DNA from: Deltaproteobacteria bacterium
Lineage (GTDB): Bacteria > UBA10199 > DSSB01 > JACPFA01
Direction of reading: 5' to 3'
Length of the DNA stretch: 64,000 bases
Assembly (NCBI GenBank): GCA_016183235.1
Contig: JACPFA010000027.1
Span: forward strand, 1-64,000
The position numbers were made by a program, and so were the translations under genes. The stretch's first letter is position 1; each line of letters starts with the position of its first letter. Of the stretch, positions 1-64,000 are shown piece after piece. The notes beneath the pieces were generated by a model. That model was not told where the DNA came from. It saw only the letters and a program-made list of their open reading frames with translations, and made no database searches.

Positions 1-59
1 TCGTCCATGACTGCCTCAATCACCTCAATTTTATTTTTATCTCTCATTGTTAGTAGCAT
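1..59 (-). CDS. 5' end of a transposase-like gene, cut by the window edge
   Basis: On the minus strand an ATG at 59 follows a strong purine-rich ribosome binding site (AGGAGAAGG) and opens a frame reading MLLTMRDKNKIEVIEAVMDE before the window ends. Short N-termini of this kind, leading into a helix-turn-helix, are seen in ISNCY-type transposases; that family name is recalled, not proved by 19 codons. The repeats just upstream at 86-130 support an insertion-sequence end. The second ATG at 47 is an alternative start. Confidence 0.4.
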   Translation of the reverse strand, partial: MLLTMRDKNKIEVIEAVMD

Positions 60-85
60 CCTTCTCCTCCTTTCGGAGGATAGCT

Positions 86-130
86 ACTGACATTTTCACT
101 CGGCAGTTAGTACTGACACTTTCACTCGGC
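86..130. repeat. Two direct repeats at a probable insertion-sequence end
   Basis: A 19 bp motif, actgacattttcactcggc at 86-104, recurs with one change at 112-130, a 26 bp period. It lies directly upstream of the partial transposase-like frame reading out of the window. Short reiterated motifs near a transposase start fit IS terminal binding sites, so the element's boundary is probably near position 131. Only one end is visible. Confidence 0.5.
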
Positions 131-353
131 TACCACAAAACATAAAAATAGGCCTTGACGTGTGGGGTTATTTAACAGATAATGAGGGGGATTTTATAAT
201 AAAGCGTCAAACTCACCGCAATACTAAAGCTTGATTTAATCCCGAAAGTTTAAAGCTTTTGAATTAACACCCTTGAAAATAAACTCAAATGAGTGTCAAC
301 CGATTTTAATCATGATCTCTAATTCCATAAAAAAGAAGAGGTAAATACTATCT
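131..353. other. Leader region between IS end and rho
   Basis: Apart from the promoter at 155-183, this 220 bp stretch is AT-rich and has no gene. A purine-rich AAGAGG at 334-339 lies 14 bp before the rho ATG, rather far for a Shine-Dalgarno site. No riboswitch fold was recognised. Confidence 0.4.
155..183 (+). promoter_or_regulatory. Probable sigma-70 promoter of rho
   Basis: A -35 TTGACG at 155-160 and a -10 GATAAT at 178-183 are separated by exactly 17 bp. Transcription from here would give a leader of about 165 nt before rho. A long leader is common for rho genes, which often control themselves by Rho-dependent attenuation; no attenuator is demonstrated here. Confidence 0.5.
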
Positions 354-1847
354 ATGTCAGATGAAAACTATCGTGACTCGGGCGACAATCGCCCCTATGG
401 CGCTGCTCATGGCCGACGCCGCAATAATCGCAACAACAATAACCGCCGTAGCAGAAGTTATGGTGGTGGTGGTCGAGACCGCAATCAAGAAAGTAACTAT
501 GCAGGGCCTAGTGAAACGATGCAAGGTGATTACCTAGACGAAGAAGTTGAAACCGTTACCGAACCAAAAGATTGTACCTCGCCCTTTGGCGCGACCATGA
601 ATCTCACCGACCTTAAACATAATCCCATCAAAGAACTGGTAAAGGTTGCTATCGATTCTTTTAGTATCGAGGCCGCTGCAGGTATGAAGCGCCAAGACTT
701 GATCTTTGCGCTTTTGCAGGCCCATACTGAACATAATGGCACCATCTTTGGGCAAGGAGTTTTAGAAACATTACCCGATGGTTTTGGTTTTTTGCGAGCA
801 GAAGATTATAACTATCTGCCAGGCCCCGATGATATTTATGTTAGCCCCTCCCAAATTCGCCGATTTAATTTGCGCAAAGGCGATACGGTTTCGGGTCACA
901 TTCGTCCGCCTAAAGAAGGCGAGCGTTATTTCGCCCTTTTAAAAGTGGAGTCGATTAATTTTGAAGCTCCCGAAAAAAGCCGCGACAAAGTTTTATTTGA
1001 TAATCTCACCCCGCTTTATCCAAACTATCGCATTAAGATGGAGCATGATCCTAAAAATATGACCTCCAGGATCATCGACTTACTTGTTCCCATTGGTAAG
1101 GGGCAACGGGCTTTGATTGTTGCTCCACCCAAATCCGGCAAGACTGTCATGTTACAACATATTGCCAATGCTATTACGGCCAATCATCCTGACATTTATT
1201 TGATTGTATTGCTCATCGACGAACGCCCCGAAGAAGTGACCGACATGGCACGTTCGGTAAAGGGTGAAGTGGTCAGCTCAACTTTCGATGAACCGGCCAC
1301 CCGCCATGTGCAGGTTGCTGAGATGGTCATTGAAAAGGCCAAGCGTTTGGTAGAGCACAAAAAAGACGTGGTGATTTTACTCGATAGTATTACGCGGCTC
1401 GCCCGAGCTTATAACTCGGTGGTTCCTCCCTCGGGCAAGATTTTATCAGGTGGGGTGGATAGTAATGCTTTGCATAAACCCAAACGATTTTTTGGTGCAG
1501 CTCGTAATATTGAAGAGGGTGGGAGTCTCACGATTGTGGCCACTGCCTTGATCGACACCGGCAGTCGTATGGATGAAGTTATTTTTGAAGAATTCAAAGG
1601 CACCGGCAATTCGGAAATTACCTTGGATCGCAAACTCATGGAAAAACGTATCTTCCCTTGTATGGACATTAACAAGTCTAGCACGCGTCGCGAAGAACTT
1701 TTGCTTGATGAAATGCAATTGCAACGATCGTGGGTATTAAGAAAGTTGCTCTCGCCATTGAACGCCGTAGACAGCATGGAATTCTTGCTCGACAAACTTG
1801 GCAAAACCAAGACAAACATAGAATTCTACGACACCATGAATCAATAA
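354..1847 (+). CDS. rho: Transcription termination factor Rho
   Basis: Hexameric RNA-dependent ATPase/helicase that releases RNA polymerase at Rho-dependent terminators in the cytoplasm. Residues 1-80 form a low-complexity Arg/Asn/Gly-rich extension ([12 protein letters not shown]) absent from E. coli Rho and probably disordered and RNA-binding. Rho_N follows at about 83-125, the cold-shock RNA-binding domain at 130-205 (GFGFLR) and the ATPase core with Walker A APPKSGKT near 258-265. Conserved [13 protein letters not shown] and the Q/R-loop region are intact. At 497 aa it is longer than the usual ~420 because of the extension. Single gene with its own predicted promoter; an imperfect palindrome follows it. 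Confident call. Confidence 0.97.
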
Positions 1848-1871
1848 CCGCCTTCCATAAATTTCCTGGCT

Positions 1872-2043
1872 CTGCGTTGAAAATTAAATTCGCTCGCTGA
1901 GCCTGTCTTAAGCCTATGCGAAGGAACGTACAGCTAGCTTGGATCAAGAGCTTATACGCTTAAATAGTTTGCCTTCAGCCACCGGCTGAAGTTTGCCTAT
2001 TACGCGAGTACGACTCGCTCGGAATTTAATTTTCGCCTTGATC
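1872..2043. repeat. Imperfect long palindrome downstream of rho
   Basis: Arms around 1878-1899 (gaaaattaaattc) and 2017-2036 (gaatttaattttc) are inverted copies, with a smaller stem ttcagcc/ggctgaa at the centre. It contains 'tgcgaaggaacgtac' (1917-1931), a motif that recurs in the palindrome at 55812-55952, so it looks like a decayed member of the same nested-palindrome group. It lies where a rho terminator would be expected. Confidence 0.45.
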
Positions 2044-2071
2044 CAGAAAATTTCTGAAAGGCTATAACCAA

Positions 2072-2821
2072 ATGGACTATAATAAATTGAAAGGAAGATT
2101 AGGGGAAAGTGATCTCCCAGCTTCAATCAAAGAGCATTTAATCTTGGGTATCAATAAGAATAAGACCAGCAGATGGCATGAAAAATTGGCAGAAGATAAT
2201 TTTAAAAAATTTCCGCAAATTATTAAGGAGACTAACGAACGTATTAATATGGCTTGTGACAGCACAAAGTTGGATGCTGAAACCCTCATTAAATGGACCG
2301 ATTTTGATCCTAAGGATCTGGATTTAAACAGATTGGATTCCGCTCTTGGTGAAATCAGGGCAATTAATTTTTTCTATGAAAAAGGTTTTTCTGTTTCGAT
2401 TCAAAAGAGGAAAAAATCATCAAAGAGTTCCGATTTAATTTTAACTAAAGATGGGCAGAAAATTGCCTATATTGAAGTTACTACTTGGATGTCGGATCGG
2501 ATGTCGGAAAAGGATAATAATCTTTCTCAACCCATCAATGACCGTCCGATTTACGATTATCTTTCGGAGAAATGGAAAGATAAGAAAGATCAGGTTACTT
2601 CGGCCCAAAATCTCAAATATTATGGTATCGTCTTTGTTATCAATAAAATTAGCGAGACGGCATGGCGGACCAGGGATGATTTTTATGGCTTTGCCAAAAA
2701 ATTATGGGAGAAAATCGGTGATGAAAAACTAGTGATTGGAATAGTAACAGGATGGGTTAATGCTTTTACTGGCGAATCTGATGATGTTCTTTATCCCGAT
2801 CTTGAGAAAAATTTATCATGA
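2072..2821 (+). CDS. Unknown protein with a PD-(D/E)xK-like nuclease core
   Basis: A 249 aa soluble protein, not recognised as a named family. Residues 90-145 read like a restriction-endonuclease fold: a helix with a conserved Glu (ALGEIRAINFFYEKGF), an Asp in SSDLILTKDG, then a strand ending YIEVTTW. The last motif has E-V-T where active enzymes have E-x-K, so it is either degenerate or a variant. AT-rich composition unlike rho suggests transfer. It sits 54 bp upstream of dinD, same strand, in an accessory patch with a toxin-antitoxin pair. A role in DNA restriction or repair is inference only. Confidence 0.55.
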   Translation: MDYNKLKGRLGESDLPASIKEHLILGINKNKTSRWHEKLAEDNFKKFPQIIKETNERINMACDSTKLDAETLIKWTDFDPKDLDLNRLDSALGEIRAINFFYEKGFSVSIQKRKKSSKSSDLILTKDGQKIAYIEVTTWMSDRMSEKDNNLSQPINDRPIYDYLSEKWKDKKDQVTSAQNLKYYGIVFVINKISETAWRTRDDFYGFAKKLWEKIGDEKLVIGIVTGWVNAFTGESDDVLYPDLEKNLS

Positions 2822-2875
2822 CCATTTCGTGGGTAAGCACGAGATGGTTTTATATAAATAACAAGGAGTTATCCC

Positions 2876-3730
2876 ATGGGAGACAAAAAAGTTGATTTAA
2901 TAGTCGGTTCCAAAAATGTCTTTGAAACAAGCAAAAAAATAGATCCAAATGGGCAAGAATATTGGTCAGCTCGCGATTTAGGAAAGATACTTGAATATTT
3001 TGAGTATAGAAATTTTCAAACAGTTATTGATAAGGCAAAGTTAGCCTGCATAAACAGCGGACATGTTTCTGAACAACATTTTATTAATACAGAAGAAGAC
3101 GTGGCGATTGGTTCAGGAGCAAGCAGGCCTCTGCCAACAGTTTTACTGTCGCGGTACGCTTGTTACTTGATCGTCCAAAATGCTGATCCCTCTAAAGAAA
3201 TAGTTGCAAACGGTCAGACCTATTTTGCCATTCAAACCAGAAAACAGGAATTGTCAGAACAGGAAAAGGAAAACGAAAAACGCCTTTTTCTCAGGGAAGA
3301 AATTTCTAAGCACAATGTCAATCTTGCTGCGGTGGCTAAAAAAGTCGGGGTAAAAGAACCGCTCGACTACGCTATTTTTCAAGATTACGGTTACAAAGGG
3401 CTTTACGGAGGACTTGGTGCCAAAGATATTCATGCCAAAAAGAACCTAAAGAAGAGCCAAAAAATTTTAGATCATATGGGTAGCACGGAACTGGCTGCTA
3501 ATTTATTTCGCGCGACGCAAACAGAAGAAAAACTTAAACGTGAGCCTCATCAAAACAAGCGTCAGGCAAACCAAACACATTATAATGTTGGACAAAAAGT
3601 GAGACAAACCATTAAGGAACTTGGAAGTACAATGCCGGAAGATTTGCCACCACATGATAGTATTCAAAGGGTCCAAAGGCAGAAGTTAAAAATACAAAAA
3701 AGGAAAGAATTGAGAGGTGAAAAAGATTAA
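2876..3730 (+). CDS. dinD: DNA damage-inducible protein D-like
   Basis: 284 aa, close to the ~275 aa of E. coli DinD. The N-terminal part carries the family signature (YWSARDLGKILEY, then HFINTEE, then LSRYACYLIVQNADPSKEIVANGQTYFAIQTRKQE), followed by a charged helical C-terminal half. DinD in E. coli is an SOS-regulated protein reported to act on RecA filaments; the family is often carried on mobile DNA. A good Shine-Dalgarno (AAGGAG, 2863-2868) sets the start. I see no clear LexA box in the 55 bp upstream, so SOS control is not shown. Probably co-transcribed with the nuclease-like gene before it. Confidence 0.85.
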   Translation: MGDKKVDLIVGSKNVFETSKKIDPNGQEYWSARDLGKILEYFEYRNFQTVIDKAKLACINSGHVSEQHFINTEEDVAIGSGASRPLPTVLLSRYACYLIVQNADPSKEIVANGQTYFAIQTRKQELSEQEKENEKRLFLREEISKHNVNLAAVAKKVGVKEPLDYAIFQDYGYKGLYGGLGAKDIHAKKNLKKSQKILDHMGSTELAANLFRATQTEEKLKREPHQNKRQANQTHYNVGQKVRQTIKELGSTMPEDLPPHDSIQRVQRQKLKIQKRKELRGEKD

Positions 3731-3789
3731 ATTGCCTCAAGCTTCTGGACGGCATAAGAGATACATTCGCAGGGGGCTGAAGGGTTCAT

Positions 3790-4527
3790 TTATTTCTTAA
3801 AAAATCCTATTCCTATTGGAATGTTGGAAAGGCCGGAGACTTTGACTTCGAGCTGGGCGGATTTATGATACAGCTGAGTAGAGCTGCCACCGTCGAGGTT
3901 GAGTGCGTTTCTTAACCCCACACCTTGTGCCCCTTCTTTGGTGACCAAAACCTTTGCTAATTCATTGATTTCAATCTTGCCTGCGCTGGCGATCAAATAA
4001 ACATAGCCTTGGCGATCAATGCCAATCGCGGTTTTAGGGGAATTTTCTACTTTAAGTTTGGGGACTTTGCCGTTGATCACTAAACGTGGACCGGTTTGAA
4101 GGCCAAACTGGGTAGCATTGGGTTTTTCTGCTTTGGCTAATTTTCGAATGGTGGCTTGGTTGTTGTGCACTAAAAAACCCGCCCACCAACTGATCGGTCG
4201 AATGGGGTTTTTGATTTTGCCAGCTTGAATCACCAGCCCTAAGGGCTCTAGTTCGTCACTAAAAAAATTACTATTGGCCACCACCAGGGCTTGGGTTTTT
4301 TGTGACATTTCAACAGCACTCATAGCCTTCTTTTTAAAATCGCGGGCATCAATTGCATCGATTTTAATTTTAGAAAGATCAGCTTTAAAAATATGAAGTT
4401 TAACCCCACCCGATAATTCTAATTTTCGATAGTAAAGCCCAGGGACGATGGTTTGGTAAGAAACTTTTCCACTTACAAGACTCGATGGCAGGAATAAGAG
4501 GATGAACAAAAGCCATTTTAATTTCAT
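3790..4527 (-). CDS. Exported phosphodiester glycosidase (NAGPA) family protein
   Basis: 245 aa with an N-terminal signal peptide (MKLKWLLFILLFLPSSLVSG). The body shows NAGPA-domain landmarks: VVANSNFFS near residue 80, a central TAIGIDRQGYVYLI and the family-typical ALNLDGGSSTQLYH near the C-terminus. Members hydrolyse sugar-phosphodiester bonds in exopolysaccharide or cell-surface glycans; the substrate here is unknown. It would act in the periplasm or at the surface. The stop of the upstream MazF-like gene is 2 bp before its start, so it may be read through from the toxin-antitoxin pair, but a functional link is unlikely. Confidence 0.8.
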   Translation of the reverse strand: MKLKWLLFILLFLPSSLVSGKVSYQTIVPGLYYRKLELSGGVKLHIFKADLSKIKIDAIDARDFKKKAMSAVEMSQKTQALVVANSNFFSDELEPLGLVIQAGKIKNPIRPISWWAGFLVHNNQATIRKLAKAEKPNATQFGLQTGPRLVINGKVPKLKVENSPKTAIGIDRQGYVYLIASAGKIEINELAKVLVTKEGAQGVGLRNALNLDGGSSTQLYHKSAQLEVKVSGLSNIPIGIGFFKK

Positions 4528-4529
4528 AG

Positions 4530-4877
4530 CTATTTTAAATCCAAATGAATTTGAATGGCCTTTTCGAGTAGAGTAAGGGTTTCAGTGCTTAAATTGCCAA
4601 TACGAGAACCTAGTCTGAGTTTTGAAACAGTTCGAATTTGTTCGGCCAAGGCCTTTGATTCTTTTTGCAAACCGGATTCTTGAGCGGCAACATAAACCTG
4701 AAAAGGCTCTATTTCTTGTATTTTCTGAGAGGTGAGCGGAATAACGGTAACTTGATGATAGCGTCTATTTGCTGCATTATTGGAGATGATAATAGCAGGG
4801 CGCTTCTTTCTGATTTCAGTACCGACGGTGGGGTCAAGGTTAACCCAAAAGAGATCACCTCGTCTTGGGGTTACCAT
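4530..4877 (-). CDS. MazF/PemK-family endoribonuclease toxin
   Basis: 115 aa, the usual toxin size. MVTPRRGDLFWVNLDPTVGTEIRKKRPAIIIS matches the MazF N-terminus (RGDxxxVxL...GxExxKxRPxxI), followed by VIPLTSQ and a C-terminal EQIRTVSKLRL strand. MazF toxins cut mRNA at short sequences. It overlaps the antitoxin gene by 7 bp, the normal antitoxin-first order. Confident for family; cleavage specificity cannot be read. Confidence 0.9.
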   Translation of the reverse strand: MVTPRRGDLFWVNLDPTVGTEIRKKRPAIIISNNAANRRYHQVTVIPLTSQKIQEIEPFQVYVAAQESGLQKESKALAEQIRTVSKLRLGSRIGNLSTETLTLLEKAIQIHLDLK

Positions 4878-5095
4878 TCAGGCCAATCCTCAATCTCAGT
4901 GATTTCAAAGTCTGACCTTTTCCTATTTGAGGCACGTTGGTAGGCCATTTCCAGTTCTTTCATTCGTCTCTTTCTTTCTTTCCGTTCAAGGTGCTCACGA
5001 ATGCATTGATTGACAAAGGCAGAAAGCTTTCTGCTTTGGATCAATGGCCGAATCTTTTCACCAAATTCTTCATTTAGTACGACAGTAGTGCGCAT
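4871..5095 (-). CDS. Ribbon-helix-helix antitoxin of the MazF-like toxin
   Basis: 74 aa. The N-terminus (MRTTVVLNEEFGEKIRPLIQ...LSAFVNQCIREHLE) fits a ribbon-helix-helix DNA-binding fold, and the acidic tail ending ITEIEDWPEW is the type that wraps around MazF. It precedes and overlaps the toxin gene. The protein probably represses its own operon with the toxin as corepressor; an inverted repeat lies just upstream at 5103-5141. Confidence 0.85.
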   Translation of the reverse strand: MRTTVVLNEEFGEKIRPLIQSRKLSAFVNQCIREHLERKERKRRMKELEMAYQRASNRKRSDFEITEIEDWPEW

Positions 5096-5102
5096 AATCG
5101 AT

Positions 5103-5141
5103 TCATACTATAAATCATCATTTACAAGCTTTCAAGTATGA
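5103..5141 (-). promoter_or_regulatory. Possible operator of the toxin-antitoxin operon
   Basis: Inverted copies of tcatact (5103-5109) and agtatga (5135-5141) lie 8-46 bp upstream of the antitoxin start in very AT-rich DNA. Position and symmetry suit autoregulation by the ribbon-helix-helix antitoxin. No binding evidence is available and the 25 bp spacing is wide. Confidence 0.3.
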
Positions 5142-5263
5142 TTTTAAATATGTGTTGCAAAACAAATTAGTAACCACTACCGTGGTTTCAGAGAAGCAAC
5201 CTAGCAAAGCATCATGGTTTGGATTTTAAACAACGATTCTATAAAAGTAACGAGAAAGAGTTT

Positions 5264-5470
5264 ATGTTCAAGCCGCACCATCTCTATATTAATGGAAAAA
5301 TTAACGATCGTCGGGGTTTAGACCTGGCAACGAATCCGTTCAATGGGCGTGTGGTAGGGGAAGTATTATTGGTATTAGACCCTGCCTTTGGCAAAGAAAG
5401 CATTTTGCTACAAGATGAAGAAATTACCGAAGAAATAGCTGAAGAAATAACCCCAATTCCTACACATTAA
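5264..5470 (+). pseudogene. Possible aldehyde dehydrogenase N-terminal remnant
   Basis: A 68-codon frame begins MFKPHHLYINGKIND and continues LATNPFNGRVVGEV, closely resembling the first 35 residues of aldehyde dehydrogenases (INGxW...xNPxxGxVxGEV). After GEV the frame degenerates into acidic low-complexity sequence and stops. A real enzyme is ~480 aa, so this is a scrap or an accidental match. It lies between a toxin-antitoxin pair and a repeat. Confidence 0.35.
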
Positions 5471-5563
5471 TTACTGGCTTTTATTTAAGATGAGCCTCTA
5501 TGTTGGCAAAGCCATCGCGGAAGCGCCGGGGCCCCCAATGCGGGCTAGCCGGTATGGACTTTC

Positions 5564-5646
5564 TGTCATTGCGAGCCCAACGGGCGTGGCAATCTCACCG
5601 GTTAGACAGAAGGGATTGCTTCACCCTGCTGGGTTCGCAATGACAG
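5564..5646. repeat. Palindromic repeat, 'tgtcattgcgagc' family
   Basis: Begins tgtcattgcgagcccaacgg and ends ctgggttcgcaatgacag, so the two ends pair as a hairpin around a variable middle. The same family recurs more than a dozen times in this window between genes. It is the main content of the gap between 5470 and the adaptor gene stop at 5733. Confidence 0.85.
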
Positions 5647-5732
5647 AGGGGCCCGCTGCGGACCCTGTCCTGAGGCGCATGCGTTGGAGCGATGGCTTCA
5701 CAAAAGCAGAGCCTCAGCTCAGAGTTAAGTTA

Positions 5733-6977
5733 TTATTCAATTTTGATGTATTCTTCGGGTTCATCAAAAGTCTGATGCCCTTGGGTGATGACTTGGTCTT
5801 TGACCGATAGGCCTTGGATAATCGCGGCTTGGCCGTTTTGCACCAGCCCAACCTCTATTTCTTTCTTTTCTGCTAAGTTTCCTTTAGCCACGTATACGAA
5901 GGTCTTGCCGTCGTTGGCATGGGTGATGGCTCCGGGTGGAATCAATAAAACCTTTCGTGTTTTAGTGGAAAGTGCCAGGCGGGCTGTTCCCTCGAGATTG
6001 ACTTTCAATTTGTCATTGGGATTGGGGACGCGGACCCTTATTTCCAAACCTTTTTTATCGATGTTAAATTCTGCACTGATGTAGGCGACTTCGCCATTTA
6101 ACAATTGCCCAGGGTCGTTTTTGTCGATCACCTTAACAGGCGTGTTTTGATTCAATTGTTGAATCAACTTTTGCGGTACAAAGACCGAAAGCAAAATGGG
6201 GTCTACATCGACAATTTCAAATAACACGGTATCGGCCTGCACTAAACTTCCTTCGCTGACATATTTTTTGGTGATCAATCCACCTACTGTAGCCACAATC
6301 GTGCCTTCGGTGAGCATCCTTTCGTTCAAGGCAATTTCGGCTCGCAATCGATCTATTTTGGCTTGTTGCAAACCAGACTTGCTTTCGGGCTCTTCTCTAG
6401 GTTGCTGCTGTTTGGCAGGCTGTTTCGACAAGGCAAATAAATTAGGTTCTTCATTGCGTTCTTCGGAGCCTTCTTCATTGGCGGGTTGTTCGCCTTCTTC
6501 GGAAGGGTTTTGATTATCAGGAGGTTCTTCTTCATTACCGACCGTGTCTAAATCGAAGGGAGCGCGATTATCGCCCAGCCGATTGCCGCCATTTTCTTCA
6601 CCGGTTCGGATACCTTCTAACTTTAATTCTTCTTCTCGCAGTTCGGCCCGTTGTTTGTCGAGAATGAGCGAGAGATGGTCATTTTGAATTCGGCATAAGG
6701 CATCACCAGGGTTTACACGTTGACCTTCAGCGGCGGCTATTTGAGTGGCCTTGCCAGAATAGGGAGTTTTTACCGATAATCGATCATTGGGAATGAACAC
6801 TCCCTGCAAATCCACTAAATCAGGCACTTCGCCAGCGATAGGGGAGGTGATTTTAACAGGATAAATTTTATCATTAGCGCCGGGCGTTCCTTTTTTTCTT
6901 TTACCACATGAACAGGCGGGTAATAGACTGGCTACGCAACAAAACACCACAATTGAAAAGAGAATTTTTCTCAACAT
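5733..6977 (-). CDS. RND-type efflux periplasmic adaptor lipoprotein with acidic insert
   Basis: Membrane-fusion protein that would bridge an inner-membrane RND pump and an outer-membrane channel. A lipoprotein signal ends in lipobox LLPAC (Cys about residue 22). Lipoyl-like halves flank an alpha-hairpin (DALCRIQNDHLSLILDKQRAEL... and ...GGLITKKYVSEGSLVQADTVLFEI), followed by the beta-barrel (VFVPQKLIQQLN) and a membrane-proximal domain. Between the hairpin helices, about residues 130-205, lies a highly acidic, Pro/Gln/Asn-rich insert (EENGGNRLG...PREEPESK) atypical for the family. No pump or TolC gene is adjacent, so it is an orphan adaptor. Confidence 0.85.
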   Translation of the reverse strand: MLRKILFSIVVFCCVASLLPACSCGKRKKGTPGANDKIYPVKITSPIAGEVPDLVDLQGVFIPNDRLSVKTPYSGKATQIAAAEGQRVNPGDALCRIQNDHLSLILDKQRAELREEELKLEGIRTGEENGGNRLGDNRAPFDLDTVGNEEEPPDNQNPSEEGEQPANEEGSEERNEEPNLFALSKQPAKQQQPREEPESKSGLQQAKIDRLRAEIALNERMLTEGTIVATVGGLITKKYVSEGSLVQADTVLFEIVDVDPILLSVFVPQKLIQQLNQNTPVKVIDKNDPGQLLNGEVAYISAEFNIDKKGLEIRVRVPNPNDKLKVNLEGTARLALSTKTRKVLLIPPGAITHANDGKTFVYVAKGNLAEKKEIEVGLVQNGQAAIIQGLSVKDQVITQGHQTFDEPEEYIKIE

Positions 6978-7119
6978 GAAAACCCTTCTTTACCAGTTAA
7001 AAGCCGATTATAAAAGTTGGCGGTTAAATTGCAAGGAAAACAAATTAATTACACTCATTTAGGGCTCGGCTGATTTTACCTTGACACACGAAAATTGCCG
7101 ATGTTAGCCAAGTAAAAAA

Positions 7120-8451
7120 ATGGAAAAAATTGTTTCACTTGCAAAACGCCGCGGCTTTATTTTTCAATCCAGTGAGATCTATGGAGGTATCAACGGTTTT
7201 TGGGACTATGGCCCCGTAGGGGTTGAACTCAAAAATAATATCAAAAGTTTTTGGTGGAACCGCATCGTGCGAGGGCGAGAAGATGTAGTGGGGGTCGACA
7301 CCTCGATTATTTGCCATCCGCGCACTTGGGAGGCCAGTGGCCATGTGGAGTGTTTTTCAGATCCCATGGTTGATTGCCGGGTCTGTAAGGGGCGGTTTCG
7401 CGAAGATCAACTAAACGATACCCCTTGCCCCAAACGCCTGAGTCTTTCGGTCACCCAATGTGCAAAAGAAAAAAAGGGGGAGGGAGATTTAACCGAGTCG
7501 CGAGCCTTTAACCTCATGTTTCAAACTTATGTGGGGGCCGTGCGAGATGAATCATCGATTGCTTATTTAAGGCCAGAGACCTGCCAGGCCATTTTTACCA
7601 ATTTTAAAAACATTCAAAATGTTTCCCGAAAAAAGATCCCTTTTGGGATAGCTCAAATAGGCAAAAGTTTTCGTAACGAAATTACCCCACGCAATTTCAT
7701 TTTTAGGTCGCGCGAATTTGAACAAATGGAAATGGAATATTTCATTAGCCCAGAAGAAAAAGTGGGTGAAGAATATTATCAATATTGGGTCAAAGAACGC
7801 CGCCAATGGTTTTTAGATTTGGGTATTAAGCAAGAAAATTTACGTACCCGTGAACATGACAAAAATGAATTAGCCCATTACGCCAAAGGTTGCACCGATA
7901 TCGAATATGAATTCCCCTTTGGAGTTTCAGAGTTAGAAGGTATTGCCAATCGTTCTAATTATGATCTCAACCAACATATTAAGTTTAGTGGTAAAGATTT
8001 GAGTTATTTTAACGATGAAACAAAGCAAAAATATGTGCCTGCGGTTATTGAAACTTCGGTTGGGGTTGATCGAACGTTTTTAACGGTTTTATGTGATGCC
8101 TACCATGAAGATGAAATCGATGGCGAAGCTCGGGTGGTGTTGCGTTTTGCCCCTCATATTGCCCCGGTTAAAGTGGCGGTGTTTCCGCTTTCTAGAAAAC
8201 TGGCAGAACCTACGCTTAAAATACAACAAAGTTTAAAGAAACATTTTACGACCGATTATGATGATGTGGGGAGTATTGGCAAACGCTATCGCCGTCACGA
8301 TGAAATCGGCACCCCTTATTGTGTAACTTATGATTTTCAAAGTGAAGAAGATAAAAAGGTGACGGTGCGTCATCGCGACACCACTCAACAAGACAGAATT
8401 TCGATTGACCAACTTCATCATTATTTGTTGGATCATCTTCCTAGTTTTTAG
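7120..8451 (+). CDS. glyS: Glycyl-tRNA synthetase, single-chain (alpha2) type
   Basis: Class II aminoacyl-tRNA synthetase charging tRNA-Gly. At 443 aa it is the homodimeric form, not the alpha2beta2 form of most proteobacteria. The N-terminus IVSLAKRRGFIFQSSEIYGG..GFWDYGPVG is diagnostic. Motif 2 is GKSFRNEITPRNFIFRSREF and motif 3 is GVDRTFL; the anticodon-binding domain is at ~345-443. CRVCKG/TPCPKR may be part of a zinc-binding insert. Translation starts with a weak Shine-Dalgarno; TTGACA at 7081-7086 is a possible -35 box. Monocistronic, with a repeat after it. Confidence 0.95.
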   Translation: MEKIVSLAKRRGFIFQSSEIYGGINGFWDYGPVGVELKNNIKSFWWNRIVRGREDVVGVDTSIICHPRTWEASGHVECFSDPMVDCRVCKGRFREDQLNDTPCPKRLSLSVTQCAKEKKGEGDLTESRAFNLMFQTYVGAVRDESSIAYLRPETCQAIFTNFKNIQNVSRKKIPFGIAQIGKSFRNEITPRNFIFRSREFEQMEMEYFISPEEKVGEEYYQYWVKERRQWFLDLGIKQENLRTREHDKNELAHYAKGCTDIEYEFPFGVSELEGIANRSNYDLNQHIKFSGKDLSYFNDETKQKYVPAVIETSVGVDRTFLTVLCDAYHEDEIDGEARVVLRFAPHIAPVKVAVFPLSRKLAEPTLKIQQSLKKHFTTDYDDVGSIGKRYRRHDEIGTPYCVTYDFQSEEDKKVTVRHRDTTQQDRISIDQLHHYLLDHLPSF

Positions 8452-8465
8452 GATTTGTTAAAAAA

Positions 8466-8536
8466 TGTCATTCCCGCGGAGGCGGGAATCCAGGAATGCT
8501 TAAAATTACTGGATCCCTGCTTCCGCAGGGATGACA
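8466..8536. repeat. Palindromic repeat, 'tgtcatyccc' family
   Basis: tgtcattcccgcggaggcgg at the left pairs with a ccctgcttccgcagggatgaca-type right end; the inner junctions read aatccag and ctggatc. Fully symmetric hairpin between glyS and ppdK. It may also serve as a transcript terminator or stabiliser, but there is no U-tract. Confidence 0.85.
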
Positions 8537-8589
8537 AAGGGTGTGTTTTTCAACATCCCCTTCTAGGGTTTAAGTAAAGCGAGGTAAAC

Positions 8590-11259
8590 TTGAGTAAAAA
8601 ATACGTCTATTTTTTTGGCAGTGGGGCTGCCGAAGGCCGCGCGGATATGAAAAATATTTTGGGTGGCAAGGGTGCTAATTTAGCTGAAATGAATCTTTTA
8701 GGCATCCCCGTGCCCCCTGGTTTTACTATTACCACCGAGGTTTGTGTTGAGTTTTATAAAAATAACCATGTCTATCCAAAAGAATTAGAATCTCAAGTGG
8801 CCAGCAATTTAAAATCCATTGAAAAATCTTTGGGCAAAAAGTTTGGTGATCCCCAAAACCCTTTGCTAGTTTCAGTGCGTTCTGGGGCCAGGGCCAGCAT
8901 GCCTGGCATGATGGATACGATTCTTAATTTGGGTTTGAACGATGCTGTGGCCGAAGGGTGGGCGAAAAAAACTGGCAATGCCAGGTTTGTGTTAGATAGT
9001 TATCGGCGTTTTATTCAAATGTATTCCGATGTTGTTTTAAATATTTCAGGTGATGAATTTGAATCGGCCCTTGAATCATTAAAACGCAAACGCGGGGTGC
9101 ATTTAGATACCGAGCTTGAGGCAGAAGACTGGCAGCAACTCATTGCAACCTACAAAGATATCGTTTTACAAAAAACCCAAAAAGCTTTTCCTCAAGATCC
9201 TAAAGTTCAACTTTGGGGGGCCATTGGCGCGGTATTTCAGAGTTGGATGAATAAACGGGCCATTGAGTATCGGCGGATTCATTCGATTCCCGAAGATTGG
9301 GGTACAGCGGTTAATGTTCAGGCCATGGTATTTGGCAATATGGGCGAAGATTGTGCCACCGGGGTTGCCTTTACACGAGATCCTTCCACCGGGGCCAAGA
9401 TATTTTTTGGTGAATATCTTATTAATGCTCAAGGTGAAGATGTGGTGGCAGGCATCCGAACCCCACAGCCGATTAATATTGAAGGGAAGCAGCATGGGGG
9501 CAACGATTTGCCCTCGATGGAAGAGACCTTGCCTAAGTGCTATCAAACCTTGGTTTCCATTTATCAAAAACTCGAACACCATTATCGCGACATGCAAGAT
9601 ATTGAATTTACCATCGAGAATCACAAGGTTTGGATGTTGCAGACCCGCAATGGCAAGCGTACGGCCGCTGCCGCCATCAAGATTGCGGTCGATATGGTGA
9701 AAGAGGGGCTTATCGATAAACGCACGGCAATTTTGCGAATCGATCCCAATCAAATCGATCAACTTTTACACCCCACCTTAGACCCTAATGTTGAGAAAAA
9801 GGTGATTGCCAAAGGCCTGCCCGCTTCACCGGGTGCTGCCACCGGCCAAGTGGTTTTTTCGGCCGAAGATGCGCAGCGCCTCAATGAATTAGGTCATCGT
9901 GTCATTTTGGTTCGTCTAGAAACCTCTCCCGAAGATATCCATGGCATGAATGTGTCAGAAGGGATTTTAACGGCTCGCGGTGGGATGACTTCTCATGCCG
10001 CGGTGGTGGCGCGAGGGATGGGTAAAACTTGTGTGGTGGGTTGTGGTGAATTAGACATTGAAGAAAAGAAACAGCTCTTTCAAGTACAGGGTGTGGTGGT
10101 TAAAAAAGGCGATTTTATTACCTTGAATGGTTCAACCGGTGAGGTGATGCTAGGTGAGGTTCCCACCATTCCGCCTCAGTTGACCGGAGAATTTAAAGAG
10201 TTCATGGTGTGGGTGGATGAACAGCGTAGGCTCAAAGTCCGCACCAATGCTGATTCTCCAGGTGATGCCAGGGTAGGGCGAGAGTTTGGGGCAGAGGGCA
10301 TTGGCCTATGTCGCACCGAGCATATGTTTTTTGAAGGGGATAGGATCGACACCGTTCGGCAAATGATCTTGGCCTCTGATGTTGAAGAGCGCAAACGCGC
10401 CTTAGCCAAAATCTTGCCCATGCAAAAACAAGATTTCAAAGGCATCTTTCGAGCCATGAAAGGATTGCCGGTTACCATTCGTTTGCTCGATCCGCCGCTT
10501 CACGAATTTTTACCCCACACCGATTCAGAAATTTTAGAGATTTCTAAAAAGTTAGATATTCCCCCTGATAAACTGCGTAGCAAGTTAGAAAGTTTGCGTG
10601 AATTTAACCCCATGTTGGGGCATCGCGGTTGTCGCTTGGGCATTACCTATCCTGAGATTTATGAAATGCAGGTTCAGGCCATTATGGAAGCCGCTTGTGA
10701 ATTGGTCGAGCAAGAAAGTTTTTCGATTATTCCTGAGATCATGATTCCTTTGGTGGGGCATGTGCGCGAGCTCGAAGTGATGCATCAAATGGTGGATAAG
10801 GTTTGTAAAGAGGTCATGAATCGTAAAAAGATTCCGTTGGAATATTTGATTGGCACCATGATCGAATTGCCCAGGGCCGCTCTCACGGCTGATCGGATTG
10901 CCGAATTTGCAGAATTTTTCAGCTTTGGTACCAACGATCTTACTCAAACCACCTTTGGTTTTTCCCGTGATGATGCCTCTAAGTTTCTACCCATGTATAT
11001 CGATAAAAAGATTTTGACCGTTGATCCCTTTGTGGCGCTCGATCAAGAGGGGGTTGGTAAGTTGATTGCCATGGCTGTCGAATTAGGTCGCAAAACCAGG
11101 CCCAATATTAAAGTGGGTATTTGTGGCGAACACGGTGGTGAACCCAGTTCGGTGATTTTTTGTCATAAGATTGGGTTGAACTATGTTAGCTGTTCTCCTT
11201 ACCGAGTCCCTGTGGCAAGGCTGGCTGCAGCCCAAGCAGTTTTAATGGAGGCAAAATAG
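8590..11259 (+). CDS. ppdK: Pyruvate, phosphate dikinase
   Basis: Interconverts ATP + phosphate + pyruvate and AMP + PPi + phosphoenolpyruvate through a phosphohistidine. 889 aa, normal for the bacterial enzyme. N-terminal ATP-grasp domain (GGKGANLAEM, RSGARASMPGMMDTILNLGLN), swivelling domain with catalytic His in GGMTSHAAVVARGMGK, and C-terminal TIM barrel with PEP-site GICGEHGGEPSSV containing the catalytic Cys. The start is TTG at 8590, after GAGG at 8581-8584. The next gene's start follows the stop by 1 bp, so the two may be cotranscribed. Very secure. Confidence 0.97.
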   Translation: MSKKYVYFFGSGAAEGRADMKNILGGKGANLAEMNLLGIPVPPGFTITTEVCVEFYKNNHVYPKELESQVASNLKSIEKSLGKKFGDPQNPLLVSVRSGARASMPGMMDTILNLGLNDAVAEGWAKKTGNARFVLDSYRRFIQMYSDVVLNISGDEFESALESLKRKRGVHLDTELEAEDWQQLIATYKDIVLQKTQKAFPQDPKVQLWGAIGAVFQSWMNKRAIEYRRIHSIPEDWGTAVNVQAMVFGNMGEDCATGVAFTRDPSTGAKIFFGEYLINAQGEDVVAGIRTPQPINIEGKQHGGNDLPSMEETLPKCYQTLVSIYQKLEHHYRDMQDIEFTIENHKVWMLQTRNGKRTAAAAIKIAVDMVKEGLIDKRTAILRIDPNQIDQLLHPTLDPNVEKKVIAKGLPASPGAATGQVVFSAEDAQRLNELGHRVILVRLETSPEDIHGMNVSEGILTARGGMTSHAAVVARGMGKTCVVGCGELDIEEKKQLFQVQGVVVKKGDFITLNGSTGEVMLGEVPTIPPQLTGEFKEFMVWVDEQRRLKVRTNADSPGDARVGREFGAEGIGLCRTEHMFFEGDRIDTVRQMILASDVEERKRALAKILPMQKQDFKGIFRAMKGLPVTIRLLDPPLHEFLPHTDSEILEISKKLDIPPDKLRSKLESLREFNPMLGHRGCRLGITYPEIYEMQVQAIMEAACELVEQESFSIIPEIMIPLVGHVRELEVMHQMVDKVCKEVMNRKKIPLEYLIGTMIELPRAALTADRIAEFAEFFSFGTNDLTQTTFGFSRDDASKFLPMYIDKKILTVDPFVALDQEGVGKLIAMAVELGRKTRPNIKVGICGEHGGEPSSVIFCHKIGLNYVSCSPYRVPVARLAAAQAVLMEAK

Positions 11260-11260
11260 T

Positions 11261-12481
11261 TTGAAAAAGTTTTTTTTAATCATTAGAATGAATGTCATTG
11301 CGAGCGCAAGCGTGGCAATCTTCTTTTCTACGCTGCTAGGTTGTGCAGACCCCTCTATCTTTGTGTCGATCCCTCTAACGACCAATCCACCGGTATTGGC
11401 GAGCCCAATCTCTTTCGTCATTAATGCAGCGACGACAAGGGGGTACCTGGTTAATTCGAATAATAGTGTGATTTATAGTAATGGTTCAGTGATCATTTTT
11501 GACATGACCAACCCGACCGATCCCACGGCGTTGGCCGCGGTGAGCATCCCTAGCTTTTCCGGGCAGGTGATTTTAGATTCTACCCGTGGTTATCTTTATA
11601 TTCCTAATCGATTGAGCGATGACCGAGAAGATAACGATGATCAAATCGTTCGAGTCAATATCGATGAAGCTTCGAACTCTTACCTAACGGTTGAAACTTT
11701 TGCTTCGGGCGCTAATCCCTTTGGTGCAGCCTTTGATGGCAGTGATGCCTTATTTGTAGCGGGCACCGGGGCGGTGTTTCGTTACGATGTCGATGATCTT
11801 ACGGGTTATTCCAAAGTTACGACGAGTTTTACCACCAATGAAGGTGATGCAGTATCCGGCAGTCAAACTCGCGAAGTGGCCTTGCGTACCGGTAGCGATA
11901 ATCTTTATGTCACCAATCGTGCAGATCAATTGATGATCTTAAGTGTGAGCGAATTTACCGCTCCTTCGGCCAATGCCATTACCGATTTAGGTGCGGGGCC
12001 GGTGCAATATGTTATCTCGGGAACTTCTTCCACCCGTGGCCTTGCCGTCGATGCTACCAATAGCGATATTTACGTGGTAGAAGGAGGTAATGCCCCCATT
12101 TTAAAAGTATTGAACGATGCTAGCCTCAGTGCCAATAGCGGCGCCCCCATCGAGATTAATGCAGGCACCTTGTTGATTGGCAGTGTGCCCTTGGGTTCAG
12201 ATCCCAGTGAGATTGTTCTCGATATTACCAACAATCGTGCCTATGTGGCCAACACGGGCAACGATAGTATTTCTGTGATCGACACCAACCTGTTGGTGGA
12301 GCTTGCCCGAATCAGTGTGGCCAGCGATCTTCCGAGTGGCATGGCAGCTGGGGACGAACCCTTTGGTTTGGCGTTGGCCAGTCTTGGCGGCACGACCTAC
12401 CTCTACGTCACCAATTTAGTAACGCATAATGTTACGATCATTAATACTTCAACACTTGCTATCGTGGGAAATATCCCTTAA
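11261..12481 (+). CDS. Beta-propeller (YVTN-type) lipoprotein with repeat-derived signal peptide
   Basis: 406 aa, starting at TTG 11261 with GGAGG at 11247-11251. Signal MKKFFLIIRMNVIASASVAI then FFSTLLGC, lipobox Cys28. Most of the hydrophobic stretch (VIASASVAIFF) is the translation of a dispersed palindromic repeat at 11293-11328. The body consists of ~45-residue blades with motifs such as TRGYLYIPNR, NNRAYVANTGNDSISVIDT and LYVTNLVTHNVTIINT, typical of YVTN/NHL surface propellers. Likely outer-membrane-anchored binding or scaffold protein; ligand unknown. Directly after ppdK and followed by a paralogue. Confidence 0.8.
   Translation: MKKFFLIIRMNVIASASVAIFFSTLLGCADPSIFVSIPLTTNPPVLASPISFVINAATTRGYLVNSNNSVIYSNGSVIIFDMTNPTDPTALAAVSIPSFSGQVILDSTRGYLYIPNRLSDDREDNDDQIVRVNIDEASNSYLTVETFASGANPFGAAFDGSDALFVAGTGAVFRYDVDDLTGYSKVTTSFTTNEGDAVSGSQTREVALRTGSDNLYVTNRADQLMILSVSEFTAPSANAITDLGAGPVQYVISGTSSTRGLAVDATNSDIYVVEGGNAPILKVLNDASLSANSGAPIEINAGTLLIGSVPLGSDPSEIVLDITNNRAYVANTGNDSISVIDTNLLVELARISVASDLPSGMAAGDEPFGLALASLGGTTYLYVTNLVTHNVTIINTSTLAIVGNIP
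11293..11328 (+). repeat. 'tgtcattgcgagc' repeat inside a coding region
   Basis: tgtcattgcgagcgcaagcg followed by tggcaatcttcttttct is a clean copy of the left half of the dispersed repeat. It lies entirely within the signal-peptide codons of the lipoprotein gene and is read in frame as VIASASVAIFF. Confidence 0.85.
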
Positions 12482-12493
12482 AGATGCAATCCA

Positions 12494-12533
12494 TGTCATC
12501 CCCGCCCCTGCCTACGCAGGGGCGGGGATGACA
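12494..12533. repeat. Short 'tgtcatyccc' palindrome
   Basis: A 40 bp perfect-looking hairpin: tgtcatccccgcccctgcct and its partner ending ggcggggatgaca. It occupies the short gap between the two beta-propeller lipoprotein genes. Confidence 0.8.
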
Positions 12534-12558
12534 TGATAGCCGAGCAATCTTCTAAATT

Positions 12559-13683
12559 ATGAGAAAATTAGCATTACTCAACTTCTCAATATTATTTTTA
12601 TTAAACGTATCTTGCGGTAATCAATCTACCCGCAAGGAAATTCTGCCCCATCCGGCTTGGGTGGCTGTTGATTCAACTGCGGGCAGGGCCTTTGTGGTAG
12701 ATGATAGCAATAACACTTTATCGTTGATCAACACCTCCGATAATAGCGTAGTTGATGAAGAGCCCTTGCTCGACAGCGGAGATACCGAAGTCCTTCCTCA
12801 AATCACCTTAGCTGCGGTGGCTATCAATATAGGCAACAGCACCACCCGGCTTTTTGTTTCAGGCATGAATTCTCAAATTGTAGTTTTTGATTTTGATGGT
12901 TCCACTTTAACTCAACCTTCTTTTTCGCCCCTTACGGTGGGGAGTGGCTCTAGCAATATTATAGCGGGTTTAACGATCGACCCTGAATTGGGTAATCTTT
13001 ATGCAGCCAATGCGAGCGATGGTAAAATTTATGTTTATGATGTGGACGATGGCAGTGCGTTAAGCGGTTCTCCTGTTACGGTAGGGGGTGCGCCCGAAGG
13101 TTTAAGCTATGATAGCACCCTTAATTTAGTGGCCGTGGCTAATGCCACTGCAAACACGGTTTCTTTTATCGATGCGACGAATCTAGCCGCTAGTGTTAGC
13201 ACTTTAGATGTAGGTCGCTTGACGAGCGATGTGGGGCTGGCCTCCAATGCAACGGGTACTGCACTTTTCATCGTGAGTGAAAAAACCAATGTGGTGGCGG
13301 CCTATCAGCTAAATACTAGCGATTTAAGCACTTCAACCCAGATTAGTAGCAATCTTGCCCCCGTCGGGCCTAACGATCCAGAGCCCAGCCCTAATATTTT
13401 AACCGGAGTGGTTTCGCATATTCGAGCGGTGAGTTTTTCTAGTGGTACGATCAAAGGTTTTGTCACCCAATCTTCGGGCGATTTGATATTTTTAGAAATA
13501 CCGCTGGATTTATCAACCATGGTGCCAGGCATTACTACGGCAGGGGCGGCTAGTGGTGAAGGGCTTGATATATTTTTGGATAGTAGTAACGAACCCCAGC
13601 GGATTTATTTTGCTTCGCCTGGAGTGGGAGCTGTAACCATTATCAATGCGCAAAATAATTTATTTTTAGATCAAATTATTTAA
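12559..13683 (+). CDS. Second beta-propeller lipoprotein, paralogue of the preceding gene
   Basis: 374 aa. Lipoprotein signal MRKLALLNFSILFLLNVSC with Cys19. Repeated blades contain the YVTN-like motifs GRAFVVDDSNNTLSLINTSD, LGNLYAANASDGKIYVYDVDDG and LNLVAVANATANTVSFIDAT. It resembles the upstream gene in fold, length and lipid anchor, so the pair probably arose by tandem duplication, but its signal peptide is ordinary and not repeat-derived. Predicted to sit at the cell envelope; function unknown. Confidence 0.75.
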   Translation: MRKLALLNFSILFLLNVSCGNQSTRKEILPHPAWVAVDSTAGRAFVVDDSNNTLSLINTSDNSVVDEEPLLDSGDTEVLPQITLAAVAINIGNSTTRLFVSGMNSQIVVFDFDGSTLTQPSFSPLTVGSGSSNIIAGLTIDPELGNLYAANASDGKIYVYDVDDGSALSGSPVTVGGAPEGLSYDSTLNLVAVANATANTVSFIDATNLAASVSTLDVGRLTSDVGLASNATGTALFIVSEKTNVVAAYQLNTSDLSTSTQISSNLAPVGPNDPEPSPNILTGVVSHIRAVSFSSGTIKGFVTQSSGDLIFLEIPLDLSTMVPGITTAGAASGEGLDIFLDSSNEPQRIYFASPGVGAVTIINAQNNLFLDQII

Positions 13684-13691
13684 GGTATACA

Positions 13692-13807
13692 TGTCATTGC
13701 GAGCGAGCACCGTCTGCGAGCGTGGCAATCCCATCGGTTAAACAGAGAGATTGCGGAATTTATCCTGAGGCTTGCCGAAGGACCCCTAAAGGGGTTCGCA
13801 ATGACAG
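13692..13807. repeat. 'tgtcattgcgagc' repeat before smc
   Basis: Starts tgtcattgcgagcgagcacc and ends gggttcgcaatgacag, with an inner 'tgaggcttgccgaaggac' block. Its right end contains the ATG at 13801 that would lengthen the smc frame by 7 codons; that start is an artefact of the repeat. Confidence 0.8.
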
Positions 13808-13821
13808 AAGAGAAACGTAAT

Positions 13822-16800
13822 ATGAAAATCAAAAGCCTGGAACTTCTTGGCTTCAAATCTTTTCCTGACAGAACCATTTTGGAATATAAAGACGGTATTA
13901 CCGGTATTGTTGGCCCTAATGGTTGTGGCAAATCCAATATTGTTGATGCCATTCGTTGGGTGATGGGGGAAATGAGTGCTAAACACTTGCGTGGCAAACT
14001 CATGGAAGATGTCATTTTTGCGGGGAGTTCGGGCCGCAATTCCACCAATTTTGCCGAAGTAGCCCTCACTCTTTCTTTAGAAGATGGCAAGGCCCCAGCG
14101 GCTTATCTTAATTTTTCTGAATTAACGGTGCGGCGGCGCTTGCATCGCTCAGGAGAATCCGAATATTTTATTAATCAATCACCCTGCCGCCTCAAAGACA
14201 TTTACGATGTATTTTTAGGTTCAGGGGTTGGCACCAAGGCTTATTCCATTATTGAACAAGGGCAGATTGGCGCGATTGTCACCAGCAAACCCGAAGATAG
14301 GCGGTTTTTCATTGAAGAGGCAGCAGGGATTTCAAAATTTAAAAGTCGCAAAGAGGCGGCTGAGCGTAAAATTGAGAGCACCAAACAAAATCTGGTGCGT
14401 TTGTCAGATATTCTTGCCGAATTAAAAAGACAAATGAATTCCCTCGACCGCCAGGCTAGAAAGGCCGAGCGTTTTAGGGAATTGCGTGGCCAGGCACGTG
14501 AACTTGAGTTACACCTCACCTCGTTAAAATATTTGCAAAGTATCGAAGCCCTTAAATCCCTCGAGGCCGAACTTGCTCAAATTAAAGAAAAAGAAACTTT
14601 GGCGGCTAGCCAGTTAGATCATTTAGAGACCAAGCAACAAGAAGGCAGGCTTAATTCAGTCTTGCGCGAAAATGAATTGATGAAAATCCAAGAAAAGGTT
14701 TTCGAAAAAAATAATGCCGTGCAATTGGCCAAGGCCTCTCTTGAATATAAGGGCCGAGAAATTGAAAGATTAAAACAAAACAATCAAACTTGGTTGGTAG
14801 AGTTAGCCCAATATCAAGAAAAGTTTGTTCAACAAAAAGAACAGTCCGAAAATTTCTCGGCAATCATTGGCCAAATTTTTCAAGAATTTGATTTAAAAAA
14901 GGATGAAGTCGATCAATTAGAAAAACAAGCCAAAAATTTAGAGCAAGAAGAAGTACAATTTGCCCAAGAACTCGATCTTTTGCAAAATCAAATTTTAACT
15001 GCTTTAACCTTGCTTTCTCAGCAAAATTCCAAAAAAGAAGCCCTCGCCAACCGCACGGTTGATTTAAAAGGGCGCATGGGGCGCTACCAGGCAGAAATCG
15101 ACGAGATCGATCACCAAGTCGTTAACTTAAAGCAAAAAGCCAGCAATTTACAAACCGATCTTTCCCGCATTAAACAATTAAAACTCGATTTGGGTGTGCA
15201 AAGTGTTGACCTTGAAAATACGATTGCAAAACTCAAAGAAGAATTAACCGAAAAAGAAAAAGAATTAGACGAAGAACGACAAAAGGTGAATTTAAAAGAT
15301 TCTCGTTTTGCCTCACTGCTTGAAATGGAAAGAAAGTTTGAGGGCTTTAGTTCAGGGGTTCAGGCCATTATGGCTAAAAAGGGTGAATTGGCAAACCAAG
15401 GCGAAATTTTTGGCACCATTGCTGATATTGTTGAAACCGAACCCGCTTATGAAAGTGCCGTAGGCGCTGTATTGGGTGAGCGGTTGCAATGTATCCTGGT
15501 GCAAAGCCAAACCGCAGGGGTTGAGGCCTTACAATATTTGAAAACCGAATCCCAAGGCCGTTCTTCTTTTATTCCCGTGATGCTGCGCAACTACAAACAG
15601 CCTACCGCCCATTTGGTGGGAGAGGGAGTGATAGGGCCTTTGAAAGAATTTGTCAGGGTAAAAAGTGATTACGAACGGGTAGGGGATTATTTATTTGGCG
15701 ATGTTTATTTGGTTGAAAATTTGAACCGGGCCTTAGAACTTTGGAACGACCAAAAGGTGCAAAGTACTTTAGTGACTTATGAAGGGGAGGTGGTTGACCC
15801 TATTGGCATGATTAGCGGTGGTGCAAAGACTCATACCAATTATGATATTTTTGAAAAGAAACGCGAAATTAAAGTTTTGAAATTTGAAGTTCAAGCCTTA
15901 AAAAGCCAAATCCAGGTAAAAGAAGAAATTTTGGCGAAAATTAAATCAAGGCTGCAATCGCTCCAGCAACAAAGCAGTACCACCAAACAAGAATCCCATA
16001 ACGAAGAGATTCGTATTGTCCATCAAGAGAAAGATCTTATTCATTTAGAAGATGAAATTAACAAATTACAACAACGGCGTGACAATCTTTCTTTAGAAAT
16101 TTCAGCATGGCTTATGGAAGATGAAGAAATGAAAGCCAGCGCCATTCAGGTCGATAAAAATATCGAACAAGCCGAATTAGACAAAAAACAATATGAAGGG
16201 CGTATTTTAGAGTTGCGCCAACAGCTCGAACAAATCAAATTGAATCTTGAGAGCGGCCGGGCTCAATTATTAGACCGTAAAGTTCAATTAGGAACCATTG
16301 AAGAAAAGAAGCTTCATAGTGAAAAAGAAATGGAGCGATTTCAAGCAAGGTTGCAAGAATTTTCGGGCTTGATCGACGATAGGCAACTTAACCTAAGCAA
16401 GGCCAACCAAGAAATTTCAGTGCTCACTACAGAAACAGAGAGCTTACGAGCCCAGCTCACCCTTGATTTGCAAGCGTTAACTCAATCAGAAGAAGAGAGT
16501 CGCAAGCTTAGAGAAGCTTGTGAAAAAGAAAATCTGCAATTACAAGCGCAAGAAGTACAGCTCAAAGAATTACGGCAAAGTATTGCCAAATTGCGAGACG
16601 AACTCAATAGCTACCTTATGCAAGTTACGGAGTATCGTAATGACCTGCAAATGTTGAAACAGGTTATTTTTGAGCGGTATCACTTAGACATTGCAGAGCA
16701 AGCTCTGCAATATCAAGCCCGCCCTATCGAAGTTGAGGCCAGCCAATTAAAGTTAGATGAATTAAAAGAAAAATTAGAAAAAATGGGCGAGGTCAATATT

Positions 16801-17376
16801 GGGGCCATTGAAGAATATGAAGAAATTCAAAAACGGCATGAATTTTTGCATGGGCAATATAACGATTTAAATCAATCGATCGAATCTTTACAACAGGCCA
16901 TTCATAAAATTAATCGCACCACTCGCAAGCGCTTCAAAGAAACCTTTGAGGCCGTCAATCAAAAGTTTAAAGAACTATTTCCACAATTATTTAAAGGTGG
17001 GCAGGCAGAGCTAAGATTAACCAACGAAGAAGACTTGCTGACCAGCGGGGTTGAAATCGTGGCGCAGCCACCAGGCAAGAAGTTGCAGAGCATTTCGTTA
17101 CTTTCGGGTGGAGAAAAGGCCTTAACGGCTATCAGCCTGGTATTTTCAATTTTTCTTATCAAACCCAGCCCTTTTTGTTTGCTTGATGAAGTTGATGCCC
17201 CCTTGGATGATGCCAATATTGATCGGTTCAATGAAATGGTGAAAACCATGGCAACCCGTTCGCAATTTATTTTAATTACTCACAACAAGCGAACCATGGA
17301 GATGGCGGATATTTTATACGGGATTACCATGGAGCAGGCGGGGGTGTCGAAACTTGTGAGCGTGGAATTGAATTAA
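13822..17376 (+). CDS. smc: Chromosome segregation protein SMC
   Basis: 1184 aa ATPase that folds and segregates the chromosome with ScpA/ScpB. Starts at MKIKSLELLGFKSFPD (13822), matching the family N-terminus; the in-frame ATG at 13801 lies in a repeat. Walker A GIVGPNGCGKSN near residue 32-43, long coiled coil, hinge around 500-660 (GVGAVLGERLQCILV...DPIGMISGGA), second coiled coil, then signature LLSGGEKALTAI and Walker B PFCLLDEVDAPLDD. The Q-loop and D-loop look intact. scpA/scpB are not in the window. ftsY follows after a 200 bp palindrome, a neighbour order known from other bacteria. Confidence 0.97.
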   Translation: MKIKSLELLGFKSFPDRTILEYKDGITGIVGPNGCGKSNIVDAIRWVMGEMSAKHLRGKLMEDVIFAGSSGRNSTNFAEVALTLSLEDGKAPAAYLNFSELTVRRRLHRSGESEYFINQSPCRLKDIYDVFLGSGVGTKAYSIIEQGQIGAIVTSKPEDRRFFIEEAAGISKFKSRKEAAERKIESTKQNLVRLSDILAELKRQMNSLDRQARKAERFRELRGQARELELHLTSLKYLQSIEALKSLEAELAQIKEKETLAASQLDHLETKQQEGRLNSVLRENELMKIQEKVFEKNNAVQLAKASLEYKGREIERLKQNNQTWLVELAQYQEKFVQQKEQSENFSAIIGQIFQEFDLKKDEVDQLEKQAKNLEQEEVQFAQELDLLQNQILTALTLLSQQNSKKEALANRTVDLKGRMGRYQAEIDEIDHQVVNLKQKASNLQTDLSRIKQLKLDLGVQSVDLENTIAKLKEELTEKEKELDEERQKVNLKDSRFASLLEMERKFEGFSSGVQAIMAKKGELANQGEIFGTIADIVETEPAYESAVGAVLGERLQCILVQSQTAGVEALQYLKTESQGRSSFIPVMLRNYKQPTAHLVGEGVIGPLKEFVRVKSDYERVGDYLFGDVYLVENLNRALELWNDQKVQSTLVTYEGEVVDPIGMISGGAKTHTNYDIFEKKREIKVLKFEVQALKSQIQVKEEILAKIKSRLQSLQQQSSTTKQESHNEEIRIVHQEKDLIHLEDEINKLQQRRDNLSLEISAWLMEDEEMKASAIQVDKNIEQAELDKKQYEGRILELRQQLEQIKLNLESGRAQLLDRKVQLGTIEEKKLHSEKEMERFQARLQEFSGLIDDRQLNLSKANQEISVLTTETESLRAQLTLDLQALTQSEEESRKLREACEKENLQLQAQEVQLKELRQSIAKLRDELNSYLMQVTEYRNDLQMLKQVIFERYHLDIAEQALQYQARPIEVEASQLKLDELKEKLEKMGEVNIGAIEEYEEIQKRHEFLHGQYNDLNQSIESLQQAIHKINRTTRKRFKETFEAVNQKFKELFPQLFKGGQAELRLTNEEDLLTSGVEIVAQPPGKKLQSISLLSGGEKALTAISLVFSIFLIKPSPFCLLDEVDAPLDDANIDRFNEMVKTMATRSQFILITHNKRTMEMADILYGITMEQAGVSKLVSVELN

Positions 17377-17379
17377 TAA

Positions 17380-17422
17380 TGTCATTGCGAGCGAGCATCG
17401 TTTGCGAGCGTGGCAATCTTCC
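17380..17422. repeat. 'tgtcattgcgagc' half-repeat after smc
   Basis: tgtcattgcgagcgagcatc continuing to gcgtggcaatcttcc. It abuts the long palindrome at 17447-17649 through 'tgcaaatagggccacgtctt', the same junction that joins this family to the 'cacgtctt' repeats elsewhere in the window. Confidence 0.8.
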
Positions 17423-17446
17423 ATTTTATTCTGCAAATAGGGCCAC

Positions 17447-17649
17447 GTCTTTTTGAAGTAGGCTCAAAGCAAATTGAGAACCCGCGCCCGGGTGGCCTAC
17501 TCGGACTAAAAAATTCTTTGTTTTTTCTGAGTTAGAGTACTCCTCTGTCGTCCTCTAACTCAGAAAAACAATAGAATTTTTTAGCCCTCCTACGGCCGCC
17601 CTTCTGCGCTACAGGTTCTCAATTTGCTTTGAGCCTACTTCAAAAAGAC
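17447..17649. repeat. 203 bp nested palindrome between smc and ftsY
   Basis: Arms 17447-17482 and 17614-17649 are perfect 36 bp inverted copies (gtctttttgaagtaggctca...). An inner pair, 17506-17537 and 17552-17583, is 32 bp with about two mismatches (ctgagttagag / ctctaactcag). The GC-rich segments between them also pair imperfectly, so almost the whole element can fold as one ~90 bp stem. Its right edge runs into the reading frame upstream of ftsY. Confidence 0.9.
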
Positions 17650-17670
17650 TTTGAACAAATATTAAACGAT

Positions 17671-18645
17671 ATGCTGATTTTAATATTAATAATAATTATT
17701 TTGGCTGTTCTTTTAGGCATCGCTGGCCTCTTTTTAATTCCTTATTTTGTTGAGGCCTTTCGTGCTCCGGTTGCTGAAGTTAAAGTTTCGGGGTGGGGGG
17801 GGAAGTTAGCTCAATTATTTTCGGGTCAGACTAAAAAAAGGGAAGAGATTCATGCTGAGCTTGAAGCGCTTTTGTTGAGTGCTGATGTGGGGGTGGCGGT
17901 TACGCAGCGTGTTCTCACCGCTTTACAAGAACGAAAATTAGAGCCTACCCTTACTAACTATAAAACAGCCCTCAAAGAAATTTTGTTAGAGATTTTGAAA
18001 ATCCCAGAGAATTTTGTTCAATCTCAAACTGTTAGTACTCAAGTGATATTGGTTGTGGGTGTAAATGGGGTTGGCAAGACAACAACGATCGCTAAGTTAG
18101 CCCGTAGTTATCAACAACAAAATAAAAAGGTTTTACTGGTAGCGGCCGATACCTTTCGGGCGGGCGCAACCGACCAACTCAAGGTTTGGGGCGAACGATT
18201 ATCTTGCCCCGTTGTAAGTCAGCAAGAAGGGGCCGACCCTGGTGCGGTGGCCTTTGATGGGGTCAAGTCAGGCTTGGCAAAAAAGATCGACTTTGTATTG
18301 ATTGATACGGCGGGGCGCTTGCACAGTAAAATTAATTTGATGGAAGAGTTGAAGAAAGTGAAACGTGTTGTGGGCAAGGCCATGGAAGGTGCTCCTCATG
18401 AGATTTATTTGGTGGTTGATGCGACGAGTGGCCAAAACGTTTTACAACAAGCTCGCCTATTTCACGAAGCCATGCAACTTACCGGTGTGATCCTCACCAA
18501 ATGGGACAGCACCGCCAAAGGTGGGAGCATTTTTTCAGTCACTCAAGAAATCGGGGTTCCGGTTTGCTATTTAGGGGTGGGTGAGAAAATGACCGATCTA
18601 ATGGAATTCAACCCTCATGACTTCGTCGACAAGCTTTTAAGTTAA
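17671..18645 (+). CDS. ftsY: Signal recognition particle receptor FtsY
   Basis: SRP receptor GTPase that docks ribosome-nascent-chain complexes at the inner membrane. I choose ATG 17671 (324 aa), which begins with a membrane segment MLILILIIIILAVLLGIAGL; the frame extends upstream to 17629 but those codons derive from the palindrome. The acidic A domain of E. coli FtsY is absent and replaced by this anchor. NG domain: G1 GVNGVGKTTTIAKLA, DTFRAGATDQL, G3 DTAGRLHSK, G4 TKWDSTAKGG, C-terminal GVGEKMTDLMEFNP. No strong Shine-Dalgarno is visible. Confidence 0.95.
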   Translation: MLILILIIIILAVLLGIAGLFLIPYFVEAFRAPVAEVKVSGWGGKLAQLFSGQTKKREEIHAELEALLLSADVGVAVTQRVLTALQERKLEPTLTNYKTALKEILLEILKIPENFVQSQTVSTQVILVVGVNGVGKTTTIAKLARSYQQQNKKVLLVAADTFRAGATDQLKVWGERLSCPVVSQQEGADPGAVAFDGVKSGLAKKIDFVLIDTAGRLHSKINLMEELKKVKRVVGKAMEGAPHEIYLVVDATSGQNVLQQARLFHEAMQLTGVILTKWDSTAKGGSIFSVTQEIGVPVCYLGVGEKMTDLMEFNPHDFVDKLLS

Positions 18646-18679
18646 AATATCAAGTAATAACATGTAGTTAAAAAACAGA

Positions 18680-18714
18680 TGTCATTCTGAGCCCAGCAGG
18701 GGGAAGAATCTTCT
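18680..18714. repeat. 'tgtcattctgagc' half-repeat
   Basis: tgtcattctgagcccagcag followed by ggggaagaatcttct, a variant of the tgtcattgcgagc/gcaatctt family, in the gap before the Na/Pi symporter gene. Confidence 0.6.
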
Positions 18715-18774
18715 ATTTTATTTTCTTTTTCTCTTAAGGTCTTATTTTTGTTAAAATAATTAATAAGTTTTTAT

Positions 18775-20412
18775 ATGTTTCAATTCCAACATTTCAGCTG
18801 GCTATGGTTCTTTGGTAGCCTAGCCCTTTTTTTCTACGGCATTCGACTTTCTCGTTCGGGTTTGCAATTGTGGTTTGGGGATCGGCTCAAACCCCTGATT
18901 ACCACTTTTACTAAAACCCGTTGGAAGGCCTTTTTTGCGGGCATCTTCATTACCATTGTTTTTCAATCCAGTTCAGCTACAGCCATTACCCTGATTAGCT
19001 TTGCGGGTGCTGGGTTAGTGACCGTAACCCAAGCCATGGGGGTGTTACTGGGTGCGGATATTGGTACCACCGTGGTGGTGATCTTACTATCGATTCAGCA
19101 TATCTCGGAAATGGGTTTGGTGATCTTGATTGTAGGGGTTGCCATCTATCTTTATTCTAAAAGCAAAAAGGCCCATAACTTTGCCACCATCCTTATGGGT
19201 TTTGGTTTTATCTTTTTTGGGCTCAAGTTATTGGGCGGGGTAGGGGCGAGCCTTGGCAATACGCATGATCTCATGCAAATTTTTGTATTTTTACAACGCA
19301 TTCCCTTACTCGCCTTTATCCTTTCGTTGGTAATGACCCCTTTTCTTTCTAGCGCCGGCACTTTGGGAATTGCCTTGGGTTTAAGTTTTTCTGGCCTCAT
19401 TGGGCTTAATGAAGCCTTTCCGGTTATCTTAGGCGCCAATGTGGGTAGCGCAATTACTCCCTTGTTTTCGAGCTTTTCCGAACGCCAAGAAGGTAGGCGC
19501 GTGGCCCTGGCCCATTTTATTTTTAAGGCGATCGGGGCTTTGGCGTTGCTGCCTTTTTATCAAAATATCGTGGCCGCCATTATCGGGTTAAGTGGGCTTA
19601 TGGGAGTCTATTTTCAAATGCCCAGTCACCAAATTGCCTTGGCCCATTTGCTTTTTAACCTGGCCCTTTCCATCTTTTTTCTTCCATTTATTGCTTTGGG
19701 GGCAAAACTAGTGCGTTGGCTTTTGCCAGATAAGGGTTGGGAAGAAGAATCCAAATATGGCCCCAAATATTTGAACCCCGATCATTTGCAAAACCCTTTG
19801 CTCGCCTTTGCCAATGCCAGGCGGGAAATTTTGCGGTTGTGCGATTTAACTTATGAAATCTTTCGGGATTGTATTCAAGCTTTTCACCGTTTTGACCCTG
19901 ATTTAATCAGTGGTTTAGAATCTAAAGAAGATTTAGCCAATGTCATTGATCGTGAATTGAGGATTTATCTTACCAATGTATCTGCCGATCAATTAACTCA
20001 AGAACAGGCCGGCGAATCGATCAAGCTGATTAATACTTCTAATGCTCTAGAAGAAATTGGTGATACGGTCATTCAAAATATTTTGGATCTTTCAGGAAAG
20101 AAGTTAAATTTGGGCAAGAATTTTTCAGAAGAGGGGTGGCAAGAATTAATGGATTATCATACCCAAATTTTACAATTATTCGAAATGGCCATTTCGGTTT
20201 TAACTTTACCCAATGAAGAATTGTCTAGAAAGATCATTCACAAAGCTAAGCACTTGCGGGTCTATGAAGATGAATTACGCGAAAAACATTTGGAAAGGGT
20301 GAAATGTCGGATCGAAGAGACGGTTTCGACCAGCGCTCTGCATTTAGATGCCTTGTCTTCGATGAAGCGGGTGGTGAAAAACATTGAGAAGGTGGTACAG
20401 ATTCAGTTATGA
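18775..20412 (+). CDS. Na+/phosphate cotransporter (NptA/PNaS family) with PhoU-like tail
   Basis: 545 aa inner-membrane protein. About eight to nine membrane segments in residues 1-320 include the duplicated family motif: FQSSSATAITLISFAGAGLV near 65-85 and LSSAGTLGIALGLSF near 190. The C-terminal 200 residues are helical and resemble PhoU domains (EVGDTVIQNILDL-like stretches, ESKEDLANVIDRELR). Members import inorganic phosphate with sodium; the PhoU-like part probably gates or senses phosphate. It is 3 kb from a porin/alkaline phosphatase pair, consistent with a local phosphate theme, but it has no visible Pho box. Confidence 0.9.
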   Translation: MFQFQHFSWLWFFGSLALFFYGIRLSRSGLQLWFGDRLKPLITTFTKTRWKAFFAGIFITIVFQSSSATAITLISFAGAGLVTVTQAMGVLLGADIGTTVVVILLSIQHISEMGLVILIVGVAIYLYSKSKKAHNFATILMGFGFIFFGLKLLGGVGASLGNTHDLMQIFVFLQRIPLLAFILSLVMTPFLSSAGTLGIALGLSFSGLIGLNEAFPVILGANVGSAITPLFSSFSERQEGRRVALAHFIFKAIGALALLPFYQNIVAAIIGLSGLMGVYFQMPSHQIALAHLLFNLALSIFFLPFIALGAKLVRWLLPDKGWEEESKYGPKYLNPDHLQNPLLAFANARREILRLCDLTYEIFRDCIQAFHRFDPDLISGLESKEDLANVIDRELRIYLTNVSADQLTQEQAGESIKLINTSNALEEIGDTVIQNILDLSGKKLNLGKNFSEEGWQELMDYHTQILQLFEMAISVLTLPNEELSRKIIHKAKHLRVYEDELREKHLERVKCRIEETVSTSALHLDALSSMKRVVKNIEKVVQIQL

Positions 20413-20417
20413 AAAGA

Positions 20418-20479
20418 TGTCATTGCGAGCGGTGTCATCCTCGCGAAGGCGGGGATCCATGATGGAGAAGCAATCTTCC
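20418..20479. repeat. Nested repeat: 'tgtcatyccc' element inside a 'tgtcattgcgagc' element
   Basis: tgtcattgcgagcg is interrupted by gtgtcatcctcgcgaaggcg continuing to gggatccatgatgg, after which the outer repeat resumes with agaagcaatcttcc. The outer copy is split at the same place as in other nested copies in the window (34395, 38262, 41098). Confidence 0.75.
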
Positions 20480-20500
20480 ATTTCATCTGCCAAATAGGGT

Positions 20501-20595
20501 CACGTCTTTTCGAATCCGGCTTAAGGCTCTCTCAACCACAGCAAAGTGGTTTCGAGTAGCCTCTTCCGGCTTCGAAAAGACTTTTTACAAATATT
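20501..20595. repeat. 'cacgtctt' palindromic repeat, copy 1
   Basis: About 95 bp; cacgtcttttcgaatccggc pairs with ccggcttcgaaaagact, and the inner ctctctcaacca/tggtttcgagtagcct also pair. Ends with caaatatt. Same order and ends as copies at 29973, 37149 and (inverted) 44525. Confidence 0.85.
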
Positions 20596-20620
20596 AAAGA
20601 AGGATATAAGGTTCAAGAAT

Positions 20621-21079
20621 ATGAAAAAAATTTATTTAATAGCTTTAGCCTTCATTTTTTTAGTGGCTTGTGAAACGACCCAAAAGCGGATCGAAAAAAA
20701 TCTTGATTACTTCATGACCCTTCCTAAAGATGCCCAACAAAAAATTCAGGCAGGGGAGATTGGTTTGGGGTTCACGCCTAAAATGGTTTATTTGGCTTGG
20801 GGTAAAGCTGCTGATCAAACTCACATGGTTGACAACAATGGCAACTACGAAACCTGGATTTACACCCGCACCGAAACCGAGACACACTATCGTACGGTGC
20901 CTTTTTATGATGACACTGACAAAAAATGGAAGACCAAAGAAGAGTCTTATTATATCCATCACACTTATGCGTCAAAGTTCGTTGCCTTTCAAAACGACCA
21001 AGTCGTGCGCTTTGGCACCTATCCTAAAGGCACGGTCTACACAGGCCCCGGCGACTACCTCAATCCGTTCCATTATTAA
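20621..21079 (+). CDS. Small lipoprotein, possibly BamE/SmpA-like
   Basis: 152 aa starting MKKIYLIALAFIFLVAC, lipobox LVAC with Cys17. I start at 20621 because the upstream in-frame codons are translated repeat sequence. The mature part (IQAGEIGLGFTPKMVYLAWGKAADQT...NYETWIY...FQNDQVVRFGTYP) resembles the OmlA/BamE fold, in which a helix-helix then 'G.P..V..A.G.P' precedes beta strands. It could be an outer-membrane accessory lipoprotein. Function is inferred from pattern only. No operon partner. Confidence 0.6.
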   Translation: MKKIYLIALAFIFLVACETTQKRIEKNLDYFMTLPKDAQQKIQAGEIGLGFTPKMVYLAWGKAADQTHMVDNNGNYETWIYTRTETETHYRTVPFYDDTDKKWKTKEESYYIHHTYASKFVAFQNDQVVRFGTYPKGTVYTGPGDYLNPFHY

Positions 21080-21113
21080 AATGGAATGTCATTCCGAGTC
21101 CAGCAGGGCTTAT

Positions 21114-21204
21114 TGTCATTGCGAGCGAGCCCCGTTGGCGAGCGTGGCAATCTCCAACATTTTAAAATTGAAGATTGCTTCGCCCGTTGGGCTCGCAATG
21201 ACAG
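21114..21204. repeat. 'tgtcattgcgagc' palindromic repeat
   Basis: tgtcattgcgagcgagcccc at the left and gttgggctcgcaatgacag at the right fold together; preceded by a diverged fragment tgtcattccgagtccagcag at 21087. Confidence 0.85.
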
Positions 21205-21232
21205 AAGCCCTCCGGATTATTAGCTCATTTAC

Positions 21233-21257
21233 AAAAGTACTATTTTATAGTACTTTT
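21233..21257 (+). promoter_or_regulatory. Palindrome immediately upstream of the XRE regulator
   Basis: aaaagtac-tattttata-gtactttt is a perfect inverted repeat of two 8 bp arms, ending 5 bp before the ATG at 21263. Its position fits an operator, or an overlapping promoter (tattttata), for autoregulation by the following helix-turn-helix protein. Confidence 0.5.
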
Positions 21258-21262
21258 TAACA

Positions 21263-21661
21263 ATGCAACTTTCGGCCGATAAAGTTAAAAAGCTTTGTAA
21301 AAAACGAGGAATAACCGTTACGGCCTTATTGCGGCAAGCCAAGGTGAGCAAAACGGCCTATTATTCGTTGTTACGAAAGGATTGTTTGTTACCTAAAAGC
21401 TTATTGTCGTTGGCTCGAAGTTTAAGAGTTAAACCGGCAGCTTTTTTGCAAGATTCTGATCAAGAGTTAAATAGGGTTAATCGGCTTAGATTTCAATTAC
21501 AACAAATAATGCAAAAATATCCTAAGGCCAATCCCGAAAATGTTTGGCATACCTTACTATTGTTAGAACTTAAACCACTTGAAAGATTGAAACGAGGGTT
21601 ACTTCGTGGGAAGGAATTATCAAAAGCAAGAAGGCAACGGGAAGGCAAAAAGATAAAATAA
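21263..21661 (+). CDS. XRE-like helix-turn-helix protein
   Basis: 132 aa. Residues 1-60 (VKKLCKKRGITVTALLRQAKVSKTAYYSLLRKDCLLPKSLLSLARSLRVKPAAFL) form a Cro/CI-type HTH. The remainder is helical and strongly basic (LKRGLLRGKELSKARRQREGKKIK). Similar regulators are often paired with nucleotidyltransferase-type antitoxin/toxin genes, but none is adjacent here. Probable DNA-binding repressor acting on the palindrome just upstream. Confidence 0.65.
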   Translation: MQLSADKVKKLCKKRGITVTALLRQAKVSKTAYYSLLRKDCLLPKSLLSLARSLRVKPAAFLQDSDQELNRVNRLRFQLQQIMQKYPKANPENVWHTLLLLELKPLERLKRGLLRGKELSKARRQREGKKIK

Positions 21662-21706
21662 CGTTGCCAATATTATGGTCATTTAATTTTTTGATAGTAT
21701 ATTTTC

Positions 21707-21783
21707 TGTCATCCCCGCGAAGGCGGGGATCCAGTTTTGTAAGTAGGGTTAAGCGCTGGATCCCCGCCTTCGCGGGGATGACA
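21707..21783. repeat. Palindromic repeat, 'tgtcatyccc' family
   Basis: 77 bp with near-perfect symmetry: tgtcatccccgcgaaggcgg...ccag then a 22 bp spacer, then ctgg...ccgccttcgcggggatgaca. It lies between convergent genes (XRE regulator and tatD). Confidence 0.9.
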
Positions 21784-21847
21784 GCCTATTTAAAAGTTAA
21801 AACACTATAGAAGACGCATGGTTAGTCATTAAAAAGAAGGGGGAGTC

Positions 21848-22633
21848 CTAAATTTTCAACAATTGTTTAGCATTGGCGGTGGTGGTGTGGGCAACTTCTT
21901 CAAAAGAGATTTTGCGAAGTTCAGCTATTTTTTCGGCGACAAATTTTACATAGGCGGGTTCGTTGGGTTTGCCGCGATAGGGAACGGGGGCAAGATAGGG
22001 GCTGTCGGTTTCAATGAGGATGCGATTCAGGGGTAGTTGAGTGGCCGCTTCTTGCACGCTTTGAGCCTTTTTAAAAGTGACAATGCCGCTAAACGAAATA
22101 TAAAAATTAAGCTCGAGCATTTTTTTAGCAAAGGGATAATCGGAACTAAAGCAATGAATAATGCCCCCAACTTCGCTGGCCTTTTCTTCCGCCATAATTT
22201 TTAGCAGGGCAGCATCGCAATTGCGGCTGTGGATCGAAAGTGGTTTTTTTACTTTTTGCGCCAGGGCGATAAATTGCCGAAAGGCCGATTCTTGTGAGGC
22301 ATGGTCGCTATGATTGTAGTGAAAATCTAAGCCCACTTCGCCAATGGCCACAACCTTGGGGTGAGAACTTAGTTTTTCAATATCTTGCAAAACTTGAGCG
22401 TTGACCTGATTGGCTTCGTGGGGGTGAACCCCTAATGTGGTAAAGACATTGGGAAAGGAGTCGGCGAGGGTTGTGGCATGTGCATAGCTCTTGGTGCCAT
22501 CACCTGAGCCGATGTGGATGATGGTGGCAACACCGGCAGCTTTGGCACGGTCAATAAGACCGGCTATGTCTTGCGGCGAATTATTATTAAAGTCGAGATG
22601 AGCGTGAGTGTCGATGAGCATGTAAGTTGTCAT
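21848..22633 (-). CDS. tatD: TatD-family metal-dependent hydrolase
   Basis: About 261 aa TIM-barrel hydrolase/DNase. Metal ligands are visible: THAHLD, GEVGLDFHY, SIHSRN, IIHCFS and ETDSPYLAP. The family has 3'-5' DNase and possibly D-aminoacyl-tRNA deacylase activity; its in vivo role is loosely DNA repair or quality control. I start at MTTYMLIDTHAHLD (22633) or MLID (22621); the frame upstream reads VIPGLTRDP, the translation of a dispersed repeat. Same strand as the Bax-inhibitor-like gene, with a repeat between. Confidence 0.93.
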   Translation of the reverse strand: MTTYMLIDTHAHLDFNNNSPQDIAGLIDRAKAAGVATIIHIGSGDGTKSYAHATTLADSFPNVFTTLGVHPHEANQVNAQVLQDIEKLSSHPKVVAIGEVGLDFHYNHSDHASQESAFRQFIALAQKVKKPLSIHSRNCDAALLKIMAEEKASEVGGIIHCFSSDYPFAKKMLELNFYISFSGIVTFKKAQSVQEAATQLPLNRILIETDSPYLAPVPYRGKPNEPAYVKFVAEKIAELRKISFEEVAHTTTANAKQLLKI

Positions 22634-22637
22634 ATAT

Positions 22638-22699
22638 GGATCCCGGGTCAAGCCCGGGATGACGTCGTGCCTCGTCATCCCGGGCTTGACCCGGGATCC
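22638..22699. repeat. Palindromic repeat, GC-rich 'gggcttgacccgg' type
   Basis: Two inverted arms, ggatcccgggtcaagcccgg (22638-) and its mirror ending at 22699, around gacgtcgtgcctcgtc. It lies in the gap upstream of tatD and shifts the apparent start of that gene. Confidence 0.85.
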
Positions 22700-22718
22700 A
22701 TCATGGTTAAGAAGTCTC

Positions 22719-23432
22719 TTACTTACGATTACCGAGTAATCGCAACAGATGTAAAAAGATGTTAATGAAATCTAAATACAAGGTCAACGCGCCAAAAATC
22801 GTGACTTTCATCAGTGATTCGCTTTCTTCGTCACCTGCGGTTAGGGCAATGCGTTTTAATTTTTGTGTGTCATAGGCAGTGAGCCCTAAGAAAATAAACA
22901 CGGCAAGAAAAGAAATCAAATAGGCCATGGGCTCGCTATGAAAAAATAAATTAACAATGCTGGCGAGAATAATCCCCCATAAACCCATAATCATAAAATT
23001 ACCTATCGAGGTTAAATCGCGTTTAGTAATGAAACCATAAACGCTCATGCCACCAAACATCCCCGCTGAGATGATGAAGGTTTGAGAAATGGAGGTCATG
23101 GTGTAGGCCAAAAAGATAACCGACAGGGTGAGGCCGTTGAGCACCGAATAAACAATAAAGCACCCGGCAATCACCATGGCACTTAAGCGCCCTGATAGGG
23201 CCGACATACCAAACACCAAAGCCAGTTCAGCAATAATAAGGCCATAAAAAATCGGCGGGTTGAACACAATGACTCGAAGTAGTTCTTGCGAAGAAGCCAC
23301 TTGCCAGGCGATAAAGGCGGTTAATAAAAGCCCCGCCGCCATCCAGCCGTACACCCGTTGCATAAAGCGACTAACGACTTGAGCTTCGGTAAAAGCAGGT
23401 AGAACCCCAGAACGTGTTTCATACATAATCAA
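22719..23432 (-). CDS. Bax inhibitor-1/YccA-family membrane protein
   Basis: 237 aa with seven predicted membrane segments after a short cytoplasmic N-terminus (RFMQRVYGWMAAGLLLTAFIAW). The family fingerprint GLTAYDTQKLKRIA is near the C-terminus (residues ~185-200). BI-1/TMBIM proteins are pH-sensitive Ca2+ leak channels or, as YccA, inhibitors of FtsH proteolysis. Which applies here cannot be read. Single gene, divergent from the porin. Confidence 0.93.
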   Translation of the reverse strand: MIMYETRSGVLPAFTEAQVVSRFMQRVYGWMAAGLLLTAFIAWQVASSQELLRVIVFNPPIFYGLIIAELALVFGMSALSGRLSAMVIAGCFIVYSVLNGLTLSVIFLAYTMTSISQTFIISAGMFGGMSVYGFITKRDLTSIGNFMIMGLWGIILASIVNLFFHSEPMAYLISFLAVFIFLGLTAYDTQKLKRIALTAGDEESESLMKVTIFGALTLYLDFINIFLHLLRLLGNRK

Positions 23433-23560
23433 GACCCTTTCAAGTTTAAGATTAACAAAGTAACAACGAATTTATACCCAACTTAGGTTTTCAACAATCA
23501 AAATTTCCTTGCTCATTCAATGTTGTAGATATGAAGGGCTTGTTGAAAAATGTATTTTCC

Positions 23561-23630
23561 GTCATCCCTGCGGAGGCAGGGATCCAGTGATTTCAGGCAG
23601 TTCTGGATTCCCGCCTTCGCGGGAATGACA
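23561..23630. repeat. Palindromic repeat, 'tgtcatyccc' family
   Basis: gtcatccctgcggaggcagg...ccag and ctggattcccgccttcgcgg ending aatgaca. The two arms have drifted relative to each other (ctgcggaggcag versus cccgccttcgcggg). Confidence 0.85.
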
Positions 23631-23659
23631 TTTTTCAACATACCATTGAGATGATATAA

Positions 23660-23675
23660 GTCATCAGAAAGTCAC
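23660..23675 (+). promoter_or_regulatory. Pho-box-like direct repeat upstream of the porin
   Basis: GTCAT (23660-23664) and GTCAC (23671-23675) are spaced 11 bp start to start, as in PhoB boxes (CTGTCAT-N4-CTGTCAT). The site lies 83 bp upstream of the porin start. The downstream genes, a phosphate-type porin and an alkaline phosphatase, are classic PhoB targets, which raises confidence beyond what the short match alone gives. Confidence 0.45.
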
Positions 23676-23757
23676 AAAGAATTTACGCACCTTTTTTGGC
23701 TAAGCCCAGATAATCCAAGCACAAATTCAGATATTTATCTTATTTTGAGGGCTGCTT

Positions 23758-24930
23758 ATGAAAAGCTCAATAAAAGCTTGGATATTCGTGTGGTTGCTCG
23801 TGATGCCTTTTAATGGGGTGATGGCCCAAGGCAAAGGGAAAAAAGAAGAACCAGCTAAACCCGAAGTCAAGGAGAGTTGGACCGATAAGTTTGAATCGGG
23901 CTACGATAAAGGTTTTTACATCAAAACCAAAAATGAAAAGTTTAAACTCAACATCACAAGTTATGCGCAGTTCATGTACGAGTTTCATAAATTTGATGAC
24001 CCGGCAGACGATGACACCAATACGTTTCGGGTGCGTCGGGCTCGGTTGGTCTTTGCTGGGAATATTTTTACCAAAAAGTTGGGCTATAAATTTCAGTTAG
24101 ACCTTACCAAACCGACTTTACTAGACGCCTTTTATGAATATAAGGCGTTTGGTGATGCCTTGGTCATTCGAATTGGGCAATACACGATCCCCATGAATCG
24201 CCAGCAGCTCACTAGTAGTAGCAAACAACAGTTTAACGATCGTTCGCTGGCTTCATCTGAGTTTATCCCCGGTGTTGAAATAGACTCTAATAAAGATGGA
24301 ACGGTTGAAAAAACTGTGAAAGATGGCCGTGATATTGGGCTTATGGTGCATGGTAAGGTATTAAAGAAAAAATTAGATTATCAAGTGGCGGCGATGAATG
24401 CGGCTGGAATGAATACCACCAATGTGAATAACGAGTTTTTATATGCCGCGCGGGCTTCTTATAATATTTTGGGCGACTATGGTTATTCTGAATCCGATAT
24501 TGAGCGGAGCGATGATCCGTCGGTATTTGTAGGCGGTCACGGGATTTATAACGTGGCCGAAGTGACCCAAAACAAAATATTGCAAGGTGGCTTTGAATCA
24601 GGAATGAAATGGAAGGGGTTATCTTTGCAAGGCGAATTTATGGTTCGCGATACCAACAAAATGACCGCTGCGGATAAAAGGGATTATGGTTATTACGCTC
24701 AAGCCGGTTACTTTCTTATCCCTAAAAAGTTTGAAGTGGCAGCTCGGGCCTCCCAAATATTTTTTGAAGGTCCCCGCAATGATAAGGCCGAATTTAGCTT
24801 AGGGCTTAATTATTTCATTTTTAAACAAAACGTAAAATTGCAGAGTGATTATTCCTGGCTGCCTGATAATACGGCTACCGGGGTTGAAAACAATCATCGC
24901 GTGCGGTTGAAATTACAAACAGCTTTTTAA
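23758..24930 (+). CDS. Phosphate-selective porin (OprO/OprP family)
   Basis: 390 aa with signal peptide MKSSIKAWIFVWLLVMPFNGVMAQ. The mature protein begins with a Lys-rich stretch, then FYIKTKNEKFKLNITSYAQFMYE and FRVRRARLVFAGNIFTKKLGYKFQLD, the opening strands of OprP-type barrels, and ends in aromatic strand RVRLKLQTAF with C-terminal Phe, as expected for an outer-membrane beta-barrel. Such porins admit phosphate or polyphosphate. An alkaline phosphatase gene follows after 70 bp on the same strand, and a Pho-box-like site precedes it. Confidence 0.9.
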   Translation: MKSSIKAWIFVWLLVMPFNGVMAQGKGKKEEPAKPEVKESWTDKFESGYDKGFYIKTKNEKFKLNITSYAQFMYEFHKFDDPADDDTNTFRVRRARLVFAGNIFTKKLGYKFQLDLTKPTLLDAFYEYKAFGDALVIRIGQYTIPMNRQQLTSSSKQQFNDRSLASSEFIPGVEIDSNKDGTVEKTVKDGRDIGLMVHGKVLKKKLDYQVAAMNAAGMNTTNVNNEFLYAARASYNILGDYGYSESDIERSDDPSVFVGGHGIYNVAEVTQNKILQGGFESGMKWKGLSLQGEFMVRDTNKMTAADKRDYGYYAQAGYFLIPKKFEVAARASQIFFEGPRNDKAEFSLGLNYFIFKQNVKLQSDYSWLPDNTATGVENNHRVRLKLQTAF

Positions 24931-25000
24931 TCAACAAAATTCTGGCTTTTCTTTAAGGGTTTAGTATAACCCAGCCCATCTTGCCCAAAAGGAGAGTTTT

Positions 25001-26737
25001 ATGAAAAAAGCCCCGAGCTTGGTTATTGCACTCGTTGCAATCCTCACTCTTATTATGAATTTAGGCTGTGAAAAACCCCCGCCGCTTAAAGATGTTAAAG
25101 TTATTGTCCCTCAAACAGAAACTGAAACCAAGCCCACGACAGAAGCCCCTCAAAAAGTAAAAAATGTCATTTTTATGATTGGCGATGGCATGGGAGTGGG
25201 GCAAGTTTCTCAAGCTGTACTTTACCGACAGATCCGTAACCCCAATGGGGCTAAACTCAATTTAGAAAAATTATTGGCTGGCCACAGTGGTTTGATGACA
25301 ACCTATAGTTATACTGATGTTGTAGTTGATTCGGCCAGTGCTGCAACCTCGATGGCTTGTGGTATTAAAACCATCTCTGAGGTCATTGGCATGGATCCAC
25401 AAGGTTATCCTTGTGAAACCGTTTTAGAAAAGGCTACCAAGTTGGGCAAGGCAACCGGTTTGGTTTCTAACACCCGTTTATCACATGCAACGCCAGGGGC
25501 CTTTGCCTCCCATCGCATTTCACGGAGTGAAGAGGCCAATATCGCCGATGACCATATTGAAAAGCACAATGTTGATCTTTTCCTCGATGGTGGGCTTTCT
25601 TTCCTGATCCCCCAATACAAAGACCCTGCAACTAAAACCCCGATGAAACTGAGTGATATCCCGGAATGCGCGGGGGTTGACAGTTCCATTGATGGTAAGA
25701 GTAAACGCGAAGATCAAAAAAATCTCATCGATGTGGCAAAACAAAAGGGTTATCAGTTTGTTTGCACTCGCCAACAACTCGATGCCTTAACCCTCGATGC
25801 CAATTCAAAGGTTTTAGGAGTTTTTACCAACTCCACTTTTCCTATGATTCAAGAGCGACGGCAGTTGGCAAGTGTTCCTTCAGTGGCCCATATGACCGAA
25901 AAGGCCTTAGAGTTGCTCAGTAAAAAACCAGAAGGTTTTTTCTTAATGGTAGAAGGTGGCCTCATTGATTATGCGGGTCATGACAATGATCCTGGGACTT
26001 TATTGCAAGAAACCCTAGATTTTGATGAAGCCCTAGGGGTTGCAATTAAGTTTGTTGAAACCCATCCCGACACCCTGCTTTTGGTGACGGCTGATCACGA
26101 AACGGGTGGTTTTGGATTTAGCTATGCCAAGAAAGATAAAGTCGAAACATCGTTACCTTCCGGGCTTATCCATCCCGAAAAATATGATTTTGCTAACCAT
26201 GCAAAATTTGATTTGCTCATGAAACAAAATAAATCTTTTCGAGCTTTGGTAGAATCGCCGGTTAAAAAACTTTATCCCAAAGATCCAAAAGTCGATAAAC
26301 CGATTACGATGATCGAAGCCGCTAAAATGCTAGCCGAAGATATCACTAAAAATACGGCTTACGTGTTGTCAGATGCTGAACTTCAAAAAGCCTTAACCCG
26401 CAAGCCAGGGGCGAAGGATTTTGAAACTTGTGATTTTGCCGAATTTTATCCCTATGAGTCGGTGCATTCCGATGCCCTAGGTCGGGCAGTGGCCAAGCAA
26501 AGCAACGCAGTTTGGGCCACGGGCACTCATACCGCCAGCCCGGTTTTGGTGTTTGCTATGGGCCCAGAAAAATATGCGAGTGTAGTGCGAGGCATGATCG
26601 ACAATACCGACATTGCTCATATTATCAATGCGGCTTTTAATGGGGTCGATTATCAGCCCAAAAAATTGGTTTTAAAAGGGCAGGGTGTTCCTGAAAGCTC
26701 ACCCACCGAAACCAAGCCCAGTGTTCCGCTACAATAA
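25001..26737 (+). CDS. phoA: Alkaline phosphatase, lipoprotein form
   Basis: 578 aa. Lipoprotein signal ending LIMNLGC (Cys23), then a Thr/Pro linker, then the phosphatase domain from about residue 52: VKNVIFMIGDGMGVGQ (metal Asp), nucleophile Ser in VVDSASAATSMACG, VEGGLIDYAGHDND, and VTADHETGGFG near residue 365. A C-terminal WATGTHTASPVLVFAMGP supplies the last metal His. Longer than E. coli PhoA (471 aa), with an insertion around residues 205-260. Lipid anchoring keeps it on the envelope beside the phosphate porin. Shine-Dalgarno AGGAGAG precedes ATG. Confidence 0.95.
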   Translation: MKKAPSLVIALVAILTLIMNLGCEKPPPLKDVKVIVPQTETETKPTTEAPQKVKNVIFMIGDGMGVGQVSQAVLYRQIRNPNGAKLNLEKLLAGHSGLMTTYSYTDVVVDSASAATSMACGIKTISEVIGMDPQGYPCETVLEKATKLGKATGLVSNTRLSHATPGAFASHRISRSEEANIADDHIEKHNVDLFLDGGLSFLIPQYKDPATKTPMKLSDIPECAGVDSSIDGKSKREDQKNLIDVAKQKGYQFVCTRQQLDALTLDANSKVLGVFTNSTFPMIQERRQLASVPSVAHMTEKALELLSKKPEGFFLMVEGGLIDYAGHDNDPGTLLQETLDFDEALGVAIKFVETHPDTLLLVTADHETGGFGFSYAKKDKVETSLPSGLIHPEKYDFANHAKFDLLMKQNKSFRALVESPVKKLYPKDPKVDKPITMIEAAKMLAEDITKNTAYVLSDAELQKALTRKPGAKDFETCDFAEFYPYESVHSDALGRAVAKQSNAVWATGTHTASPVLVFAMGPEKYASVVRGMIDNTDIAHIINAAFNGVDYQPKKLVLKGQGVPESSPTETKPSVPLQ

Positions 26738-26844
26738 ATTGACACATGTGGATTTTGTATTGAAATTTTTCACTTGAGGGGTGGAATACCCTCATCGTGG
26801 CTTAGCTTTTCCTCATAACATTTTGAAATCTATCTAATTTTGAA

Positions 26845-26862
26845 TTGGCATGAGTTTTGCTT
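26845..26862 (+). promoter_or_regulatory. Sigma-54 (-24/-12) promoter
   Basis: TTGGCATGAGTTTTGCTT matches the TTGGCACN5TTGCW consensus. GG at 26847-26848 and GC at 26859-26860 are separated by the required 10 bp. Start of transcription would be near 26872, giving a ~25 nt leader with AGGAG before the ATG at 26897. Needs an enhancer-binding activator; one is encoded at 32616-34355. Confidence 0.75.
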
Positions 26863-26896
26863 ATTTCCTCATTGTCATTTTTATCAGGAGATGAGC

Positions 26897-28360
26897 ATGG
26901 CAAATCCAGTTGACAGAGTTACGATAGGAGAATTCACCTTCATTGATAATTCAAGCACAAACGGTGATTTGAAACCAGATGGACTTGTTGATTTTATCCA
27001 GGTTGGAAAGGGAAGAAAACAAAGCCCCGCAGACCTACGAACGAATTTACGTCCTGTTTATCAGTTTTTGCAAGCCGAGGGATTCAGTATCCAGGGAGGT
27101 AGGCGCCTTCATCCAACCAAGACGGCTGATTTGCGTGTTGCAGATGGGCTGCTTAAGAAGAGGGCTGAACTTTTAGCGCCGGGCATTTCAGATGATCGTG
27201 TCAAAGCCATCATAGGTGAATTTCGCAAGTCAAAGAAAGATGGGGTGATAACCGATCGATTTACTGAACGAACTAAAGAACAAATCGTTCAAAAGATGCC
27301 TAAAGAAGCAAGAGAGACCTATATTCGAGAACAAAAAACGGCCCTTGCTATTCAAACCTTGAAATCTATTGCGAAGGTTTTTGTCCAAAGCGATTTAACT
27401 CCTCAAGCTCGTAAGGAGGCACAACAAGCTTTGGTACAGGTGGATGATTTTATCAACCAAGAAAGATTGGTTTTGCCTGAAGCAGTGGCTCAATTACATG
27501 TTGCTTTAGTTGGTGAATATTTGTCTGGTTATAAGCCAGCATCTAGCCGGCCTAAACAAGTAGTTCCCCGAGAGCCTAGGCCGGAATCTGCTCCCATGAG
27601 CTTTCAATATGATCGTTATGTGGCCGTTGATTCTGGCAAGGGCAAACAAGGTTTTGATGGTGTGCCCGATGCGGCTCATATTCTACGAGGGAAGGGGAAG
27701 ATTCGACCAACGCAGCTATCAGCGGTCAAAAGATTCTTGGCCTCCAAGGGAATTAAGATCCTAAAAGAAGATATGGTTTCTTATGCCAGGGCTCGTGAAG
27801 CCTACCAACTGAGAATCAAGATCGATGAAGCCGTCAAGGCGGGAGATTATTTTGGGGTCAAAGATGCTGTTGCGCAGCTAGAAAGTGCTTATGCCGATAT
27901 TGCCAGTGACAAATCAGTAGCCAAAAAGGAAAGATGGGCCCTTCAACAATTGCATCGCGCATCCTCAAAAGTATTGGTGGATCGTTTTGCTCGACACCTT
28001 GAAAAGATGGTGAAGTCTGGTGATCCTACTCGGTTAGACGAAGAGATTCGACACTTTCGTGCCTTTGCGAAAGCCCTTCCCTCATCGGTTCAAGCTCAAG
28101 TTGAGCAATCTCTTTCTGAAGTGGTGCAAAAGGTTGGAAAAAAGTGCTTAGGCTATGCCTTAAATAAAGTGTCAGATGAGGTGTATGCCAATCCGAGCAA
28201 TGTAGAGAAAGCAAGAAAGGGATTAGCCGAAGTTAAGAAATTTGCTAGGTCCTATCCTACTGCCTCGAATCGAGTTCTCAATGGCTGGGCCAAACGTTTG
28301 GAAGACAAACTACCGATTACACCAGGCCAAAAACCGGGAGGCGAGATTGCAAGAGGCTAG
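26897..28360 (+). CDS. Unknown protein with an internally duplicated module, behind a sigma-54 promoter
   Basis: 487 aa, not recognised. Start at 26897 because AGGAG (26886-26890) abuts the earlier ATG at 26891. No signal peptide. Two related modules are visible: residues ~24-66 (DLKPDGLVDFI...LRPVYQFLQAEGFSI) and ~250-290 (KQGFDGVPDAA...LSAVKRFLASKGIKI). Both have a DGxxD loop, a Gly/Lys stretch, a helix and an FLxxxG(F/I)xI strand. The first loop, DxxxDGxxD, recalls EF-hand/dockerin calcium loops. Each module is followed by a long helical segment. No cysteines in the modules. Function unknown; the promoter implies expression under a specific signal. Confidence 0.7.
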   Translation: MANPVDRVTIGEFTFIDNSSTNGDLKPDGLVDFIQVGKGRKQSPADLRTNLRPVYQFLQAEGFSIQGGRRLHPTKTADLRVADGLLKKRAELLAPGISDDRVKAIIGEFRKSKKDGVITDRFTERTKEQIVQKMPKEARETYIREQKTALAIQTLKSIAKVFVQSDLTPQARKEAQQALVQVDDFINQERLVLPEAVAQLHVALVGEYLSGYKPASSRPKQVVPREPRPESAPMSFQYDRYVAVDSGKGKQGFDGVPDAAHILRGKGKIRPTQLSAVKRFLASKGIKILKEDMVSYARAREAYQLRIKIDEAVKAGDYFGVKDAVAQLESAYADIASDKSVAKKERWALQQLHRASSKVLVDRFARHLEKMVKSGDPTRLDEEIRHFRAFAKALPSSVQAQVEQSLSEVVQKVGKKCLGYALNKVSDEVYANPSNVEKARKGLAEVKKFARSYPTASNRVLNGWAKRLEDKLPITPGQKPGGEIARG

Positions 28361-28408
28361 TTTAGATAAGCGAAGCAACTTTTTAGCAAAGGGGCTGATA
28401 ATTTAATT

Positions 28409-28579
28409 ATGGTGCCATTATTTAAAATTACCCGATTCTTGTTTCTAGCCATGGCTGTGTATTTTCTGCCTTTTTTGCTACAAACCGATTTTAGCCAAAC
28501 GCTGGCGAAAAATTTAAAGGCCAGAATTATTTCTCCCCAACCGCAAATCGCCTGGCCCCATCTATTTTCCAGCAGATAG
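28409..28579 (+). CDS. Possible 56 aa membrane peptide
   Basis: An ATG at 28409 opens MVPLFKITRFLFLAMAVYFL followed by PFLLQTDFSQ and ends at TAG 28577-28579. One hydrophobic segment (residues 8-24) is plausible. The Shine-Dalgarno is weak (GGGG at 28391) and there is no homologue that I recognise, so it may be a decayed or chance frame. Confidence 0.3.
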   Translation: MVPLFKITRFLFLAMAVYFLPFLLQTDFSQTLAKNLKARIISPQPQIAWPHLFSSR

Positions 28580-28596
28580 CCCCCTCCTTTAAGCCA

Positions 28597-28724
28597 GGGG
28601 GACCTCTAAAAACGACCCATCTGCCGCGTTGCCCGCAAAGCCGCGATCCTCACGTATTTTCATATACGCTCCGGTCGCGTCTTTGCGGGCGCCTTGCATC
28701 TGGGCCCTTTTTAGAGGTCCCCCC
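28597..28724 (-). repeat. MITE-like element with 15 bp terminal inverted repeats, copy A
   Basis: About 127 bp bounded by ggggacctctaaaaa and its inverse tttttagaggtcccc. The inside is an imperfect palindrome (cccgcaaag...ctttgcggg). Copy B, in opposite orientation with only about three base differences, lies at 37343-37469 inside a gene. Copy A is in the gap upstream of the VapBC-like operon. Confidence 0.9.
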
Positions 28725-28737
28725 CCAGTTGACTTTT

Positions 28738-28755
28738 ATGCCATATATATGGCAT
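28738..28755 (+). promoter_or_regulatory. Perfect 18 bp palindrome, probable operator of the VapBC-like pair
   Basis: atgccatatatatggcat is exactly self-complementary and ends 9 bp before the antitoxin ATG (28765). Antitoxins with ribbon-helix-helix domains usually bind such sites to repress their operon. Confidence 0.6.
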
Positions 28756-28764
28756 ATTTACTTC

Positions 28765-29004
28765 ATGCAGAAGACAACTATTTATTTAGATGAAAGAGAG
28801 TTAAAACAACTCAAAATCCTTGCAGCTGAACATATAGAAGGCAGCGTGGCAAAACTCATTCGTAAGGCGGTGCGTCGGTTTGTTTCTGACATTTCTCATC
28901 AACGAGAATTGAAATTCCTTAAGAAAATACTTCAAAGCCCCCCCCGAAAAACTTCTTTTCGTGATGGGGTCCGTTATCAACGCTCGTTGCGCCGGGAATG
29001 GTGA
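28765..29004 (+). CDS. Ribbon-helix-helix antitoxin (VapB-like)
   Basis: 79 aa from MQKTTIYLDERELKQLK at 28765; the open frame extends upstream into the operator palindrome, which is unlikely to be translated. TTIYLDERELKQLKILA and SVAKLIRKAVRRFV fit a CopG/MetJ ribbon-helix-helix domain; the basic tail (RKTSFRDGVRYQRSLRREW) would contact the toxin. Its stop overlaps the toxin gene start. Confidence 0.75.
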   Translation: MQKTTIYLDERELKQLKILAAEHIEGSVAKLIRKAVRRFVSDISHQRELKFLKKILQSPPRKTSFRDGVRYQRSLRREW

Positions 29005-29387
29005 TGGTATCCTATTTATTAGATACTAATATCCTCATTGATCTTTGTGGGGGAAAACGAGGCAAATCATTTTTCCAAAAAATTTTAAAAGGTGAAGAAG
29101 CTCGAATAGCTACAAGTATCTTGTGCATTGCTGAATTCATGGCGGGGGCAGGCAGGTTCGAAGAGAAATTCCTGCGCCATTGGATTGATTCAGGAGAATT
29201 AGAAATTGTTTATTTTGATCAGCTAGAAGATGCTTATTTGGCTGCTAAACTGAGAAAAGAAAATCATCTAACTTTACCCGATGCATTGATTCTTAGCTGT
29301 GCGATAAGAGAAAAGATGCATTTGCTGACCTATGATGCAGACCTGCTTAGAAATGCTAGGCATTTTATTTCGACAAGTTCTCCCTAG
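28998..29387 (+). CDS. vapC: PIN-domain ribonuclease toxin (VapC-like)
   Basis: 129 aa PIN domain. Acidic residues that bind Mg2+ are visible: LLDTNILIDL near the start, AEFMAG (Glu), LPDALILSCAI and LLTYDADLL near the C-terminus. Such toxins cleave tRNA or rRNA when freed from antitoxin. Start is ATG 28998, or 29004 where TGATG couples to the antitoxin stop. A bidirectional hairpin follows. Confidence 0.88.
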   Translation: MVMVSYLLDTNILIDLCGGKRGKSFFQKILKGEEARIATSILCIAEFMAGAGRFEEKFLRHWIDSGELEIVYFDQLEDAYLAAKLRKENHLTLPDALILSCAIREKMHLLTYDADLLRNARHFISTSSP

Positions 29388-29415
29388 AAAATAAAGATCA
29401 ATTTTGTGCACAACT

Positions 29416-29475
29416 AAAAAAGCCACAAACGAATGAACATCTTTTTTAAAAGACGTTCATCACGTTTGTGGCTCC
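29416..29475 (-). terminator. Rho-independent terminator between vapC and hup
   Basis: agccacaaacg..atgaac and gttcat..cgtttgtggct form a long stem (about 29420-29441 with 29452-29473). On the minus strand it is followed by TTTTTTAG, so it chiefly ends the HU transcript; on the plus strand a weaker T-run (atttatttttc) follows, so it can also serve vapC. Confidence 0.8.
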
Positions 29476-29496
29476 ATTTATTTTTCTAATCTCAAT

Positions 29497-29769
29497 TTAT
29501 CTTACTGCTGATTTCAGCAATTTCCCTGGTTTAAATTTGGGAACATTAGCTGATTTAATATTGATAGGAGCGCCGGTTTGTGGGTTGCGCCCTTGACGTG
29601 CCTTTCGTTTGGTCACGAGAAAGGTGCCAAATCCAGTCAGTGTGATCTTATCTTTTCGCTTCAAACATTTGGTAACATTCTTGGCGATTGAATTGATGGC
29701 TTTCTCCGCGGCAGCCTTGGAGATCTTGGTATCGGCAGCAACCTGGGAAATAAGTTCTGCTTTAGTCAT
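29497..29769 (-). CDS. hup: HU/IHF-family DNA-binding protein
   Basis: 90 aa, the canonical size. MTKAELISQVAADTKISKAAAEKAINSI, GFGTFLVTKRKARQGRNPQTGAPI and the C-terminal VPKFKPGKLLKSAV are all standard HU features, with the beta-arm tip RNPQTG. Nucleoid protein that bends DNA. Strong Shine-Dalgarno GAGGAGG on the minus strand and its own terminator, so monocistronic. Confidence 0.96.
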   Translation of the reverse strand: MTKAELISQVAADTKISKAAAEKAINSIAKNVTKCLKRKDKITLTGFGTFLVTKRKARQGRNPQTGAPINIKSANVPKFKPGKLLKSAVR

Positions 29770-29972
29770 AAGGTTATCCTCCTCAATTTAATTTAATTAT
29801 TTGGACGCATTAACAAGTGAACGGGAAAAGCATACTCTATGCGCTCTAGGTGTCAAATAAAAACTGACGTCATTCTGAGTAATGTCATCCCCGCGAAGCA
29901 TGCCCTCGACCACGATCGGGGGGTGGGGACCCATGATGCTAAAGAATCTTCCATTTCATCTGCAAATCGAGC

Positions 29973-30068
29973 CACGTCTTGGCGAATCCGGCTTAAGGCT
30001 CCCTCAACCCCAAGCAAAGGGGTTTCGGGTAGCCTCTTCCCGCTTCGCCAAGACTTTCCTCAAATATT
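29973..30068. repeat. 'cacgtctt' palindromic repeat, copy 2
   Basis: cacgtcttggcgaatccggc at the left, cgcttcgccaagact at the right, inner pairing ccctcaaccccaag / ggggtttcgggtagcc, ending caaatattt. Note that ggcgaa/ttcgcc has changed on both arms together relative to copy 1, i.e. the stem is conserved. Confidence 0.85.
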
Positions 30069-30079
30069 TCCAGAATTGA

Positions 30080-30385
30080 CGTAATGCCTCAGTTTTAGGG
30101 GTTTAGCTTTCCGAAACCCTGACTTGTGGAAAACAAGGTCCAGTGGACCTTGGCAAACACAAGTCAGCATAAGCATCTTACCGAGCTTGCTGCGCGAGAG
30201 CGACGAGTCATGAGCGTTAAAAAAATGTATGGTTTGTAGGAGTTAGGGTATGACCAGAGGGAATACACTAACTCCTAAACAAACCAACATTTTTTTGACG
30301 CGAATACGAGGAGTCCTTCGCCAAGCCTCAGGATAAACTCCGCGCGGGTTGAGGAAAGTTAAACCCCTAAAACTGGGGCATTACG
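30080..30385. repeat. 306 bp multi-branched palindrome
   Basis: Outer arms 30080-30112 and 30353-30385 are 33 bp inverted copies with two mismatches (cgtaatgcctcagttttagg...). Inside are two further hairpins: ctgacttgtg (30119) with cacaagtcag (30158), enclosing caaggtccagtggaccttg; and gcgttaaaaaaatgtatggt (30214-) with its partner 30264-30301. The result is a closing stem with two internal stems, an RNA-like three-way layout. Confidence 0.85.
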
Positions 30386-30443
30386 GATTGGCTAAATTGC
30401 TAGTTGACCAAAACCCCTAAACCTGTAAAAATGTGTAATTAGT

Positions 30444-32612
30444 ATGGACAAAGGGAACATTGATGGGCGTTACCGATGTATAAAAAAGCTCGCTGCTGGC
30501 GAATTGGCGGAGGTTTACTTAGTTGAAACCTCCGATGAAGCAACCCCACCAAGGTCTTTGGCACTCAAATGGATGAAGGGAAGGGCTGCGAGTAACTCCC
30601 ATAAACGAGAGATGTTTTTAAGCGAACCCAAGATTTTAAAAGAGTTAAAACACCCGTGTATTTTGCGCCTCATTGCGGAAGGGCAGTGGGAAAAACGCCC
30701 TTATTTTGTGACCGAATGGGTGGAGGGCACCGATATTCGCAAGGCAAGCTTGGGTGCCAACCTCAACAAATTGCATTACCTTTTTTTGCAACTTCTGGAT
30801 GTGCTGCATTACCTTCATGGCCAACATGTCTGGCATTTAGATCTTAAACCCGAGAACATCTTAATTTCCACCACGGGCCGGCCACGGGTTGTGTTGATCG
30901 ATTTTTCCTTAGCCGGTTGGTTTGCCGACCATGAATCATCGCTTGGGCTGGTGGGCACCATCCCCTATGCGGCGCCAGAATTGGCCGAAGGCGTTCCCCC
31001 CAGTGTGCAAGCCGATCTTTATTCTTTAGGGGTGGTTCTTTATGAATTGGTTACCGGGCGCCTACCTTTTGTGGGCGAAGATTTAGGCAGAGTTTTGACT
31101 GAACAATTGCAAGGGCGTTTTCAGGCCGTGTGGGGGGAAGGTGAAACGGTGTGGCATGGTTTGGCGAATGTGATTGTCTCGATGTTGCAGCGTGACCCCA
31201 ATGCACGACCCCAATCGGTATTGGAAATTATTCAACAGATCAATGCCAGCGAAAATGAGAATTACCAACTTCCTTTTGTCGAACTCTATGATGAAGTTTT
31301 GCAAAAAAGAATGGAACCTGCTGATTTTGAGCCCTTTACCGGGGATTGGAAGCAGGCAACCCAGCGACTTTTTGATTACTATAAAGAACGGGATTTTAAA
31401 AAGGCCTTTGCTTGGATCAAGAGTTTCTGGAAAAAACAATACTTTGCCGAGGCGCCTGCCGCATTTTTTCTAGAATGGGCTCGCCTCTTAGTTGACGCCA
31501 ATCAATTAGAAGAATCTCAAACACTGCTAACGCTCGTTCAAACCCGAAAACAAATGGACACCTTTGAGCAGGGGCTTTTTTATGAAGTGAAGGTTAAGCG
31601 AGCTTGGACCGAACACTCGGTTAAAGAATTTTATGAGAATTTTGAAAAATCTTGGTCGTATTATGAAAAATCAAATTATACCTCAGGCACAATTCGGCTT
31701 TATATCTTTCGTGCCATGATGGAAATCCGTTTCAATCAACTCGAAGAGGCAAGTCGAGATTTAGGCGAGGCCATGGTATTGGCAGAGCAGGGCGGGCATA
31801 AATTCTATTATGTGTTGGCAAGGTCCCACATGGGCGACCTGGTTTACCTGCGCGGCGATTGGAGCCAGGCTGATGAACTTTATGAAATCGTCATCGATGA
31901 TTATCGACGTTTAAAATATCCTTTGGGGCAAGCCTCGGGGCTACTCGATCGCTCCTTGGTGCAATTGAATTTAGGTAAATTAGTAGAAGCCAGGCGTTGT
32001 GCCTTAGAGGCTTATAAAATTGCCATGGAAAGGGGTTACACGCTGGTTTTGGGAAAGAGTTTATTCAACCTAGCGAGAATTGAAATTAGCCTGGGGGATC
32101 GCAGGGGTCAAATGGATTACCTCAATGAAGCCGTTAAATTATTTGAGGAGAAACAATTAAAATTTCCACTCATGGAAGCCTTGGTATCAAGGGCCTATGC
32201 TTTAAAAGCGGCGGGGGCAACGAATAAGACTTTAGAAGATTTAAATCGAGTGTTAGTAGAAGCCAAAGAAAATAATCCAGTGTCTTATTACCTTGCCTTA
32301 TGGCTTAAAGCCACCATGATGGCTGAAAAGCTGATCCCTGAAACTGGTGCCCCTGATCAACTCATCTTAGAAGTGGTTGATTATTTCAAAAAGATCGAAT
32401 CCAGCAAAATTTTATGGGAGGCTTATTCCGACTTAGGTCATTATTATTTAACGCAAGACTATCCTGAAAAGGCAAAATATTATTTAAATTTAGCTAAACA
32501 AACGGTCGACGAATATTTAGAATCACTGCCCAATGCCTTTAAGTTAAGTTTTTTGCGAGATCGCAAACATTTAGAAATCCAAAATGCCTTAAACCAATTG
32601 AAGAGGGAGTAA
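30444..32612 (+). CDS. Ser/Thr protein kinase with C-terminal TPR-like repeats
   Basis: 722 aa. Residues ~10-270 form an Hanks-type kinase: altered glycine loop LAAGELAEVYLV, Lys in LALKWMKG, catalytic loop WHLDLKPEN (HLD in place of HRD), IDFSLAGW (DFS in place of DFG), AAPEL and DLYSLGVVLYELVTGRLPF. Catalytic Lys, Asp and Asn are kept, so it may be active. Residues ~320-715 are helical TPR-like repeats (GDWSQADELYEIVIDDYRRL, ...LGKLVEARRCALEAYKIAM). Cytoplasmic; no membrane segment. The sigma-54 activator starts 3 bp after its stop, so one operon and probably one pathway. Confidence 0.9.
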   Translation: MDKGNIDGRYRCIKKLAAGELAEVYLVETSDEATPPRSLALKWMKGRAASNSHKREMFLSEPKILKELKHPCILRLIAEGQWEKRPYFVTEWVEGTDIRKASLGANLNKLHYLFLQLLDVLHYLHGQHVWHLDLKPENILISTTGRPRVVLIDFSLAGWFADHESSLGLVGTIPYAAPELAEGVPPSVQADLYSLGVVLYELVTGRLPFVGEDLGRVLTEQLQGRFQAVWGEGETVWHGLANVIVSMLQRDPNARPQSVLEIIQQINASENENYQLPFVELYDEVLQKRMEPADFEPFTGDWKQATQRLFDYYKERDFKKAFAWIKSFWKKQYFAEAPAAFFLEWARLLVDANQLEESQTLLTLVQTRKQMDTFEQGLFYEVKVKRAWTEHSVKEFYENFEKSWSYYEKSNYTSGTIRLYIFRAMMEIRFNQLEEASRDLGEAMVLAEQGGHKFYYVLARSHMGDLVYLRGDWSQADELYEIVIDDYRRLKYPLGQASGLLDRSLVQLNLGKLVEARRCALEAYKIAMERGYTLVLGKSLFNLARIEISLGDRRGQMDYLNEAVKLFEEKQLKFPLMEALVSRAYALKAAGATNKTLEDLNRVLVEAKENNPVSYYLALWLKATMMAEKLIPETGAPDQLILEVVDYFKKIESSKILWEAYSDLGHYYLTQDYPEKAKYYLNLAKQTVDEYLESLPNAFKLSFLRDRKHLEIQNALNQLKRE

Positions 32613-32615
32613 GTC

Positions 32616-34355
32616 ATGACTCAAAGTCCATTAAAAGTAGAAGACCTGCGCAAGATCTTAGATATTAACCAAAAATTGCTGAATACCTTCCAGTTAGAAC
32701 GGTTTTTCAACCAATTGGTGGATGAGGCCATTCAGTTGATTGGAGCCGAACGGGGCTTTTTGATTCTTCTGCAAGAGGGTGGCAAGATAGTCAGAACCTC
32801 GCGCAATTTAGATCGCGAAGATTTAAAAAAATCAGCCCAAAAGTTTAGTAACACGATTGTCGATCATACCCTTTCCAAGGGAGAAATCATTTTAACCACC
32901 GATGCGGGAACGGAGCCTTCTTTAAAATCAGCAGCCAGTGTGCATGGCATGAAACTAAAATCGGTCATTTCCATGCCCATGCAATTAGGGCATCAAATTA
33001 TCGGCGTGCTCTACCTTGATAATCGCCTTACCCGTGGTGCCTTTGGGGAGCGAGAACGCGAGCTCATTTTTTTACTGGCTAATCAAGCGGTGTTGGCCCT
33101 GAATTTAAATCGTTTGCTCGATGAAAATAAAGCTCGTGAGCGTGAACTCAAACAACAAAATCAATATATCGAACGGTTAAACCACGAATTGCAAAAGCAA
33201 ATGAGTAGTCAAGCCAATGAGCTGCGCAGTGTGAAAGATTTATTGGAAGTTGAAAGCGTGGGTAATCGGCAGAAATATAAATACGAAAATATTGTGGGCA
33301 ATTCACCCCTGATGAAAGATGTTTTTAAAGTCATGGATCGCATCATGGATTCGGATGTGACGGTTTATATCCATGGTGAATCGGGGACAGGGAAAGAGTT
33401 GATCGCGCGGGCGTTGCATTACAATGGGCCTAGAAAAGAAAAACCCTTTGTAACCGTCAATTGTTCAGCCTTTTCAGAAACTCTTTTAGAATCAGAATTG
33501 TTCGGCCATATGCGAGGTTCGTTTACAGGGGCTGAACAAAGCAAGAAGGGGCTATTCGAATATGCCGATGGTGGCACCATCTTTTTAGACGAAATTGGTG
33601 ATATGAGTGTGACCATGCAGGCCAAACTTTTGCGGGTTTTGCAAGAAGGTGAAATTCGACCCGTAGGTTCCAACCAAGTGGTGAAAGTCAATGTGCGCAT
33701 CATCTCGGCTTCTAATAAAGACTTGCAAGAATTAATTAAGAAAGGTGAATTTCGCAAAGATCTTTTTTATCGGCTCAATGTTGTGCGCATAAGTTTGCCC
33801 CCCTTGCGAGAACGCCGCGAAGATATCCCAGCACTCGTGCGACATTTTATGAAAAGCAACCGAATGGCCATTCCAGAATCGTTGGTATTTATTGACGACG
33901 AAGCCTTAAATATTTTTGTAGATTACGATTGGCCCGGCAACATTCGTGAATTAGAAAATGAAGTCAATCGGTCTTTGCTTTTAGGCAAAGGAAAGGTTTT
34001 GTCTACAACCATTTCGCCAACCTTAAGAGATCGTTCGTCACCTTTAAGCAAAGAGTTAGAAGATTGGAACTTGAGTAAAAAAATTGAAGGCATGGAACGG
34101 GTGATGATTGAGCGGGCCCTGCGTTATACCAAGGGCAATAAAGTTGAGGCCGCGGCCTTGCTGGGTATCAGCCGAGGTAATTTTTATCAGAAGATCTACC
34201 AATATGGCATCGAGACCCAAGGCCTGTCGCTGACTCCAGAGGTTATTAAAGAGGCCCTCAAAGAAGCCGGCGGCAATAAAGCCATGGCTGCACGAAAGTT
34301 GGGAATTGGGAGGAAAACCCTTTATAATTATTTAGAGAGGATGAAGATTGAGTAG
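32616..34355 (+). CDS. GAF-domain sigma-54 activator (enhancer-binding protein) with two Fis-type HTHs
   Basis: 579 aa. N-terminal GAF sensor (~10-165: FQLERFFNQLVDEAIQLIGAERGFLIL), coiled coil, AAA+ domain (~228-455) with Walker A HGESGTGKE, the sigma-54 contact loop GSFTGA (GAFTGA in most), Walker B GGTIFLDEIGD and R-finger region FRKDLFYRLNV. The C-terminus holds two Fis-like HTHs in tandem: GNKVEAAALLGISRGNFYQKI and GGNKAMAARKLGIGRKTLYN. Activates sigma-54 promoters by ATP hydrolysis. No receiver domain, so the partner kinase or the GAF ligand is the likely input. Confidence 0.95.
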   Translation: MTQSPLKVEDLRKILDINQKLLNTFQLERFFNQLVDEAIQLIGAERGFLILLQEGGKIVRTSRNLDREDLKKSAQKFSNTIVDHTLSKGEIILTTDAGTEPSLKSAASVHGMKLKSVISMPMQLGHQIIGVLYLDNRLTRGAFGERERELIFLLANQAVLALNLNRLLDENKARERELKQQNQYIERLNHELQKQMSSQANELRSVKDLLEVESVGNRQKYKYENIVGNSPLMKDVFKVMDRIMDSDVTVYIHGESGTGKELIARALHYNGPRKEKPFVTVNCSAFSETLLESELFGHMRGSFTGAEQSKKGLFEYADGGTIFLDEIGDMSVTMQAKLLRVLQEGEIRPVGSNQVVKVNVRIISASNKDLQELIKKGEFRKDLFYRLNVVRISLPPLRERREDIPALVRHFMKSNRMAIPESLVFIDDEALNIFVDYDWPGNIRELENEVNRSLLLGKGKVLSTTISPTLRDRSSPLSKELEDWNLSKKIEGMERVMIERALRYTKGNKVEAAALLGISRGNFYQKIYQYGIETQGLSLTPEVIKEALKEAGGNKAMAARKLGIGRKTLYNYLERMKIE

Positions 34356-34394
34356 GAGATTGCTTCGCGGACGCTCGCAATGACAGAACTGGAG

Positions 34395-34478
34395 TGTCAT
34401 TGCAGTCCACGTCATCCCGGTCTACCACGCCACGTCATCCCGGGCTTGACCCGGGATCCATGATGGCGAAGCAGTCTC
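34395..34478. repeat. Nested tgtcat repeats
   Basis: tgtcattgcagtc... is interrupted by cacgtcatcccgggcttgac ending gggatccatgatgg and resumes cgaagcagtctc. Another example of one family inserted in another. Confidence 0.7.
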
Positions 34479-34584
34479 AAACAATTTTAGCACCTTTAAT
34501 AGATATAGCTTCGATAAGAATTTTAAGGTACACTAAAAATCTAAAGTTTACCGTGACTTATCCGGGGGGATGAGGGTAGTTTAA

Positions 34585-35898
34585 GTGCTTAAAATCATTA
34601 AATATTATTTATTATTGGTCTTTTCGATCAGTCTACTTGGCTGTATGTCGGGGCAAGGTCCAGGCACTGCTGGTGGCGACCCAGGTACGGGTGATGGTAC
34701 CAGTGTAACCGGTGGTGGAGGCCCTGCAGGGGGTCCAGCCGGAGGCCCAGCAGGTGGGCCCACAGGGGCAGGCCCTGGCCCTGGTAACACGGGTGGTACG
34801 GAGGGTGGTGCGACGGGTTTATTAGGGGGTGGTGGTAATAATGCCGGTGGGGATGGGCAAACCCCTTTAGGCAGCATGCCCTGCGGTGCCAATTGTCCGA
34901 GTGATCTACCTTCGGTCAAGGTTAGTCCACAAAGCCGTTTTGAGATGCGAGAAGATCCGCGCAAATACCTTTTAGATTTTTCAGCTATCATTCCAGATCC
35001 TGAGCATCCAACGCGATGCGAACAACGACTGCTTGAAATGAACCCTGGAATGAACGAAATTCCACTAGTTATCACCACAGCCGATTGGATTGAAAATGGG
35101 TATCTATTTCATATCCATACTTTCTTTTGTTTTAGTGTAAATTATCGTTCAACCTTCTATTACTATGATGCTGATTCACATACTTGTTTGTTAGGTACGA
35201 GCCGCGGGGTCTTTCCCCCTTTAGCTGAGAATGGTTGTACTTATTATCATGATTTAGGGAATGTTGAATTACAGCCTGCAGATGAATCCCATTGTATCAA
35301 TCGTTTTGCCAATGCCGATCTTTCCGATAGACCTCGGGATTATCGCGTGAATAGCGAATATTGTCAGCGACAAAGAGAACCTATTCCAACACTTCCTAGT
35401 TGTTTTGGTATGCCACGGCTTGGAGTAGGCATGGAACCCCAACGTTGCGTGAATAGGGATGATCGTGTTGGTCGGGGTGGTTTGAGCCCTTCCTGTCCAG
35501 ACAACTTTCAAGAACACCTAGAATGGGTTCAGGCAGTCAACGAAGGTGCAGTGAAAAACCGGGCTGACATGCGAGAAATTGTTGTTGAATGGTTATTAAG
35601 AGAAACTGAAACGACCCTTGAGAGTTATAGGAATTTAGAAAATGATCAGGATCCTGTTCGTCGAATTGGATTTATCTTGATGCAGGAGCGCCTTGAAGAT
35701 CTGTCTGCAGAAATTCAGAAAATTATTGATGATCCATGTCCTTCTTGGGGGCCTTACCTCACTTTAGTACAGTGGAGAGAATTTAAAGATCTTCAAGAAT
35801 CTATTCAAAGGGCCACGGCACCCGTAATTCGAGACCCTATCCGAGACGATATTCCAAACGTGCCAAGTGGCAATATTCCCAATTTCCGCCCTCGCTAG
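34585..35898 (+). CDS. Glycine-rich lipoprotein A of a paralogous pair
   Basis: 437 aa from a GTG start. Signal MLKIIKYYLLLVFSISLLGC, Cys20, then a ~70-residue Gly/Pro/Thr linker (GGPAGGPAGGPAGGPTG). The globular part has many cysteines. The C-terminal ~110 residues (SCPDNFQEHLEWVQAVNEG...REIVVEWLLRE...IIDDPCPSWGPYLTLVQWREFKDL) are shared with the next gene. No known family recognised. Predicted to be held away from the outer membrane by the linker. Follows the kinase/activator operon on the same strand by 230 bp. Confidence 0.7.
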   Translation: MLKIIKYYLLLVFSISLLGCMSGQGPGTAGGDPGTGDGTSVTGGGGPAGGPAGGPAGGPTGAGPGPGNTGGTEGGATGLLGGGGNNAGGDGQTPLGSMPCGANCPSDLPSVKVSPQSRFEMREDPRKYLLDFSAIIPDPEHPTRCEQRLLEMNPGMNEIPLVITTADWIENGYLFHIHTFFCFSVNYRSTFYYYDADSHTCLLGTSRGVFPPLAENGCTYYHDLGNVELQPADESHCINRFANADLSDRPRDYRVNSEYCQRQREPIPTLPSCFGMPRLGVGMEPQRCVNRDDRVGRGGLSPSCPDNFQEHLEWVQAVNEGAVKNRADMREIVVEWLLRETETTLESYRNLENDQDPVRRIGFILMQERLEDLSAEIQKIIDDPCPSWGPYLTLVQWREFKDLQESIQRATAPVIRDPIRDDIPNVPSGNIPNFRPR

Positions 35899-35926
35899 CC
35901 AGGTTAGAATAAAATTGTGGTGGGGT

Positions 35927-37057
35927 ATGGTCTTTCGTTGTAAAAAAATCTTTCTAACAATTCTGGTGGGATGCGTTTTCTTCGCTTGTTCATCTGAGCA
36001 AGGGCCAGGGACTACGGGTAGTGAGCCAAATAGTGGCAATACCGGTGGTACAGGTAATACGGGTGGTACTGCACTAGGCCCTGTCGGTTTAGTGGGTTCA
36101 GGGGGCAATCAAGCCGGTGGTGGTGATGGGACCTTGCCGATTAATCGGCCCAGTGAGTCCTCCGGGCCAACAAGAGTTCCCGCTATTTTCTATATCAGCC
36201 CCATTTATGGTGAGGGAGAAAGCGTTGTATGTAAGAATTATAGAATTCAAGCCTATGGGGGGATTTTAGGTGATGCTTCGGGTTATTTTCCCCCCACGGG
36301 TGATCTTCGGGTGAGCAATCTTTCCATGCGTGGTTGTCAAATTCGTTTTGAGGTTTCTCATCAAGTCGGAGAAATTTCTTTTCTTAGAATTCCTGATTAT
36401 CTCCCTGATCCTAACGTGACATTAGAAACCTATGTCAAAATTCAAGTGGTGCAATTAACCGAAGAAGGCAAACCGATTTTTGAGGGAGAAAAAGAATATC
36501 ATTTGAGAGGGCCTTATCCTCGTGATCCCAATTCAGGGGCTATTATTTGGACAGAAGATTTGGGAGAAATACCCATGGTGCCGCTGGGGCGCAGGTTACC
36601 CAAGGGTTGGGTGGTGATTAACCCTGCCAATGATCGTATTCAACCGAGTGATCGTTTAAATTTTGGGACTCCGATTGGTTTAATGCCGGGTGTGAATTTA
36701 GATCATTCCAACGAAAATCCACCTGAAGTTGAACATATCCCTGTTTGTTTTGACCCTGCTCGTTATCGAGTGGCTCCGAGTCATAGAATTCCATGTCGTG
36801 TTGCTAAGACCTGTCCGGTTGGTTTTGAACAAAAATTGGCCGACGTTCAACAAATCAACACAGGGCAAGCGGATTTTCACGAAGCCGATAAACGAGAATT
36901 ACTCGATTGGCTCATGGAGGCTTATCCTGATGCTAGAACTTCCAACAACCAGCGTGCACTTTTAGAAATTGAAATAACCAAGATTGTTGAAAATCCCTGT
37001 CCATGGTTGCCAGCCATTACGGTTGAAGATTGGCGGGAATTTAAATCAATGTTATAA
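35927..37057 (+). CDS. Glycine-rich lipoprotein B, paralogue of the preceding gene
   Basis: 376 aa; start chosen at 35927 (MVFRCKKIFLTILVGCVFFAC, Cys21), since codons upstream do not fit a signal peptide. Linker SEQGPGTTGSEPNSGNTGGT...GLVGSGGNQAGGGDG closely follows that of lipoprotein A (SGQGPGTAGG...GLLGGGGNNAGGDG). The C-terminal domain TCPVGFEQKLADVQQINTG..RELLDWLMEA...IVENPCPWLPAITVEDWREFKSM matches A. The middle domains differ, so the ends are conserved and the centre has diverged or been swapped. 28 bp gap to A; likely same transcript. Confidence 0.7.
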   Translation: MVFRCKKIFLTILVGCVFFACSSEQGPGTTGSEPNSGNTGGTGNTGGTALGPVGLVGSGGNQAGGGDGTLPINRPSESSGPTRVPAIFYISPIYGEGESVVCKNYRIQAYGGILGDASGYFPPTGDLRVSNLSMRGCQIRFEVSHQVGEISFLRIPDYLPDPNVTLETYVKIQVVQLTEEGKPIFEGEKEYHLRGPYPRDPNSGAIIWTEDLGEIPMVPLGRRLPKGWVVINPANDRIQPSDRLNFGTPIGLMPGVNLDHSNENPPEVEHIPVCFDPARYRVAPSHRIPCRVAKTCPVGFEQKLADVQQINTGQADFHEADKRELLDWLMEAYPDARTSNNQRALLEIEITKIVENPCPWLPAITVEDWREFKSML

Positions 37058-37073
37058 ATGGGCCACCCCCCAA

Positions 37074-37116
37074 TGTCATTGCGAGCGAGCCCCATTGGCG
37101 AGCGTGGCAATCTTCC
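37074..37116. repeat. 'tgtcattgcgagc' half-repeat
   Basis: tgtcattgcgagcgagcccc continuing to gcgtggcaatcttcc, followed through 'ttcatctgcaaatagagt' by the cacgtctt repeat. Same two-part arrangement as at 17380-17450 and 20418-20501. Confidence 0.8.
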
Positions 37117-37148
37117 ATTTTATTCTTCAATTCATCTGCAAATAGAGT

Positions 37149-37244
37149 CACGTCTTGCCGAATCCGGCAGAGGTTCCCTCAACCCTTAAGCATTGGGGTT
37201 TCGGGTAACCTCTTCCCGCTTCGTCAAGACTTCTCTTCAAATAT
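37149..37244. repeat. 'cacgtctt' palindromic repeat, copy 3
   Basis: cacgtcttgccgaatccggc...ccctcaacccttaag...ggggtttcgggtaacctctt...cgcttcgtcaagact, ending caaatat. Outer stem gtcttg/caagac. Confidence 0.85.
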
Positions 37245-37316
37245 AGTGATCCCCTGAATCTTCCCCATAAAAATTCTTACTGATTCCTATAGGTCCTTTC
37301 GGTTACAATAGCTACT

Positions 37317-38255
37317 ATGGGCACCTCTAATAACTTGGATTTGGGGGGACCTCTAAAAAGGGCCCAGATGCAAGGCGCCCGCAAAGACGCGACCGGAGCG
37401 TATATGGAAATACGTGAGGATCGTGGCTTTGCGGGCAACGCCGCAGATGGGTCGTTTTTAGAGGTCCCCTTAGTGGGGGCTGAACTCACTCGTGAGCACA
37501 CGCCTTATTTGCCTTTAACCCCTGAAGAGATTGCTCAAAGCGGCATTGCAGCCGTGGCGGCGGGGGCTTCTTTATTACACCTTCACGTCCGTGATGCTCA
37601 AGGCAAGCCGACGCTTGATTCTCAAGTGATCAGTCGAGTCATGGAACTCATTCGAAAGGATTGCCCTGAGGTTATTTTGCAAGTTTCTACGGGTGGTGCG
37701 GTGGGTGATCCTTATGAAACAAGAATGGGCGTGTTGGTGTGTAAGCCTGAGATGGCTTCTCTTACCACAGGCACAACTAATTTTGGTGACGAGGTTTTTT
37801 TAAATCCACGCCCCTTTGTTGAAAAATTAGCTGGGTTGATGCGAGATAAAAATATTAAACCCGAGCTAGAAATTTTTGATTTAAGCATGATGGAAGAGGG
37901 TTTAAGACTCATTGAAAAAGATTGGGTAAAAGAACCAGCTCATTTCCAATTTGTCTTAGGAGTGCCTGGTGCCCTCCAGGCTGCGTCAGAAAATTTAAAT
38001 TTATTGTTATCCCGATTACCTAAAAAAGCTACCTGGAGTGTAGCCGCGGTGGGGCGCCATCAATTTCCCATGGTAGAGCTTGCGATTCAAAAAGGGGGCC
38101 ACGTGCGAGTGGGAATGGAGGATAATATTTATTTGGAAAAAGGAGTGCTTGCTAAGAGTAATGCGGAATTGGTAGAAAAAGCCGCCATGATCATTAAACA
38201 GCAAGGTTTTGTTGTTGCTAAACCTGATCAAGCAAGGGAGATTCTGTCATTGTAG
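37317..38255 (+). CDS. BKACE family (3-keto-5-aminohexanoate cleavage enzyme-like) with a repeat-derived N-terminus
   Basis: 312 aa. From residue 51 it follows the DUF849/BKACE family: VPLVGAELTREHTPYLPLTPEEIA, metal-binding LLHLHVRD, LQVSTGGAVGD, GTTNFGDE, and ARVGMEDNIYLEKGVLA-like RVGMEDNIYLEKG. The family condenses beta-keto acids with acetyl-CoA; the substrate cannot be read. Residues ~9-51 are the in-frame translation of a 127 bp dispersed element (37343-37469), replacing the usual first strand (xxIITVAPVGAE). Starts possible at ATG 37317, ATG 37404 inside the element, or GTG 37473 after it. No good Shine-Dalgarno at any. Confidence 0.8.
   Translation: MGTSNNLDLGGPLKRAQMQGARKDATGAYMEIREDRGFAGNAADGSFLEVPLVGAELTREHTPYLPLTPEEIAQSGIAAVAAGASLLHLHVRDAQGKPTLDSQVISRVMELIRKDCPEVILQVSTGGAVGDPYETRMGVLVCKPEMASLTTGTTNFGDEVFLNPRPFVEKLAGLMRDKNIKPELEIFDLSMMEEGLRLIEKDWVKEPAHFQFVLGVPGALQAASENLNLLLSRLPKKATWSVAAVGRHQFPMVELAIQKGGHVRVGMEDNIYLEKGVLAKSNAELVEKAAMIIKQQGFVVAKPDQAREILSL
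37343..37469 (+). repeat. MITE-like element with 15 bp terminal inverted repeats, copy B, inside a gene
   Basis: ggggacctctaaaaa...tttttagaggtcccc with 125 of about 128 positions equal to the inverse of copy A (28597-28724). It is 127 bp, not a multiple of three, so it changed the reading frame at the 5' end of the BKACE gene. Confidence 0.9.
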
Positions 38256-38261
38256 GGTTGC

Positions 38262-38332
38262 TGTCATTGCGAGCTGCTTCTGTCATCCCCCGGCTTGACC
38301 GGGGGACCCATGATACCGAGCGTGGCAATCTC
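38262..38332. repeat. Nested tgtcat repeats
   Basis: Outer tgtcattgcgagctgcttc / ccgagcgtggcaatctc, inner element 38281-38315 (tgtcatcccccggcttgacc to gacccatgata). The following lipid-kinase frame extends into it. Confidence 0.8.
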
Positions 38333-38360
38333 GTCTTTTTATGATAAGGTCAACAAAAAT

Positions 38361-39284
38361 ATGTCTGGAATTGGAATTGTCTTAAATCCTTATTCTAAAT
38401 TGCATCGTAAAGACCCCGATAAAATGACTCGCATGAGTTACATTGTGGGGGATAAAGGCTCCTGTAAACAAACCTTAGATCTACAAGATTTGCGGCGAGT
38501 GGCTGAAGAATTTAAAACTCGTGATATCGATATTTTGGCGATAGCTGGCGGCGATGGCACGATCCATGTAGCTTTGACAGCCTTTATTAATGTTTATGGT
38601 GAAAAACCTCTGCCTAAAATTGCACTTCTCCGGGGCGGAACCATGAACACCATTTCCAATGGGATTAACAATCGAGGTTCCCCCGAAAAACTTTTGAGCA
38701 ACCTCATTCATCAATACCATGAAGATGTTGCCTTTGAAGAAATACAAATTGATTTAATGAAAGTTAATGACGAATACGGGTTTCTCTTTGGTTGCGGAAT
38801 GGTTTATCGATTTTTGGAACTCTACTATAAAGGCACGACTCCATCTCCCAAAAAGGCGGCATTATTATTAGCCCGCACCGCGGCCTCTTCTCTACTCAAT
38901 GGGCGTTTTGCCTGCGAGTTGTTTAAACGTTTTGATGTTGAAGTAACGGTAGATGGCAAAAAATGGGCTTTTAAAAATTATGTGACCCTAATGGCAGGTT
39001 CAGTTCCTAGTTTGGGTTTTGGTACCAAGGTTTTTTACAAGGCCATGCAACCGCGCATTTTTCATGGCATGGGGTTTTCGATGACTCCACGTACCATGGT
39101 GTGTGAATTACCCAAACTAGCTTTTGGTAAACCCTCCCATCATCCTGATCTTCTCGACGATGCCTTTCAAGAGATGGTTTTGGAATTTGGCGAACCTACC
39201 CCCTATTATCTTGATGGGGACATGTTAGAAGAAACAAAAATAGTTCGTATTTCTTTGGGGCCGCGGATTACGATCGTAAAATAG
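38361..39284 (+). CDS. Diacylglycerol kinase-family lipid kinase
   Basis: 307 aa from MSGIGIVLNPYSKLHRKDP (38361); the 22 upstream in-frame codons are repeat. Catalytic-domain motifs: GIVLNPYSK, ILAIAGGDGTIHVAL (GGDGT nucleotide loop, ~residue 70) and ALLRGGTMNTIS. The C-terminal beta-sandwich ends YYLDGDMLEETKIVRISLGP. Members phosphorylate diacylglycerol, sphingosine or other lipids at the membrane; the substrate cannot be read. Confidence 0.88.
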   Translation: MSGIGIVLNPYSKLHRKDPDKMTRMSYIVGDKGSCKQTLDLQDLRRVAEEFKTRDIDILAIAGGDGTIHVALTAFINVYGEKPLPKIALLRGGTMNTISNGINNRGSPEKLLSNLIHQYHEDVAFEEIQIDLMKVNDEYGFLFGCGMVYRFLELYYKGTTPSPKKAALLLARTAASSLLNGRFACELFKRFDVEVTVDGKKWAFKNYVTLMAGSVPSLGFGTKVFYKAMQPRIFHGMGFSMTPRTMVCELPKLAFGKPSHHPDLLDDAFQEMVLEFGEPTPYYLDGDMLEETKIVRISLGPRITIVK

Positions 39285-39299
39285 ATGTCATTGCGAGCA

Positions 39300-41084
39300 T
39301 CAGCGAAGCAATCTTTCATTCTTAAGATCTAATTGGGCCATCACCTTTTGCATATCTTCCCAAACCGGTTTTTTCATGGCGGGGTTTCGCAACAAAAAAG
39401 AAGGATGATAGGTTGCAAGCAGATGAATGCTTCCCGCAGGAATGTTAGTTTTATACCGCTGCTGATAGACTGCATTTGGCCATGGGTGAAAACTTCCACG
39501 GAGCATGCTAATTTTTGTGTCCGTAGCCAATAAGGTTTGTGCGGCAAAAGTGCCGAGGCAAACGATAACCTTCGGGCGAATGATTTCAATTTGATGATTT
39601 AAAAAGGGAGAACAGGTTTCGATTTCAATGGGTTCGGGGTTTCGATTATGGGGTGGGCGGCAATTATGTACAACCCCTGCTACAGTCACAAAATTGTGAG
39701 TTTCCTCGACATCGATACAATAAAAAGTTTTGTCGGTACTTCTGTGGTCAATTTGGCTAACTTCCACTTCATCATAAAGAGTTTCACGATCAAGTTGGGT
39801 AAACAAATGTTCATCATAAGGGATGTGTGACTCCACTTCCGGATGTAACTTATATCTCATAGAAGGACAGACATAGGGAGCTATCATTTTTGAGAACTTT
39901 TTTGTTTCATCAACATCAAAGAAAATACATCCTCTCCGCTCGTATCCTTCGATTCCTAAGTTTTTTAAACCAGTCAAAAGAATTTCAATATCACCAGCCG
40001 AAAAAGCGCAAGTTGCTATTTCTGCACTTGGTTGTCTCGGTGGCCGAATTCGCATATAGCCATCGTCCATAAACCAAAATGCGACCATCATCGGATTAAG
40101 ATCCTTAGACAAATAAGAAGGGACTTTTTTCTTTGGGTCATAAAAATCATTTTGGATTGTTCTCAAACTTCGATGGGCAAGTGTATGACACTGGATTACG
40201 GGATAGAGCTGATCAGAACCTGCAGCAACTTTGAGCTCATTGGTTGTACAACCCAACTCCCTTGCCAATAAACTAGCCTTAAATCGAGCATAGGCTTCTT
40301 GCCGCAAAGAGTGGGAAAAGGAAAAATAAGAATTGTAAGATGGAATATGACTGTCTCCCAACAAGGAACCATAAATCATGTTACGCAGTGTGGGTGATAA
40401 ACCTTGGCCTGTTGCAATCCGATCAGATTTTTTCAATTCCTGTACAGCAATGTGCCCTCTCTCTGTTAAAACTGGGTGATCTCCTGTTAGATAGATTGCA
40501 CTTTTAAAAGGGCCTGCATTTTTTGATGATTTATAACTAAGCTTATAAACGGATCGACCTGCAAGGGGTGAGGCATGCCATCCTATTACCCTCTTTGGTA
40601 CCAATTGTCCCTGCTGGTTCACAGACATCACGGTACCATTGTATTTTTGTTTTACAAGTCGTCCGATGCGTTCCCAAGAGCCATCTCCCAATTGTACCAT
40701 GGCATTATACTTTAAACATTTAACGACATTCCCAATGTAAACATTTTTTCGTTCTAGTCCCATGGCCTGAATGATTTTAGTGAGCAATTGGCCAGATCGC
40801 CCAACAAAGGGCAGGCCTTGGTGGTCTTCTTCTTCACCTGGGCCTTCTCCCACAAACATTAATTCGGCATGAGGATTTCCGTCACCGAAAACCAAGTTTG
40901 TCCTTTTGATATGCAGCGGGCAGCGGGTACAGTTTCCAATGTGTTTTTTTAAAGCTTCAAGGTCAAAGACTTCTGTTTTTTGTGGAGCTTGGTTAGTGGG
41001 CTCAAACTTGGGCAGATAAGCGTTGGGGACTTCTTCTTCCCCTGCTAATTTAAGGGCTTGCAGATAACTTTGAAATCGATTCAT
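39300..41084 (-). CDS. Family-4 uracil-DNA glycosylase interrupted by an intein
   Basis: 594 aa precursor. Residues 1-122 and 475-594 join into a 242 aa Fe-S uracil-DNA glycosylase that removes uracil from DNA. Visible motifs: first cysteine pair NCTRCPLH, catalytic [23 protein letters not shown], then after splicing [26 protein letters not shown] with the other two cysteines, [12 protein letters not shown] and [13 protein letters not shown]. The intein (residues 123-474) lies immediately before the third cluster cysteine, which is also the +1 splicing nucleophile, so no cluster can form until splicing. Monocistronic on the minus strand, flanked by repeats. Confidence 0.95.
   Translation of the reverse strand: [594 protein letters not shown]
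39663..40718 (-). mobile_element. Class 1 intein with LAGLIDADG homing endonuclease
   Basis: 352 residues. Block A begins [19 protein letters not shown] (Cys1 nucleophile). Block B has [15 protein letters not shown] (TxxH). Endonuclease motifs are [11 protein letters not shown] and [11 protein letters not shown]. C-terminal blocks are [15 protein letters not shown] and AGVVHN followed by Cys, giving the penultimate His, terminal Asn and +1 Cys of a standard splicing site. Both LAGLIDADG motifs keep an acidic residue, so the endonuclease may be active. Reading frame intact throughout. Confidence 0.95.
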
Positions 41085-41097
41085 AATAACACAAATA

Positions 41098-41158
41098 TGT
41101 CATTGCGAGCATGTCATTACCCGACTTGATCGGGTAACCCATGATAGCGTGGCAATCC
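41098..41158. repeat. Nested tgtcat repeats
   Basis: tgtcattgcgagca is split by tgtcattacccgacttgatc to gggtaacccatgata and resumes gcgtggcaatccg. The repeat supplies a spurious upstream ATG (41149) for the next gene. Confidence 0.75.
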
Positions 41159-41217
41159 GACACGAAGTGTCGTCCCGAGCCTTTGCGAGGGATCTCTTGC
41201 TTAAAAAAATTAATCCT

Positions 41218-42141
41218 ATGATTTGGTTAACCCTAACTGTTTTTCTTGTCAATTTTCTAATCCCCGACACAGCTTATGCTTGGGGGCCGGGGGCCCATAT
41301 CGATTACGCCCTCAATAGCCTAACCCACCTAGCAACGCTAGCGCCCTTTGTAAAAAAGCTGCTGGCTAAGTACCCCAAAGATTTTCTTTATGGCAACATT
41401 GCAGCCGATATTATTTTAGGTAAAAAATTTGCGGGCGAGCTTTACCATTGCCATAGTTGGGAAGTGGCAAGGCCTATTTTAGATAAGGCCGTCCATGATA
41501 ACCAGCGTGCTTTTGTGTTGGGTTATCTTTCTCATCTATCAGTCGATATTATTTCTCATAATTATTTTGTGCCTTATAAAATGATTCGTAGTTATGAAAC
41601 ATTAACGTTACGCCATACCTATTGGGAGATGCGTTACGATATTAAAATGAATCCTAGGGCGTGGGATATTTTGGAAGAATTGGCCGAAGATAAATTTTTA
41701 GAGCATGATAAATTATTGGCCTCAACCCTCAAGCGGGCACTCTTTTCTTTTAAGACCACCAAGCGAATTTTTAACAGCCTCATGATGCTGCAACGCATGA
41801 AACGGTGGCGGCGGGCTGCCCAGATTTTGGCTTCTAACAGCCAATATGTTTTGACAGACCTTGATGTGAAAGAATACAAGCGGCTTTGCCACGAATCGAT
41901 GTTAGATTTCTTGTGCCATCCTGATGCTGCCCAGTGCTTTGCCGTAGATCCTTCAGGGAAACTTAAACTCCTTTATGCTAAAGAGACGATTAAAAATCTT
42001 CGCCATTTCATGAAAAATAAGTTAATGAGTCGTGAACAGGCAGCACAGTTTATTCAATTGGTGAAAAAGAAGCTAAAGCAAGGCATTTACCAACCGGTGG
42101 AATTGCCAGAGGTGCATTTATTTCTAGAGAGAGGCCAATAA
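41218..42141 (+). CDS. Exported zinc-dependent phospholipase C-like protein
   Basis: 307 aa from MIWLTLTVFLVNFLIPDTAYAWGPGAH. Cleavage after AYA would expose an N-terminal Trp, the zinc-ligating first residue of the phospholipase C/S1-P1 nuclease fold. Other predicted ligands: GAHIDYAL, YGNIAADIILG (Asp), YHCHSW, and LGYLSHLSVDIISHNYF (His...Asp...His). C-terminal half helical and basic. Likely periplasmic or secreted lipase/nuclease-like enzyme. The start at 41149 is rejected because those codons are repeat sequence. Confidence 0.75.
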   Translation: MIWLTLTVFLVNFLIPDTAYAWGPGAHIDYALNSLTHLATLAPFVKKLLAKYPKDFLYGNIAADIILGKKFAGELYHCHSWEVARPILDKAVHDNQRAFVLGYLSHLSVDIISHNYFVPYKMIRSYETLTLRHTYWEMRYDIKMNPRAWDILEELAEDKFLEHDKLLASTLKRALFSFKTTKRIFNSLMMLQRMKRWRRAAQILASNSQYVLTDLDVKEYKRLCHESMLDFLCHPDAAQCFAVDPSGKLKLLYAKETIKNLRHFMKNKLMSREQAAQFIQLVKKKLKQGIYQPVELPEVHLFLERGQ

Positions 42142-42155
42142 TCAAAGGAGGGGCC

Positions 42156-42863
42156 ATGTCAAAAATGACGTCACGCCGTCATGCCGGACGAGCCTGCCCC
42201 GGCCCACGAGCCGGGGATCCGGCGTCTATTCGTTCATTTCGAACGAAGAGAGGAATTTTTGGCTTTTTGTTGTTGATGCTATTTTTAACTTCTTGTGGGA
42301 GGGTGATTGATCTACTCAAACCTAAAGAAGAAGCCGCTGGTCCGCTGGTTCCGCAATCAACCGTTTCACCATCACTCCCCAGCAACCCATCTATTCCAGA
42401 TGCAACCATCAAAAACGCAGCCGAAGTAAAATTAAGAATCATAAATTATCCCCGTGAATATGGTTATTATGGAAAAGACTATTGGGGCCCAAGTTTATTA
42501 ACCGATGGCATTATTACCGACCATGCCTACTCCAGCGCCAGTGGAGAAAAGTTTCCGATGCGCTTTGTCTTTGAATTGGCGGCTGGGCAATCTAAATTAA
42601 CCCAAATTGGTATTTCTAATTACTGCCAGGGTTGGGACGATAGTCATGCTAAGACGGTTGAAATTTATCTAAGCGACGATATTGATCCTAATAAAACCGA
42701 GGCTTACCAAAAAGTTAAAGCCGTTATCTTAGCTCACCAAAAAGAAATCCAAAATTTTGATATTGAACCTACCTATGCAAGATATTTGGCCTTAAATATC
42801 ACCGAAAATTACGGTGGGTCGTGGGCTATTTTGAACGAAGTCAAAGCTTGGGGAAGTAACTAA
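42156..42863 (+). CDS. Discoidin-like (F5/8 type C) lipoprotein with repeat in its N-terminus
   Basis: 235 aa. AGGAGG at 42147-42152 sets the start at 42156. The first ~35 residues (MTSRRHAGRACPGPRAGD...) translate a GC-rich palindromic repeat (42177-42226), giving a long basic n-region before hydrophobic GIFGFLLLMLFLTSC (lipobox Cys). The mature C-terminal ~150 residues (YWGPSLLTDGIITDHAYSSASGE...FVFELAAGQSKLTQIGIS...VEIYLSDD...ARYLALNITENYGGSWAILNEVKAWG) match the galactose-binding/discoidin jelly-roll. Probably binds carbohydrate at the cell surface. The next ATG inside (none before the hydrophobic core) offers no alternative. Confidence 0.7.
   Translation: MSKMTSRRHAGRACPGPRAGDPASIRSFRTKRGIFGFLLLMLFLTSCGRVIDLLKPKEEAAGPLVPQSTVSPSLPSNPSIPDATIKNAAEVKLRIINYPREYGYYGKDYWGPSLLTDGIITDHAYSSASGEKFPMRFVFELAAGQSKLTQIGISNYCQGWDDSHAKTVEIYLSDDIDPNKTEAYQKVKAVILAHQKEIQNFDIEPTYARYLALNITENYGGSWAILNEVKAWGSN
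42177..42226 (+). repeat. GC-rich palindromic repeat inside a lipoprotein start
   Basis: cgtcatgccggacgagcctg...cccacgagccggggatccgg: an inverted-repeat element of the 'tgtcat...ggatcc' class, wholly within codons 8-24 of the lipoprotein at 42156. Confidence 0.75.
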
Positions 42864-42874
42864 CATGTCACATA

Positions 42875-43023
42875 TGGATCCCGGGTCAAGCCCGGGATGA
42901 CGCAATGCCGTCATGCCGGACCTGATCCGGCATCCATTCATCCATTCTGAACCATGTCATCCCTGCCCCTGCCTACGCAGGGGTAAACTCCGGCGGGGAC
43001 CCATGATGATAAAGAATCTTCCA
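42875..43023. repeat. Cluster of three adjacent tgtcat-type repeats
   Basis: ggatcccgggtcaagcccgg-atgacg, then cgtcatgccggacctgatcc-ggcatcc, then tgtcatccctgcccctgcct-acgcagggg... ending gacccatgatgataaagaat-cttcc. They fill the gap between convergent lipoprotein and coaBC genes. Confidence 0.75.
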
Positions 43024-43025
43024 TT

Positions 43026-44228
43026 TCATCTGAAAAATTTATTTGAGATCTCTTTTAGTATTTTACGAGCCAATTGTTCTTTGCTTTGGCGAGGAAATTT
43101 AACCGTTTTCCCATCAGCAAAGATCAGCGTGGCTTGATTTTCATGGCTAGCAAAGGCGGGGTTCGATTGAGAAATAGGGTTTGCCACAATGGCATCGAGG
43201 TTTTTCTTTTTTAATTTTTCTTTAGCATAAGCCAACATATTTTCAGTTTCAGCCGCAAAACCAACCATGCGTTGATGCTTTTTAATTTTGCTTAAAAGTT
43301 CAAGAATGTCTGGGGTACGCACTAATTCTAACATTAAAGCATCTTTGTCTTTTTTAATTTTATTTTTCCCCTTATTTTTTGCTTGGTAATCACCAACCGC
43401 AGCGGTGGCGATAAATAAGTCACAAGCCGGGAAATGTTTTTTACAAATTTCTAACATTTCTTTAGCATTTTCTACTCGTAGGGTGTCGATGCCTGCAGGC
43501 GTTGGTAACATTGTCGGCCCCGATACCAAAATGACACTGGCACCTAGGCTTTTAGCGGCTTCGGCCAAAGCATAACCCATACGGCCTGAACTTGGATTAG
43601 AAATAAAACGGACGGGGTCAAGATATTCACGGGTAGGCCCCGCGTTGATCAAAACTTTTTTGTCAGCGAGTTGATTGCTAACCCCAAAAAAACCAAAAAC
43701 CCGTTGCAAAATCTCCGTAGGTTCAGCCAAACGCCCTTCACCTTCCCAACCACAGGCCAAATCACCCACGCCGGGCTCAATAATAGTAGCGCCTTTTTTC
43801 TTAAGCGATTGTAAATGACTTTTGGTTTGAGGATGATTCCACATGTTGACATTCATGGCCGGTGCAATGAGTAGGGGGGCATGGGTTGCTACTAGAATTG
43901 TAGAAAGTAAATCGTCAGCAATGCCCAAATTGGCCTTGGCCAAGGTATTGGCAGTGGCAGGGGCTAGCAAGATGAGATCGCCTGAGTCTGCTAAGGTAAT
44001 GTGGCTAATGTGCGATTCTTCGGTTAAATTAAAAAGGTCGGTATGAACGGTGTTGCCCGACAGGGTTTGAAAGGTTAGGGGGCTTACAAAGGCTTGGGCT
44101 GCCTTCGTCATAACAACGTGCACACAGGCCCCGGCCACTTTAAGCCGGCGCACCACTTCACAGACTTTATAAATAGCAATCCCCCCTGAGATGCCGACAA
44201 CAATGGTCTTTCCGGAAAGTTGGCCCAT
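43026..44228 (-). CDS. coaBC: Bifunctional phosphopantothenoylcysteine decarboxylase / phosphopantothenate-cysteine ligase
   Basis: 400 aa. Makes 4'-phosphopantetheine for coenzyme A in two steps. N-terminal flavin decarboxylase CoaC (IVVGISGGIAIYKVCEVVRRL, ...LLAPATANTLAKANLGIADDLLS, APAMNVNMWNHP with the catalytic Asn motif). C-terminal ligase CoaB from ~185 (KKVLINAGPTREYLDPVRFISNPSSGRMGYALAEAA, DIFIATAAVGDYQ, KKKNLDAIVANPIS). The start is ATG 44228 (a TTG lies one codon earlier). Monocistronic; highly conserved housekeeping gene. Confidence 0.96.
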   Translation of the reverse strand: MGQLSGKTIVVGISGGIAIYKVCEVVRRLKVAGACVHVVMTKAAQAFVSPLTFQTLSGNTVHTDLFNLTEESHISHITLADSGDLILLAPATANTLAKANLGIADDLLSTILVATHAPLLIAPAMNVNMWNHPQTKSHLQSLKKKGATIIEPGVGDLACGWEGEGRLAEPTEILQRVFGFFGVSNQLADKKVLINAGPTREYLDPVRFISNPSSGRMGYALAEAAKSLGASVILVSGPTMLPTPAGIDTLRVENAKEMLEICKKHFPACDLFIATAAVGDYQAKNKGKNKIKKDKDALMLELVRTPDILELLSKIKKHQRMVGFAAETENMLAYAKEKLKKKNLDAIVANPISQSNPAFASHENQATLIFADGKTVKFPRQSKEQLARKILKEISNKFFR

Positions 44229-44297
44229 CAACTCATCTTAGCGTCGAAAGCCGCTACCCGTCAAGGAATGCCAGCACTTTTACAAATCGTCACATCT

Positions 44298-44515
44298 AAA
44301 AAGCGAACGAGGCGACTTTGCAGTTGAGTTAGCTTTTTCGACCCGGCGCTCCATCGCCGACCCTAATGGGATTAGCGGGCACGGAAGCCTTCCGCGTTCT
44401 CGCCCAGAGGCGAGCCGCGGTTTTCCGTGCCCGCTAATCCGCATTGGGGGCCCCGGCGATTCCGCGATGGGTCGAAAAAGCTAACTCAACTGCAAAGTCG
44501 CCTCGCTCGCTTTTT
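44298..44515. repeat. 218 bp nested palindrome between coaBC and mgtE
   Basis: Arms 44298-44344 and 44469-44515 are 47 bp inverted copies with one mismatch (gcgactttgcagttgagtta...). The inner segment 44361-44386 (attagcgggcacggaa) pairs with ttccgtgcccgctaat at about 44424-44450. Same architecture as 17447-17649, different sequence. Confidence 0.9.
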
Positions 44516-44524
44516 ATATCTCTG

Positions 44525-44622
44525 CAAATATTTACGAAGAAGTCTTTTCGAAGCCGGAAGAGGCTACTCGAAACCCCTTTGCTCGGGGTTGAGAGAGCCT
44601 CTGCCGGATTCGAAAAGACGTG
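44525..44622 (-). repeat. 'cacgtctt' palindromic repeat, copy 4 (inverted)
   Basis: caaatatttacgaagaagtc...ttttcgaagccggaagaggc...ggggttgagagagcctctgcc...ggattcgaaaagacgtgg, i.e. the reverse complement of copies at 20501, 29973 and 37149. Confidence 0.85.
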
Positions 44623-44678
44623 GCGGATATTTGCCTTTTTCTTTGCCATTCCGCGCAAAGTGGTATTAAACCAATACC

Positions 44679-45995
44679 ATGGCTGAATATTTATTATCTT
44701 TAGAAGACATCCAAGAACTTTGGCCGCTGCTTTCCCCGCAGGAGAAAGTGGAGAGTTTGCAATTTGTTCCCCGTCATTTAGCAGAAGACTTTTTTTTATC
44801 GCTTTCTGCCCATGACCAGGCCGAATTGGTGCTTAATCTTCCTCCCATGGATCGAAGATCCTGGGTGAGATTCTTACCTCCTGATGATGTGGCCGATATT
44901 TTGCAGAGTGTGAACAAAACTCGTTATGAAGATGTTTTGCCCTATTTAGACGACCAAACTCGAAAAGAAGTTAGTGCGCTCTTGGCCTATGCAGAAGATA
45001 ATGCGGGTGGTTTGATGAATCCGCGGTTTGCCAGGCTCAGGCCCGAGATGAATTTAGATGAAGCTATCAGTTATTTAAAACGCCAAACTCGCGAACAAAT
45101 CGAAACGATTTATTATACCTATGTGTTAGATGAGCAGCAGCATCTACTCGGTGTTGTATCTTTCCGTGAATTATTTTCAGGAAAACCTGAACTGAAGGTT
45201 AAAGATATTATGCGCATGGATATGGTGAAGGCCCTAGATACTATGGATCAAGAGGCCTTAAGCCGCCTTTTTACAAAATATAATTTACTGGCCATGCCGA
45301 TTGTTGATTCCGAAAATCGGCTTAAAGGTATTGTTACCATCGATGACATCGTTGATGTTGTTAACGAAGAGGCCACCGAAGATATCCAAAAATTGGGTGG
45401 TATGGAGGCCTTAGAATCGCCTTATCTCAAAACCAGTTTTTTTCGCATGATTCGCAAAAGGGGAGGTTGGCTTTCGGCTTTATTTGTAGGTGAAATGTTA
45501 ACGGCTTCGGTCATGGGTTATTTTGAAGTACACATTGTGCGTGCGGTTTTTTTAGCGATGTTCATCCCTTTGATTATTAGTAGTGGGGGCAATTCAGGTT
45601 CTCAAGCTTCTACCCTGGTGATTCGCGCCATGGCCTTGGGTGAGATTGGCTTCAGAGATTGGTGGATGGTGGTGCGACGTGAAATTTTTGTGGGTTTAAC
45701 CTTGGGATCGATATTGGGAGCCATTGGGTTTTTGCGAGTCATTGCGTGGCAGGGGCTTTTTAATAGTTTTGGCCCCTACGCGACTAAAGTTGGTTTTACA
45801 GTATTTGGAAGTTTAGTGGGTGTGGTAACCTTTGGAACTTTAGCAGGTTCAGGCTTACCCTTTTTGTTAAAAAAGTGGAGATTAGATCCGGCCAGCGCCT
45901 CAGCCCCATTTGTAGCCACTTTGGTCGATGTTAGTGGGATTTTAATTTATTTTTCTTTGGCTGGGGTTTTATTACACGACGTGCTTTTTGGTTAA
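44679..45995 (+). CDS. mgtE: Magnesium transporter MgtE
   Basis: 438 aa Mg2+ channel. N domain ~1-125 (LLSPQEKVESLQFVPRHLAEDFF...LPPDDVADIL), CBS pair ~135-250 (LLAYAEDNAGGLMNPRFARLRPEM, MRMDMVKALDT, VTIDDIVDVVNEEATEDI), then the membrane domain with five segments including SGGNSGSQASTLVIRAMALGE and LVDVSGILIYFSLAGVLL. Cytoplasmic Mg2+ binding to the N/CBS part closes the pore. Monocistronic. Confidence 0.95.
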   Translation: MAEYLLSLEDIQELWPLLSPQEKVESLQFVPRHLAEDFFLSLSAHDQAELVLNLPPMDRRSWVRFLPPDDVADILQSVNKTRYEDVLPYLDDQTRKEVSALLAYAEDNAGGLMNPRFARLRPEMNLDEAISYLKRQTREQIETIYYTYVLDEQQHLLGVVSFRELFSGKPELKVKDIMRMDMVKALDTMDQEALSRLFTKYNLLAMPIVDSENRLKGIVTIDDIVDVVNEEATEDIQKLGGMEALESPYLKTSFFRMIRKRGGWLSALFVGEMLTASVMGYFEVHIVRAVFLAMFIPLIISSGGNSGSQASTLVIRAMALGEIGFRDWWMVVRREIFVGLTLGSILGAIGFLRVIAWQGLFNSFGPYATKVGFTVFGSLVGVVTFGTLAGSGLPFLLKKWRLDPASASAPFVATLVDVSGILIYFSLAGVLLHDVLFG

Positions 45996-46034
45996 GCATT
46001 TTCGGGTTGACTGAAAGACGCAAGCGACTATTAT

Positions 46035-46066
46035 TGTCATTGCGAGCGAAGGCGAAGCAATCTTCT
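46035..46066. repeat. 'tgtcattgcgagc' half-repeat
   Basis: tgtcattgcgagcgaaggcg followed by aagcaatcttct, the minimal uninterrupted form of the family: left end joined directly to the 'gaagcaatctt' part. Confidence 0.75.
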
Positions 46067-46095
46067 ATTTTATAAATGACTTAACAGGAGTATTC

Positions 46096-47526
46096 ATGCA
46101 GCTGTTTGCAAAAATTGAAGATCTAAAAAAATCTTATGAAGGGGTTTTAACTTTATCTAATGATCTTACTCAAGTTACAGTATTAAATCCCAATTTAATT
46201 CGCGACCCATTAATCAACTCTTTAGTTTACAACGCCACGTTCAACTCCAATGCCGATATTGTTGCTGCCTGCCGGTGGCTTGTCCGTGCAACAGCTCAAG
46301 CCCTAGGCATTTTTCCCAGTTCCATACAACCTGTTTATGAAGCCATGGCAGCAGGAAAGTTAACGGGTTTTACAACACCAGCCATTAACGTGCGTGGTTT
46401 TACTTATGACTTTGTTGCTGCGGTACTTCGCGCAGCCAAGAAAAAAACCGCCTTCCCCGTTATTTTTGAATTGGCAAAATCCGAAATGGGTTATACCCAG
46501 CAAACCCCCGCAGAATATGCAACAGCGGTTATTGCTGCAGCCATCAAAGAAAATTATCAGGGCCCGCTTTATATTCAGGGTGATCATTTTCAAATCAGTG
46601 CGGCTAAATACACCAAAGATTCCACCCCTCAAGTCGAAGAAATTAAAAAATTGGTGAGCCAAGCTATCGAAGCAGGTTTTTATAATATCGATATCGACAC
46701 TAGCACTTTAGTTGATCTTTCCAAATCAACCTTAACCGAACAACAGCGCACCAATTTTGAATTGGGTGCTTTATTTACGGAATATATTCGGAAAACCGAA
46801 CCCAAGGATGTGACTATTTCGATTGGGGGTGAAATTGGCGAAGTGGGGCACAAAAATTCAACGGTTGAAGAATTGGTGGCCTATATGGATGGCTTTCACG
46901 GATGTTTAAAAGGAAAAAACATGAAAGGGCCGAGTAAAGTGAGTGTGCAAACCGGCACTAGCCATGGCGGGATTCCGCTCGCTGACGGTACGGTTGCTAA
47001 AGTCAAACTCGATTTTGATACATTGCGCGAGCTATCGAAAGTAGCGCGGGAACGTTATGGTATGTCGGGTGCGGTGCAACATGGGGCAAGCACTTTGCCC
47101 GATGAGCTGTTTCACAAATTTCCTGAAGTTAAGGCTAGTGAAATTCATTTGGCCACCGGTTTTCAAAATTTGATTTTAGATCACCCTCAATTTCCTATGA
47201 GCCTCAAACAAGAAATTTATGCTCATTTAAGAGAAAAATGTAAAGAGGAATGGAGTGCAGGGCAAACGGAGGAACAATTTTATTACAAAACTCGCAAAAA
47301 ATCTTTTGGCCCCTTTAAAAAACAAATGTGGGATTTAGACGCCAATCTCAAAAAAGCAATCTTTACGACATTACAGGAAAAATTTGAATTTCTGTTTGAT
47401 CAATTAAGTGTTTCAGGTAAGCGCCAAGAAGTTTTGAATTTTGCCAAGATTGATAAGGTCAACAAAAAGGCCCCCCCTTTTTTGCAAATAGAAAGCCCAA
47501 ACGAGGCCAAACGTAAAGCTAGCTAG
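46096..47526 (+). CDS. Class II fructose-bisphosphate aldolase-family protein (long form)
   Basis: 476 aa, longer than E. coli FbaA (359 aa). TIM-barrel zinc aldolase features: AINVRGFTYDFVAAVLRAA near 95-115, PLYIQGDHFQIS (QGDH, zinc-site His/Asp) near 155, IDTSTLVDLS, GGEIGEVGHKN (Glu), VSVQTGTSHGG and AVQHGASTLPDELF. N-terminal ~80 and C-terminal ~100 residues extend beyond the barrel. It could be the glycolytic aldolase or a related ketose-bisphosphate aldolase. Shine-Dalgarno CAGGAG (46085-46090). Confidence 0.8.
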   Translation: MQLFAKIEDLKKSYEGVLTLSNDLTQVTVLNPNLIRDPLINSLVYNATFNSNADIVAACRWLVRATAQALGIFPSSIQPVYEAMAAGKLTGFTTPAINVRGFTYDFVAAVLRAAKKKTAFPVIFELAKSEMGYTQQTPAEYATAVIAAAIKENYQGPLYIQGDHFQISAAKYTKDSTPQVEEIKKLVSQAIEAGFYNIDIDTSTLVDLSKSTLTEQQRTNFELGALFTEYIRKTEPKDVTISIGGEIGEVGHKNSTVEELVAYMDGFHGCLKGKNMKGPSKVSVQTGTSHGGIPLADGTVAKVKLDFDTLRELSKVARERYGMSGAVQHGASTLPDELFHKFPEVKASEIHLATGFQNLILDHPQFPMSLKQEIYAHLREKCKEEWSAGQTEEQFYYKTRKKSFGPFKKQMWDLDANLKKAIFTTLQEKFEFLFDQLSVSGKRQEVLNFAKIDKVNKKAPPFLQIESPNEAKRKAS

Positions 47527-47535
47527 GTAACCGTC

Positions 47536-47618
47536 TGTCATTGCGAGCCCAACGGGCGTGGCAATCCCACCGCTTGAACAGAAGAGATTGCTTCGCCCTG
47601 CTGGGCTCGCAATGACAG
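47536..47618. repeat. 'tgtcattgcgagc' palindromic repeat
   Basis: tgtcattgcgagcccaacgg...cttcgccctgctgggctcgc-aatgacag; nearly identical to the copy at 5564-5646. Confidence 0.85.
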
Positions 47619-47672
47619 ATGCCCCCTATGAATTAGCCTTGTTTTATTGCTGGTTATCCACTATGTGGGTTG

Positions 47673-47766
47673 TGTCATCCAAGCCCCTGCCTGCGCAGGG
47701 GTAAACTCCGGCGGGGATCCAGGTTTTTCTAATGTTTCATGGATTCCTGCCTCCGCAGGAATGACA
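47673..47766. repeat. 'tgtcatyccc' palindromic repeat
   Basis: tgtcatccaagcccctgcct...ggggatccag and catggattcctgcctccgca-ggaatgaca. The insert 'gtaaactccggcgggg' is shared with 42985. Confidence 0.8.
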
Positions 47767-47780
47767 GGAAAGGATAAGTT

Positions 47781-47951
47781 ATGTCGATGCCAAGCCTATG
47801 GGAATGGGGAGTGATTGTTTTGTTGGTAGTTTTGATCTTTGGGGCCAAGCGATTACCCGAGTTAGGTTCTTCTTTAGGTAAAGGGATTCGAAATTTTAAA
47901 AAGACGGTTTCGGGCGAATCTGACAAAGAAATCGAAAATAAAAAATCTTAA
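47781..47951 (+). CDS. tatA: Twin-arginine translocase subunit TatA
   Basis: 56 aa: [20 protein letters not shown] then [20 protein letters not shown] and a charged tail ending ENKKS. One short membrane helix, the [10 protein letters not shown] hinge and an amphipathic helix are diagnostic for TatA/E. It polymerises to form the pore for folded, twin-arginine proteins in the inner membrane. AGGA at 47770 precedes the ATG. tatB/tatC are not adjacent. Confidence 0.95.
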
Positions 47952-47954
47952 TTC

Positions 47955-48100
47955 TGTCATTGCGAACCATGGGCTTCTCTGTCATTGCGAACCCAGCAGG
48001 GTGAAGCAGTCTCTTCTGCTTAACCGGTGAGATTGCCACGCTCGGCATTATGGGTCCCCCGGTCAAGCCGGGGGATGACAGAGGCAGCTCGCAATGACAG
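47955..48100. repeat. Complex of nested tgtcat repeats
   Basis: Contains tgtcattgcgaaccatgggc, then tgtcattgcgaacccagcag, then an inverted nested copy (gattgccacgctcgg-catta-tgggtcccccggtcaagccgg-ggatgacagaggcagctcgcaatgacag). Lies between tatA and the convergent acyl-CoA dehydrogenase. Confidence 0.8.
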
Positions 48101-48103
48101 CTG

Positions 48104-49864
48104 TTAAAATTCTAACTCTAATCCCGACTCATCCCCGCTTTTCAACGACGTAAGCCGGCTTTCGGTTTGAGGCAGTATTTGGCTCACAAAGAAGCGCGCC
48201 GTTTTGATTTTATTTTCATAAAAAGTTTTTTCTTGGGCAAGGCTTGCAGATTTTAATTGATTACCTGCAATGCTAGCTGCCTTTAAAAGTAAAAAGGCCG
48301 ACGTAACATCACCGCAAGAATTCAAAAAGGGCATTGCGTGAAGTTGGGCGTAGCCTAAATTTTCGCTCGATTTTTGGGCAAAAATTTCTACCGATTCTCT
48401 CAAGTGTTGCAGCGCTTTGTTGAGCTGAGGGATTAAAGCCCCCACCGTGGCATCTGATTTTGCCTGCTCACAAAATTGTTGAATCCATTCATAATAGGTT
48501 TTAAAAAGCCCACCATTTTTTAAGCGTAATTTTCTTCCTAAAAGATCTAAGGCTTGAACCCCATTGGTGCCTTCATAAATAGCCGAAATCTTCACATCCC
48601 GCAGATATTGTTCTACCGGGTATTCCCGGGTATAGCCATAACCGCCATGAACCATGACTGCTAAATTACAAATATCAAAACCTCGATCCGAACCATAGGC
48701 CTTGCAAATGGGTGTGAGAAAATCGATCAAATCTTCGGCAGGCTCGCGAACTTTGGTGTCGGGGTGATGATGCGACAAATCTTCAAAGATGGCGGCCGTG
48801 TAAATCATGGCCCGCAAAGCTTCAACATAAGCCTTTTGGGTGGCGAGCATGCGTTTAACATCGGGGTATTCGATGATTGAGGTGCTGCCCCCTTGCACGC
48901 GTTCTTTGGCATATTTTTTGGCATGCTCATAGGCGGTGGAGCCAATGGCTAGCCCTTGCAGGCCAACGTTTAGCCGGGCTTCGTTCATCAATTGAAACAT
49001 TTGTGGCAGGCCCTGGCGGCGTTCTCCCACTAAAAAGCCACGGCATTTTTTATTATCCCCAAAGGTGACCAGGCAAGTAGGGGAGGCATTGATTCCCATT
49101 TTATGTTCGATGTTCACAACCTGAATGTCGTTGGGTTCACCAAGAGTTCCGTCAGAGTTAATCCATATTTTGGGTACGACAAAAAGAGAAATTCCTTTAG
49201 ACCCGGCAGGGTCGCCTTCTACACGGGCTAGAACCAAGTGAATAATATTGTCGGCACAATTGTGGTCGCCACCGGTGATAAAGATTTTGGTGCCTTGAAT
49301 GAGAAATGTGCCATCGTTTTGAGGAATGGCTTTGGTGCTGAGGTCGCCCACTGCGGTGCCAGCTTGGGGCTCGGTGAGACACATGGTGCCGGCCCACTCC
49401 CCTGAAAACATTTTTTGACAAACCTGTTTTTTTAATTCTTCAGTTCCGAATGTTGCAACTAAGTTAGAGGCCCCTTTGGTAAGCAACGAAAGTAGGGCAA
49501 AACTACAATTGGCCCCGATAAAATATTCCATTAATAAAGAATTGATGACCACCGGCAACCCTTGCCCGCCCCATTGGGGGTCAATATCTACCGCAAAAAA
49601 ACCGTTTTGCCCATAAGCCTTGAAGAGTTCAGGAAAGCCTTCAGGAAGAATGACTTTGCCATTCACCAATTTTGCCCCAGTTTGATCGCCTTTTTGGTTC
49701 AGCGGGGCCATTTCGTTTTTGGCAAATTTCAAGGCCTCGTTGGCGATCATCAGATAATCATCGGCGCCATAGTCTTTATAAGGCGGGCAAGCTTTTAGGC
49801 CTTCAATGTCTAAAACATCTTTGAATAAAAACTCGATATCTTGCTGATCGATTAAATATTCCAT
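48104..49864 (-). CDS. Acyl-CoA dehydrogenase
   Basis: 586 aa FAD enzyme that oxidises acyl-CoA to enoyl-CoA in beta-oxidation. Signatures: WAGTMCLTEPQAGTAVGDLSTKA, IFITGGDHN, GINASPTCLVTFG, RLNVGLQGLAIGSTAYEHA, and IYEGTNGVQALDLLGRKL carrying the catalytic Glu. A C-terminal ~130-residue helical extension puts it in the long-chain-type subgroup (~600 aa). Shine-Dalgarno AGGAAC before ATG. No etfAB or thiolase nearby. Confidence 0.93.
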   Translation of the reverse strand: MEYLIDQQDIEFLFKDVLDIEGLKACPPYKDYGADDYLMIANEALKFAKNEMAPLNQKGDQTGAKLVNGKVILPEGFPELFKAYGQNGFFAVDIDPQWGGQGLPVVINSLLMEYFIGANCSFALLSLLTKGASNLVATFGTEELKKQVCQKMFSGEWAGTMCLTEPQAGTAVGDLSTKAIPQNDGTFLIQGTKIFITGGDHNCADNIIHLVLARVEGDPAGSKGISLFVVPKIWINSDGTLGEPNDIQVVNIEHKMGINASPTCLVTFGDNKKCRGFLVGERRQGLPQMFQLMNEARLNVGLQGLAIGSTAYEHAKKYAKERVQGGSTSIIEYPDVKRMLATQKAYVEALRAMIYTAAIFEDLSHHHPDTKVREPAEDLIDFLTPICKAYGSDRGFDICNLAVMVHGGYGYTREYPVEQYLRDVKISAIYEGTNGVQALDLLGRKLRLKNGGLFKTYYEWIQQFCEQAKSDATVGALIPQLNKALQHLRESVEIFAQKSSENLGYAQLHAMPFLNSCGDVTSAFLLLKAASIAGNQLKSASLAQEKTFYENKIKTARFFVSQILPQTESRLTSLKSGDESGLELEF

Positions 49865-49891
49865 AAGTTCCTTTCTAAAATTCTTTCTTAA

Positions 49892-49990
49892 CCTCTATTT
49901 TCTATTATCCCATGCCATTTTCCAATTTTGTGCCATTTAAAGAAAATAGCATTAGAAAATGGAGGAAATTTTTCTGGCGCAAAATTTTTG
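49892..49990 (-). repeat. tRNA 3'-flanking repeat, copy at tRNA-Pro
   Basis: Directly follows the tRNA-Pro 3' end on the minus strand: aaaattttgcgccagaaaaa-tttcctccattttcta...aaaattggaaaatggcat-gggataatag...atagagg. Closely similar to 58196-58286, which directly follows tRNA-Glu. Confidence 0.8.
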
Positions 49991-50064
49991 TCGGGGTGCG
50001 GAGATTTGAACTCCGGACTTCTCGCACCCGAAACGAGCGCTCTACCGGGCTGAGCTACACCCCG
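49991..50064 (-). tRNA. tRNA-Pro(CGG)
   Basis: Minus strand. Acceptor CGGGGTG/CACCCCG, D arm GCTC-AGCCCGGTA-GAGC, anticodon stem CTCGT/GCGAG around loop TTCGGGT giving anticodon CGG (codon CCG), T arm CCGGAGTTCAAATCTCCG. G37 follows the anticodon, as usual in tRNA-Pro. Discriminator A; CCA is not encoded. Confidence 0.95.
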
Positions 50065-50156
50065 ATTCTCCACGGACCGCGGTCCTTTGGGTCTCTCGAT
50101 TGCCTTAAAAGCCTGAAAAATTAAGGGAAGTAAAGAGAAAATAAAATATCATCCAC

Positions 50157-50208
50157 GTCATCCCGGGCTTGACCCGGGATCCATGATGACAAGCGTGACA
50201 ATCTTCCA
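50157..50208. repeat. tgtcat-type repeat fragment
   Basis: cgtcatcccgggcttgaccc-gggatccatgatgacaagcg-tgacaatcttcc: inner element plus the right half of the outer family. Confidence 0.7.
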
Positions 50209-50399
50209 TTTTATTCTTAGATAAGCCTTTAATATCAAAAAAAGATCATTAAAATACATAACTGATGACTAAAATCACCATTATGGTGACATAAATTCCC
50301 AGAAATAATTTACACAATAGCCATTTTTTACAAATAGAATAATTAAAAATATTAAACAATATCAAATGCTTAATTAACAAATAACAATCTTTATCCAGT

Positions 50400-50416
50400 C
50401 TGGCATATACCTTGCA
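50400..50416 (+). promoter_or_regulatory. Sigma-54 promoter of lipoprotein gene 50494
   Basis: CTGGCATATACCTTGCA: GG and GC are 10 bp apart as in -24/-12 promoters. The C at -12 lies 79 bp before the ATG at 50494, exactly the distance found for the paralogous unit at 53347. A short palindrome caccattatggtg lies ~120 bp upstream and could be an enhancer site. Confidence 0.75.
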
Positions 50417-50493
50417 CAAGATAAGAGTGGCATGCCCAAGAAGCATTTGGCCATTTGGGGCACGCAGATTTTAAATTAAAAGAGGAGTAAACA

Positions 50494-51387
50494 ATGAACT
50501 TAAAGAAATTAATCATGTTAGGTTTTTTCGCCCTTACTTTGGTAGCGTGTGGGGGCTCCACTTCAACAGATAATAACGACAATAATAGTAACAATGGTGG
50601 TGGTAATCCTGGTGGTAATCTTGGTGATAATCCAAACCCTCCTATGGTTACTCCAGTGCCAACGCCAATTCCTTCTGAAGGGCCTGTGGAACAACAGGGC
50701 GGAACGGTTAATTGTACCGCATTCATTCAAGATACAAATAAATGTATACGAGCGGAAGTTTGTAACAACGGTGATGGCCCATGCCAGCTTGTTGCTCTCA
50801 ATGTTTGTGCTCGTTATGATGCGACAGGCCAATGTGTTGCACAACGAGCATGTTTCGTAACAGGCGCTGATGAAAGTGGGGATATCATTGAATGTGGTGA
50901 AGAGGCGGTAGCTCCCGTTGCACCTCCCGCTCCTCCTCCTGCAGATGGTAATAATGGTGGTGGTGCTCGTGTCAATTCCTGTGACCATGCCTTGTATGCT
51001 GCAGTTCATCCGGATATTTGTGGAGCAAACTCTAAATGTGCTAATGTCGATTATGCGGCTTTAAATCCGGGTATTTGCGGTGATGATAATGCTAATTTTG
51101 CTGTAAAATGCCAAGGCGATGCTTTTCGTTTGCGAAATTGGCAATTATGTAAGGGCATTCCTATTGCAGCCCGCGAAGAGGCGGCTCCAGCGGGTGGTAA
51201 TGGTGGTGGTTCTTATCAATTACCCAACATACAATTAAACTGTCGATGGGAAAATAGTACATACACTTGTAATGATGATGATAATGAACCTGTCACCGAG
51301 TTGTGTGTGGTTGGTTTTTATAGAGATGATCATGGAAGGCAACAACCAAGAAGGCAACAACCAATTGAACTTCCTTGTCGGAATTAA
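50494..51387 (+). CDS. Cysteine-rich lipoprotein under a sigma-54 promoter
   Basis: 297 aa. Signal MNLKKLIMLGFFALTLVAC, Cys19, then an Asn/Gly/Ser linker (DNNDNNSNNGGGNPGG), two further Gly/Pro-rich spacers and segments with many Cys (NCTAFIQDTNKCIRAEVC, GPCQLVALNVCARY, NSCDHALY, HPDICGANSKCANVD, NPGICGDDN, CRWENSTYTCN). About twenty cysteines imply extracellular disulfides. Two DYAALNPGICG-like units (YAAVHPDICGANS / YAALNPGICGDDN) form an internal repeat. No family recognised. Shine-Dalgarno AGAGGAG. Confidence 0.7.
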   Translation: MNLKKLIMLGFFALTLVACGGSTSTDNNDNNSNNGGGNPGGNLGDNPNPPMVTPVPTPIPSEGPVEQQGGTVNCTAFIQDTNKCIRAEVCNNGDGPCQLVALNVCARYDATGQCVAQRACFVTGADESGDIIECGEEAVAPVAPPAPPPADGNNGGGARVNSCDHALYAAVHPDICGANSKCANVDYAALNPGICGDDNANFAVKCQGDAFRLRNWQLCKGIPIAAREEAAPAGGNGGGSYQLPNIQLNCRWENSTYTCNDDDNEPVTELCVVGFYRDDHGRQQPRRQQPIELPCRN

Positions 51388-51407
51388 TTAATAAAACTTA
51401 TTTCAAC

Positions 51408-51443
51408 AAAAAAGGCTGTGGCAATCCCACGGCCTTTTTTATT
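51408..51443 (+). terminator. Rho-independent terminator
   Basis: aaaaaaggctgtgg-caat-cccacggccttttttatt: GC-rich stem with T-tract on plus and A-tract before it, so bidirectional. Closely matches the terminator at 54291-54321. Confidence 0.9.
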
Positions 51444-51459
51444 AGGCGGGCCAAGCCTT

Positions 51460-51507
51460 TCAAAAATAAAATCTGGCACCGATGCCACCACTAATATCAC
51501 TAATATC
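51460..51507 (-). pseudogene. C-terminal scrap of an outer-membrane barrel gene
   Basis: Minus strand reads ISDISGGIGARFYF then TGA. Alternating residues and a terminal aromatic Phe are the beta-signal of outer-membrane proteins. The frame is cut off by the direct repeat beginning at 51510. A related tail lies at 54342-54486, also next to the terminator of a sigma-54 lipoprotein gene. Confidence 0.45.
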
Positions 51508-51509
51508 AG

Positions 51510-51589
51510 AGCATGATGACGAAGGTACGATTTTTAGACTGCTTTGAAGCCGGCATCGTCTAAAAATTGGGCCTCCGTCATAAATTTTT
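51510..51589. repeat. Direct repeat flanking the STAS/ATPase pair, copy 1
   Basis: 80 bp starting agcatgatgacgaaggtacg and containing tgctttgaagccggcatcgt; only about four bases differ from copy 2 at 53091-53170. Each copy also folds on itself (atttttagac with gtctaaaaat). Ends 7 bp from the stop of the STAS-like gene. Confidence 0.9.
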
Positions 51590-51596
51590 ATTCGAC

Positions 51597-51905
51597 TCAA
51601 TGATTGTCGTCATCACCAATGCCTTCCTGCATGTAATTTACGACAATACCAATAACCTTTTTGACATTTTCAGAGCAGGACTTGAAGGCAATGCGATCTA
51701 GAATTTCTACTCCAAATTTTCTTAATAAATCGCTGATAAGGGCATGAATAAATGATTGAGTTGCGGCATCAACTTGTTCAAAATCTAAAATAACTTCTTC
51801 ATTTTTATTTAGAGAGGGGATGATTTCATTCATTCGAATATCTCGGGCGATGTCTTTGTTTTCAGCGAAGGTTCCTGCTAGCTTATAAATACTGATTTTT
51901 TTCAT
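51597..51905 (-). CDS. STAS-like (DUF4325-type) protein
   Basis: 102 aa. IYKLAGTFAENKDIARDIRMNEIIPSLNKNEEVILDFEQVDAATQSFIHALISDLLRKFG fits the STAS-like DUF4325 fold, with the conserved 'DFxxVxxxTxSFxxxLI' core that resembles anti-sigma antagonists. It lacks a clear phosphorylatable Ser after the Asp as in SpoIIAA; Thr/Gln/Ser (ATQSF) occupy the loop. ATGA overlap with the ATP-binding protein upstream indicates translational coupling and joint function. Confidence 0.75.
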   Translation of the reverse strand: MKKISIYKLAGTFAENKDIARDIRMNEIIPSLNKNEEVILDFEQVDAATQSFIHALISDLLRKFGVEILDRIAFKSCSENVKKVIGIVVNYMQEGIGDDDNH

Positions 51906-52873
51906 ATAAATTTTGCCCTCCTATAGCGTGCGCGTTTCCTTTCGCGAACCGCTGAGCTGTATGTTTTTCCAATGGCATCCAGTAACTTGGAAAACTCTTC
52001 AGTTTGGTTAAGCGTGATGTCCACACCAACAGCCGTTCCTTGCCAATATGGGAAAGGGGTGTTTTCAATGCCAGTTGAATGCCTGTCTTTTAACGGGTCG
52101 GCGTGTAACGTAAAATTTTTCTTCTTTGATCTTTTTAACAATTTATAAAAACCATTTCCGCTGTAAATAACAAAAAAATCACGATTCACATAAGCAATTG
52201 ATTTGATAAAAAAAAGCCCCGCTCCGGCATTTTGTTCGGTGCCCCCTTCTCTTCGGGTTGTACCGGTAATCCCAGGGGTTAATGCCAATTGAATAGCATC
52301 AAGGTCGGCTTCTGCTTGATGTGACTGATTAATTGTCTTTTTGATTCCTAACCCAGTGTCAGCAATTCCGATGCGAATCGCATTACTTTTTTCATAATAC
52401 TGAGCGCACAAAACCGCACCATTTTTCGCACAAGCATGTTCAATGACATTTCGCGCCAGTTCGCTAACAATGTATCCTATGGTACGTGCTTGTTCTCCCT
52501 CCAAATGAAGTAACGGAATCATTTCAGTAATAAATTTTGTTAATTCATCGGATGTTCGTATTTGAGTGATGGGAACAAATCTCCCTGCAGGTTCATGTTC
52601 AGTTAGATTGATGTCTGATGGTAAACTCAAAATGTTGAAAAGGCCCATACGCACAAGATAGTGACCTGATCTGGCTTCTATTTTTTGAAAATGGATATTT
52701 TTTGGGTCAACTATTAAGCCCAAGGCTGCAACGATCGATAACACAATGGGGTGAACGGATATCCATTTGTCGTTGGAGGTAATCGTAAGAGAGGCGGGAT
52801 CGGATGTGTCCAAGCTACGAATAAAAGGGTCAAGATTACCCAAAAAAGCGCTGTTAGGGAGATGGATTTTCAT
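51902..52873 (-). CDS. GHKL-type ATP-binding protein partner of the STAS-like protein
   Basis: 323 aa from MKIHLPNSAFLGN (52873). Residues ~150-290 form a histidine-kinase-like ATPase: N box YIVSELARNVIEHA, G1 IADTGLGI, G2 GTEQNAGAGLFFIKSIAY. No HisKA dimerisation helix or phosphorylatable His is apparent, so it resembles anti-sigma factor/serine-kinase-type switches. N-terminal ~140 residues are unassigned. Four-base overlap with the STAS-like gene. The pair is bracketed by 80 bp direct repeats. Function (signalling switch versus defence) unknown. Confidence 0.75.
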   Translation of the reverse strand: MKIHLPNSAFLGNLDPFIRSLDTSDPASLTITSNDKWISVHPIVLSIVAALGLIVDPKNIHFQKIEARSGHYLVRMGLFNILSLPSDINLTEHEPAGRFVPITQIRTSDELTKFITEMIPLLHLEGEQARTIGYIVSELARNVIEHACAKNGAVLCAQYYEKSNAIRIGIADTGLGIKKTINQSHQAEADLDAIQLALTPGITGTTRREGGTEQNAGAGLFFIKSIAYVNRDFFVIYSGNGFYKLLKRSKKKNFTLHADPLKDRHSTGIENTPFPYWQGTAVGVDITLNQTEEFSKLLDAIGKTYSSAVRERKRARYRRAKFI

Positions 52874-52876
52874 ATT

Positions 52877-52922
52877 TACCGGGAATCCCGTATTATCGTA
52901 ATAAGTACCTGGATTCCCGGTA
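52877..52922 (-). promoter_or_regulatory. Inverted repeat upstream of the ATPase/STAS operon
   Basis: taccgggaatcc (52877-52888) and ggattcccggta (52911-52922) are perfect inverted 12 bp arms around an AT-rich 22 bp centre, ending just before the ATG. TTGACA (minus strand, 52930-52925) abuts the outer arm, so the palindrome lies where RNA polymerase would bind. Could be an operator or another small repeat; only one copy was seen. Confidence 0.45.
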
Positions 52923-53059
52923 ATTGTCAATATCTTCTATCAATCATACGTAATGCCTCAGTTTTGCGGAAAGAGCGCTTGGGTTGTTGAAGAGCATGAT
53001 AGAGCAATAATAGAGCAACAGAGCAATAGAGCAATAGAGCATGATGACGGAGGTACAAA

Positions 53060-53104
53060 GAGCATGATGATGAAGAGCATGATGATGAAGAGCATGATGA
53101 CGGA
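53060..53104. repeat. 15 bp tandem repeat, three units
   Basis: gagcatgatgatgaa twice and then gagcatgatgacgga, in register. The last unit runs into direct repeat copy 2. Looser agagcaatagagcaatagag units precede it (53003-53040). Typical of slipped-strand expansion at an element edge. Confidence 0.8.
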
Positions 53105-53170
53105 GGTACGATTTTGAGGCTGCTTTGAAGCCGGCATCGTCTAAAAATTGGGCCTCCATCATAAATTTTT
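53091..53170. repeat. Direct repeat flanking the STAS/ATPase pair, copy 2
   Basis: 80 bp, agcatgatgacggaggtacg...tgctttgaagccggcatcgt...ataaattttt, same orientation as copy 1 at 51510-51589. The two copies enclose 1.5 kb holding only the STAS-like and ATP-binding genes. Confidence 0.9.
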
Positions 53171-53346
53171 TTGCCTAAATAAACCATTTAAAATTCAATA
53201 ATATGCATAATAAATGTATATTAAATAAAATAAAATACATATTTTTACTAAAAAACTCACGGATTCTAAACAATTTATAAATTTTTAGATAGTTAAAATT
53301 AAGTAATATCAATAAGTTATAATTAAAATAATCTTTTTTGTACTCA
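53171..53346. other. AT-rich region upstream of the second sigma-54 lipoprotein gene
   Basis: About 85% A+T, with no frame of note. It could hold enhancer sites for the activator of the promoter at 53347-53363, but no clear palindrome like the one upstream of 50400 was seen. Confidence 0.4.
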
Positions 53347-53363
53347 TTGGCACTACCCTTGCA
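53347..53363 (+). promoter_or_regulatory. Sigma-54 promoter of lipoprotein gene 53441
   Basis: TTGGCACTACCCTTGCA is a near-perfect TTGGCACN5TTGCA consensus. The -12 C is 79 bp upstream of the ATG, as in the 50494 unit; both leaders contain a ggggc...ttaaattnaa run before the Shine-Dalgarno, so the promoters are homologous. Confidence 0.85.
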
Positions 53364-53440
53364 ATCTAACTCTATATGAAATTTGGTCGTCCTTTAAATG
53401 GTATGGGGCGATCTTAGTTAAATTTAAGAAAGGAATTTTT

Positions 53441-54268
53441 ATGAAGTTACGTAATCTATTTATTTTAGCGATGACCGCGGCTACGTTAGTGGCTTGTGGT
53501 GGTGGTAATACCGGTAACGGTGGTAATAATAACAATGGTAACAATAACGGCAGTGTCGGTAATGCGGGTCCCGTTGCAACTTCTGACTCTGTAGAAGTTG
53601 AAGATAGGGGTGCTTTTGACCCAACCCCTCCGCCTGTGGAGCTTGATGATCAAGAGCCAGGGCAGGGAGTTGAAGATCCTCAAGTGGAGCCTGGTGATCA
53701 AGAACCAGGGCAAGGAGTTGAAGATCCTCAAGTAGATCCAGAGGCAGATGCTCCTGCTAACCCAGACAATGGGAATGATGCTCAGTTTGACCCTTGTCGG
53801 TTTGACCCTGGGCTGCGTTTTTGTAACCCAGTTGATATTCATTTCCCTACAAGGGGTCAGGTCAACCCTCTGCCTCCTTTTGGAAATAACAACGGTGATG
53901 ACGAACCAGCTGCTGAAGAGGAACAGGCTGAGCAAGCTGTACCCAATGATGAATTTGCCAGGCGTCGGGAAGCGTGTCTAGCTATACCTGACCGTCGGTC
54001 GCAACAGCTTTGTCTGCAAGATTTATTTTCAGATATTTTTGCAGCCCAACAAGAAGAAGAGGCCAGGCGAGAAGCGGCTAATCGAATTCCAGCCCAACAA
54101 GAGCCGGACATGCGTTTAGATTGTGATGGCCAATGGGCTTTCGAGCGAAATGCGAATGGAATTGGTGGACAAATTGTTTGTCGCCCCATCGAAGACCCTT
54201 GTGCTGAATTTGCCGAAGATTCAATCGACTATATCCGTTGTGTGGCTGATTTAGCTCATAACTCTTAA
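53441..54268 (+). CDS. Acidic lipoprotein under a sigma-54 promoter
   Basis: 275 aa. Signal MKLRNLFILAMTAATLVAC, Cys19, Gly/Asn linker (GGGNTGNGGNNNNGNNNGS), then an acidic Pro-rich region with a 16-residue tandem duplication (DQEPGQGVEDPQVEPG twice, nearly identical at DNA level). The C-terminal half is charged and helical with spaced Cys (CLAIPDRRSQQLCLQDLF, DCDGQW, DPCAEFAEDSIDYIRCVADL). Signal, linker, promoter and terminator match the 50494 gene, but the mature domains differ. No family recognised. Confidence 0.7.
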   Translation: MKLRNLFILAMTAATLVACGGGNTGNGGNNNNGNNNGSVGNAGPVATSDSVEVEDRGAFDPTPPPVELDDQEPGQGVEDPQVEPGDQEPGQGVEDPQVDPEADAPANPDNGNDAQFDPCRFDPGLRFCNPVDIHFPTRGQVNPLPPFGNNNGDDEPAAEEEQAEQAVPNDEFARRREACLAIPDRRSQQLCLQDLFSDIFAAQQEEEARREAANRIPAQQEPDMRLDCDGQWAFERNANGIGGQIVCRPIEDPCAEFAEDSIDYIRCVADLAHNS

Positions 54269-54290
54269 TTGTTAAACCTACTGATAAGAT

Positions 54291-54321
54291 AAAAGGCCGT
54301 GGCGACCCCACGGCCTTTTTT
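54291..54321 (+). terminator. Rho-independent terminator
   Basis: aaaaggccgtgg-cgac-cccacggcctttttt, bidirectional. Followed, as at 51408, by 'gggccaagcctttcaaaaat', so the duplication between the two lipoprotein units extends past the genes. Confidence 0.9.
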
Positions 54322-54341
54322 ATTTAAGAGGGCCAAGCCTT

Positions 54342-54486
54342 TCAAAAATAAAACCTGGCATCGCATCACGCACAAACGACCATGCGCCCACACCGTGGGC
54401 TCGCCCACATAAAGCCCAAGCCCAAAGCGCTTGCCTTCCGGACCATAAGGGGAAGGAGGCTCGGCCCACGAATAGGGGGTGATGGT
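54342..54486 (-). pseudogene. Frameshifted tail of an outer-membrane barrel gene
   Basis: Minus strand reads PYGPEGKRFGLGLYVGEPTV-WAHG in one frame, then, after a one-base shift, a DARFYF stop in another. Together these look like the last strands of a beta-barrel protein ending in Phe. The last residues and the sequence beyond the stop match the scrap at 51460-51507. No upstream part of the gene remains. Confidence 0.4.
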
Positions 54487-54563
54487 GCACACTTAGCACC
54501 GATTATGAACACCCAAAAAATTTTATCAACCCTAAATTTAAAGATTTGAATACGAAAGGAGGG

Positions 54564-55118
54564 TCAAGGCTTCATTTTCATAAATTCTTGAATCAGGGTA
54601 GAGTCATCTAGCGCCTTTTCGAATTGTTTAAGCCAGTTTAAAATATAATCTTTATCGAGTTTTTCTTTTTGCCTTTTAACAACGCCTTCAACATCTTCTC
54701 GGTCGCGAGGGCGTGTGGAAATCATTTTATAGATGATAAGGTCTTCTGGGGTACATACTTTGATCCAGTCTCCTGGGGTGGCCTCTATGTCTTTAGCCCT
54801 CTCAATAGCTTGAATGTCAAAAGAGGTTTCGGCTAACAGCAAGTCTACCCTCATGCCTTGGGGATCTGTAAAAAATAAAAATCCCATTTTTTTAAGGGTT
54901 GCCTCAGGGTCTTTTGCAAGAGGTTGGAGATGAGTTGGGAGTGCAGCCAAAAGATCCTTTGCCCTCGGTCGGTCTAACAATACCTTGAGATCAATATCTC
55001 GGGTGATTCTGGGATTTCCATAAAATGCAACTGCGAGGCCGCCGATAACAGCGCTGGGAATGCCTGCCTTGGAAAGGTGGTCTTGAAGGAGGGAGGTGTT
55101 TTTAAAAAGGTGTTGCAC
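54564..55118 (-). CDS. Nucleotidyltransferase-fold protein (AbiEii/DUF6036-like)
   Basis: 184 aa. AVIGGLAVAFYGNPRITRDIDLKVLLD shows the GG...RxTxDID pattern of minimal nucleotidyltransferases, with both catalytic Asp; MRVDLLLAE provides the third acidic position. Such proteins include AbiEii/MenT-type toxins that add nucleotides to tRNA ends, and neutral antitoxin relatives. It overlaps the upstream gene by 17 bp, toxin-antitoxin-like. Which partner is toxic is not readable. Confidence 0.75.
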   Translation of the reverse strand: MQHLFKNTSLLQDHLSKAGIPSAVIGGLAVAFYGNPRITRDIDLKVLLDRPRAKDLLAALPTHLQPLAKDPEATLKKMGFLFFTDPQGMRVDLLLAETSFDIQAIERAKDIEATPGDWIKVCTPEDLIIYKMISTRPRDREDVEGVVKRQKEKLDKDYILNWLKQFEKALDDSTLIQEFMKMKP

Positions 55119-55353
55119 AGTGTGTTTTTTGCCATTCAGACAATTTCTTTAGCCTTTCTTGGTGCTGAAGAAGATAATGAAACCGCTCATCGCGAAAGGT
55201 TTGTTCTGATGCATCCAAGTAAGGTAAAAAAAGATTATACAAATCATTATAGGCCGTTGCGCTTTTTTGAGGACTATCGTTGATAGGTAGTTCTCTTTCC
55301 TGTTCGTTTAACCAAGTCCCCATTTCCCTTAATGATTTCAAATTATTATTCAT
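55102..55353 (-). CDS. Small partner of the nucleotidyltransferase
   Basis: 83 aa helical protein (MNNNLKSLREMGTWLNEQERELPIND...YNDLYNLFLPYLDASEQTFRDERFHYLLQHQERLKKLSEWQKTH), no known domain recognised. It precedes and overlaps the nucleotidyltransferase gene by 17 bp on the same strand, the usual arrangement of a cognate antitoxin or accessory subunit. Confidence 0.6.
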   Translation of the reverse strand: MNNNLKSLREMGTWLNEQERELPINDSPQKSATAYNDLYNLFLPYLDASEQTFRDERFHYLLQHQERLKKLSEWQKTHCATPF

Positions 55354-55443
55354 ATTACCTTTTGTAATTAACCTACCATTTTACGTAGGAAAAATCCACG
55401 GCTTTCAAAACGTTCACTACAGTGATTTTAAAATCACTCCAAA

Positions 55444-55803
55444 TGGTGGAGGCGGAGGGTAATCGAACCCTCGTCCGCAAACCTTTGACAACCGCATCTA
55501 CAAGCTTAGCTCGCAATTTGAGTTTAACTTAATCAATCTCCTACGAGCGGGATCTTGCTTAAGCGATCCTTTAAAGTTTCATTGTTAACCTAAAGGCTCA
55601 GGTTAACAACTATCCCACTAAGTGTCGCCCTCAAGCCCCCGTGGGAGAAAGACTCAAAAGCGTAGCTGCGCTATTAGGCAGCTAAAGCGAGATCTGCATC
55701 ATAGTTTGCAGTTATATTGTGCCTAACTTTTTACAAGGTGGACAGGCTTCCTTGGCTTGCCACAAGTCATCTCTGAATTCGCGTCGAATCCAAATTCGCC
55801 CCC
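55444..55803 (-). ncRNA. ssrA: Transfer-messenger RNA
   Basis: 360 nt on the minus strand. 5' end GGGGGCGAATTTGGATTCGA and 3' end GGTTCGATTACCCTCCGCCT-CCACCA form the tRNA-like acceptor and T arm, with CCA encoded. The open frame reads ANYDADLALAA then TAA (55709 down to 55674). Pseudoknot-forming segments (e.g. GTTAACCTGAGCCTTTAGGTTAAC) follow. Rescues stalled ribosomes and tags the nascent protein for proteolysis. smpB is 200 bp upstream on the same strand. Confidence 0.97.
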
Positions 55804-55811
55804 AATCAATC

Positions 55812-55952
55812 GCTTCGCATAATTGGCTTACTACTGCGTTCAAAGCAAATTCCTTCGCGGAGCTTGTCCTGAGCGTACGCGAAGGAACGTACTCAAAGTA
55901 CGTCTCGCTCGAAATTCGCTTTGTGCCTTGTATTAAGCCAATTCTGCGAAGC
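55812..55952. repeat. 141 bp palindrome between smpB and ssrA
   Basis: gcttcgcataattggcttac (55812-) pairs with gtattaagccaattctgcga-agc (ending 55952), two mismatches in 23. The next inner segments (caaagcaaatt / aattcgctttg) also pair. Contains 'acgcgaaggaacgtac', shared with the palindrome after rho. Confidence 0.85.
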
Positions 55953-56001
55953 TGTAGTCCAAATATAAGTTCTTCTTACAACAATTTCAATAGCGTAAAT
56001 A

Positions 56002-56454
56002 TTATCTCCTCTTTTTCATCGCCCGGGCGATTTCGCGGTCGGTGTCGCGTTTTTTCATGTCTTGGCGTTTATCGTGGGCTTGTTTACCTTTGGCTAATCC
56101 CAATTCAACTTTGACTTTGCCTTTTTGAAAATAGAGTTTCAAAGGTACAACCGTTAGGCCTTTTTCTTTGATCTTACTTATGAGCCGATCAATTTCTTCA
56201 CGATGTAACAATAATTTTCGGGTACGAGTAGGTTCGTGGTTAAATTGGTTGGCTGGTGGGTAGGGGGAAATATGGCAATTGATCAAAAACAATTCGTGGT
56301 TGCGAATATGGGCATAGGCATCGGTTAGATTAACCTTGCCTTCACGAAGTGATTTGACCTCCGAGCCTTGCAGCATAATGCCTGCCTCATAGGTGTCGAG
56401 GATTTGATAATTAAATCGTGCCTTACGATTGACAACAATATCAGATTCGCCCAT
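56002..56454 (-). CDS. smpB: SsrA-binding protein
   Basis: 150 aa, canonical length. DIVVNRKARFNYQILDTYEAGIMLQGSEVKSLREGKVNLTDAYA, the OB-fold RNA-binding core, EPTRTRKLLLHREEIDRL, and the basic tail KGKQAHDKRQDMKKRDTDREIARAMKKRR that enters the ribosomal mRNA channel. Partner of the tmRNA encoded next to it; the two are probably in one transcription unit interrupted by a palindrome. Confidence 0.97.
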   Translation of the reverse strand: MGESDIVVNRKARFNYQILDTYEAGIMLQGSEVKSLREGKVNLTDAYAHIRNHELFLINCHISPYPPANQFNHEPTRTRKLLLHREEIDRLISKIKEKGLTVVPLKLYFQKGKVKVELGLAKGKQAHDKRQDMKKRDTDREIARAMKKRR

Positions 56455-56506
56455 ATATTGGTTCTTTATTTGACAATTGCTATAGTGAATTAACTTTTCA
56501 GCAGGC

Positions 56507-56585
56507 TGTCATCCTCGCGAAGGCGGGGATCCAGCAGTTCCGTAAGTATAATAAGTACTGGATTCCCACCTTCGCGGGAATGACA
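56507..56585. repeat. 'tgtcatyccc' palindromic repeat
   Basis: tgtcatcctcgcgaaggcgg-ggatccag ... ctggattcccaccttcgcgg-gaatgaca, in the divergent gap between smpB and the SDR gene; provides a spurious upstream ATG (56580) for the latter. Confidence 0.9.
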
Positions 56586-56633
56586 AAAAATGTACTATCA
56601 AAAAGTTCAAACTACCATATTAATCGAGCTAAT

Positions 56634-57398
56634 ATGAAATTCAAAGGCAAAAAGGCGCTTATTACAGGGTCTTCACGGGGATTAGGCAAGGCTATTGCGC
56701 TCAATCTGGCCAAAGCAGGTTGTGATATCATCGTGCATTATCGCCGCGACGAAGGCGCTGCTGCTGGCATGGTACAGGAATTACAGCAGTTGGGGGTTAA
56801 CGCCGATTTGGCGCAAGCTGATTTAGTGGATATTCAACAAGTCAAAAAGTTATGGCAAGAAATTAAAGTGAAACATCCACAAATTGATTTTTTCATTGCC
56901 AATGCAGCGAGCACCGCCTTTAAACCGTTATTAATGGTTGAAGAAAAGCATATCCAGATGACCTTTGATTTGGTGGTGAAGGGTTTTGTTTTGGGCGTTA
57001 AAGAGGTGGTGAACGTCATGCCCCCCGGTGGTGCCATTATTGCGATTTCGGGGATGGATACTCTACGAGTGTGTCCCAATCATGGTTTGCTGGGTGCAGC
57101 TAAAGCAAGCCTTGAAATGTTGATTCGTTATTATGCAGTGGAGTTAGCTGAAAAGAAAATTTATTGTTATGGTTTAAACCCAGGGTTTTTAGATACCGAT
57201 TCAACGCGGTTTTATTTGGGGAGTGGGTTCGAGCAAGTGTTGGGCAAAGTGCAAAGTCAGGCCCCTTATCCAGCTGCGACCCAAAGCGACGAAATGGCCA
57301 AGCTAGTCAACTTCTTGTGCACCGAAGCAGCGCGTAGCCTAACCGGGCAAACCTTGATCGCTGATGGTGGCTCGAATAGTTTATTTAACCTTGGCTAA
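56634..57398 (+). CDS. Short-chain dehydrogenase/reductase, FabL-like
   Basis: 254 aa from MKFKGKKALITGSSRGLGKAIAL (TGxxxGxG NAD(P)-binding motif). FIANAAS replaces NNAG, and ISGMDTLRV...HGLLGAAKASLEMLIRYYAVELAEK aligns with the enoyl-ACP reductase FabL region. The enoyl reductase motif is Tyr-x6-Lys; here the Lys is present but His occupies the Tyr position. The C-terminus GQTLIADGGSNS is normal. Could be an enoyl-ACP reductase variant or another SDR. Overlaps the convergent glutaredoxin gene by 18 bp. Confidence 0.75.
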   Translation: MKFKGKKALITGSSRGLGKAIALNLAKAGCDIIVHYRRDEGAAAGMVQELQQLGVNADLAQADLVDIQQVKKLWQEIKVKHPQIDFFIANAASTAFKPLLMVEEKHIQMTFDLVVKGFVLGVKEVVNVMPPGGAIIAISGMDTLRVCPNHGLLGAAKASLEMLIRYYAVELAEKKIYCYGLNPGFLDTDSTRFYLGSGFEQVLGKVQSQAPYPAATQSDEMAKLVNFLCTEAARSLTGQTLIADGGSNSLFNLG

Positions 57399-57695
57399 GA
57401 TAGTTTTTAATTCGCCGGTTTGGTGAAGCTCGCTCACAATGTCGCAACCACCTACGAATTCGCCTTTGACAAAGAGCTGGGGAAGGGTAGGCCAGTTGCT
57501 GTATTGCTTCACCCCTTCGCGGATATTATTGTCGGCTAAGACATCGATGCCTTGAAAGGGGACTTGATAAGAATCGAGAATTTTTACCACCCGTGCAGAG
57601 AACCCACATTGCGGGGCCTGCGGAGTGCCTTTCATAAAGAGCACGACGTTGTTGTTTTGAATTACTTCTTTTAATTTGGTTTGAATGTCGTTCAT
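57381..57695 (-). CDS. grxD: Monothiol glutaredoxin (Grx4/GrxD type)
   Basis: 104 aa from MNDIQTKLKEVIQNNNVVLF (57695), with GAAGGTG as Shine-Dalgarno. KGTPQAPQCGFS is the CGFS monothiol motif; WPTLPQLFVKGEFVGGCDIV binds glutathione. Carries and delivers [2Fe-2S] clusters, usually with BolA, whose gene is directly upstream. A longer frame from ATG 57746, overlapping the BolA stop, consists of repeat codons and is less likely. Confidence 0.93.
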   Translation of the reverse strand: MNDIQTKLKEVIQNNNVVLFMKGTPQAPQCGFSARVVKILDSYQVPFQGIDVLADNNIREGVKQYSNWPTLPQLFVKGEFVGGCDIVSELHQTGELKTILAKVK

Positions 57696-57704
57696 AATCA
57701 CCTT

Positions 57705-57778
57705 CGTCATCCCGGTTTCGAGCCTGGATCTTATGGTTTGTCGCATTATCTGGATTCCGGGTCAAGCCCGGAATGACG
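57705..57778. repeat. Palindromic repeat straddling the bolA stop codon
   Basis: cgtcatcccggtttcgagcc at the left and gattccgggtcaagcccgg-aatgacg at the right. The right arm supplies the last ~10 codons and the stop of bolA (57746-57748). Confidence 0.8.
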
Positions 57779-58024
57779 CAACAGTTCCCACTTTTGTGGA
57801 GTATAGGTTTTTAAACTTAAGGCATGAAGTTCGCCGGAATTTAAATAGGGTCTAAAAATTTCGTTAATCATTTGATGCTGGGCTACCATGGATTTGTCTT
57901 CAAACTCTTTGGCAATTACCGTTACTTCAAAATGATTATTGTCGCCTACTAAATCGACCACTTGCACTTGAGCCAGCGGCATAGTGGCTTGAATGGTTTG
58001 TTGGATGCGTTGTGGGTTGAACAT
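57746..58024 (-). CDS. bolA: BolA-family protein
   Basis: 92 aa. RIQQTIQATMPLAQVQVVDLVGDNNHFEVTVIAKEFEDKSMVAQHQMINEIFRPYLNSGELHALSLKTYTP is a full BolA domain with the conserved helix-strand FxVxxVxxxFxxxSxxxRHxxVxxxL pattern. The natural end is about TYTPQKW; the extra ELLRHSGLDPESR tail is read from a dispersed palindromic repeat. Pairs with the adjacent CGFS glutaredoxin for Fe-S handling. Confidence 0.93.
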   Translation of the reverse strand: MFNPQRIQQTIQATMPLAQVQVVDLVGDNNHFEVTVIAKEFEDKSMVAQHQMINEIFRPYLNSGELHALSLKTYTPQKWELLRHSGLDPESR

Positions 58025-58123
58025 AAGAGGATTTCACTAATAATTTTAGCAGACGAATGTCAATAACAACTCTTGATCTTTCGAATTCTTAAGTTTAGAG
58101 CACGAGGCCAATAAGCCAAAAGA

Positions 58124-58195
58124 GCTCCCATCGTCTAACGGTTAGGACGCGGCCCTCTCAAGGCCGTAGTACGGGTTCGATCCCCGTTGGGAGCA
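58124..58195 (+). tRNA. tRNA-Glu(CTC)
   Basis: Acceptor GCTCCCA/TGGGAGC, D arm GTC-TAACGGTTA-GGAC, anticodon stem CGGCC/GGCCG around loop CTCTCAA giving CTC (codon GAG), T arm ACGGGTTCGATCCCCGT. Discriminator A; CCA not encoded. Stand-alone. Confidence 0.96.
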
Positions 58196-58286
58196 AAATT
58201 TTTCGCAAGAAAAATTTCCTCTATTTTCTATAGCTATTTTCCAGTGCGAAAAATTGGAAAATGGCATTAGAGAATAGCGTTAGAGG
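58196..58286 (+). repeat. tRNA 3'-flanking repeat, copy at tRNA-Glu
   Basis: aaatttttcgcaagaaaaat-ttcctctattttctatagct-attttcc...gaaaaattggaaaatggcat-tagagaatag...tagagg, starting at the first base after the tRNA. Aligns over its whole length with the segment after tRNA-Pro (49892-49990). Confidence 0.8.
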
Positions 58287-58291
58287 TCTTG

Positions 58292-58660
58292 ATGCCATTT
58301 CCATTTGAACATCTTGATGTTTATAAGAGATCGCTTGATTTTGTTGAGTCTATTGAATCGTTGTCATCCAAGCTCAAAGGTAAAGCTTCTTACAGTCTCA
58401 TTGATCAGCTCACCAGAGCTGCTCTCTCCATTCCCCTCAACATCGCCGAAGGCAATGGTCGTTGGCACAAAGGCGAAAAACGTCAGTTCTTTTGGATTGC
58501 TCGGGGTTCCGTATTTGAATGTGTTCCGATCGTTCAAGTTTTATATCGCAAACAACTCATCGATGAGAGACAATACGCAGGTTACTATGCACAACTTGAC
58601 GTCATCGCCAAAATGCTCACCAATTTAGTGAAGTCAGTTGAAGATTTGAAAAGAGAATAA
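58292..58660 (+). CDS. Four-helix bundle protein (23S rRNA intervening-sequence family)
   Basis: 122 aa: FEHLDVYKRSLDFVESIESLSSK, YSLIDQLTRAALSIPLNIAEGNGRWHKGEKRQFFWIARGSVFECVPIVQVL and a C-terminal helix. This is the TIGR02436-type fold found as free-standing genes and inside 23S rRNA insertions; relatives accompany diversity-generating retroelements as Avd. No retroelement or rRNA is nearby. Role unknown. It follows tRNA-Glu and its 3' repeat by a few bases. Confidence 0.9.
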   Translation: MPFPFEHLDVYKRSLDFVESIESLSSKLKGKASYSLIDQLTRAALSIPLNIAEGNGRWHKGEKRQFFWIARGSVFECVPIVQVLYRKQLIDERQYAGYYAQLDVIAKMLTNLVKSVEDLKRE

Positions 58661-58816
58661 AGTGTTTGCCAAACTTTTATACTCAGGAACACACATAAAA
58701 AATTAAATGTTATCTCAGTACACGCAGTTCTAAAAGCGTCCAGTTGGGAGCGCCATTAAGGTGATTCTCTGGTATGAATTTGAATCTTACTTCAAAGATG
58801 CTAACATGAGTCTGAA

Positions 58817-59524
58817 ATGTCCGTGAAAAGAGTGGTAAAACTATTATTGGTAGTCTCTATTTTATCGTTAGTGGCTTATTTTTATTATATTAATTTTGAG
58901 CCAGATAGAAAATTATTTCCTATTAGAGGCATTGATATTTCCCATCATCAAGGACAAATCAACTGGGATTTGGTGAGTAAAAACGATGTTCAATTTGTTT
59001 TTATTAAAGCTAGCGAAGGGCGTGATTTTAAAGACACCAATTTTTTGACAAACTGGAATAATGCAAAAAATGCTGGTATTTTACGCGGTGCTTACCATTT
59101 TTTTTCATTATGTGCATCGGGGCGTGAACAGGCCGCGAATTTTATTGCGGCCGTACCCGTAGAAGTAAATACTTTACCACCAGTTGTTGACTTAGAATAT
59201 GGTGGCAACTGTGCAAACCGCCCTGACAAAGCGGAATTGACAAAACAGCTTAGAGACTATTCTGAAGAGATTGAAAAACACTATAATCGAAAGCCATTTT
59301 TCTACGTTACCAGAAAATTCTATAAACAATATTTGTTATCAAACGAATTTTTTGATTATTCTGAATATCCTTTGTGGGTAAGAGGTATCATAACCAAACC
59401 TGATGACAAAATGGGATGGGTTATCTGGCAGTATCATAATCGTGGCCATGTGGATGGTATCGAAACACCGGTTGATCTAAATGTTTGGCGGGCAGGAGAT
59501 CATCTAGAACAATGGCTGCAATAA
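58817..59524 (+). CDS. Membrane-anchored GH25 lysozyme-like muramidase
   Basis: 235 aa. N-terminal signal anchor (VKLLLVVSILSLVAYFYYI). GH25 domain: RGIDISHHQGQINWDLV (catalytic-site Asp), FVFIKASEG, RGAYHFFS, PPVVDLEY (DxE pair) and WVIWQYHNRGHVDGI. Hydrolyses peptidoglycan between MurNAc and GlcNAc. It would act in the periplasm. Stand-alone gene. Confidence 0.92.
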   Translation: MSVKRVVKLLLVVSILSLVAYFYYINFEPDRKLFPIRGIDISHHQGQINWDLVSKNDVQFVFIKASEGRDFKDTNFLTNWNNAKNAGILRGAYHFFSLCASGREQAANFIAAVPVEVNTLPPVVDLEYGGNCANRPDKAELTKQLRDYSEEIEKHYNRKPFFYVTRKFYKQYLLSNEFFDYSEYPLWVRGIITKPDDKMGWVIWQYHNRGHVDGIETPVDLNVWRAGDHLEQWLQ

Positions 59525-59592
59525 TCGATCATATCAGAGTGACACAATAGACCAGCATCACCAAGGACAACCACATATCAGTGATGAAATCT

Positions 59593-60126
59593 TTATTTGC
59601 CGGTTTGAATTCTTGCCTGTGGGAAACTGCCAAACCAGTTCTTTGCCTCCTTTTGCGAGGTTAAGACTTTAGAGATATGCACTTCTATACAGTGGCCACT
59701 AGCGGCAGAGATAAGATGAGCTTTTAACTGTGTGAAGGGCGGAAATCGAATAGAATAATATAAAGCGAATGTTTTTCCATCATCAGCTTTATATGCCTTG
59801 TACTCGGAGTCGGCCAATCCATATCGTCGTTTTACAATGTCATGGATAGTAGATTGGGCACACTCAAGTGGTGTCATACCTGTATCCGCCGTTGGAGTGA
59901 TAATCGATAAGTCGTAAGAACCACTAGAGCCTTGATATCGAAGATGAGGCCTTGTTTTTGATAGTAAATGAGGCTTCATTACAATTTTGGGCAACTCGGG
60001 TATTGAAATTTTTACTTTGGGGTTTGTTATTTCAAAGGAAAACGATTCGGCAAATACTGAAGAAGAGTCAGCCATCAATAACAAGACAAATAGAACTCGG
60101 AGAATCAGATTTTTTAAATTTTTCAA
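59593..60126 (-). CDS. Exported protein of unknown function
   Basis: 177 aa. Signal peptide MKNLKNLILRVLFVLLLMAD-SSSVFA. Mature part is beta-rich (FSFEITNPKVKISIPELPKIV, SYDLSIITPTADTGMTPLECAQST, ALYYSIRFPPFTQLKAHLISAASGHCIEVHIS). Two Cys could form a disulfide. No family recognised. Shine-Dalgarno AGGAGG at 60132-60137 on the minus strand. Confidence 0.6.
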   Translation of the reverse strand: MKNLKNLILRVLFVLLLMADSSSVFAESFSFEITNPKVKISIPELPKIVMKPHLLSKTRPHLRYQGSSGSYDLSIITPTADTGMTPLECAQSTIHDIVKRRYGLADSEYKAYKADDGKTFALYYSIRFPPFTQLKAHLISAASGHCIEVHISKVLTSQKEAKNWFGSFPQARIQTGK

Positions 60127-60304
60127 ATGGTTCCTCCTGGTATGGTGGCTTTTTTTGTTTGCATAGCTGAGATGGTCGGGTTTGTCTAGACCGTCATAAG
60201 CTGTGACTCGGTCGAAGGACTTAAAAATTTAAGTGGTGTGGGAACGGATTGCGGTTCTTGTGTGAGGGTGCTAGAGGCTGTCTTTAGCCAAGGAAGGAGA
60301 AGTT

Positions 60305-60778
60305 ATGACCAACAAACCCATTATCGATGTTCTGAACGACGCCTTAAGTGCCGAACTCACGGCAATCAATCAATATTTTGTTCATGCTGAGATGTGTGAA
60401 GATTGGGGCTATGAACGCCTACAAGAAAAAATTCGTAAGCAATCTATGGGAGAAATGAAGCACGCTGAACAGTTGATTGAACGGGTCCTTTTTCTAAAAG
60501 GCATTCCCAATGTGCAACGTCTAGGAAAAATTAACATTGGGGAAACAGTAATCGAACAGCTTAAAGAAGACCTTGCCCTTGAACAGGTGGCTTTAGTTCG
60601 ACTCAATGCAGGCATTCAAACCTGTCGTGAGGCTGGCGACAACGGGTCAGCAGAACTTTTAGAAAATATCCTGATTTCAGAAGAAGACCATGTTCACTGG
60701 CTTGAATCGCAATTAAATTTAATAGCCCAAGTTGGCGAACAAAATTACCTTGCTCAACAGATCAAAGAGGCAAAGTGA
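60305..60778 (+). CDS. bfr: Bacterioferritin
   Basis: 157 aa, canonical. Stores iron in a 24-mer with haem at dimer interfaces. Ferroxidase ligands are visible: [11 protein letters not shown] (Glu18), MGEMKHAE (Glu51, His54), DLALEQ (Glu94), [10 protein letters not shown] (Glu127, His130). The haem-ligating Met52 is present (GEM). AAGGAGA precedes ATG. No Fur box recognised, and no bfd gene adjacent. Confidence 0.96.
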
Positions 60779-60854
60779 TTTATAGTAAATGCAAGGCCAA
60801 AGTTTACCTATAGCTTCTTTTCTTCAAATGAAGTAGAAGGACGCCTTAGGTTTT

Positions 60855-62078
60855 ATGACATATTCTTCTAATGAAGCCGCTTTGGGTTTTTCAACTCTGG
60901 GGATTGCGCCCCGCCTGCTTGAAGTCTTGAGGCAATTAAAATTCAAAGTACCAACCCCCATCCAACATCAATCCATCCCTGCAGGGCTTGAAGGCAAAGA
61001 TATCATGGGTATTGCACAGACGGGAACGGGCAAAACCATGGCTTTTGGCATTCCTATGGTGCAACGCCTCCAAAGTTTTGCCGGGCGAGGGCTGGTGCTG
61101 GTGCCAACTCGTGAACTGGCATTGCAAGTCGAAGAGGCCATTCAAAAAATTGGCCGAACCGTTGGGATAAACACCGCTGTGCTAATTGGTGGGGAGCCTA
61201 TTCATCGTCAGTTGAGGGCATTGCAACGCCGGCCTAGGATTATCATTGCTACACCGGGGCGGTTGATCGATCACCTTGAACAAAGAACGGTTACATTGCA
61301 TGACATCAAAGTCCTCGTTTTAGATGAGGCCGATCGCATGTTAGATATGGGGTTCGCCCCGCAGATCAGCCAAATTTTAAGAACCATCCCTAAAGAACGG
61401 CAGACGATGCTGTTTTCGGCAACCATGCCACCCGCCATCGTTAGATTAGCCGCCTCTTATATGATTTTACCGGTAAGGATTGAAGTTGCTCCATCGGGTA
61501 CAGCTGCTGAAAATATAGAGCAAGAAATTATCGTGGTTCATCGTGAATCTAAATTAGCGTTGTTAGAAACTCTTTTGAAAGAAAACCTTGGGACCGTACT
61601 CGTTTTTTCCCGCACCAAGTTTGGGGCAAAAAAAATCTGCCGAGCCTTGCATCGAGTAGGTTATAATGTAGCCGAGATCCACTCGGATCGCTCGCTTGGT
61701 CAACGGCGGCAAGCCCTGGATGGTTTTAAGTCAGGGAAGTATCGAGTTTTAGTGGCGACTGATATTGCGGCACGAGGGATTGATGTGACCAATATTGAAT
61801 TGGTGATTAACTTTGATCTTCCAGATAATTCAGGCGATTATGTGCATCGCATTGGCCGTACCGGAAGAGCAGGTCTTCAAGGGAGGGCTATTTCTTTTGC
61901 GACTCCTGACCAAAGAAGTAATATTCGAAGTATTGAAAATTTAATTCGCAAGACATTAAAAATTATCCCCTTGCCCGCCACCTTACAGCGCCCTGGTGCT
62001 CAAAAAACACCAACTTTACATTCGTTGCCTGCCCCTTCAGCTCGTCGAGATCGAAAAAGAAGACGATTTTTTTCTTAA
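60855..62078 (+). CDS. rhlE: DEAD-box RNA helicase, RhlE-like
   Basis: 407 aa. Q motif GFSTLGIAPRLLEVLRQLKFKVPTPIQHQSIP, Walker A AQTGTGKT, PTRELALQ, TPGRLIDHL, DEAD in VLDEADRMLDMGF, SAT, VLVATDIAARGIDV and HRIGRTGRAG, followed by a short basic tail (RRDRKRRRFF). Remodels RNA in ribosome assembly and mRNA turnover. The exact subgroup is inferred. Monocistronic. Confidence 0.95.
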   Translation: MTYSSNEAALGFSTLGIAPRLLEVLRQLKFKVPTPIQHQSIPAGLEGKDIMGIAQTGTGKTMAFGIPMVQRLQSFAGRGLVLVPTRELALQVEEAIQKIGRTVGINTAVLIGGEPIHRQLRALQRRPRIIIATPGRLIDHLEQRTVTLHDIKVLVLDEADRMLDMGFAPQISQILRTIPKERQTMLFSATMPPAIVRLAASYMILPVRIEVAPSGTAAENIEQEIIVVHRESKLALLETLLKENLGTVLVFSRTKFGAKKICRALHRVGYNVAEIHSDRSLGQRRQALDGFKSGKYRVLVATDIAARGIDVTNIELVINFDLPDNSGDYVHRIGRTGRAGLQGRAISFATPDQRSNIRSIENLIRKTLKIIPLPATLQRPGAQKTPTLHSLPAPSARRDRKRRRFFS

Positions 62079-62095
62079 TGGGGTCGGGTCATTTA

Positions 62096-62461
62096 CTAAC
62101 GAATGTATTCTTGAATTAATTTAAAAAGATCATTCATGTTACCCGTTTTTACAAAAAAAGCCTTGGCACCCAAGTCCATGGCTTCGCGGGCAACCTTTTC
62201 TTGATTTAAGGCTGTTAAAATAAGTACGGGAATATTTTTCATGGTAGGTGAGTTGCGCATTTCTCGCAAAACTCCTAGCCCGCTCATTTTGGGTAACATT
62301 AAATCTAAAATAACAAGGGTGGGGGGCGAATTTTTGAGCTTTTCAAGGGCTTCTTCACCACTGGCGGCGGTATCGCAATCAAGGTTATGAAAATTAGCGC
62401 GGTCGATTAAAAGCTCAACAATGGAGGGTTCATCTTCCACGAGTAACAGTTTCTTTCTCAT
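62096..62461 (-). CDS. Single-domain response regulator (CheY-like)
   Basis: 121 aa, receiver only: LLLVEDEPSIVELL (acidic pocket), phospho-acceptor Asp in LVILDLMLPKMSGLG, conserved Thr/Ser in VLILTALNQ and Lys in AFFVKTG. No output domain, so it acts through protein contacts. Its start overlaps the end of the upstream membrane-protein gene by 32 bp. Confidence 0.93.
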   Translation of the reverse strand: MRKKLLLVEDEPSIVELLIDRANFHNLDCDTAASGEEALEKLKNSPPTLVILDLMLPKMSGLGVLREMRNSPTMKNIPVLILTALNQEKVAREAMDLGAKAFFVKTGNMNDLFKLIQEYIR

Positions 62462-63218
62462 AGGGCTCCCCTAAAAAAAATGGATCAATAAAGATTAAAT
62501 AGAACCACACTATTATAGCAAGAAAGATAATCATTTTTGAAGCTGAATTTAATAGGTGCCACGTTATATTGGCTTTTTTCAAGATGTTAAAGTCGTTTAT
62601 ATAGATGGTTTCACAGGCCCCATTGCCACGATCGGTTCGAACGATGCTAGTGCCGCGGCTTAAGCCCGTGGTACGGTTTTTATAGCTAACCAATAGACCT
62701 TTTAAGTGAATTTGGTCACCCACCCTAGCCGACATAATTTCATTGGCAAGCTTAGGGTCGCCAGCCAATAAATGATTATTAGAAAGCGCATCTTCATAAA
62801 AAAGCTCAGAGAAACGGCCTGTTACGTAACAAGTGAATTCACCAGAGGAATAGCGATATTTTTTATAGTCAGGGGTAATGAGGTTTTTCCCCCATAATAC
62901 GCAAAGATCTTTGGTATTGAAGGGGTCCCGTTTAAGTTTAAGCCGGCTTAACCACGATTCCTCAAAGTTGCGATAACTAACGACTAACCCAGTTAATTCA
63001 TATTCAAACTTAGGCTCAATTTCATAAATATGGGTACCGAATATTTTAAGGAAAGGTGCAGCAGGAGTAGGGTTTTGAATGGGTTCGCGTAACGTCGCTG
63101 GATGAATCTGGCTTGGATCGGGTAACTGATTTCGGAGAAAATAAGATAATAAAAATATCGCTCCATTGACGATGACAATAACCACAAGGCCTTTTTTTAG
63201 GGTTTTATTTTTGAGCAT
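62430..63218 (-). CDS. Membrane protein of unknown function
   Basis: 262 aa with membrane helices at ~8-27 (GLVVIVIVNGAIFLLSYFL) and ~225-245 (MIIFLAIIVWFYLIFID). The periplasmic part between has conserved-looking blocks FEYELTGLVVSYRNF, LCVLWGKNL, YSSGEFTCYV, LSNNHLLAGD and GTSIVRTDRGNGACETIYINDF. I recall similar uncharacterised proteins in other Gram-negatives but no named family. 32 bp overlap with the receiver gene suggests coupled expression. Confidence 0.65.
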   Translation of the reverse strand: MLKNKTLKKGLVVIVIVNGAIFLLSYFLRNQLPDPSQIHPATLREPIQNPTPAAPFLKIFGTHIYEIEPKFEYELTGLVVSYRNFEESWLSRLKLKRDPFNTKDLCVLWGKNLITPDYKKYRYSSGEFTCYVTGRFSELFYEDALSNNHLLAGDPKLANEIMSARVGDQIHLKGLLVSYKNRTTGLSRGTSIVRTDRGNGACETIYINDFNILKKANITWHLLNSASKMIIFLAIIVWFYLIFIDPFFLGEPYEKETVTRGR

Positions 63219-63290
63219 CTTTGAAGTTCGATAATAAGTTTAACTAAATTTTAACTTTTATTATACATAAATATATGGTTGAAATATCAT

Positions 63291-63971
63291 ATGTTTGAAG
63301 GTTTTTTTGAGTTTGTCAATTCACTCCATACTCGCGAAGGGCTGGAATTGCTCATTCGCCATGGCGGCTTAACCGTTTTGATTGGTATTATTTTTGCCGA
63401 AACGGGATTGCTCGCCGGGTTCTTTTTGCCAGGAGATTCGTTGTTGATAACTGCAGGCGTGTTGAGTGCAAAATCGTTCAATGGGGACGAGCCAGTTCTC
63501 AATGTTTATAGTTTAATTATTACCTTAATTGTTGCAGCAGTAACTGGGGATCAATTGGGTTATTTATTAGGTCTTAAAACAGGGCCTAAAATTTTTAGTC
63601 GACCCGATTCACGTTTTTTTAAGCGCAAACATGCCTTAGCTGCTCATAGTTTTTATGAACGACATGGCGGCAAAGCGCTCATTATGGCTCGATTCATGCC
63701 GATTTTTCGTACCTTTGTGCCCTTTATTGCAGGCGTTGCCACCATGTCTTATCGGCGATTTTTTTGCTTTAGTTTATTAGGGGGTACGTTTTGGGTTACG
63801 AGCATTACCTTCTTGGGTTATTTTATTGGGCAAAGCCCGCTGGGGGAAAAACTTCATTTAGTGATCTTGACGGTAATTTTTCTTTCCATTTTGCCCATGC
63901 TCTTGGGTGGCATTCGTCATTTTTACCTTAAAAAAAAACCCCTCACTAATTTGGACATCAGTGCTAGCTAA
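63291..63971 (+). CDS. DedA/SNARE-associated family membrane protein
   Basis: 226 aa from MFEGFFEFV at 63291; a TTG at 63279 is an alternative start. FAETGLLAGFFLPGDSLLITAGVLS, GDQLGYLLGLKTGP, FYERHGGKALIMARFMPIFRTFVPFIAGVATMSYRRF and GTFWVTSITFLGYFIG are DedA signatures with the essential Glu, Asp and Arg residues. These proteins are undecaprenyl-phosphate or lipid flippases needed for envelope homeostasis. Ends 26 bp before the window edge. Confidence 0.93.
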   Translation: MFEGFFEFVNSLHTREGLELLIRHGGLTVLIGIIFAETGLLAGFFLPGDSLLITAGVLSAKSFNGDEPVLNVYSLIITLIVAAVTGDQLGYLLGLKTGPKIFSRPDSRFFKRKHALAAHSFYERHGGKALIMARFMPIFRTFVPFIAGVATMSYRRFFCFSLLGGTFWVTSITFLGYFIGQSPLGEKLHLVILTVIFLSILPMLLGGIRHFYLKKKPLTNLDISAS

Positions 63972-64000
63972 GTCAGCATTTTTTTAAACTCATAAAAAGG

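Follow-up and report, generated by a model that had tools for sequence, protein, structure and literature searches.

A REP-like repeat as the present hydrophobic core of a lipoprotein signal peptide in a Deltaproteobacteria genome

Can a dispersed repeat become the hydrophobic core of an export signal, and did it, in such a case, create this signal or take over one that was already there? The question is raised by a gene in the window, that is, the whole stretch of 64,000 nt (positions 1 to 64,000 of contig JACPFA010000027.1 of a Deltaproteobacteria bacterium) that was analysed. The gene (11261..12481, forward strand) runs from a TTG at 11261 to a stop codon at 12479-12481, encodes 406 aa and has matches in relatives. 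It is preceded by a Shine-Dalgarno sequence (GGAGG, 11247..11251, forward strand, 9 nt before the TTG), and lies directly downstream of a conserved neighbour (8590..11259, forward strand) that we take to be ppdK (pyruvate phosphate dikinase). Its product, predicted to be exported and lipidated, starts with MKKFFLIIRMN-VIASASVAIFF-STLLGC: an n-region of codons 1-11 (11261..11293, forward strand), whose KKF aligns with orthologues, is followed by a hydrophobic core (h-region) and by the lipobox L-L-G-C (11333..11344, forward strand), with Cys28 invariant among aligned orthologues. The mature part is beta-propeller-like, with weak NCBIfam matches to beta-propeller repeats, of which TIGR02276 is above its cut-off; Pfam gave no family for the lipoprotein.

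An earlier note on this DNA had placed a repeat copy at 11293-11328, read in frame as VIASASVAIFF, and the sequence is as described there: 11293-11320 directly reads TGTCATTGCGAGCGCAAGCGTGGCAATC, with a tail, TTCTTTTCTA, at 11321-11330. The proposed start at 11293 stands, and the end has to be moved to 11330, because family conservation runs through TTC(C/T)(T/A)TTTTA, the tail consensus of 37 further copies with a tail of this class, and ends right after it, so that the TTCTTTTCTA tail is assigned to the repeat. On the left, conservation begins with the T before GTC, i.e., 11293, which is invariant (37/37) in the same copies. The copy is thereby a solo REP-like unit of ~38 nt with a GCAAGC loop (TGTCATTGCGAGC-GCAAGCGTG-GCAATC-TTCTTTTCTA; 11293..11330, forward strand), covering codons V12-S23 (VIASASVAIFFS), today's hydrophobic core. 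Allowing two mismatches at most, TGTCATTGCGAGC occurs at 23 sites of the window against 1.24 expected, a number that no shuffle reaches. The 2.61-Mb genome has 242 exact copies of GTCATTGCGAGC, and none of the reversed pattern used as a control. Many of these copies are paired in inverted orientation at a distance of 60-70 nt (e.g., C3:27970/28037, as contig and position). A literature search on the repeat motif itself returned unrelated papers only. A second repeat type (GTCATCCCCGC..GCGGGGATGACA) is found 3' of the lipoprotein stop codon (window 12494-12553), as well as at 20418, 38262 and 41098, and is elsewhere nested within the loop of the TGTCATTGCGAGC repeat.

Could the peptide be native, and merely look like the repeat by chance or convergence? 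Signal peptides are rich in A/V/I/L, and the repeat reads likewise, signal-peptide-like, in two of its six frames. However, the 27-nt core of the lipoprotein-gene copy has an exact second occurrence at C38:14413 (27/27 nt), the tail fits the family consensus, and the peptide is missing from orthologues, so that this coincidence, named in the earlier note as what would refute it, is next to impossible.

Is the repeat translated at all? The sole candidate start between the repeat and the Cys28 codon is a CTG, a GTG within the repeat (11312) would yield just MAIFFSTLLGC, with no positive charge, and the first ATG (11288), upstream of the repeat, is without a Shine-Dalgarno sequence and would result in an n-region devoid of Lys and Arg. 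Since no start after the repeat gives a workable signal peptide, the repeat is to be taken as translated if the lipoprotein is made. Lipoprotein signal peptides following a PROSITE PS51257-type rule have a Lys or Arg among their first seven residues, an uncharged stretch and a lipobox, with the Cys at position 15-35. The rule recognizes the present N-terminus, with its Cys28, and rejects MKKFFLIIRMNTLLGC, the product of a literal excision of the repeat, whose longest uncharged run is of five residues. The present h-region is thus encoded almost wholly by the repeat, and comparing the signal peptide with and without the segment bears out the view that too few hydrophobic residues would be left in its absence.

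It had further been proposed that the repeat created the signal peptide, in which case a formerly cytoplasmic or otherwise unexported protein would have gained export de novo, and the hydrophobic run left by exact excision is indeed too short. This part of the proposal does not hold against the orthologues, which were matched in 29/39 other genomes of the order and class. About 20 of them, read at the N-terminus, have a normal lipoprotein signal peptide with no repeat in it (e.g., MRSLKKLLLAASLLFLSAC, MKAFKKFILTFVILFSATSC, MLKKITLIFLFLSSC), and in an alignment of seven with the window protein the Cys is invariant (8/8), at residue 15-22 in the orthologues, which show a gap of ~10 columns opposite the repeat. 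In many relatives the orthologue is directly preceded by the C-terminal end of ppdK. A search of genome contigs for closer relatives found distant MAGs only, most of them named Deltaproteobacteria, and the nearest one compared belongs to the same order. Since the orthologues share the Cys, and their signal peptides are ordinary and free of the repeat, signal peptide and lipobox predate the repeat; export preceded it, and creation de novo is very improbable.

The reading that we prefer, with a probability of roughly 0.85, is that a solo REP-like unit inserted in frame into a pre-existing lipoprotein signal peptide, and then became its core. The ~38-nt unit would have entered the DNA of the existing signal peptide by insertion rather than by gene conversion, and would have been tolerated because its peptide (VIASASVAIFF) is uncharged and hydrophobic in that frame, and because signal-peptide cores are constrained only in their hydrophobicity, and free in sequence. 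N-region (MKKFF..) and lipobox (LLGC) would have stayed native, the old core would have been absorbed into the former, and its place as the working h-region would have been taken by the repeat. FFLII in the n-region is probably what is left of the earlier h-region. Joined to FFSTLLGC, it makes a good signal peptide under the same lipobox check, and an ancestor near this FFLII-FFSTLLGC junction is plausible. R9-M10-N11 may be original, or may have changed afterwards. What speaks against insertion is that MKKFFLIIRMNTLLGC is a poor signal, which would imply either that flanking codons were changed at insertion, or that R9 came later.

Does the repeat act instead as RNA? A role in post-transcriptional control has been proposed for REPs near 5' ends (PMC3733652), and the repeat could be a 5' regulatory mRNA hairpin affecting translation or stability, its coding role being incidental. 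The junction between ppdK and the lipoprotein gene appears as a recurrent landing place for repeats: in two other families the orthologue has, immediately before its start codon, a GCAATGAC-type unit in one case (L042, G031), and a different GTCATTCCCGCGAAGGCGGGAATCC unit in the other (L046, G014). These positions would suit a hairpin role, but the lipoprotein-gene copy folds no better than shuffles (z 0.32 as DNA, 0.48 as RNA), and such a role is improbable.

Is insertion followed by take-over restricted to this lipoprotein? Copies in the genome were listed by split patterns and their stretches extracted, 238 distinct copies out of 242 being scored for coding flanks, and a home-made codon score, inspection by eye and Pfam served to sort the in-gene events; the hypothesis arose from the same data, and the numbers are indicative. 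About 24 events of in-frame insertion into genes were counted, of which ~10 are internal, ~7 C-terminal, and 7 in signal peptides, where at most one was expected. The share of signal peptides in coding sequence has a crude upper bound of 2.4% in the window, and at least 7/24 in signal peptides would occur with P ~5e-6 at an assumed share of 3%, and ~1e-4 at 5%. Internal insertions are found, among others, in an agmatine deiminase-like protein (C1:36065, L208), a GH3 protein (C41:27283, L260), an MMPL protein (C13:66853, L189), a nucleotidyltransferase (C16:63281-63303, L219/L220), an MbnB-like protein (C41:6167 and 6566, L132) and an AAA protein (C31:57747-57821, L146), as named by Pfam or NCBIfam. 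Rickettsia palindromic elements (RPE) are likewise found in conserved proteins, the relatives of the present host being mostly named Deltaproteobacteria MAGs. Several apparent N-terminal overlaps, in nuoH-, etfB-, gcvT- and atpC-like genes, were discarded, since the copies there lie in the 5' leader, ahead of the real start. Long ORFs with several insertions occur at C31:54382-57821 and C41:6167-29753, and both contigs look unusually tolerant.

A scan for the repeat in other exported proteins, along the lines of the earlier note, thus added six signal peptides to that of the window lipoprotein, on contig C27, where the forward frame VIASASVAIFF makes the h-region. The same frame is used in a TPR protein (C26, MKRSLFNIGVIASASEAIFLLFFLFLPPQLARA). 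The reverse frame makes the h-region of a TPM-domain protein (C38, KKKIATLALAMTLLFIPQFVHA, KIATLALAMT) and of a small protein (L221, C23:22416, MKIASLALAMTLFFCGANLQA). Other frames are used in a beta-propeller-like protein (C15), with the repeat in the n-region, in TolB (C25), with an inverted dimer there, and in an SLT lytic transglycosylase (C41), with a dimer, also in the n-region; the TPM, TPR, TolB and SLT assignments are from Pfam. The h-region is therefore made by the repeat in three of the seven (C27, C38, C23), and in the other four a native h-region would be left if the repeat were taken out. In these four the repeat lies in or adjoins the n-region, where the start codon may be misassigned. 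For TolB, the orthologues have plain signal peptides of ~22-24 residues (MKRRLSLALFAFLLLLPLSSQAA-IYILIDQF) without the ~22-residue insert, which confirms an insertion of this size in the C25 protein. In L221, a putative periplasmic protein of 95 aa, the ATG, the lysine and the core (MKIASLALAMT) can all be read from repeat and tail, the start ATG-AAG being supplied by the tail, which comes closest to a signal peptide start made by the repeat. Orthologues of the TPM-domain protein in two other genomes, L335 (G005, VPPLNLRGGQGAF) and L337 (G018, CHCEDPEQSRRGRSNL), seem to have other repeats in or just before their signal peptides, hinting that the phenomenon is wider than one genome or one repeat.

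The copies found in signal peptides are not a random sample of loop types. Five of the seven have the GCAAGC loop, against 3/231 of the others (Fisher P 2e-7), and five of the eight GCAAGC copies are in signal peptides: C27 and C26 in forward frame, C38 and C23 in reverse, and C15 in the n-region. Among 62 loop types, ordered by the hydrophobicity of their best frame, the GCAAGC forms come close to the top. Was this form selected as a signal-peptide module, serving as an h-region in both orientations, beyond mere tolerance? The five copies out of eight, and the rarity of the loop elsewhere in the genome, are what such selection would predict. The same pattern is nevertheless given by a survival filter acting on random insertions, or by loop mutation after insertion. 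Moreover, the 45 other genomes of the class have six GCAAGC copies, none in a signal peptide and two inside large ORFs, so that the loop association is not replicated there, and we consider a selected module unlikely. A broader proposal is slightly less doubtful, though still tentative: signal peptides would be the preferred in-gene sink for REP-like repeats, and the GCAAGC form, whose 27-nt core equals nine codons with one hydrophobic frame per strand (VIASASVAI / IASLALAM), would be a ready-made core that selection retains, and would have rewritten the export signals of several exported proteins, unrelated to one another, within one genome. The pattern fits a survival filter, in which the repeat persists where frame and loop read as hydrophobic, or as basic in an n-region. 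The tolerance put forward above for the lipoprotein would account in this way both for the 7/~24 insertions in signal peptides, and for the presence there of the loop variants that are most hydrophobic.

How much of this is already known? Repeats inside genes are, from RPE and from genomes rich in CGTC-tagged and other REPs, and so is one repeat-derived signal peptide, that of Yersinia YPO1552, made by a RU-2 / YPAL repeat, relatives of this protein having unrelated signal peptides without the repeat (Delihas 2007, PMC2759123; PMC2229807). YPO1552 is one striking case, in which a 168-bp element covers codons 1-30 of a 144-aa protein, whereas here a solo 38-nt unit lies between a native n-region and a lipobox, and seven signal peptides of one genome are involved. 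RPE resemble the present repeat, by description only, as short palindromic repeats tolerated in frame in conserved genes, and differ from it in that the host here is not a Rickettsia, the units are shorter, the share in signal peptides is strong, and the core is encoded by the repeat. A strong bias of repeat insertions to signal peptides was not found described in the literature search. As far as the searched literature shows, the take-over of a lipoprotein signal core backed by orthologues, and the concentration in signal peptides within one genome, are new.

The lipoprotein shows cleanly, thanks to its orthologues, how the functional core of an export signal can be taken over by a mobile repeat, and it leads to a testable rule, that the hydrophobicity of frame and loop sets where selfish repeats survive inside genes. 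The census suggests that loosely constrained export signals are a favoured place for such survival, and should other repeat-rich genomes show the same bias, non-coding repeats would have, in signal peptides, a natural way into protein.

To which family does the repeat belong, and what could move it? It resembles the CGTC-tagged REPs (Di Nocera et al. 2013, PMC3733652) by a TGTC tag at one end (37/37 copies of the tail class), by a complementary AT at the start of the stem (ATTGC..GCAAT), by frequent inverted dimers, and by a mostly intergenic location, some copies being intragenic. Against the stem of 8-9 bp of that family, ATTGC..GCAAT in the lipoprotein-gene copy pairs over ~5 bp including the AT, and mismatches follow. 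Unlike these REPs, most of which, though not all, have tails fitting CCA (PMC3733652), the present repeat has a tail of C followed by TTCNTTTTTA or TCACCGG.., with no CCA. With so short a complementary stretch, and in the absence of a CCA tail, we do not file the repeat as a member of the CGTC-tagged REPs. In the survey of that family, no transposase with flanking CGTC units was encountered (Di Nocera et al. 2013, PMC3733652). In the present genome, the only intact Y1_Tnp (IS200/RAYT-like) gene (C16:12320-12646; L056 1456-1956) has the repeat on both sides, about 45 nt and 7 nt away, and its product is a possible candidate transposase for TGTC/CGTC-type repeats. This protein scores 22 against the REP_Tyr_transpos cut-off of 80, and its HUH motif reads QGYH, the first His being apparently lost; it may for these two reasons no longer act.

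Follow-up and report, generated by a model that had tools for sequence, protein, structure and literature searches.

The open reading frame at positions 37317–38255 (+ strand) of the window, that is, of the whole stretch of 64,000 nucleotides analysed here, encodes a BKACE (kce-type) enzyme, as judged from the frame itself, the Pfam BKACE family and the Kce relatives in the PDB, and its residues 2–51 are encoded by a dispersed repeat. This locus raises the question of how a mobile element came to supply the beginning of a conserved enzyme, and of whether the gene survived the event. A first-pass annotation had described a 127-bp element with terminal inverted repeats, present in two copies, A and B, the second of which would form the N-terminus of the enzyme, either by exaptation or in a recently broken gene.

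As described there, copies A (28598–28724, − strand) and B lie in opposite orientation and are 98% identical. Two copies, however, greatly understate the family: blastn searches combined with flank alignments revealed at least 43 clear copies in this 2.61-Mb metagenome-type draft genome (51 contigs, 98% complete), a lower bound counted among the matches listed, with up to 40 places scored per search. The best whole-genome matches (E about 1e-59) exclude a chance repeat. In addition, the 5′ boundary, first set at 37343, had to be moved outwards. The preceding 24 bp (37319–37342, + strand; GGGCACCTCTAATAACTTGGATTT, encoding GTSNNLDL), delimited by pattern search and alignment, also belong to the element, so that copy B is a full-length MITE-like element of 151 bp (37319–37469, + strand), as defined by the multiple alignment of copies and flanks and by the long form found in other families. 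Specifically, the 24-bp extension precedes the element in about 25 copies, perfectly in 7 of them, and element copies of other families in the class carry it as well; a pattern search allowing up to three mismatches retrieved it at 14 places in the genome, and the reversed control pattern at none. The alignment of copies assigns to copy B the outer repeats GGGCACCTCTAA and TTAGAGGTCCCC (+ strand). Copy A is the short form, without the extension, and is flanked by a CTGG duplication (blastn and flank alignment).

Throughout the family, copies range from 125 to 175 bp, the 175-bp variant carrying a 24-bp internal insert, and their alignment gives 12-bp terminal repeats with the outer consensus GGG[C/G]ACCTCTAA / TTAGAGGTCCCC. 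The ends are thus inverted repeats, as first annotated, but they are not set off from the interior: the element is nearly entirely palindromic, and the whole 127-bp core (37343–37469, + strand; from the blastn copies and the RNA fold) is one long palindrome with a predicted folding energy of −84.5 kcal/mol (z = −11.1). An exact 4-bp target duplication flanks 11 of 36 copies, against a mean of 1.3 and a maximum of 6 in shuffled controls; besides that of copy A, the duplications seen are TGAA, TTTA, CTTA, CCAT, TCAT, CACA, TTGA and CAAA. With terminal inverted repeats, a fixed-length 4-bp duplication, small size, many copies and no transposase of its own, the element family is a MITE by structure. 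Related copies were found in 18 of 59 related genomes, and the long form, with target duplications, also occurs in other families of the class at 74–84% identity (e.g., L163, L167 and L185). No Rfam family covers the element.

Two of the six reading frames of the element are open, which is the level expected by chance (P = 0.3 by resampling); we therefore rejected its open frame as a signal of selection. A search of the genome for a partner transposase returned none. With regard to an IS5/IS4-type partner, PF13586 was unmatched, and the single DDE_Tnp_1 (PF01609) gene found lacks the ends of the element; a solo copy of the element's 5′ end, at C14:22214, does not belong to an IS. The element recalls REP/REPIN sequences and their RAYT transposases in that it is palindromic and dispersed, has GGAG next to a hairpin and occurs in a genome that contains Y1/RAYT-type transposase-like genes, but it differs from them in its 4-bp target duplications. 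To our knowledge, RAYT/Y1 mobilisation does not yield target duplications; those of the present element therefore indicate a DDE transposase rather than RAYT/Y1.

Two sets of related sequences were also observed. The 30-bp apical hairpin ACCGGAGCGTATATGGAAATACGTGAGGAT, 97–100% conserved, also stands alone (L047 2989–3018; L173, L175): it lies within a different repeat and occurs in other families (G023, G009). The sequences at L043 2636–2714 and L052 2821–2925 are degenerate relatives whose ends (CTCAAAAATGCCC...) differ from those of the element; they are probably an older subfamily.

Within the BKACE gene, the entire stretch from MGTSNNLDL to SFLEVP is element-encoded except for the first two bases of the ATG at 37317–37319, whose AT comes from the flank and whose G is the first base of the element. 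The remaining native coding sequence extends from LVGAELT to the stop codon (37470–38255, + strand), as delimited by the alignment with 108 relatives, the tree and the model. In line with the first description, by which the resemblance to BKACE starts late in the gene, the Pfam BKACE match begins only at residue 48, with an E-value of 4.5e-93 and 312 bits against a curated cut-off of 24.8, and the match to Kce (2y7d) reaches 3.5e-69. All 108 relatives, drawn from a class-level set and from GTDB genomes, begin a few residues before strand 1 and carry no extension; an extension shared by relatives without the repeat, which would have spoken against an element-supplied N-terminus, is thus found in none of them. 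One sequence (L125), whose script-assigned start lay a long way upstream because the reading frame was a merged one, was excluded from later steps.

The end of the element occupies the place of the first strand, as had been proposed, but as a replacement it is poorer than the proposal implied. The relatives show the pattern [IL][TS]xA-x-x-G in strand 1, and within the order the orthologous proteins have M..PVILTCALVGAELT or MFGPIIITCALVGAELT; here, the last codons of the element give FLEVP ahead of LVGAELT, which places ExP where the family has TxA. Of the 58 columns that are nearly invariant in the class-level set, the kce protein deviates in 4; 2 of these deviations, a T replaced by E and an A replaced by P, are element-encoded. 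This missing feature lowers the confidence that the enzyme works, not that it descends from Kce. With Kce the protein shares the family, the fold (TM 0.93 overall to 2y7e in an AlphaFold2 model), the Zn-binding HxH (HLHVRD) and the substrate Glu of the GAE motif, both aligned with those of Kce, and, in its relatives, the kal/kam synteny; it differs in that its N-terminus and strand 1 are element-encoded and in that the gene no longer lies beside kal. The role of the GAE-motif Glu14 in Kce is known (PMC10470551). The same model places residues 48–51 as strand 1 and gives the first 40 residues low confidence (pLDDT 45–62); the placing of strand 1 lends weak support, since the alignment of relatives, all of which have this strand, forces the register. 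The enzyme may still work, provided that the protein is made and folds, as we infer.

In several relatives the genes, named here by sequence resemblance, follow the order kamE-kal-kce-DGK, and the diacylglycerol-kinase-like gene (DGK) lies directly downstream of BKACE in L010–L012, L014–L016, L018, L020 and L021. At the present locus kce and DGK (38295–39284, + strand; identified by resemblance and synteny) are still together, and kal and kamE lie on contig C9, where another type of palindromic repeat comes after them. The separation of kal from kce may predate the insertion, since L014, L016, L018 and L020 show it too.

Copy B has no target duplication (CTAT on the left, TTAG on the right), and the native kce 5′ codons stand beside 0 of 46 element copies, on either side; these codons have therefore been deleted and not merely exchanged. 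Taken together, the two observations make an insertion plus a one-sided deletion likely. In addition, copy B is 98–100% identical to other copies, so that the insertion looks recent. Specifically, a DDE-type MITE (151 bp, 4-bp duplications) would have landed at the 5′ end of a kce-type BKACE gene. Starting from the right end of the element and reaching into the gene, a deletion would then have removed the native start codon and roughly 8–10 codons of the first strand, and the single open frame of the element on the + strand would have been fused in frame to the remaining enzyme as a substitute N-terminus. Translation from the internal ATG at 37404 would give MEIREDRGFAGNAADGSFLEVP-LVGAELT..., with the last residues of the element at the place of strand 1. 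The sequence of events, insertion and then deletion, is our reconstruction, and we regard the account as a whole as somewhat probable rather than secure. The earlier argument that a 127-bp insertion, not being a multiple of three, had shifted the frame does not apply, as the native start codon is gone and only the right junction sets the frame. An empty site was sought and found in none of the searched genomes, the nearest of which belongs to another family of the order (63% protein identity); a scan of genome contigs yielded no match above 61%.

Two further candidates were examined and rejected. The upstream sequence VTIA (37303–37313) is in frame, resembles strand 1 and might have been the displaced native strand, but as a four-residue match with no start codon at about 37250–37316 it was set aside as unproven. 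Likewise, for an exchange of flanks between copy B and another copy there was a single weak cross-match of 4 bp (CTAT, in L056), at which the 5′ end of the gene was absent.

Comparison of other genes with their relatives shows that kce is not the only predicted coding sequence joined to the element. In ptsN (contig C13, L157 3936–4773) the element copy, which breaks off at TTTTTA, continues into the gene in the frame seen in kce: 29 of 29 ptsN relatives have exactly MK[IL], MKM or M[HR]L ahead of the part that they share with it, and here the ...GSFL of the element stands instead. Past the junction, a start candidate in frame is first met twelve residues on, as a TTG, and translation of ptsN almost certainly begins inside the element, probably at the ATG with a GGAG site equivalent to that at 37404. 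In the relatives inspected, hpf lies directly upstream of ptsN, preceded by rpoN where the locus extends; here rpoN is followed by 13 bp, the element and ptsN, with hpf missing between them. The only homologue found of the ribosome hibernation factor HPF is on C33 (L048 2001–2478), next to cysD and directly before another element copy, a position that hints at element-mediated relocation.

At the opposite end of a gene, the native stop codon of uvrD (contig C42, L056 2709–2867) has given way to a copy truncated on its 5′ side: in 23 of 23 relatives the protein stops no more than a few residues from NLTILG, and here about 50 element residues follow, again in the kce frame. Checked against relatives, the same element thus lies in the same frame of at least three conserved predicted genes, kce, ptsN and uvrD. 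In this genome, a YCF48-like protein (L071) also ends in the element in this frame. The way in which such C-terminal fusions come to notice is biased, as a long tail arises in the open frame alone, and the two N-terminal fusions together are no proof of selection, because chance would put each of them in frame in one case out of three. As a separate observation, a second, unrelated dispersed repeat (SVIANPSADLSLRGQPAEAIS...LAMTEG), which matches many other places in the genome, lies in frame at residues ~560–600 of uvrD, between the helicase and the tudor domain.

These fusions bear on the explanation that competes most seriously with the in-frame fusion, namely that kce was recently broken: start codon and strand 1 would have been destroyed, the in-frame reading would be luck (about 1 in 3), and the ORF would be a young pseudogene. 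The conserved T and A of strand 1 are now E and P, a proline thereby entering the strand, and the start signal at 37317 is weak, but ptsN and uvrD carry the same kind of fusion without decay. The other 260 codons contain no frameshift, no stop and no accelerated change, and the branch of the kce protein in the tree (0.41, versus 0.33 for L012 and 0.42 for L014) indicates neither decay nor acceleration; the element is young, however, and an intact core would also be expected of a freshly dead gene. A second BKACE paralogue is present at C27:87153–87971, yet it is just 38% identical, and the relatives too retain both. The pathway partners kam and kal are also retained. All together, we consider a broken gene unlikely, if a serious contender.

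If the enzyme is made, three start codons come into question on the + strand. The ATG at the flank/element junction (37317–37319; GFAGNAADGSFLEVPLVGAELTR) has a weak site by sequence and anti-SD energy (−2.4 kcal/mol). It is preceded by a TTACAAT −10 motif, and a leaderless start like that of L014 was considered, but −10-like motifs are only weakly enriched before starts in this genome (6% versus 3%). The second, at 37395–37406, combines GGAG (37395–37398) with the ATG at 37404–37406 five nucleotides further on (−5.8 kcal/mol), and would give MEIREDR; that this ATG sits in the apical loop of a very stable predicted hairpin speaks against it. The third pairs the GAGGT of the element end (37461–37465) with the native GTG at 37473 (37461–37475; −6.5 kcal/mol). 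For comparison, the median anti-SD energies in this genome are −3.7 for the first ATGs of long ORFs and −1.9 for internal ATGs. We prefer the ATG at 37404, identified from the fold and the anti-SD energy, because its equivalent is the best remaining candidate in ptsN, and it is most likely the start of kce translation. Since ptsN is able to start only inside the same element, translation from the element becomes more likely in kce as well.

Carried further, these signals might make the element a portable translation-initiation module that rescues genes, such as kce and ptsN, which lost their start codon to an adjacent deletion, a tentative reading to which we give rather little credence. Its design would consist of GGAG in an internal hairpin loop, AUG in the apical loop, a frame open to the 3′ end and outward-facing GAGGT at the ends, a scheme we hold just as loosely. 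If this reading were true, the genome would repeatedly gain new N-termini from a MITE.

Alternatively, the element could be a noncoding 5′ leader, with translation starting at GTG 37473 by means of the terminal GAGGT. This GAGGT lies 7 nt before the GTG and has the best anti-SD energy of the candidates, but the product would be an enzyme without strand 1, or an inactive one, as it would miss the first strand of the (beta/alpha)8 barrel, which all 108 relatives have. Outward GAGGT does stand at the element termini, with an ATG following closely after several copies (e.g., L070, L047 and L059), yet ptsN has no start codon downstream near its junction, so that a leader would be no general solution; we judge it very unlikely in kce. 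Weakest of all, and highly improbable, is an assembly artefact, in which a short-read assembler joined unrelated flanks through the 151-bp repeat: the 51-contig draft with at least 43 repeat copies, the lack of a target duplication at copy B and the missing 5′ codons would fit it, but a misjoin should leave the 5′ end of the gene at another copy, which 0 of 46 have, and at ptsN and uvrD the junction falls inside the element, as that of a repeat-mediated misjoin would not, which makes misassembly unlikely at these two genes.

A MITE engaged in in-frame protein fusions is apparently a new case of a known kind. Rickettsia palindromic elements are palindromic repeats of about 150 bp that sit in frame within genes for unrelated proteins, which they lengthen by a peptide of about 50 residues (PMC10969869). 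The present element resembles them in size, in palindromic structure and in its in-frame position in unrelated genes (kce, ptsN and uvrD). Unlike it, the Rickettsia elements, as described in PMC10969869, interrupt genes and bring their own open frame with them, whereas the present element replaces gene ends (start codon plus strand 1, or stop codon) with a flanking deletion and is no more open than chance would make it. The likeness, drawn from descriptions, is one of ways of working and not of membership. The Chunjie MITE of Geobacter uraniireducens is likewise short and non-coding, with terminal inverted repeats, target duplications, many copies, size variants and no transposase of its own, and differs in size, judged from a review's description of Chunjie. 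The significance of the present case is that, in a lineage distant from Rickettsia, at least three conserved genes are joined in one and the same frame to a single family of elements, and that each of these genes can be checked against relatives. The element takes the place of a core barrel strand in kce and of the start codon in ptsN; if the proteins are made, they offer a direct test of how far conserved folds and translation starts tolerate mobile DNA.

Several minor observations concern the surroundings of the copies. Beside copy A, positions 28729–29387 hold an antitoxin/PIN-toxin-like pair, and a PIN gene in L040 seems to draw its start codon from another element copy. In L041, L047, L059 and L070 (contigs C11, C37, C42 and C21), copies end a few bases before a gene start, with GAGGT at ribosome-binding-site distance. 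Downstream of DGK, a uracil-DNA-glycosylase-like gene (39300–41084) contains an in-frame intein-like stretch (CLKYNAMVQLGDGS... to HN|C RPPHNRNPEP), an insert absent from its relative in L021. Finally, another dispersed repeat (TGTCATTGCGAGC...GCGTGGCAATC) flanks the BKACE gene at 37061–37130 and 38258–38335.
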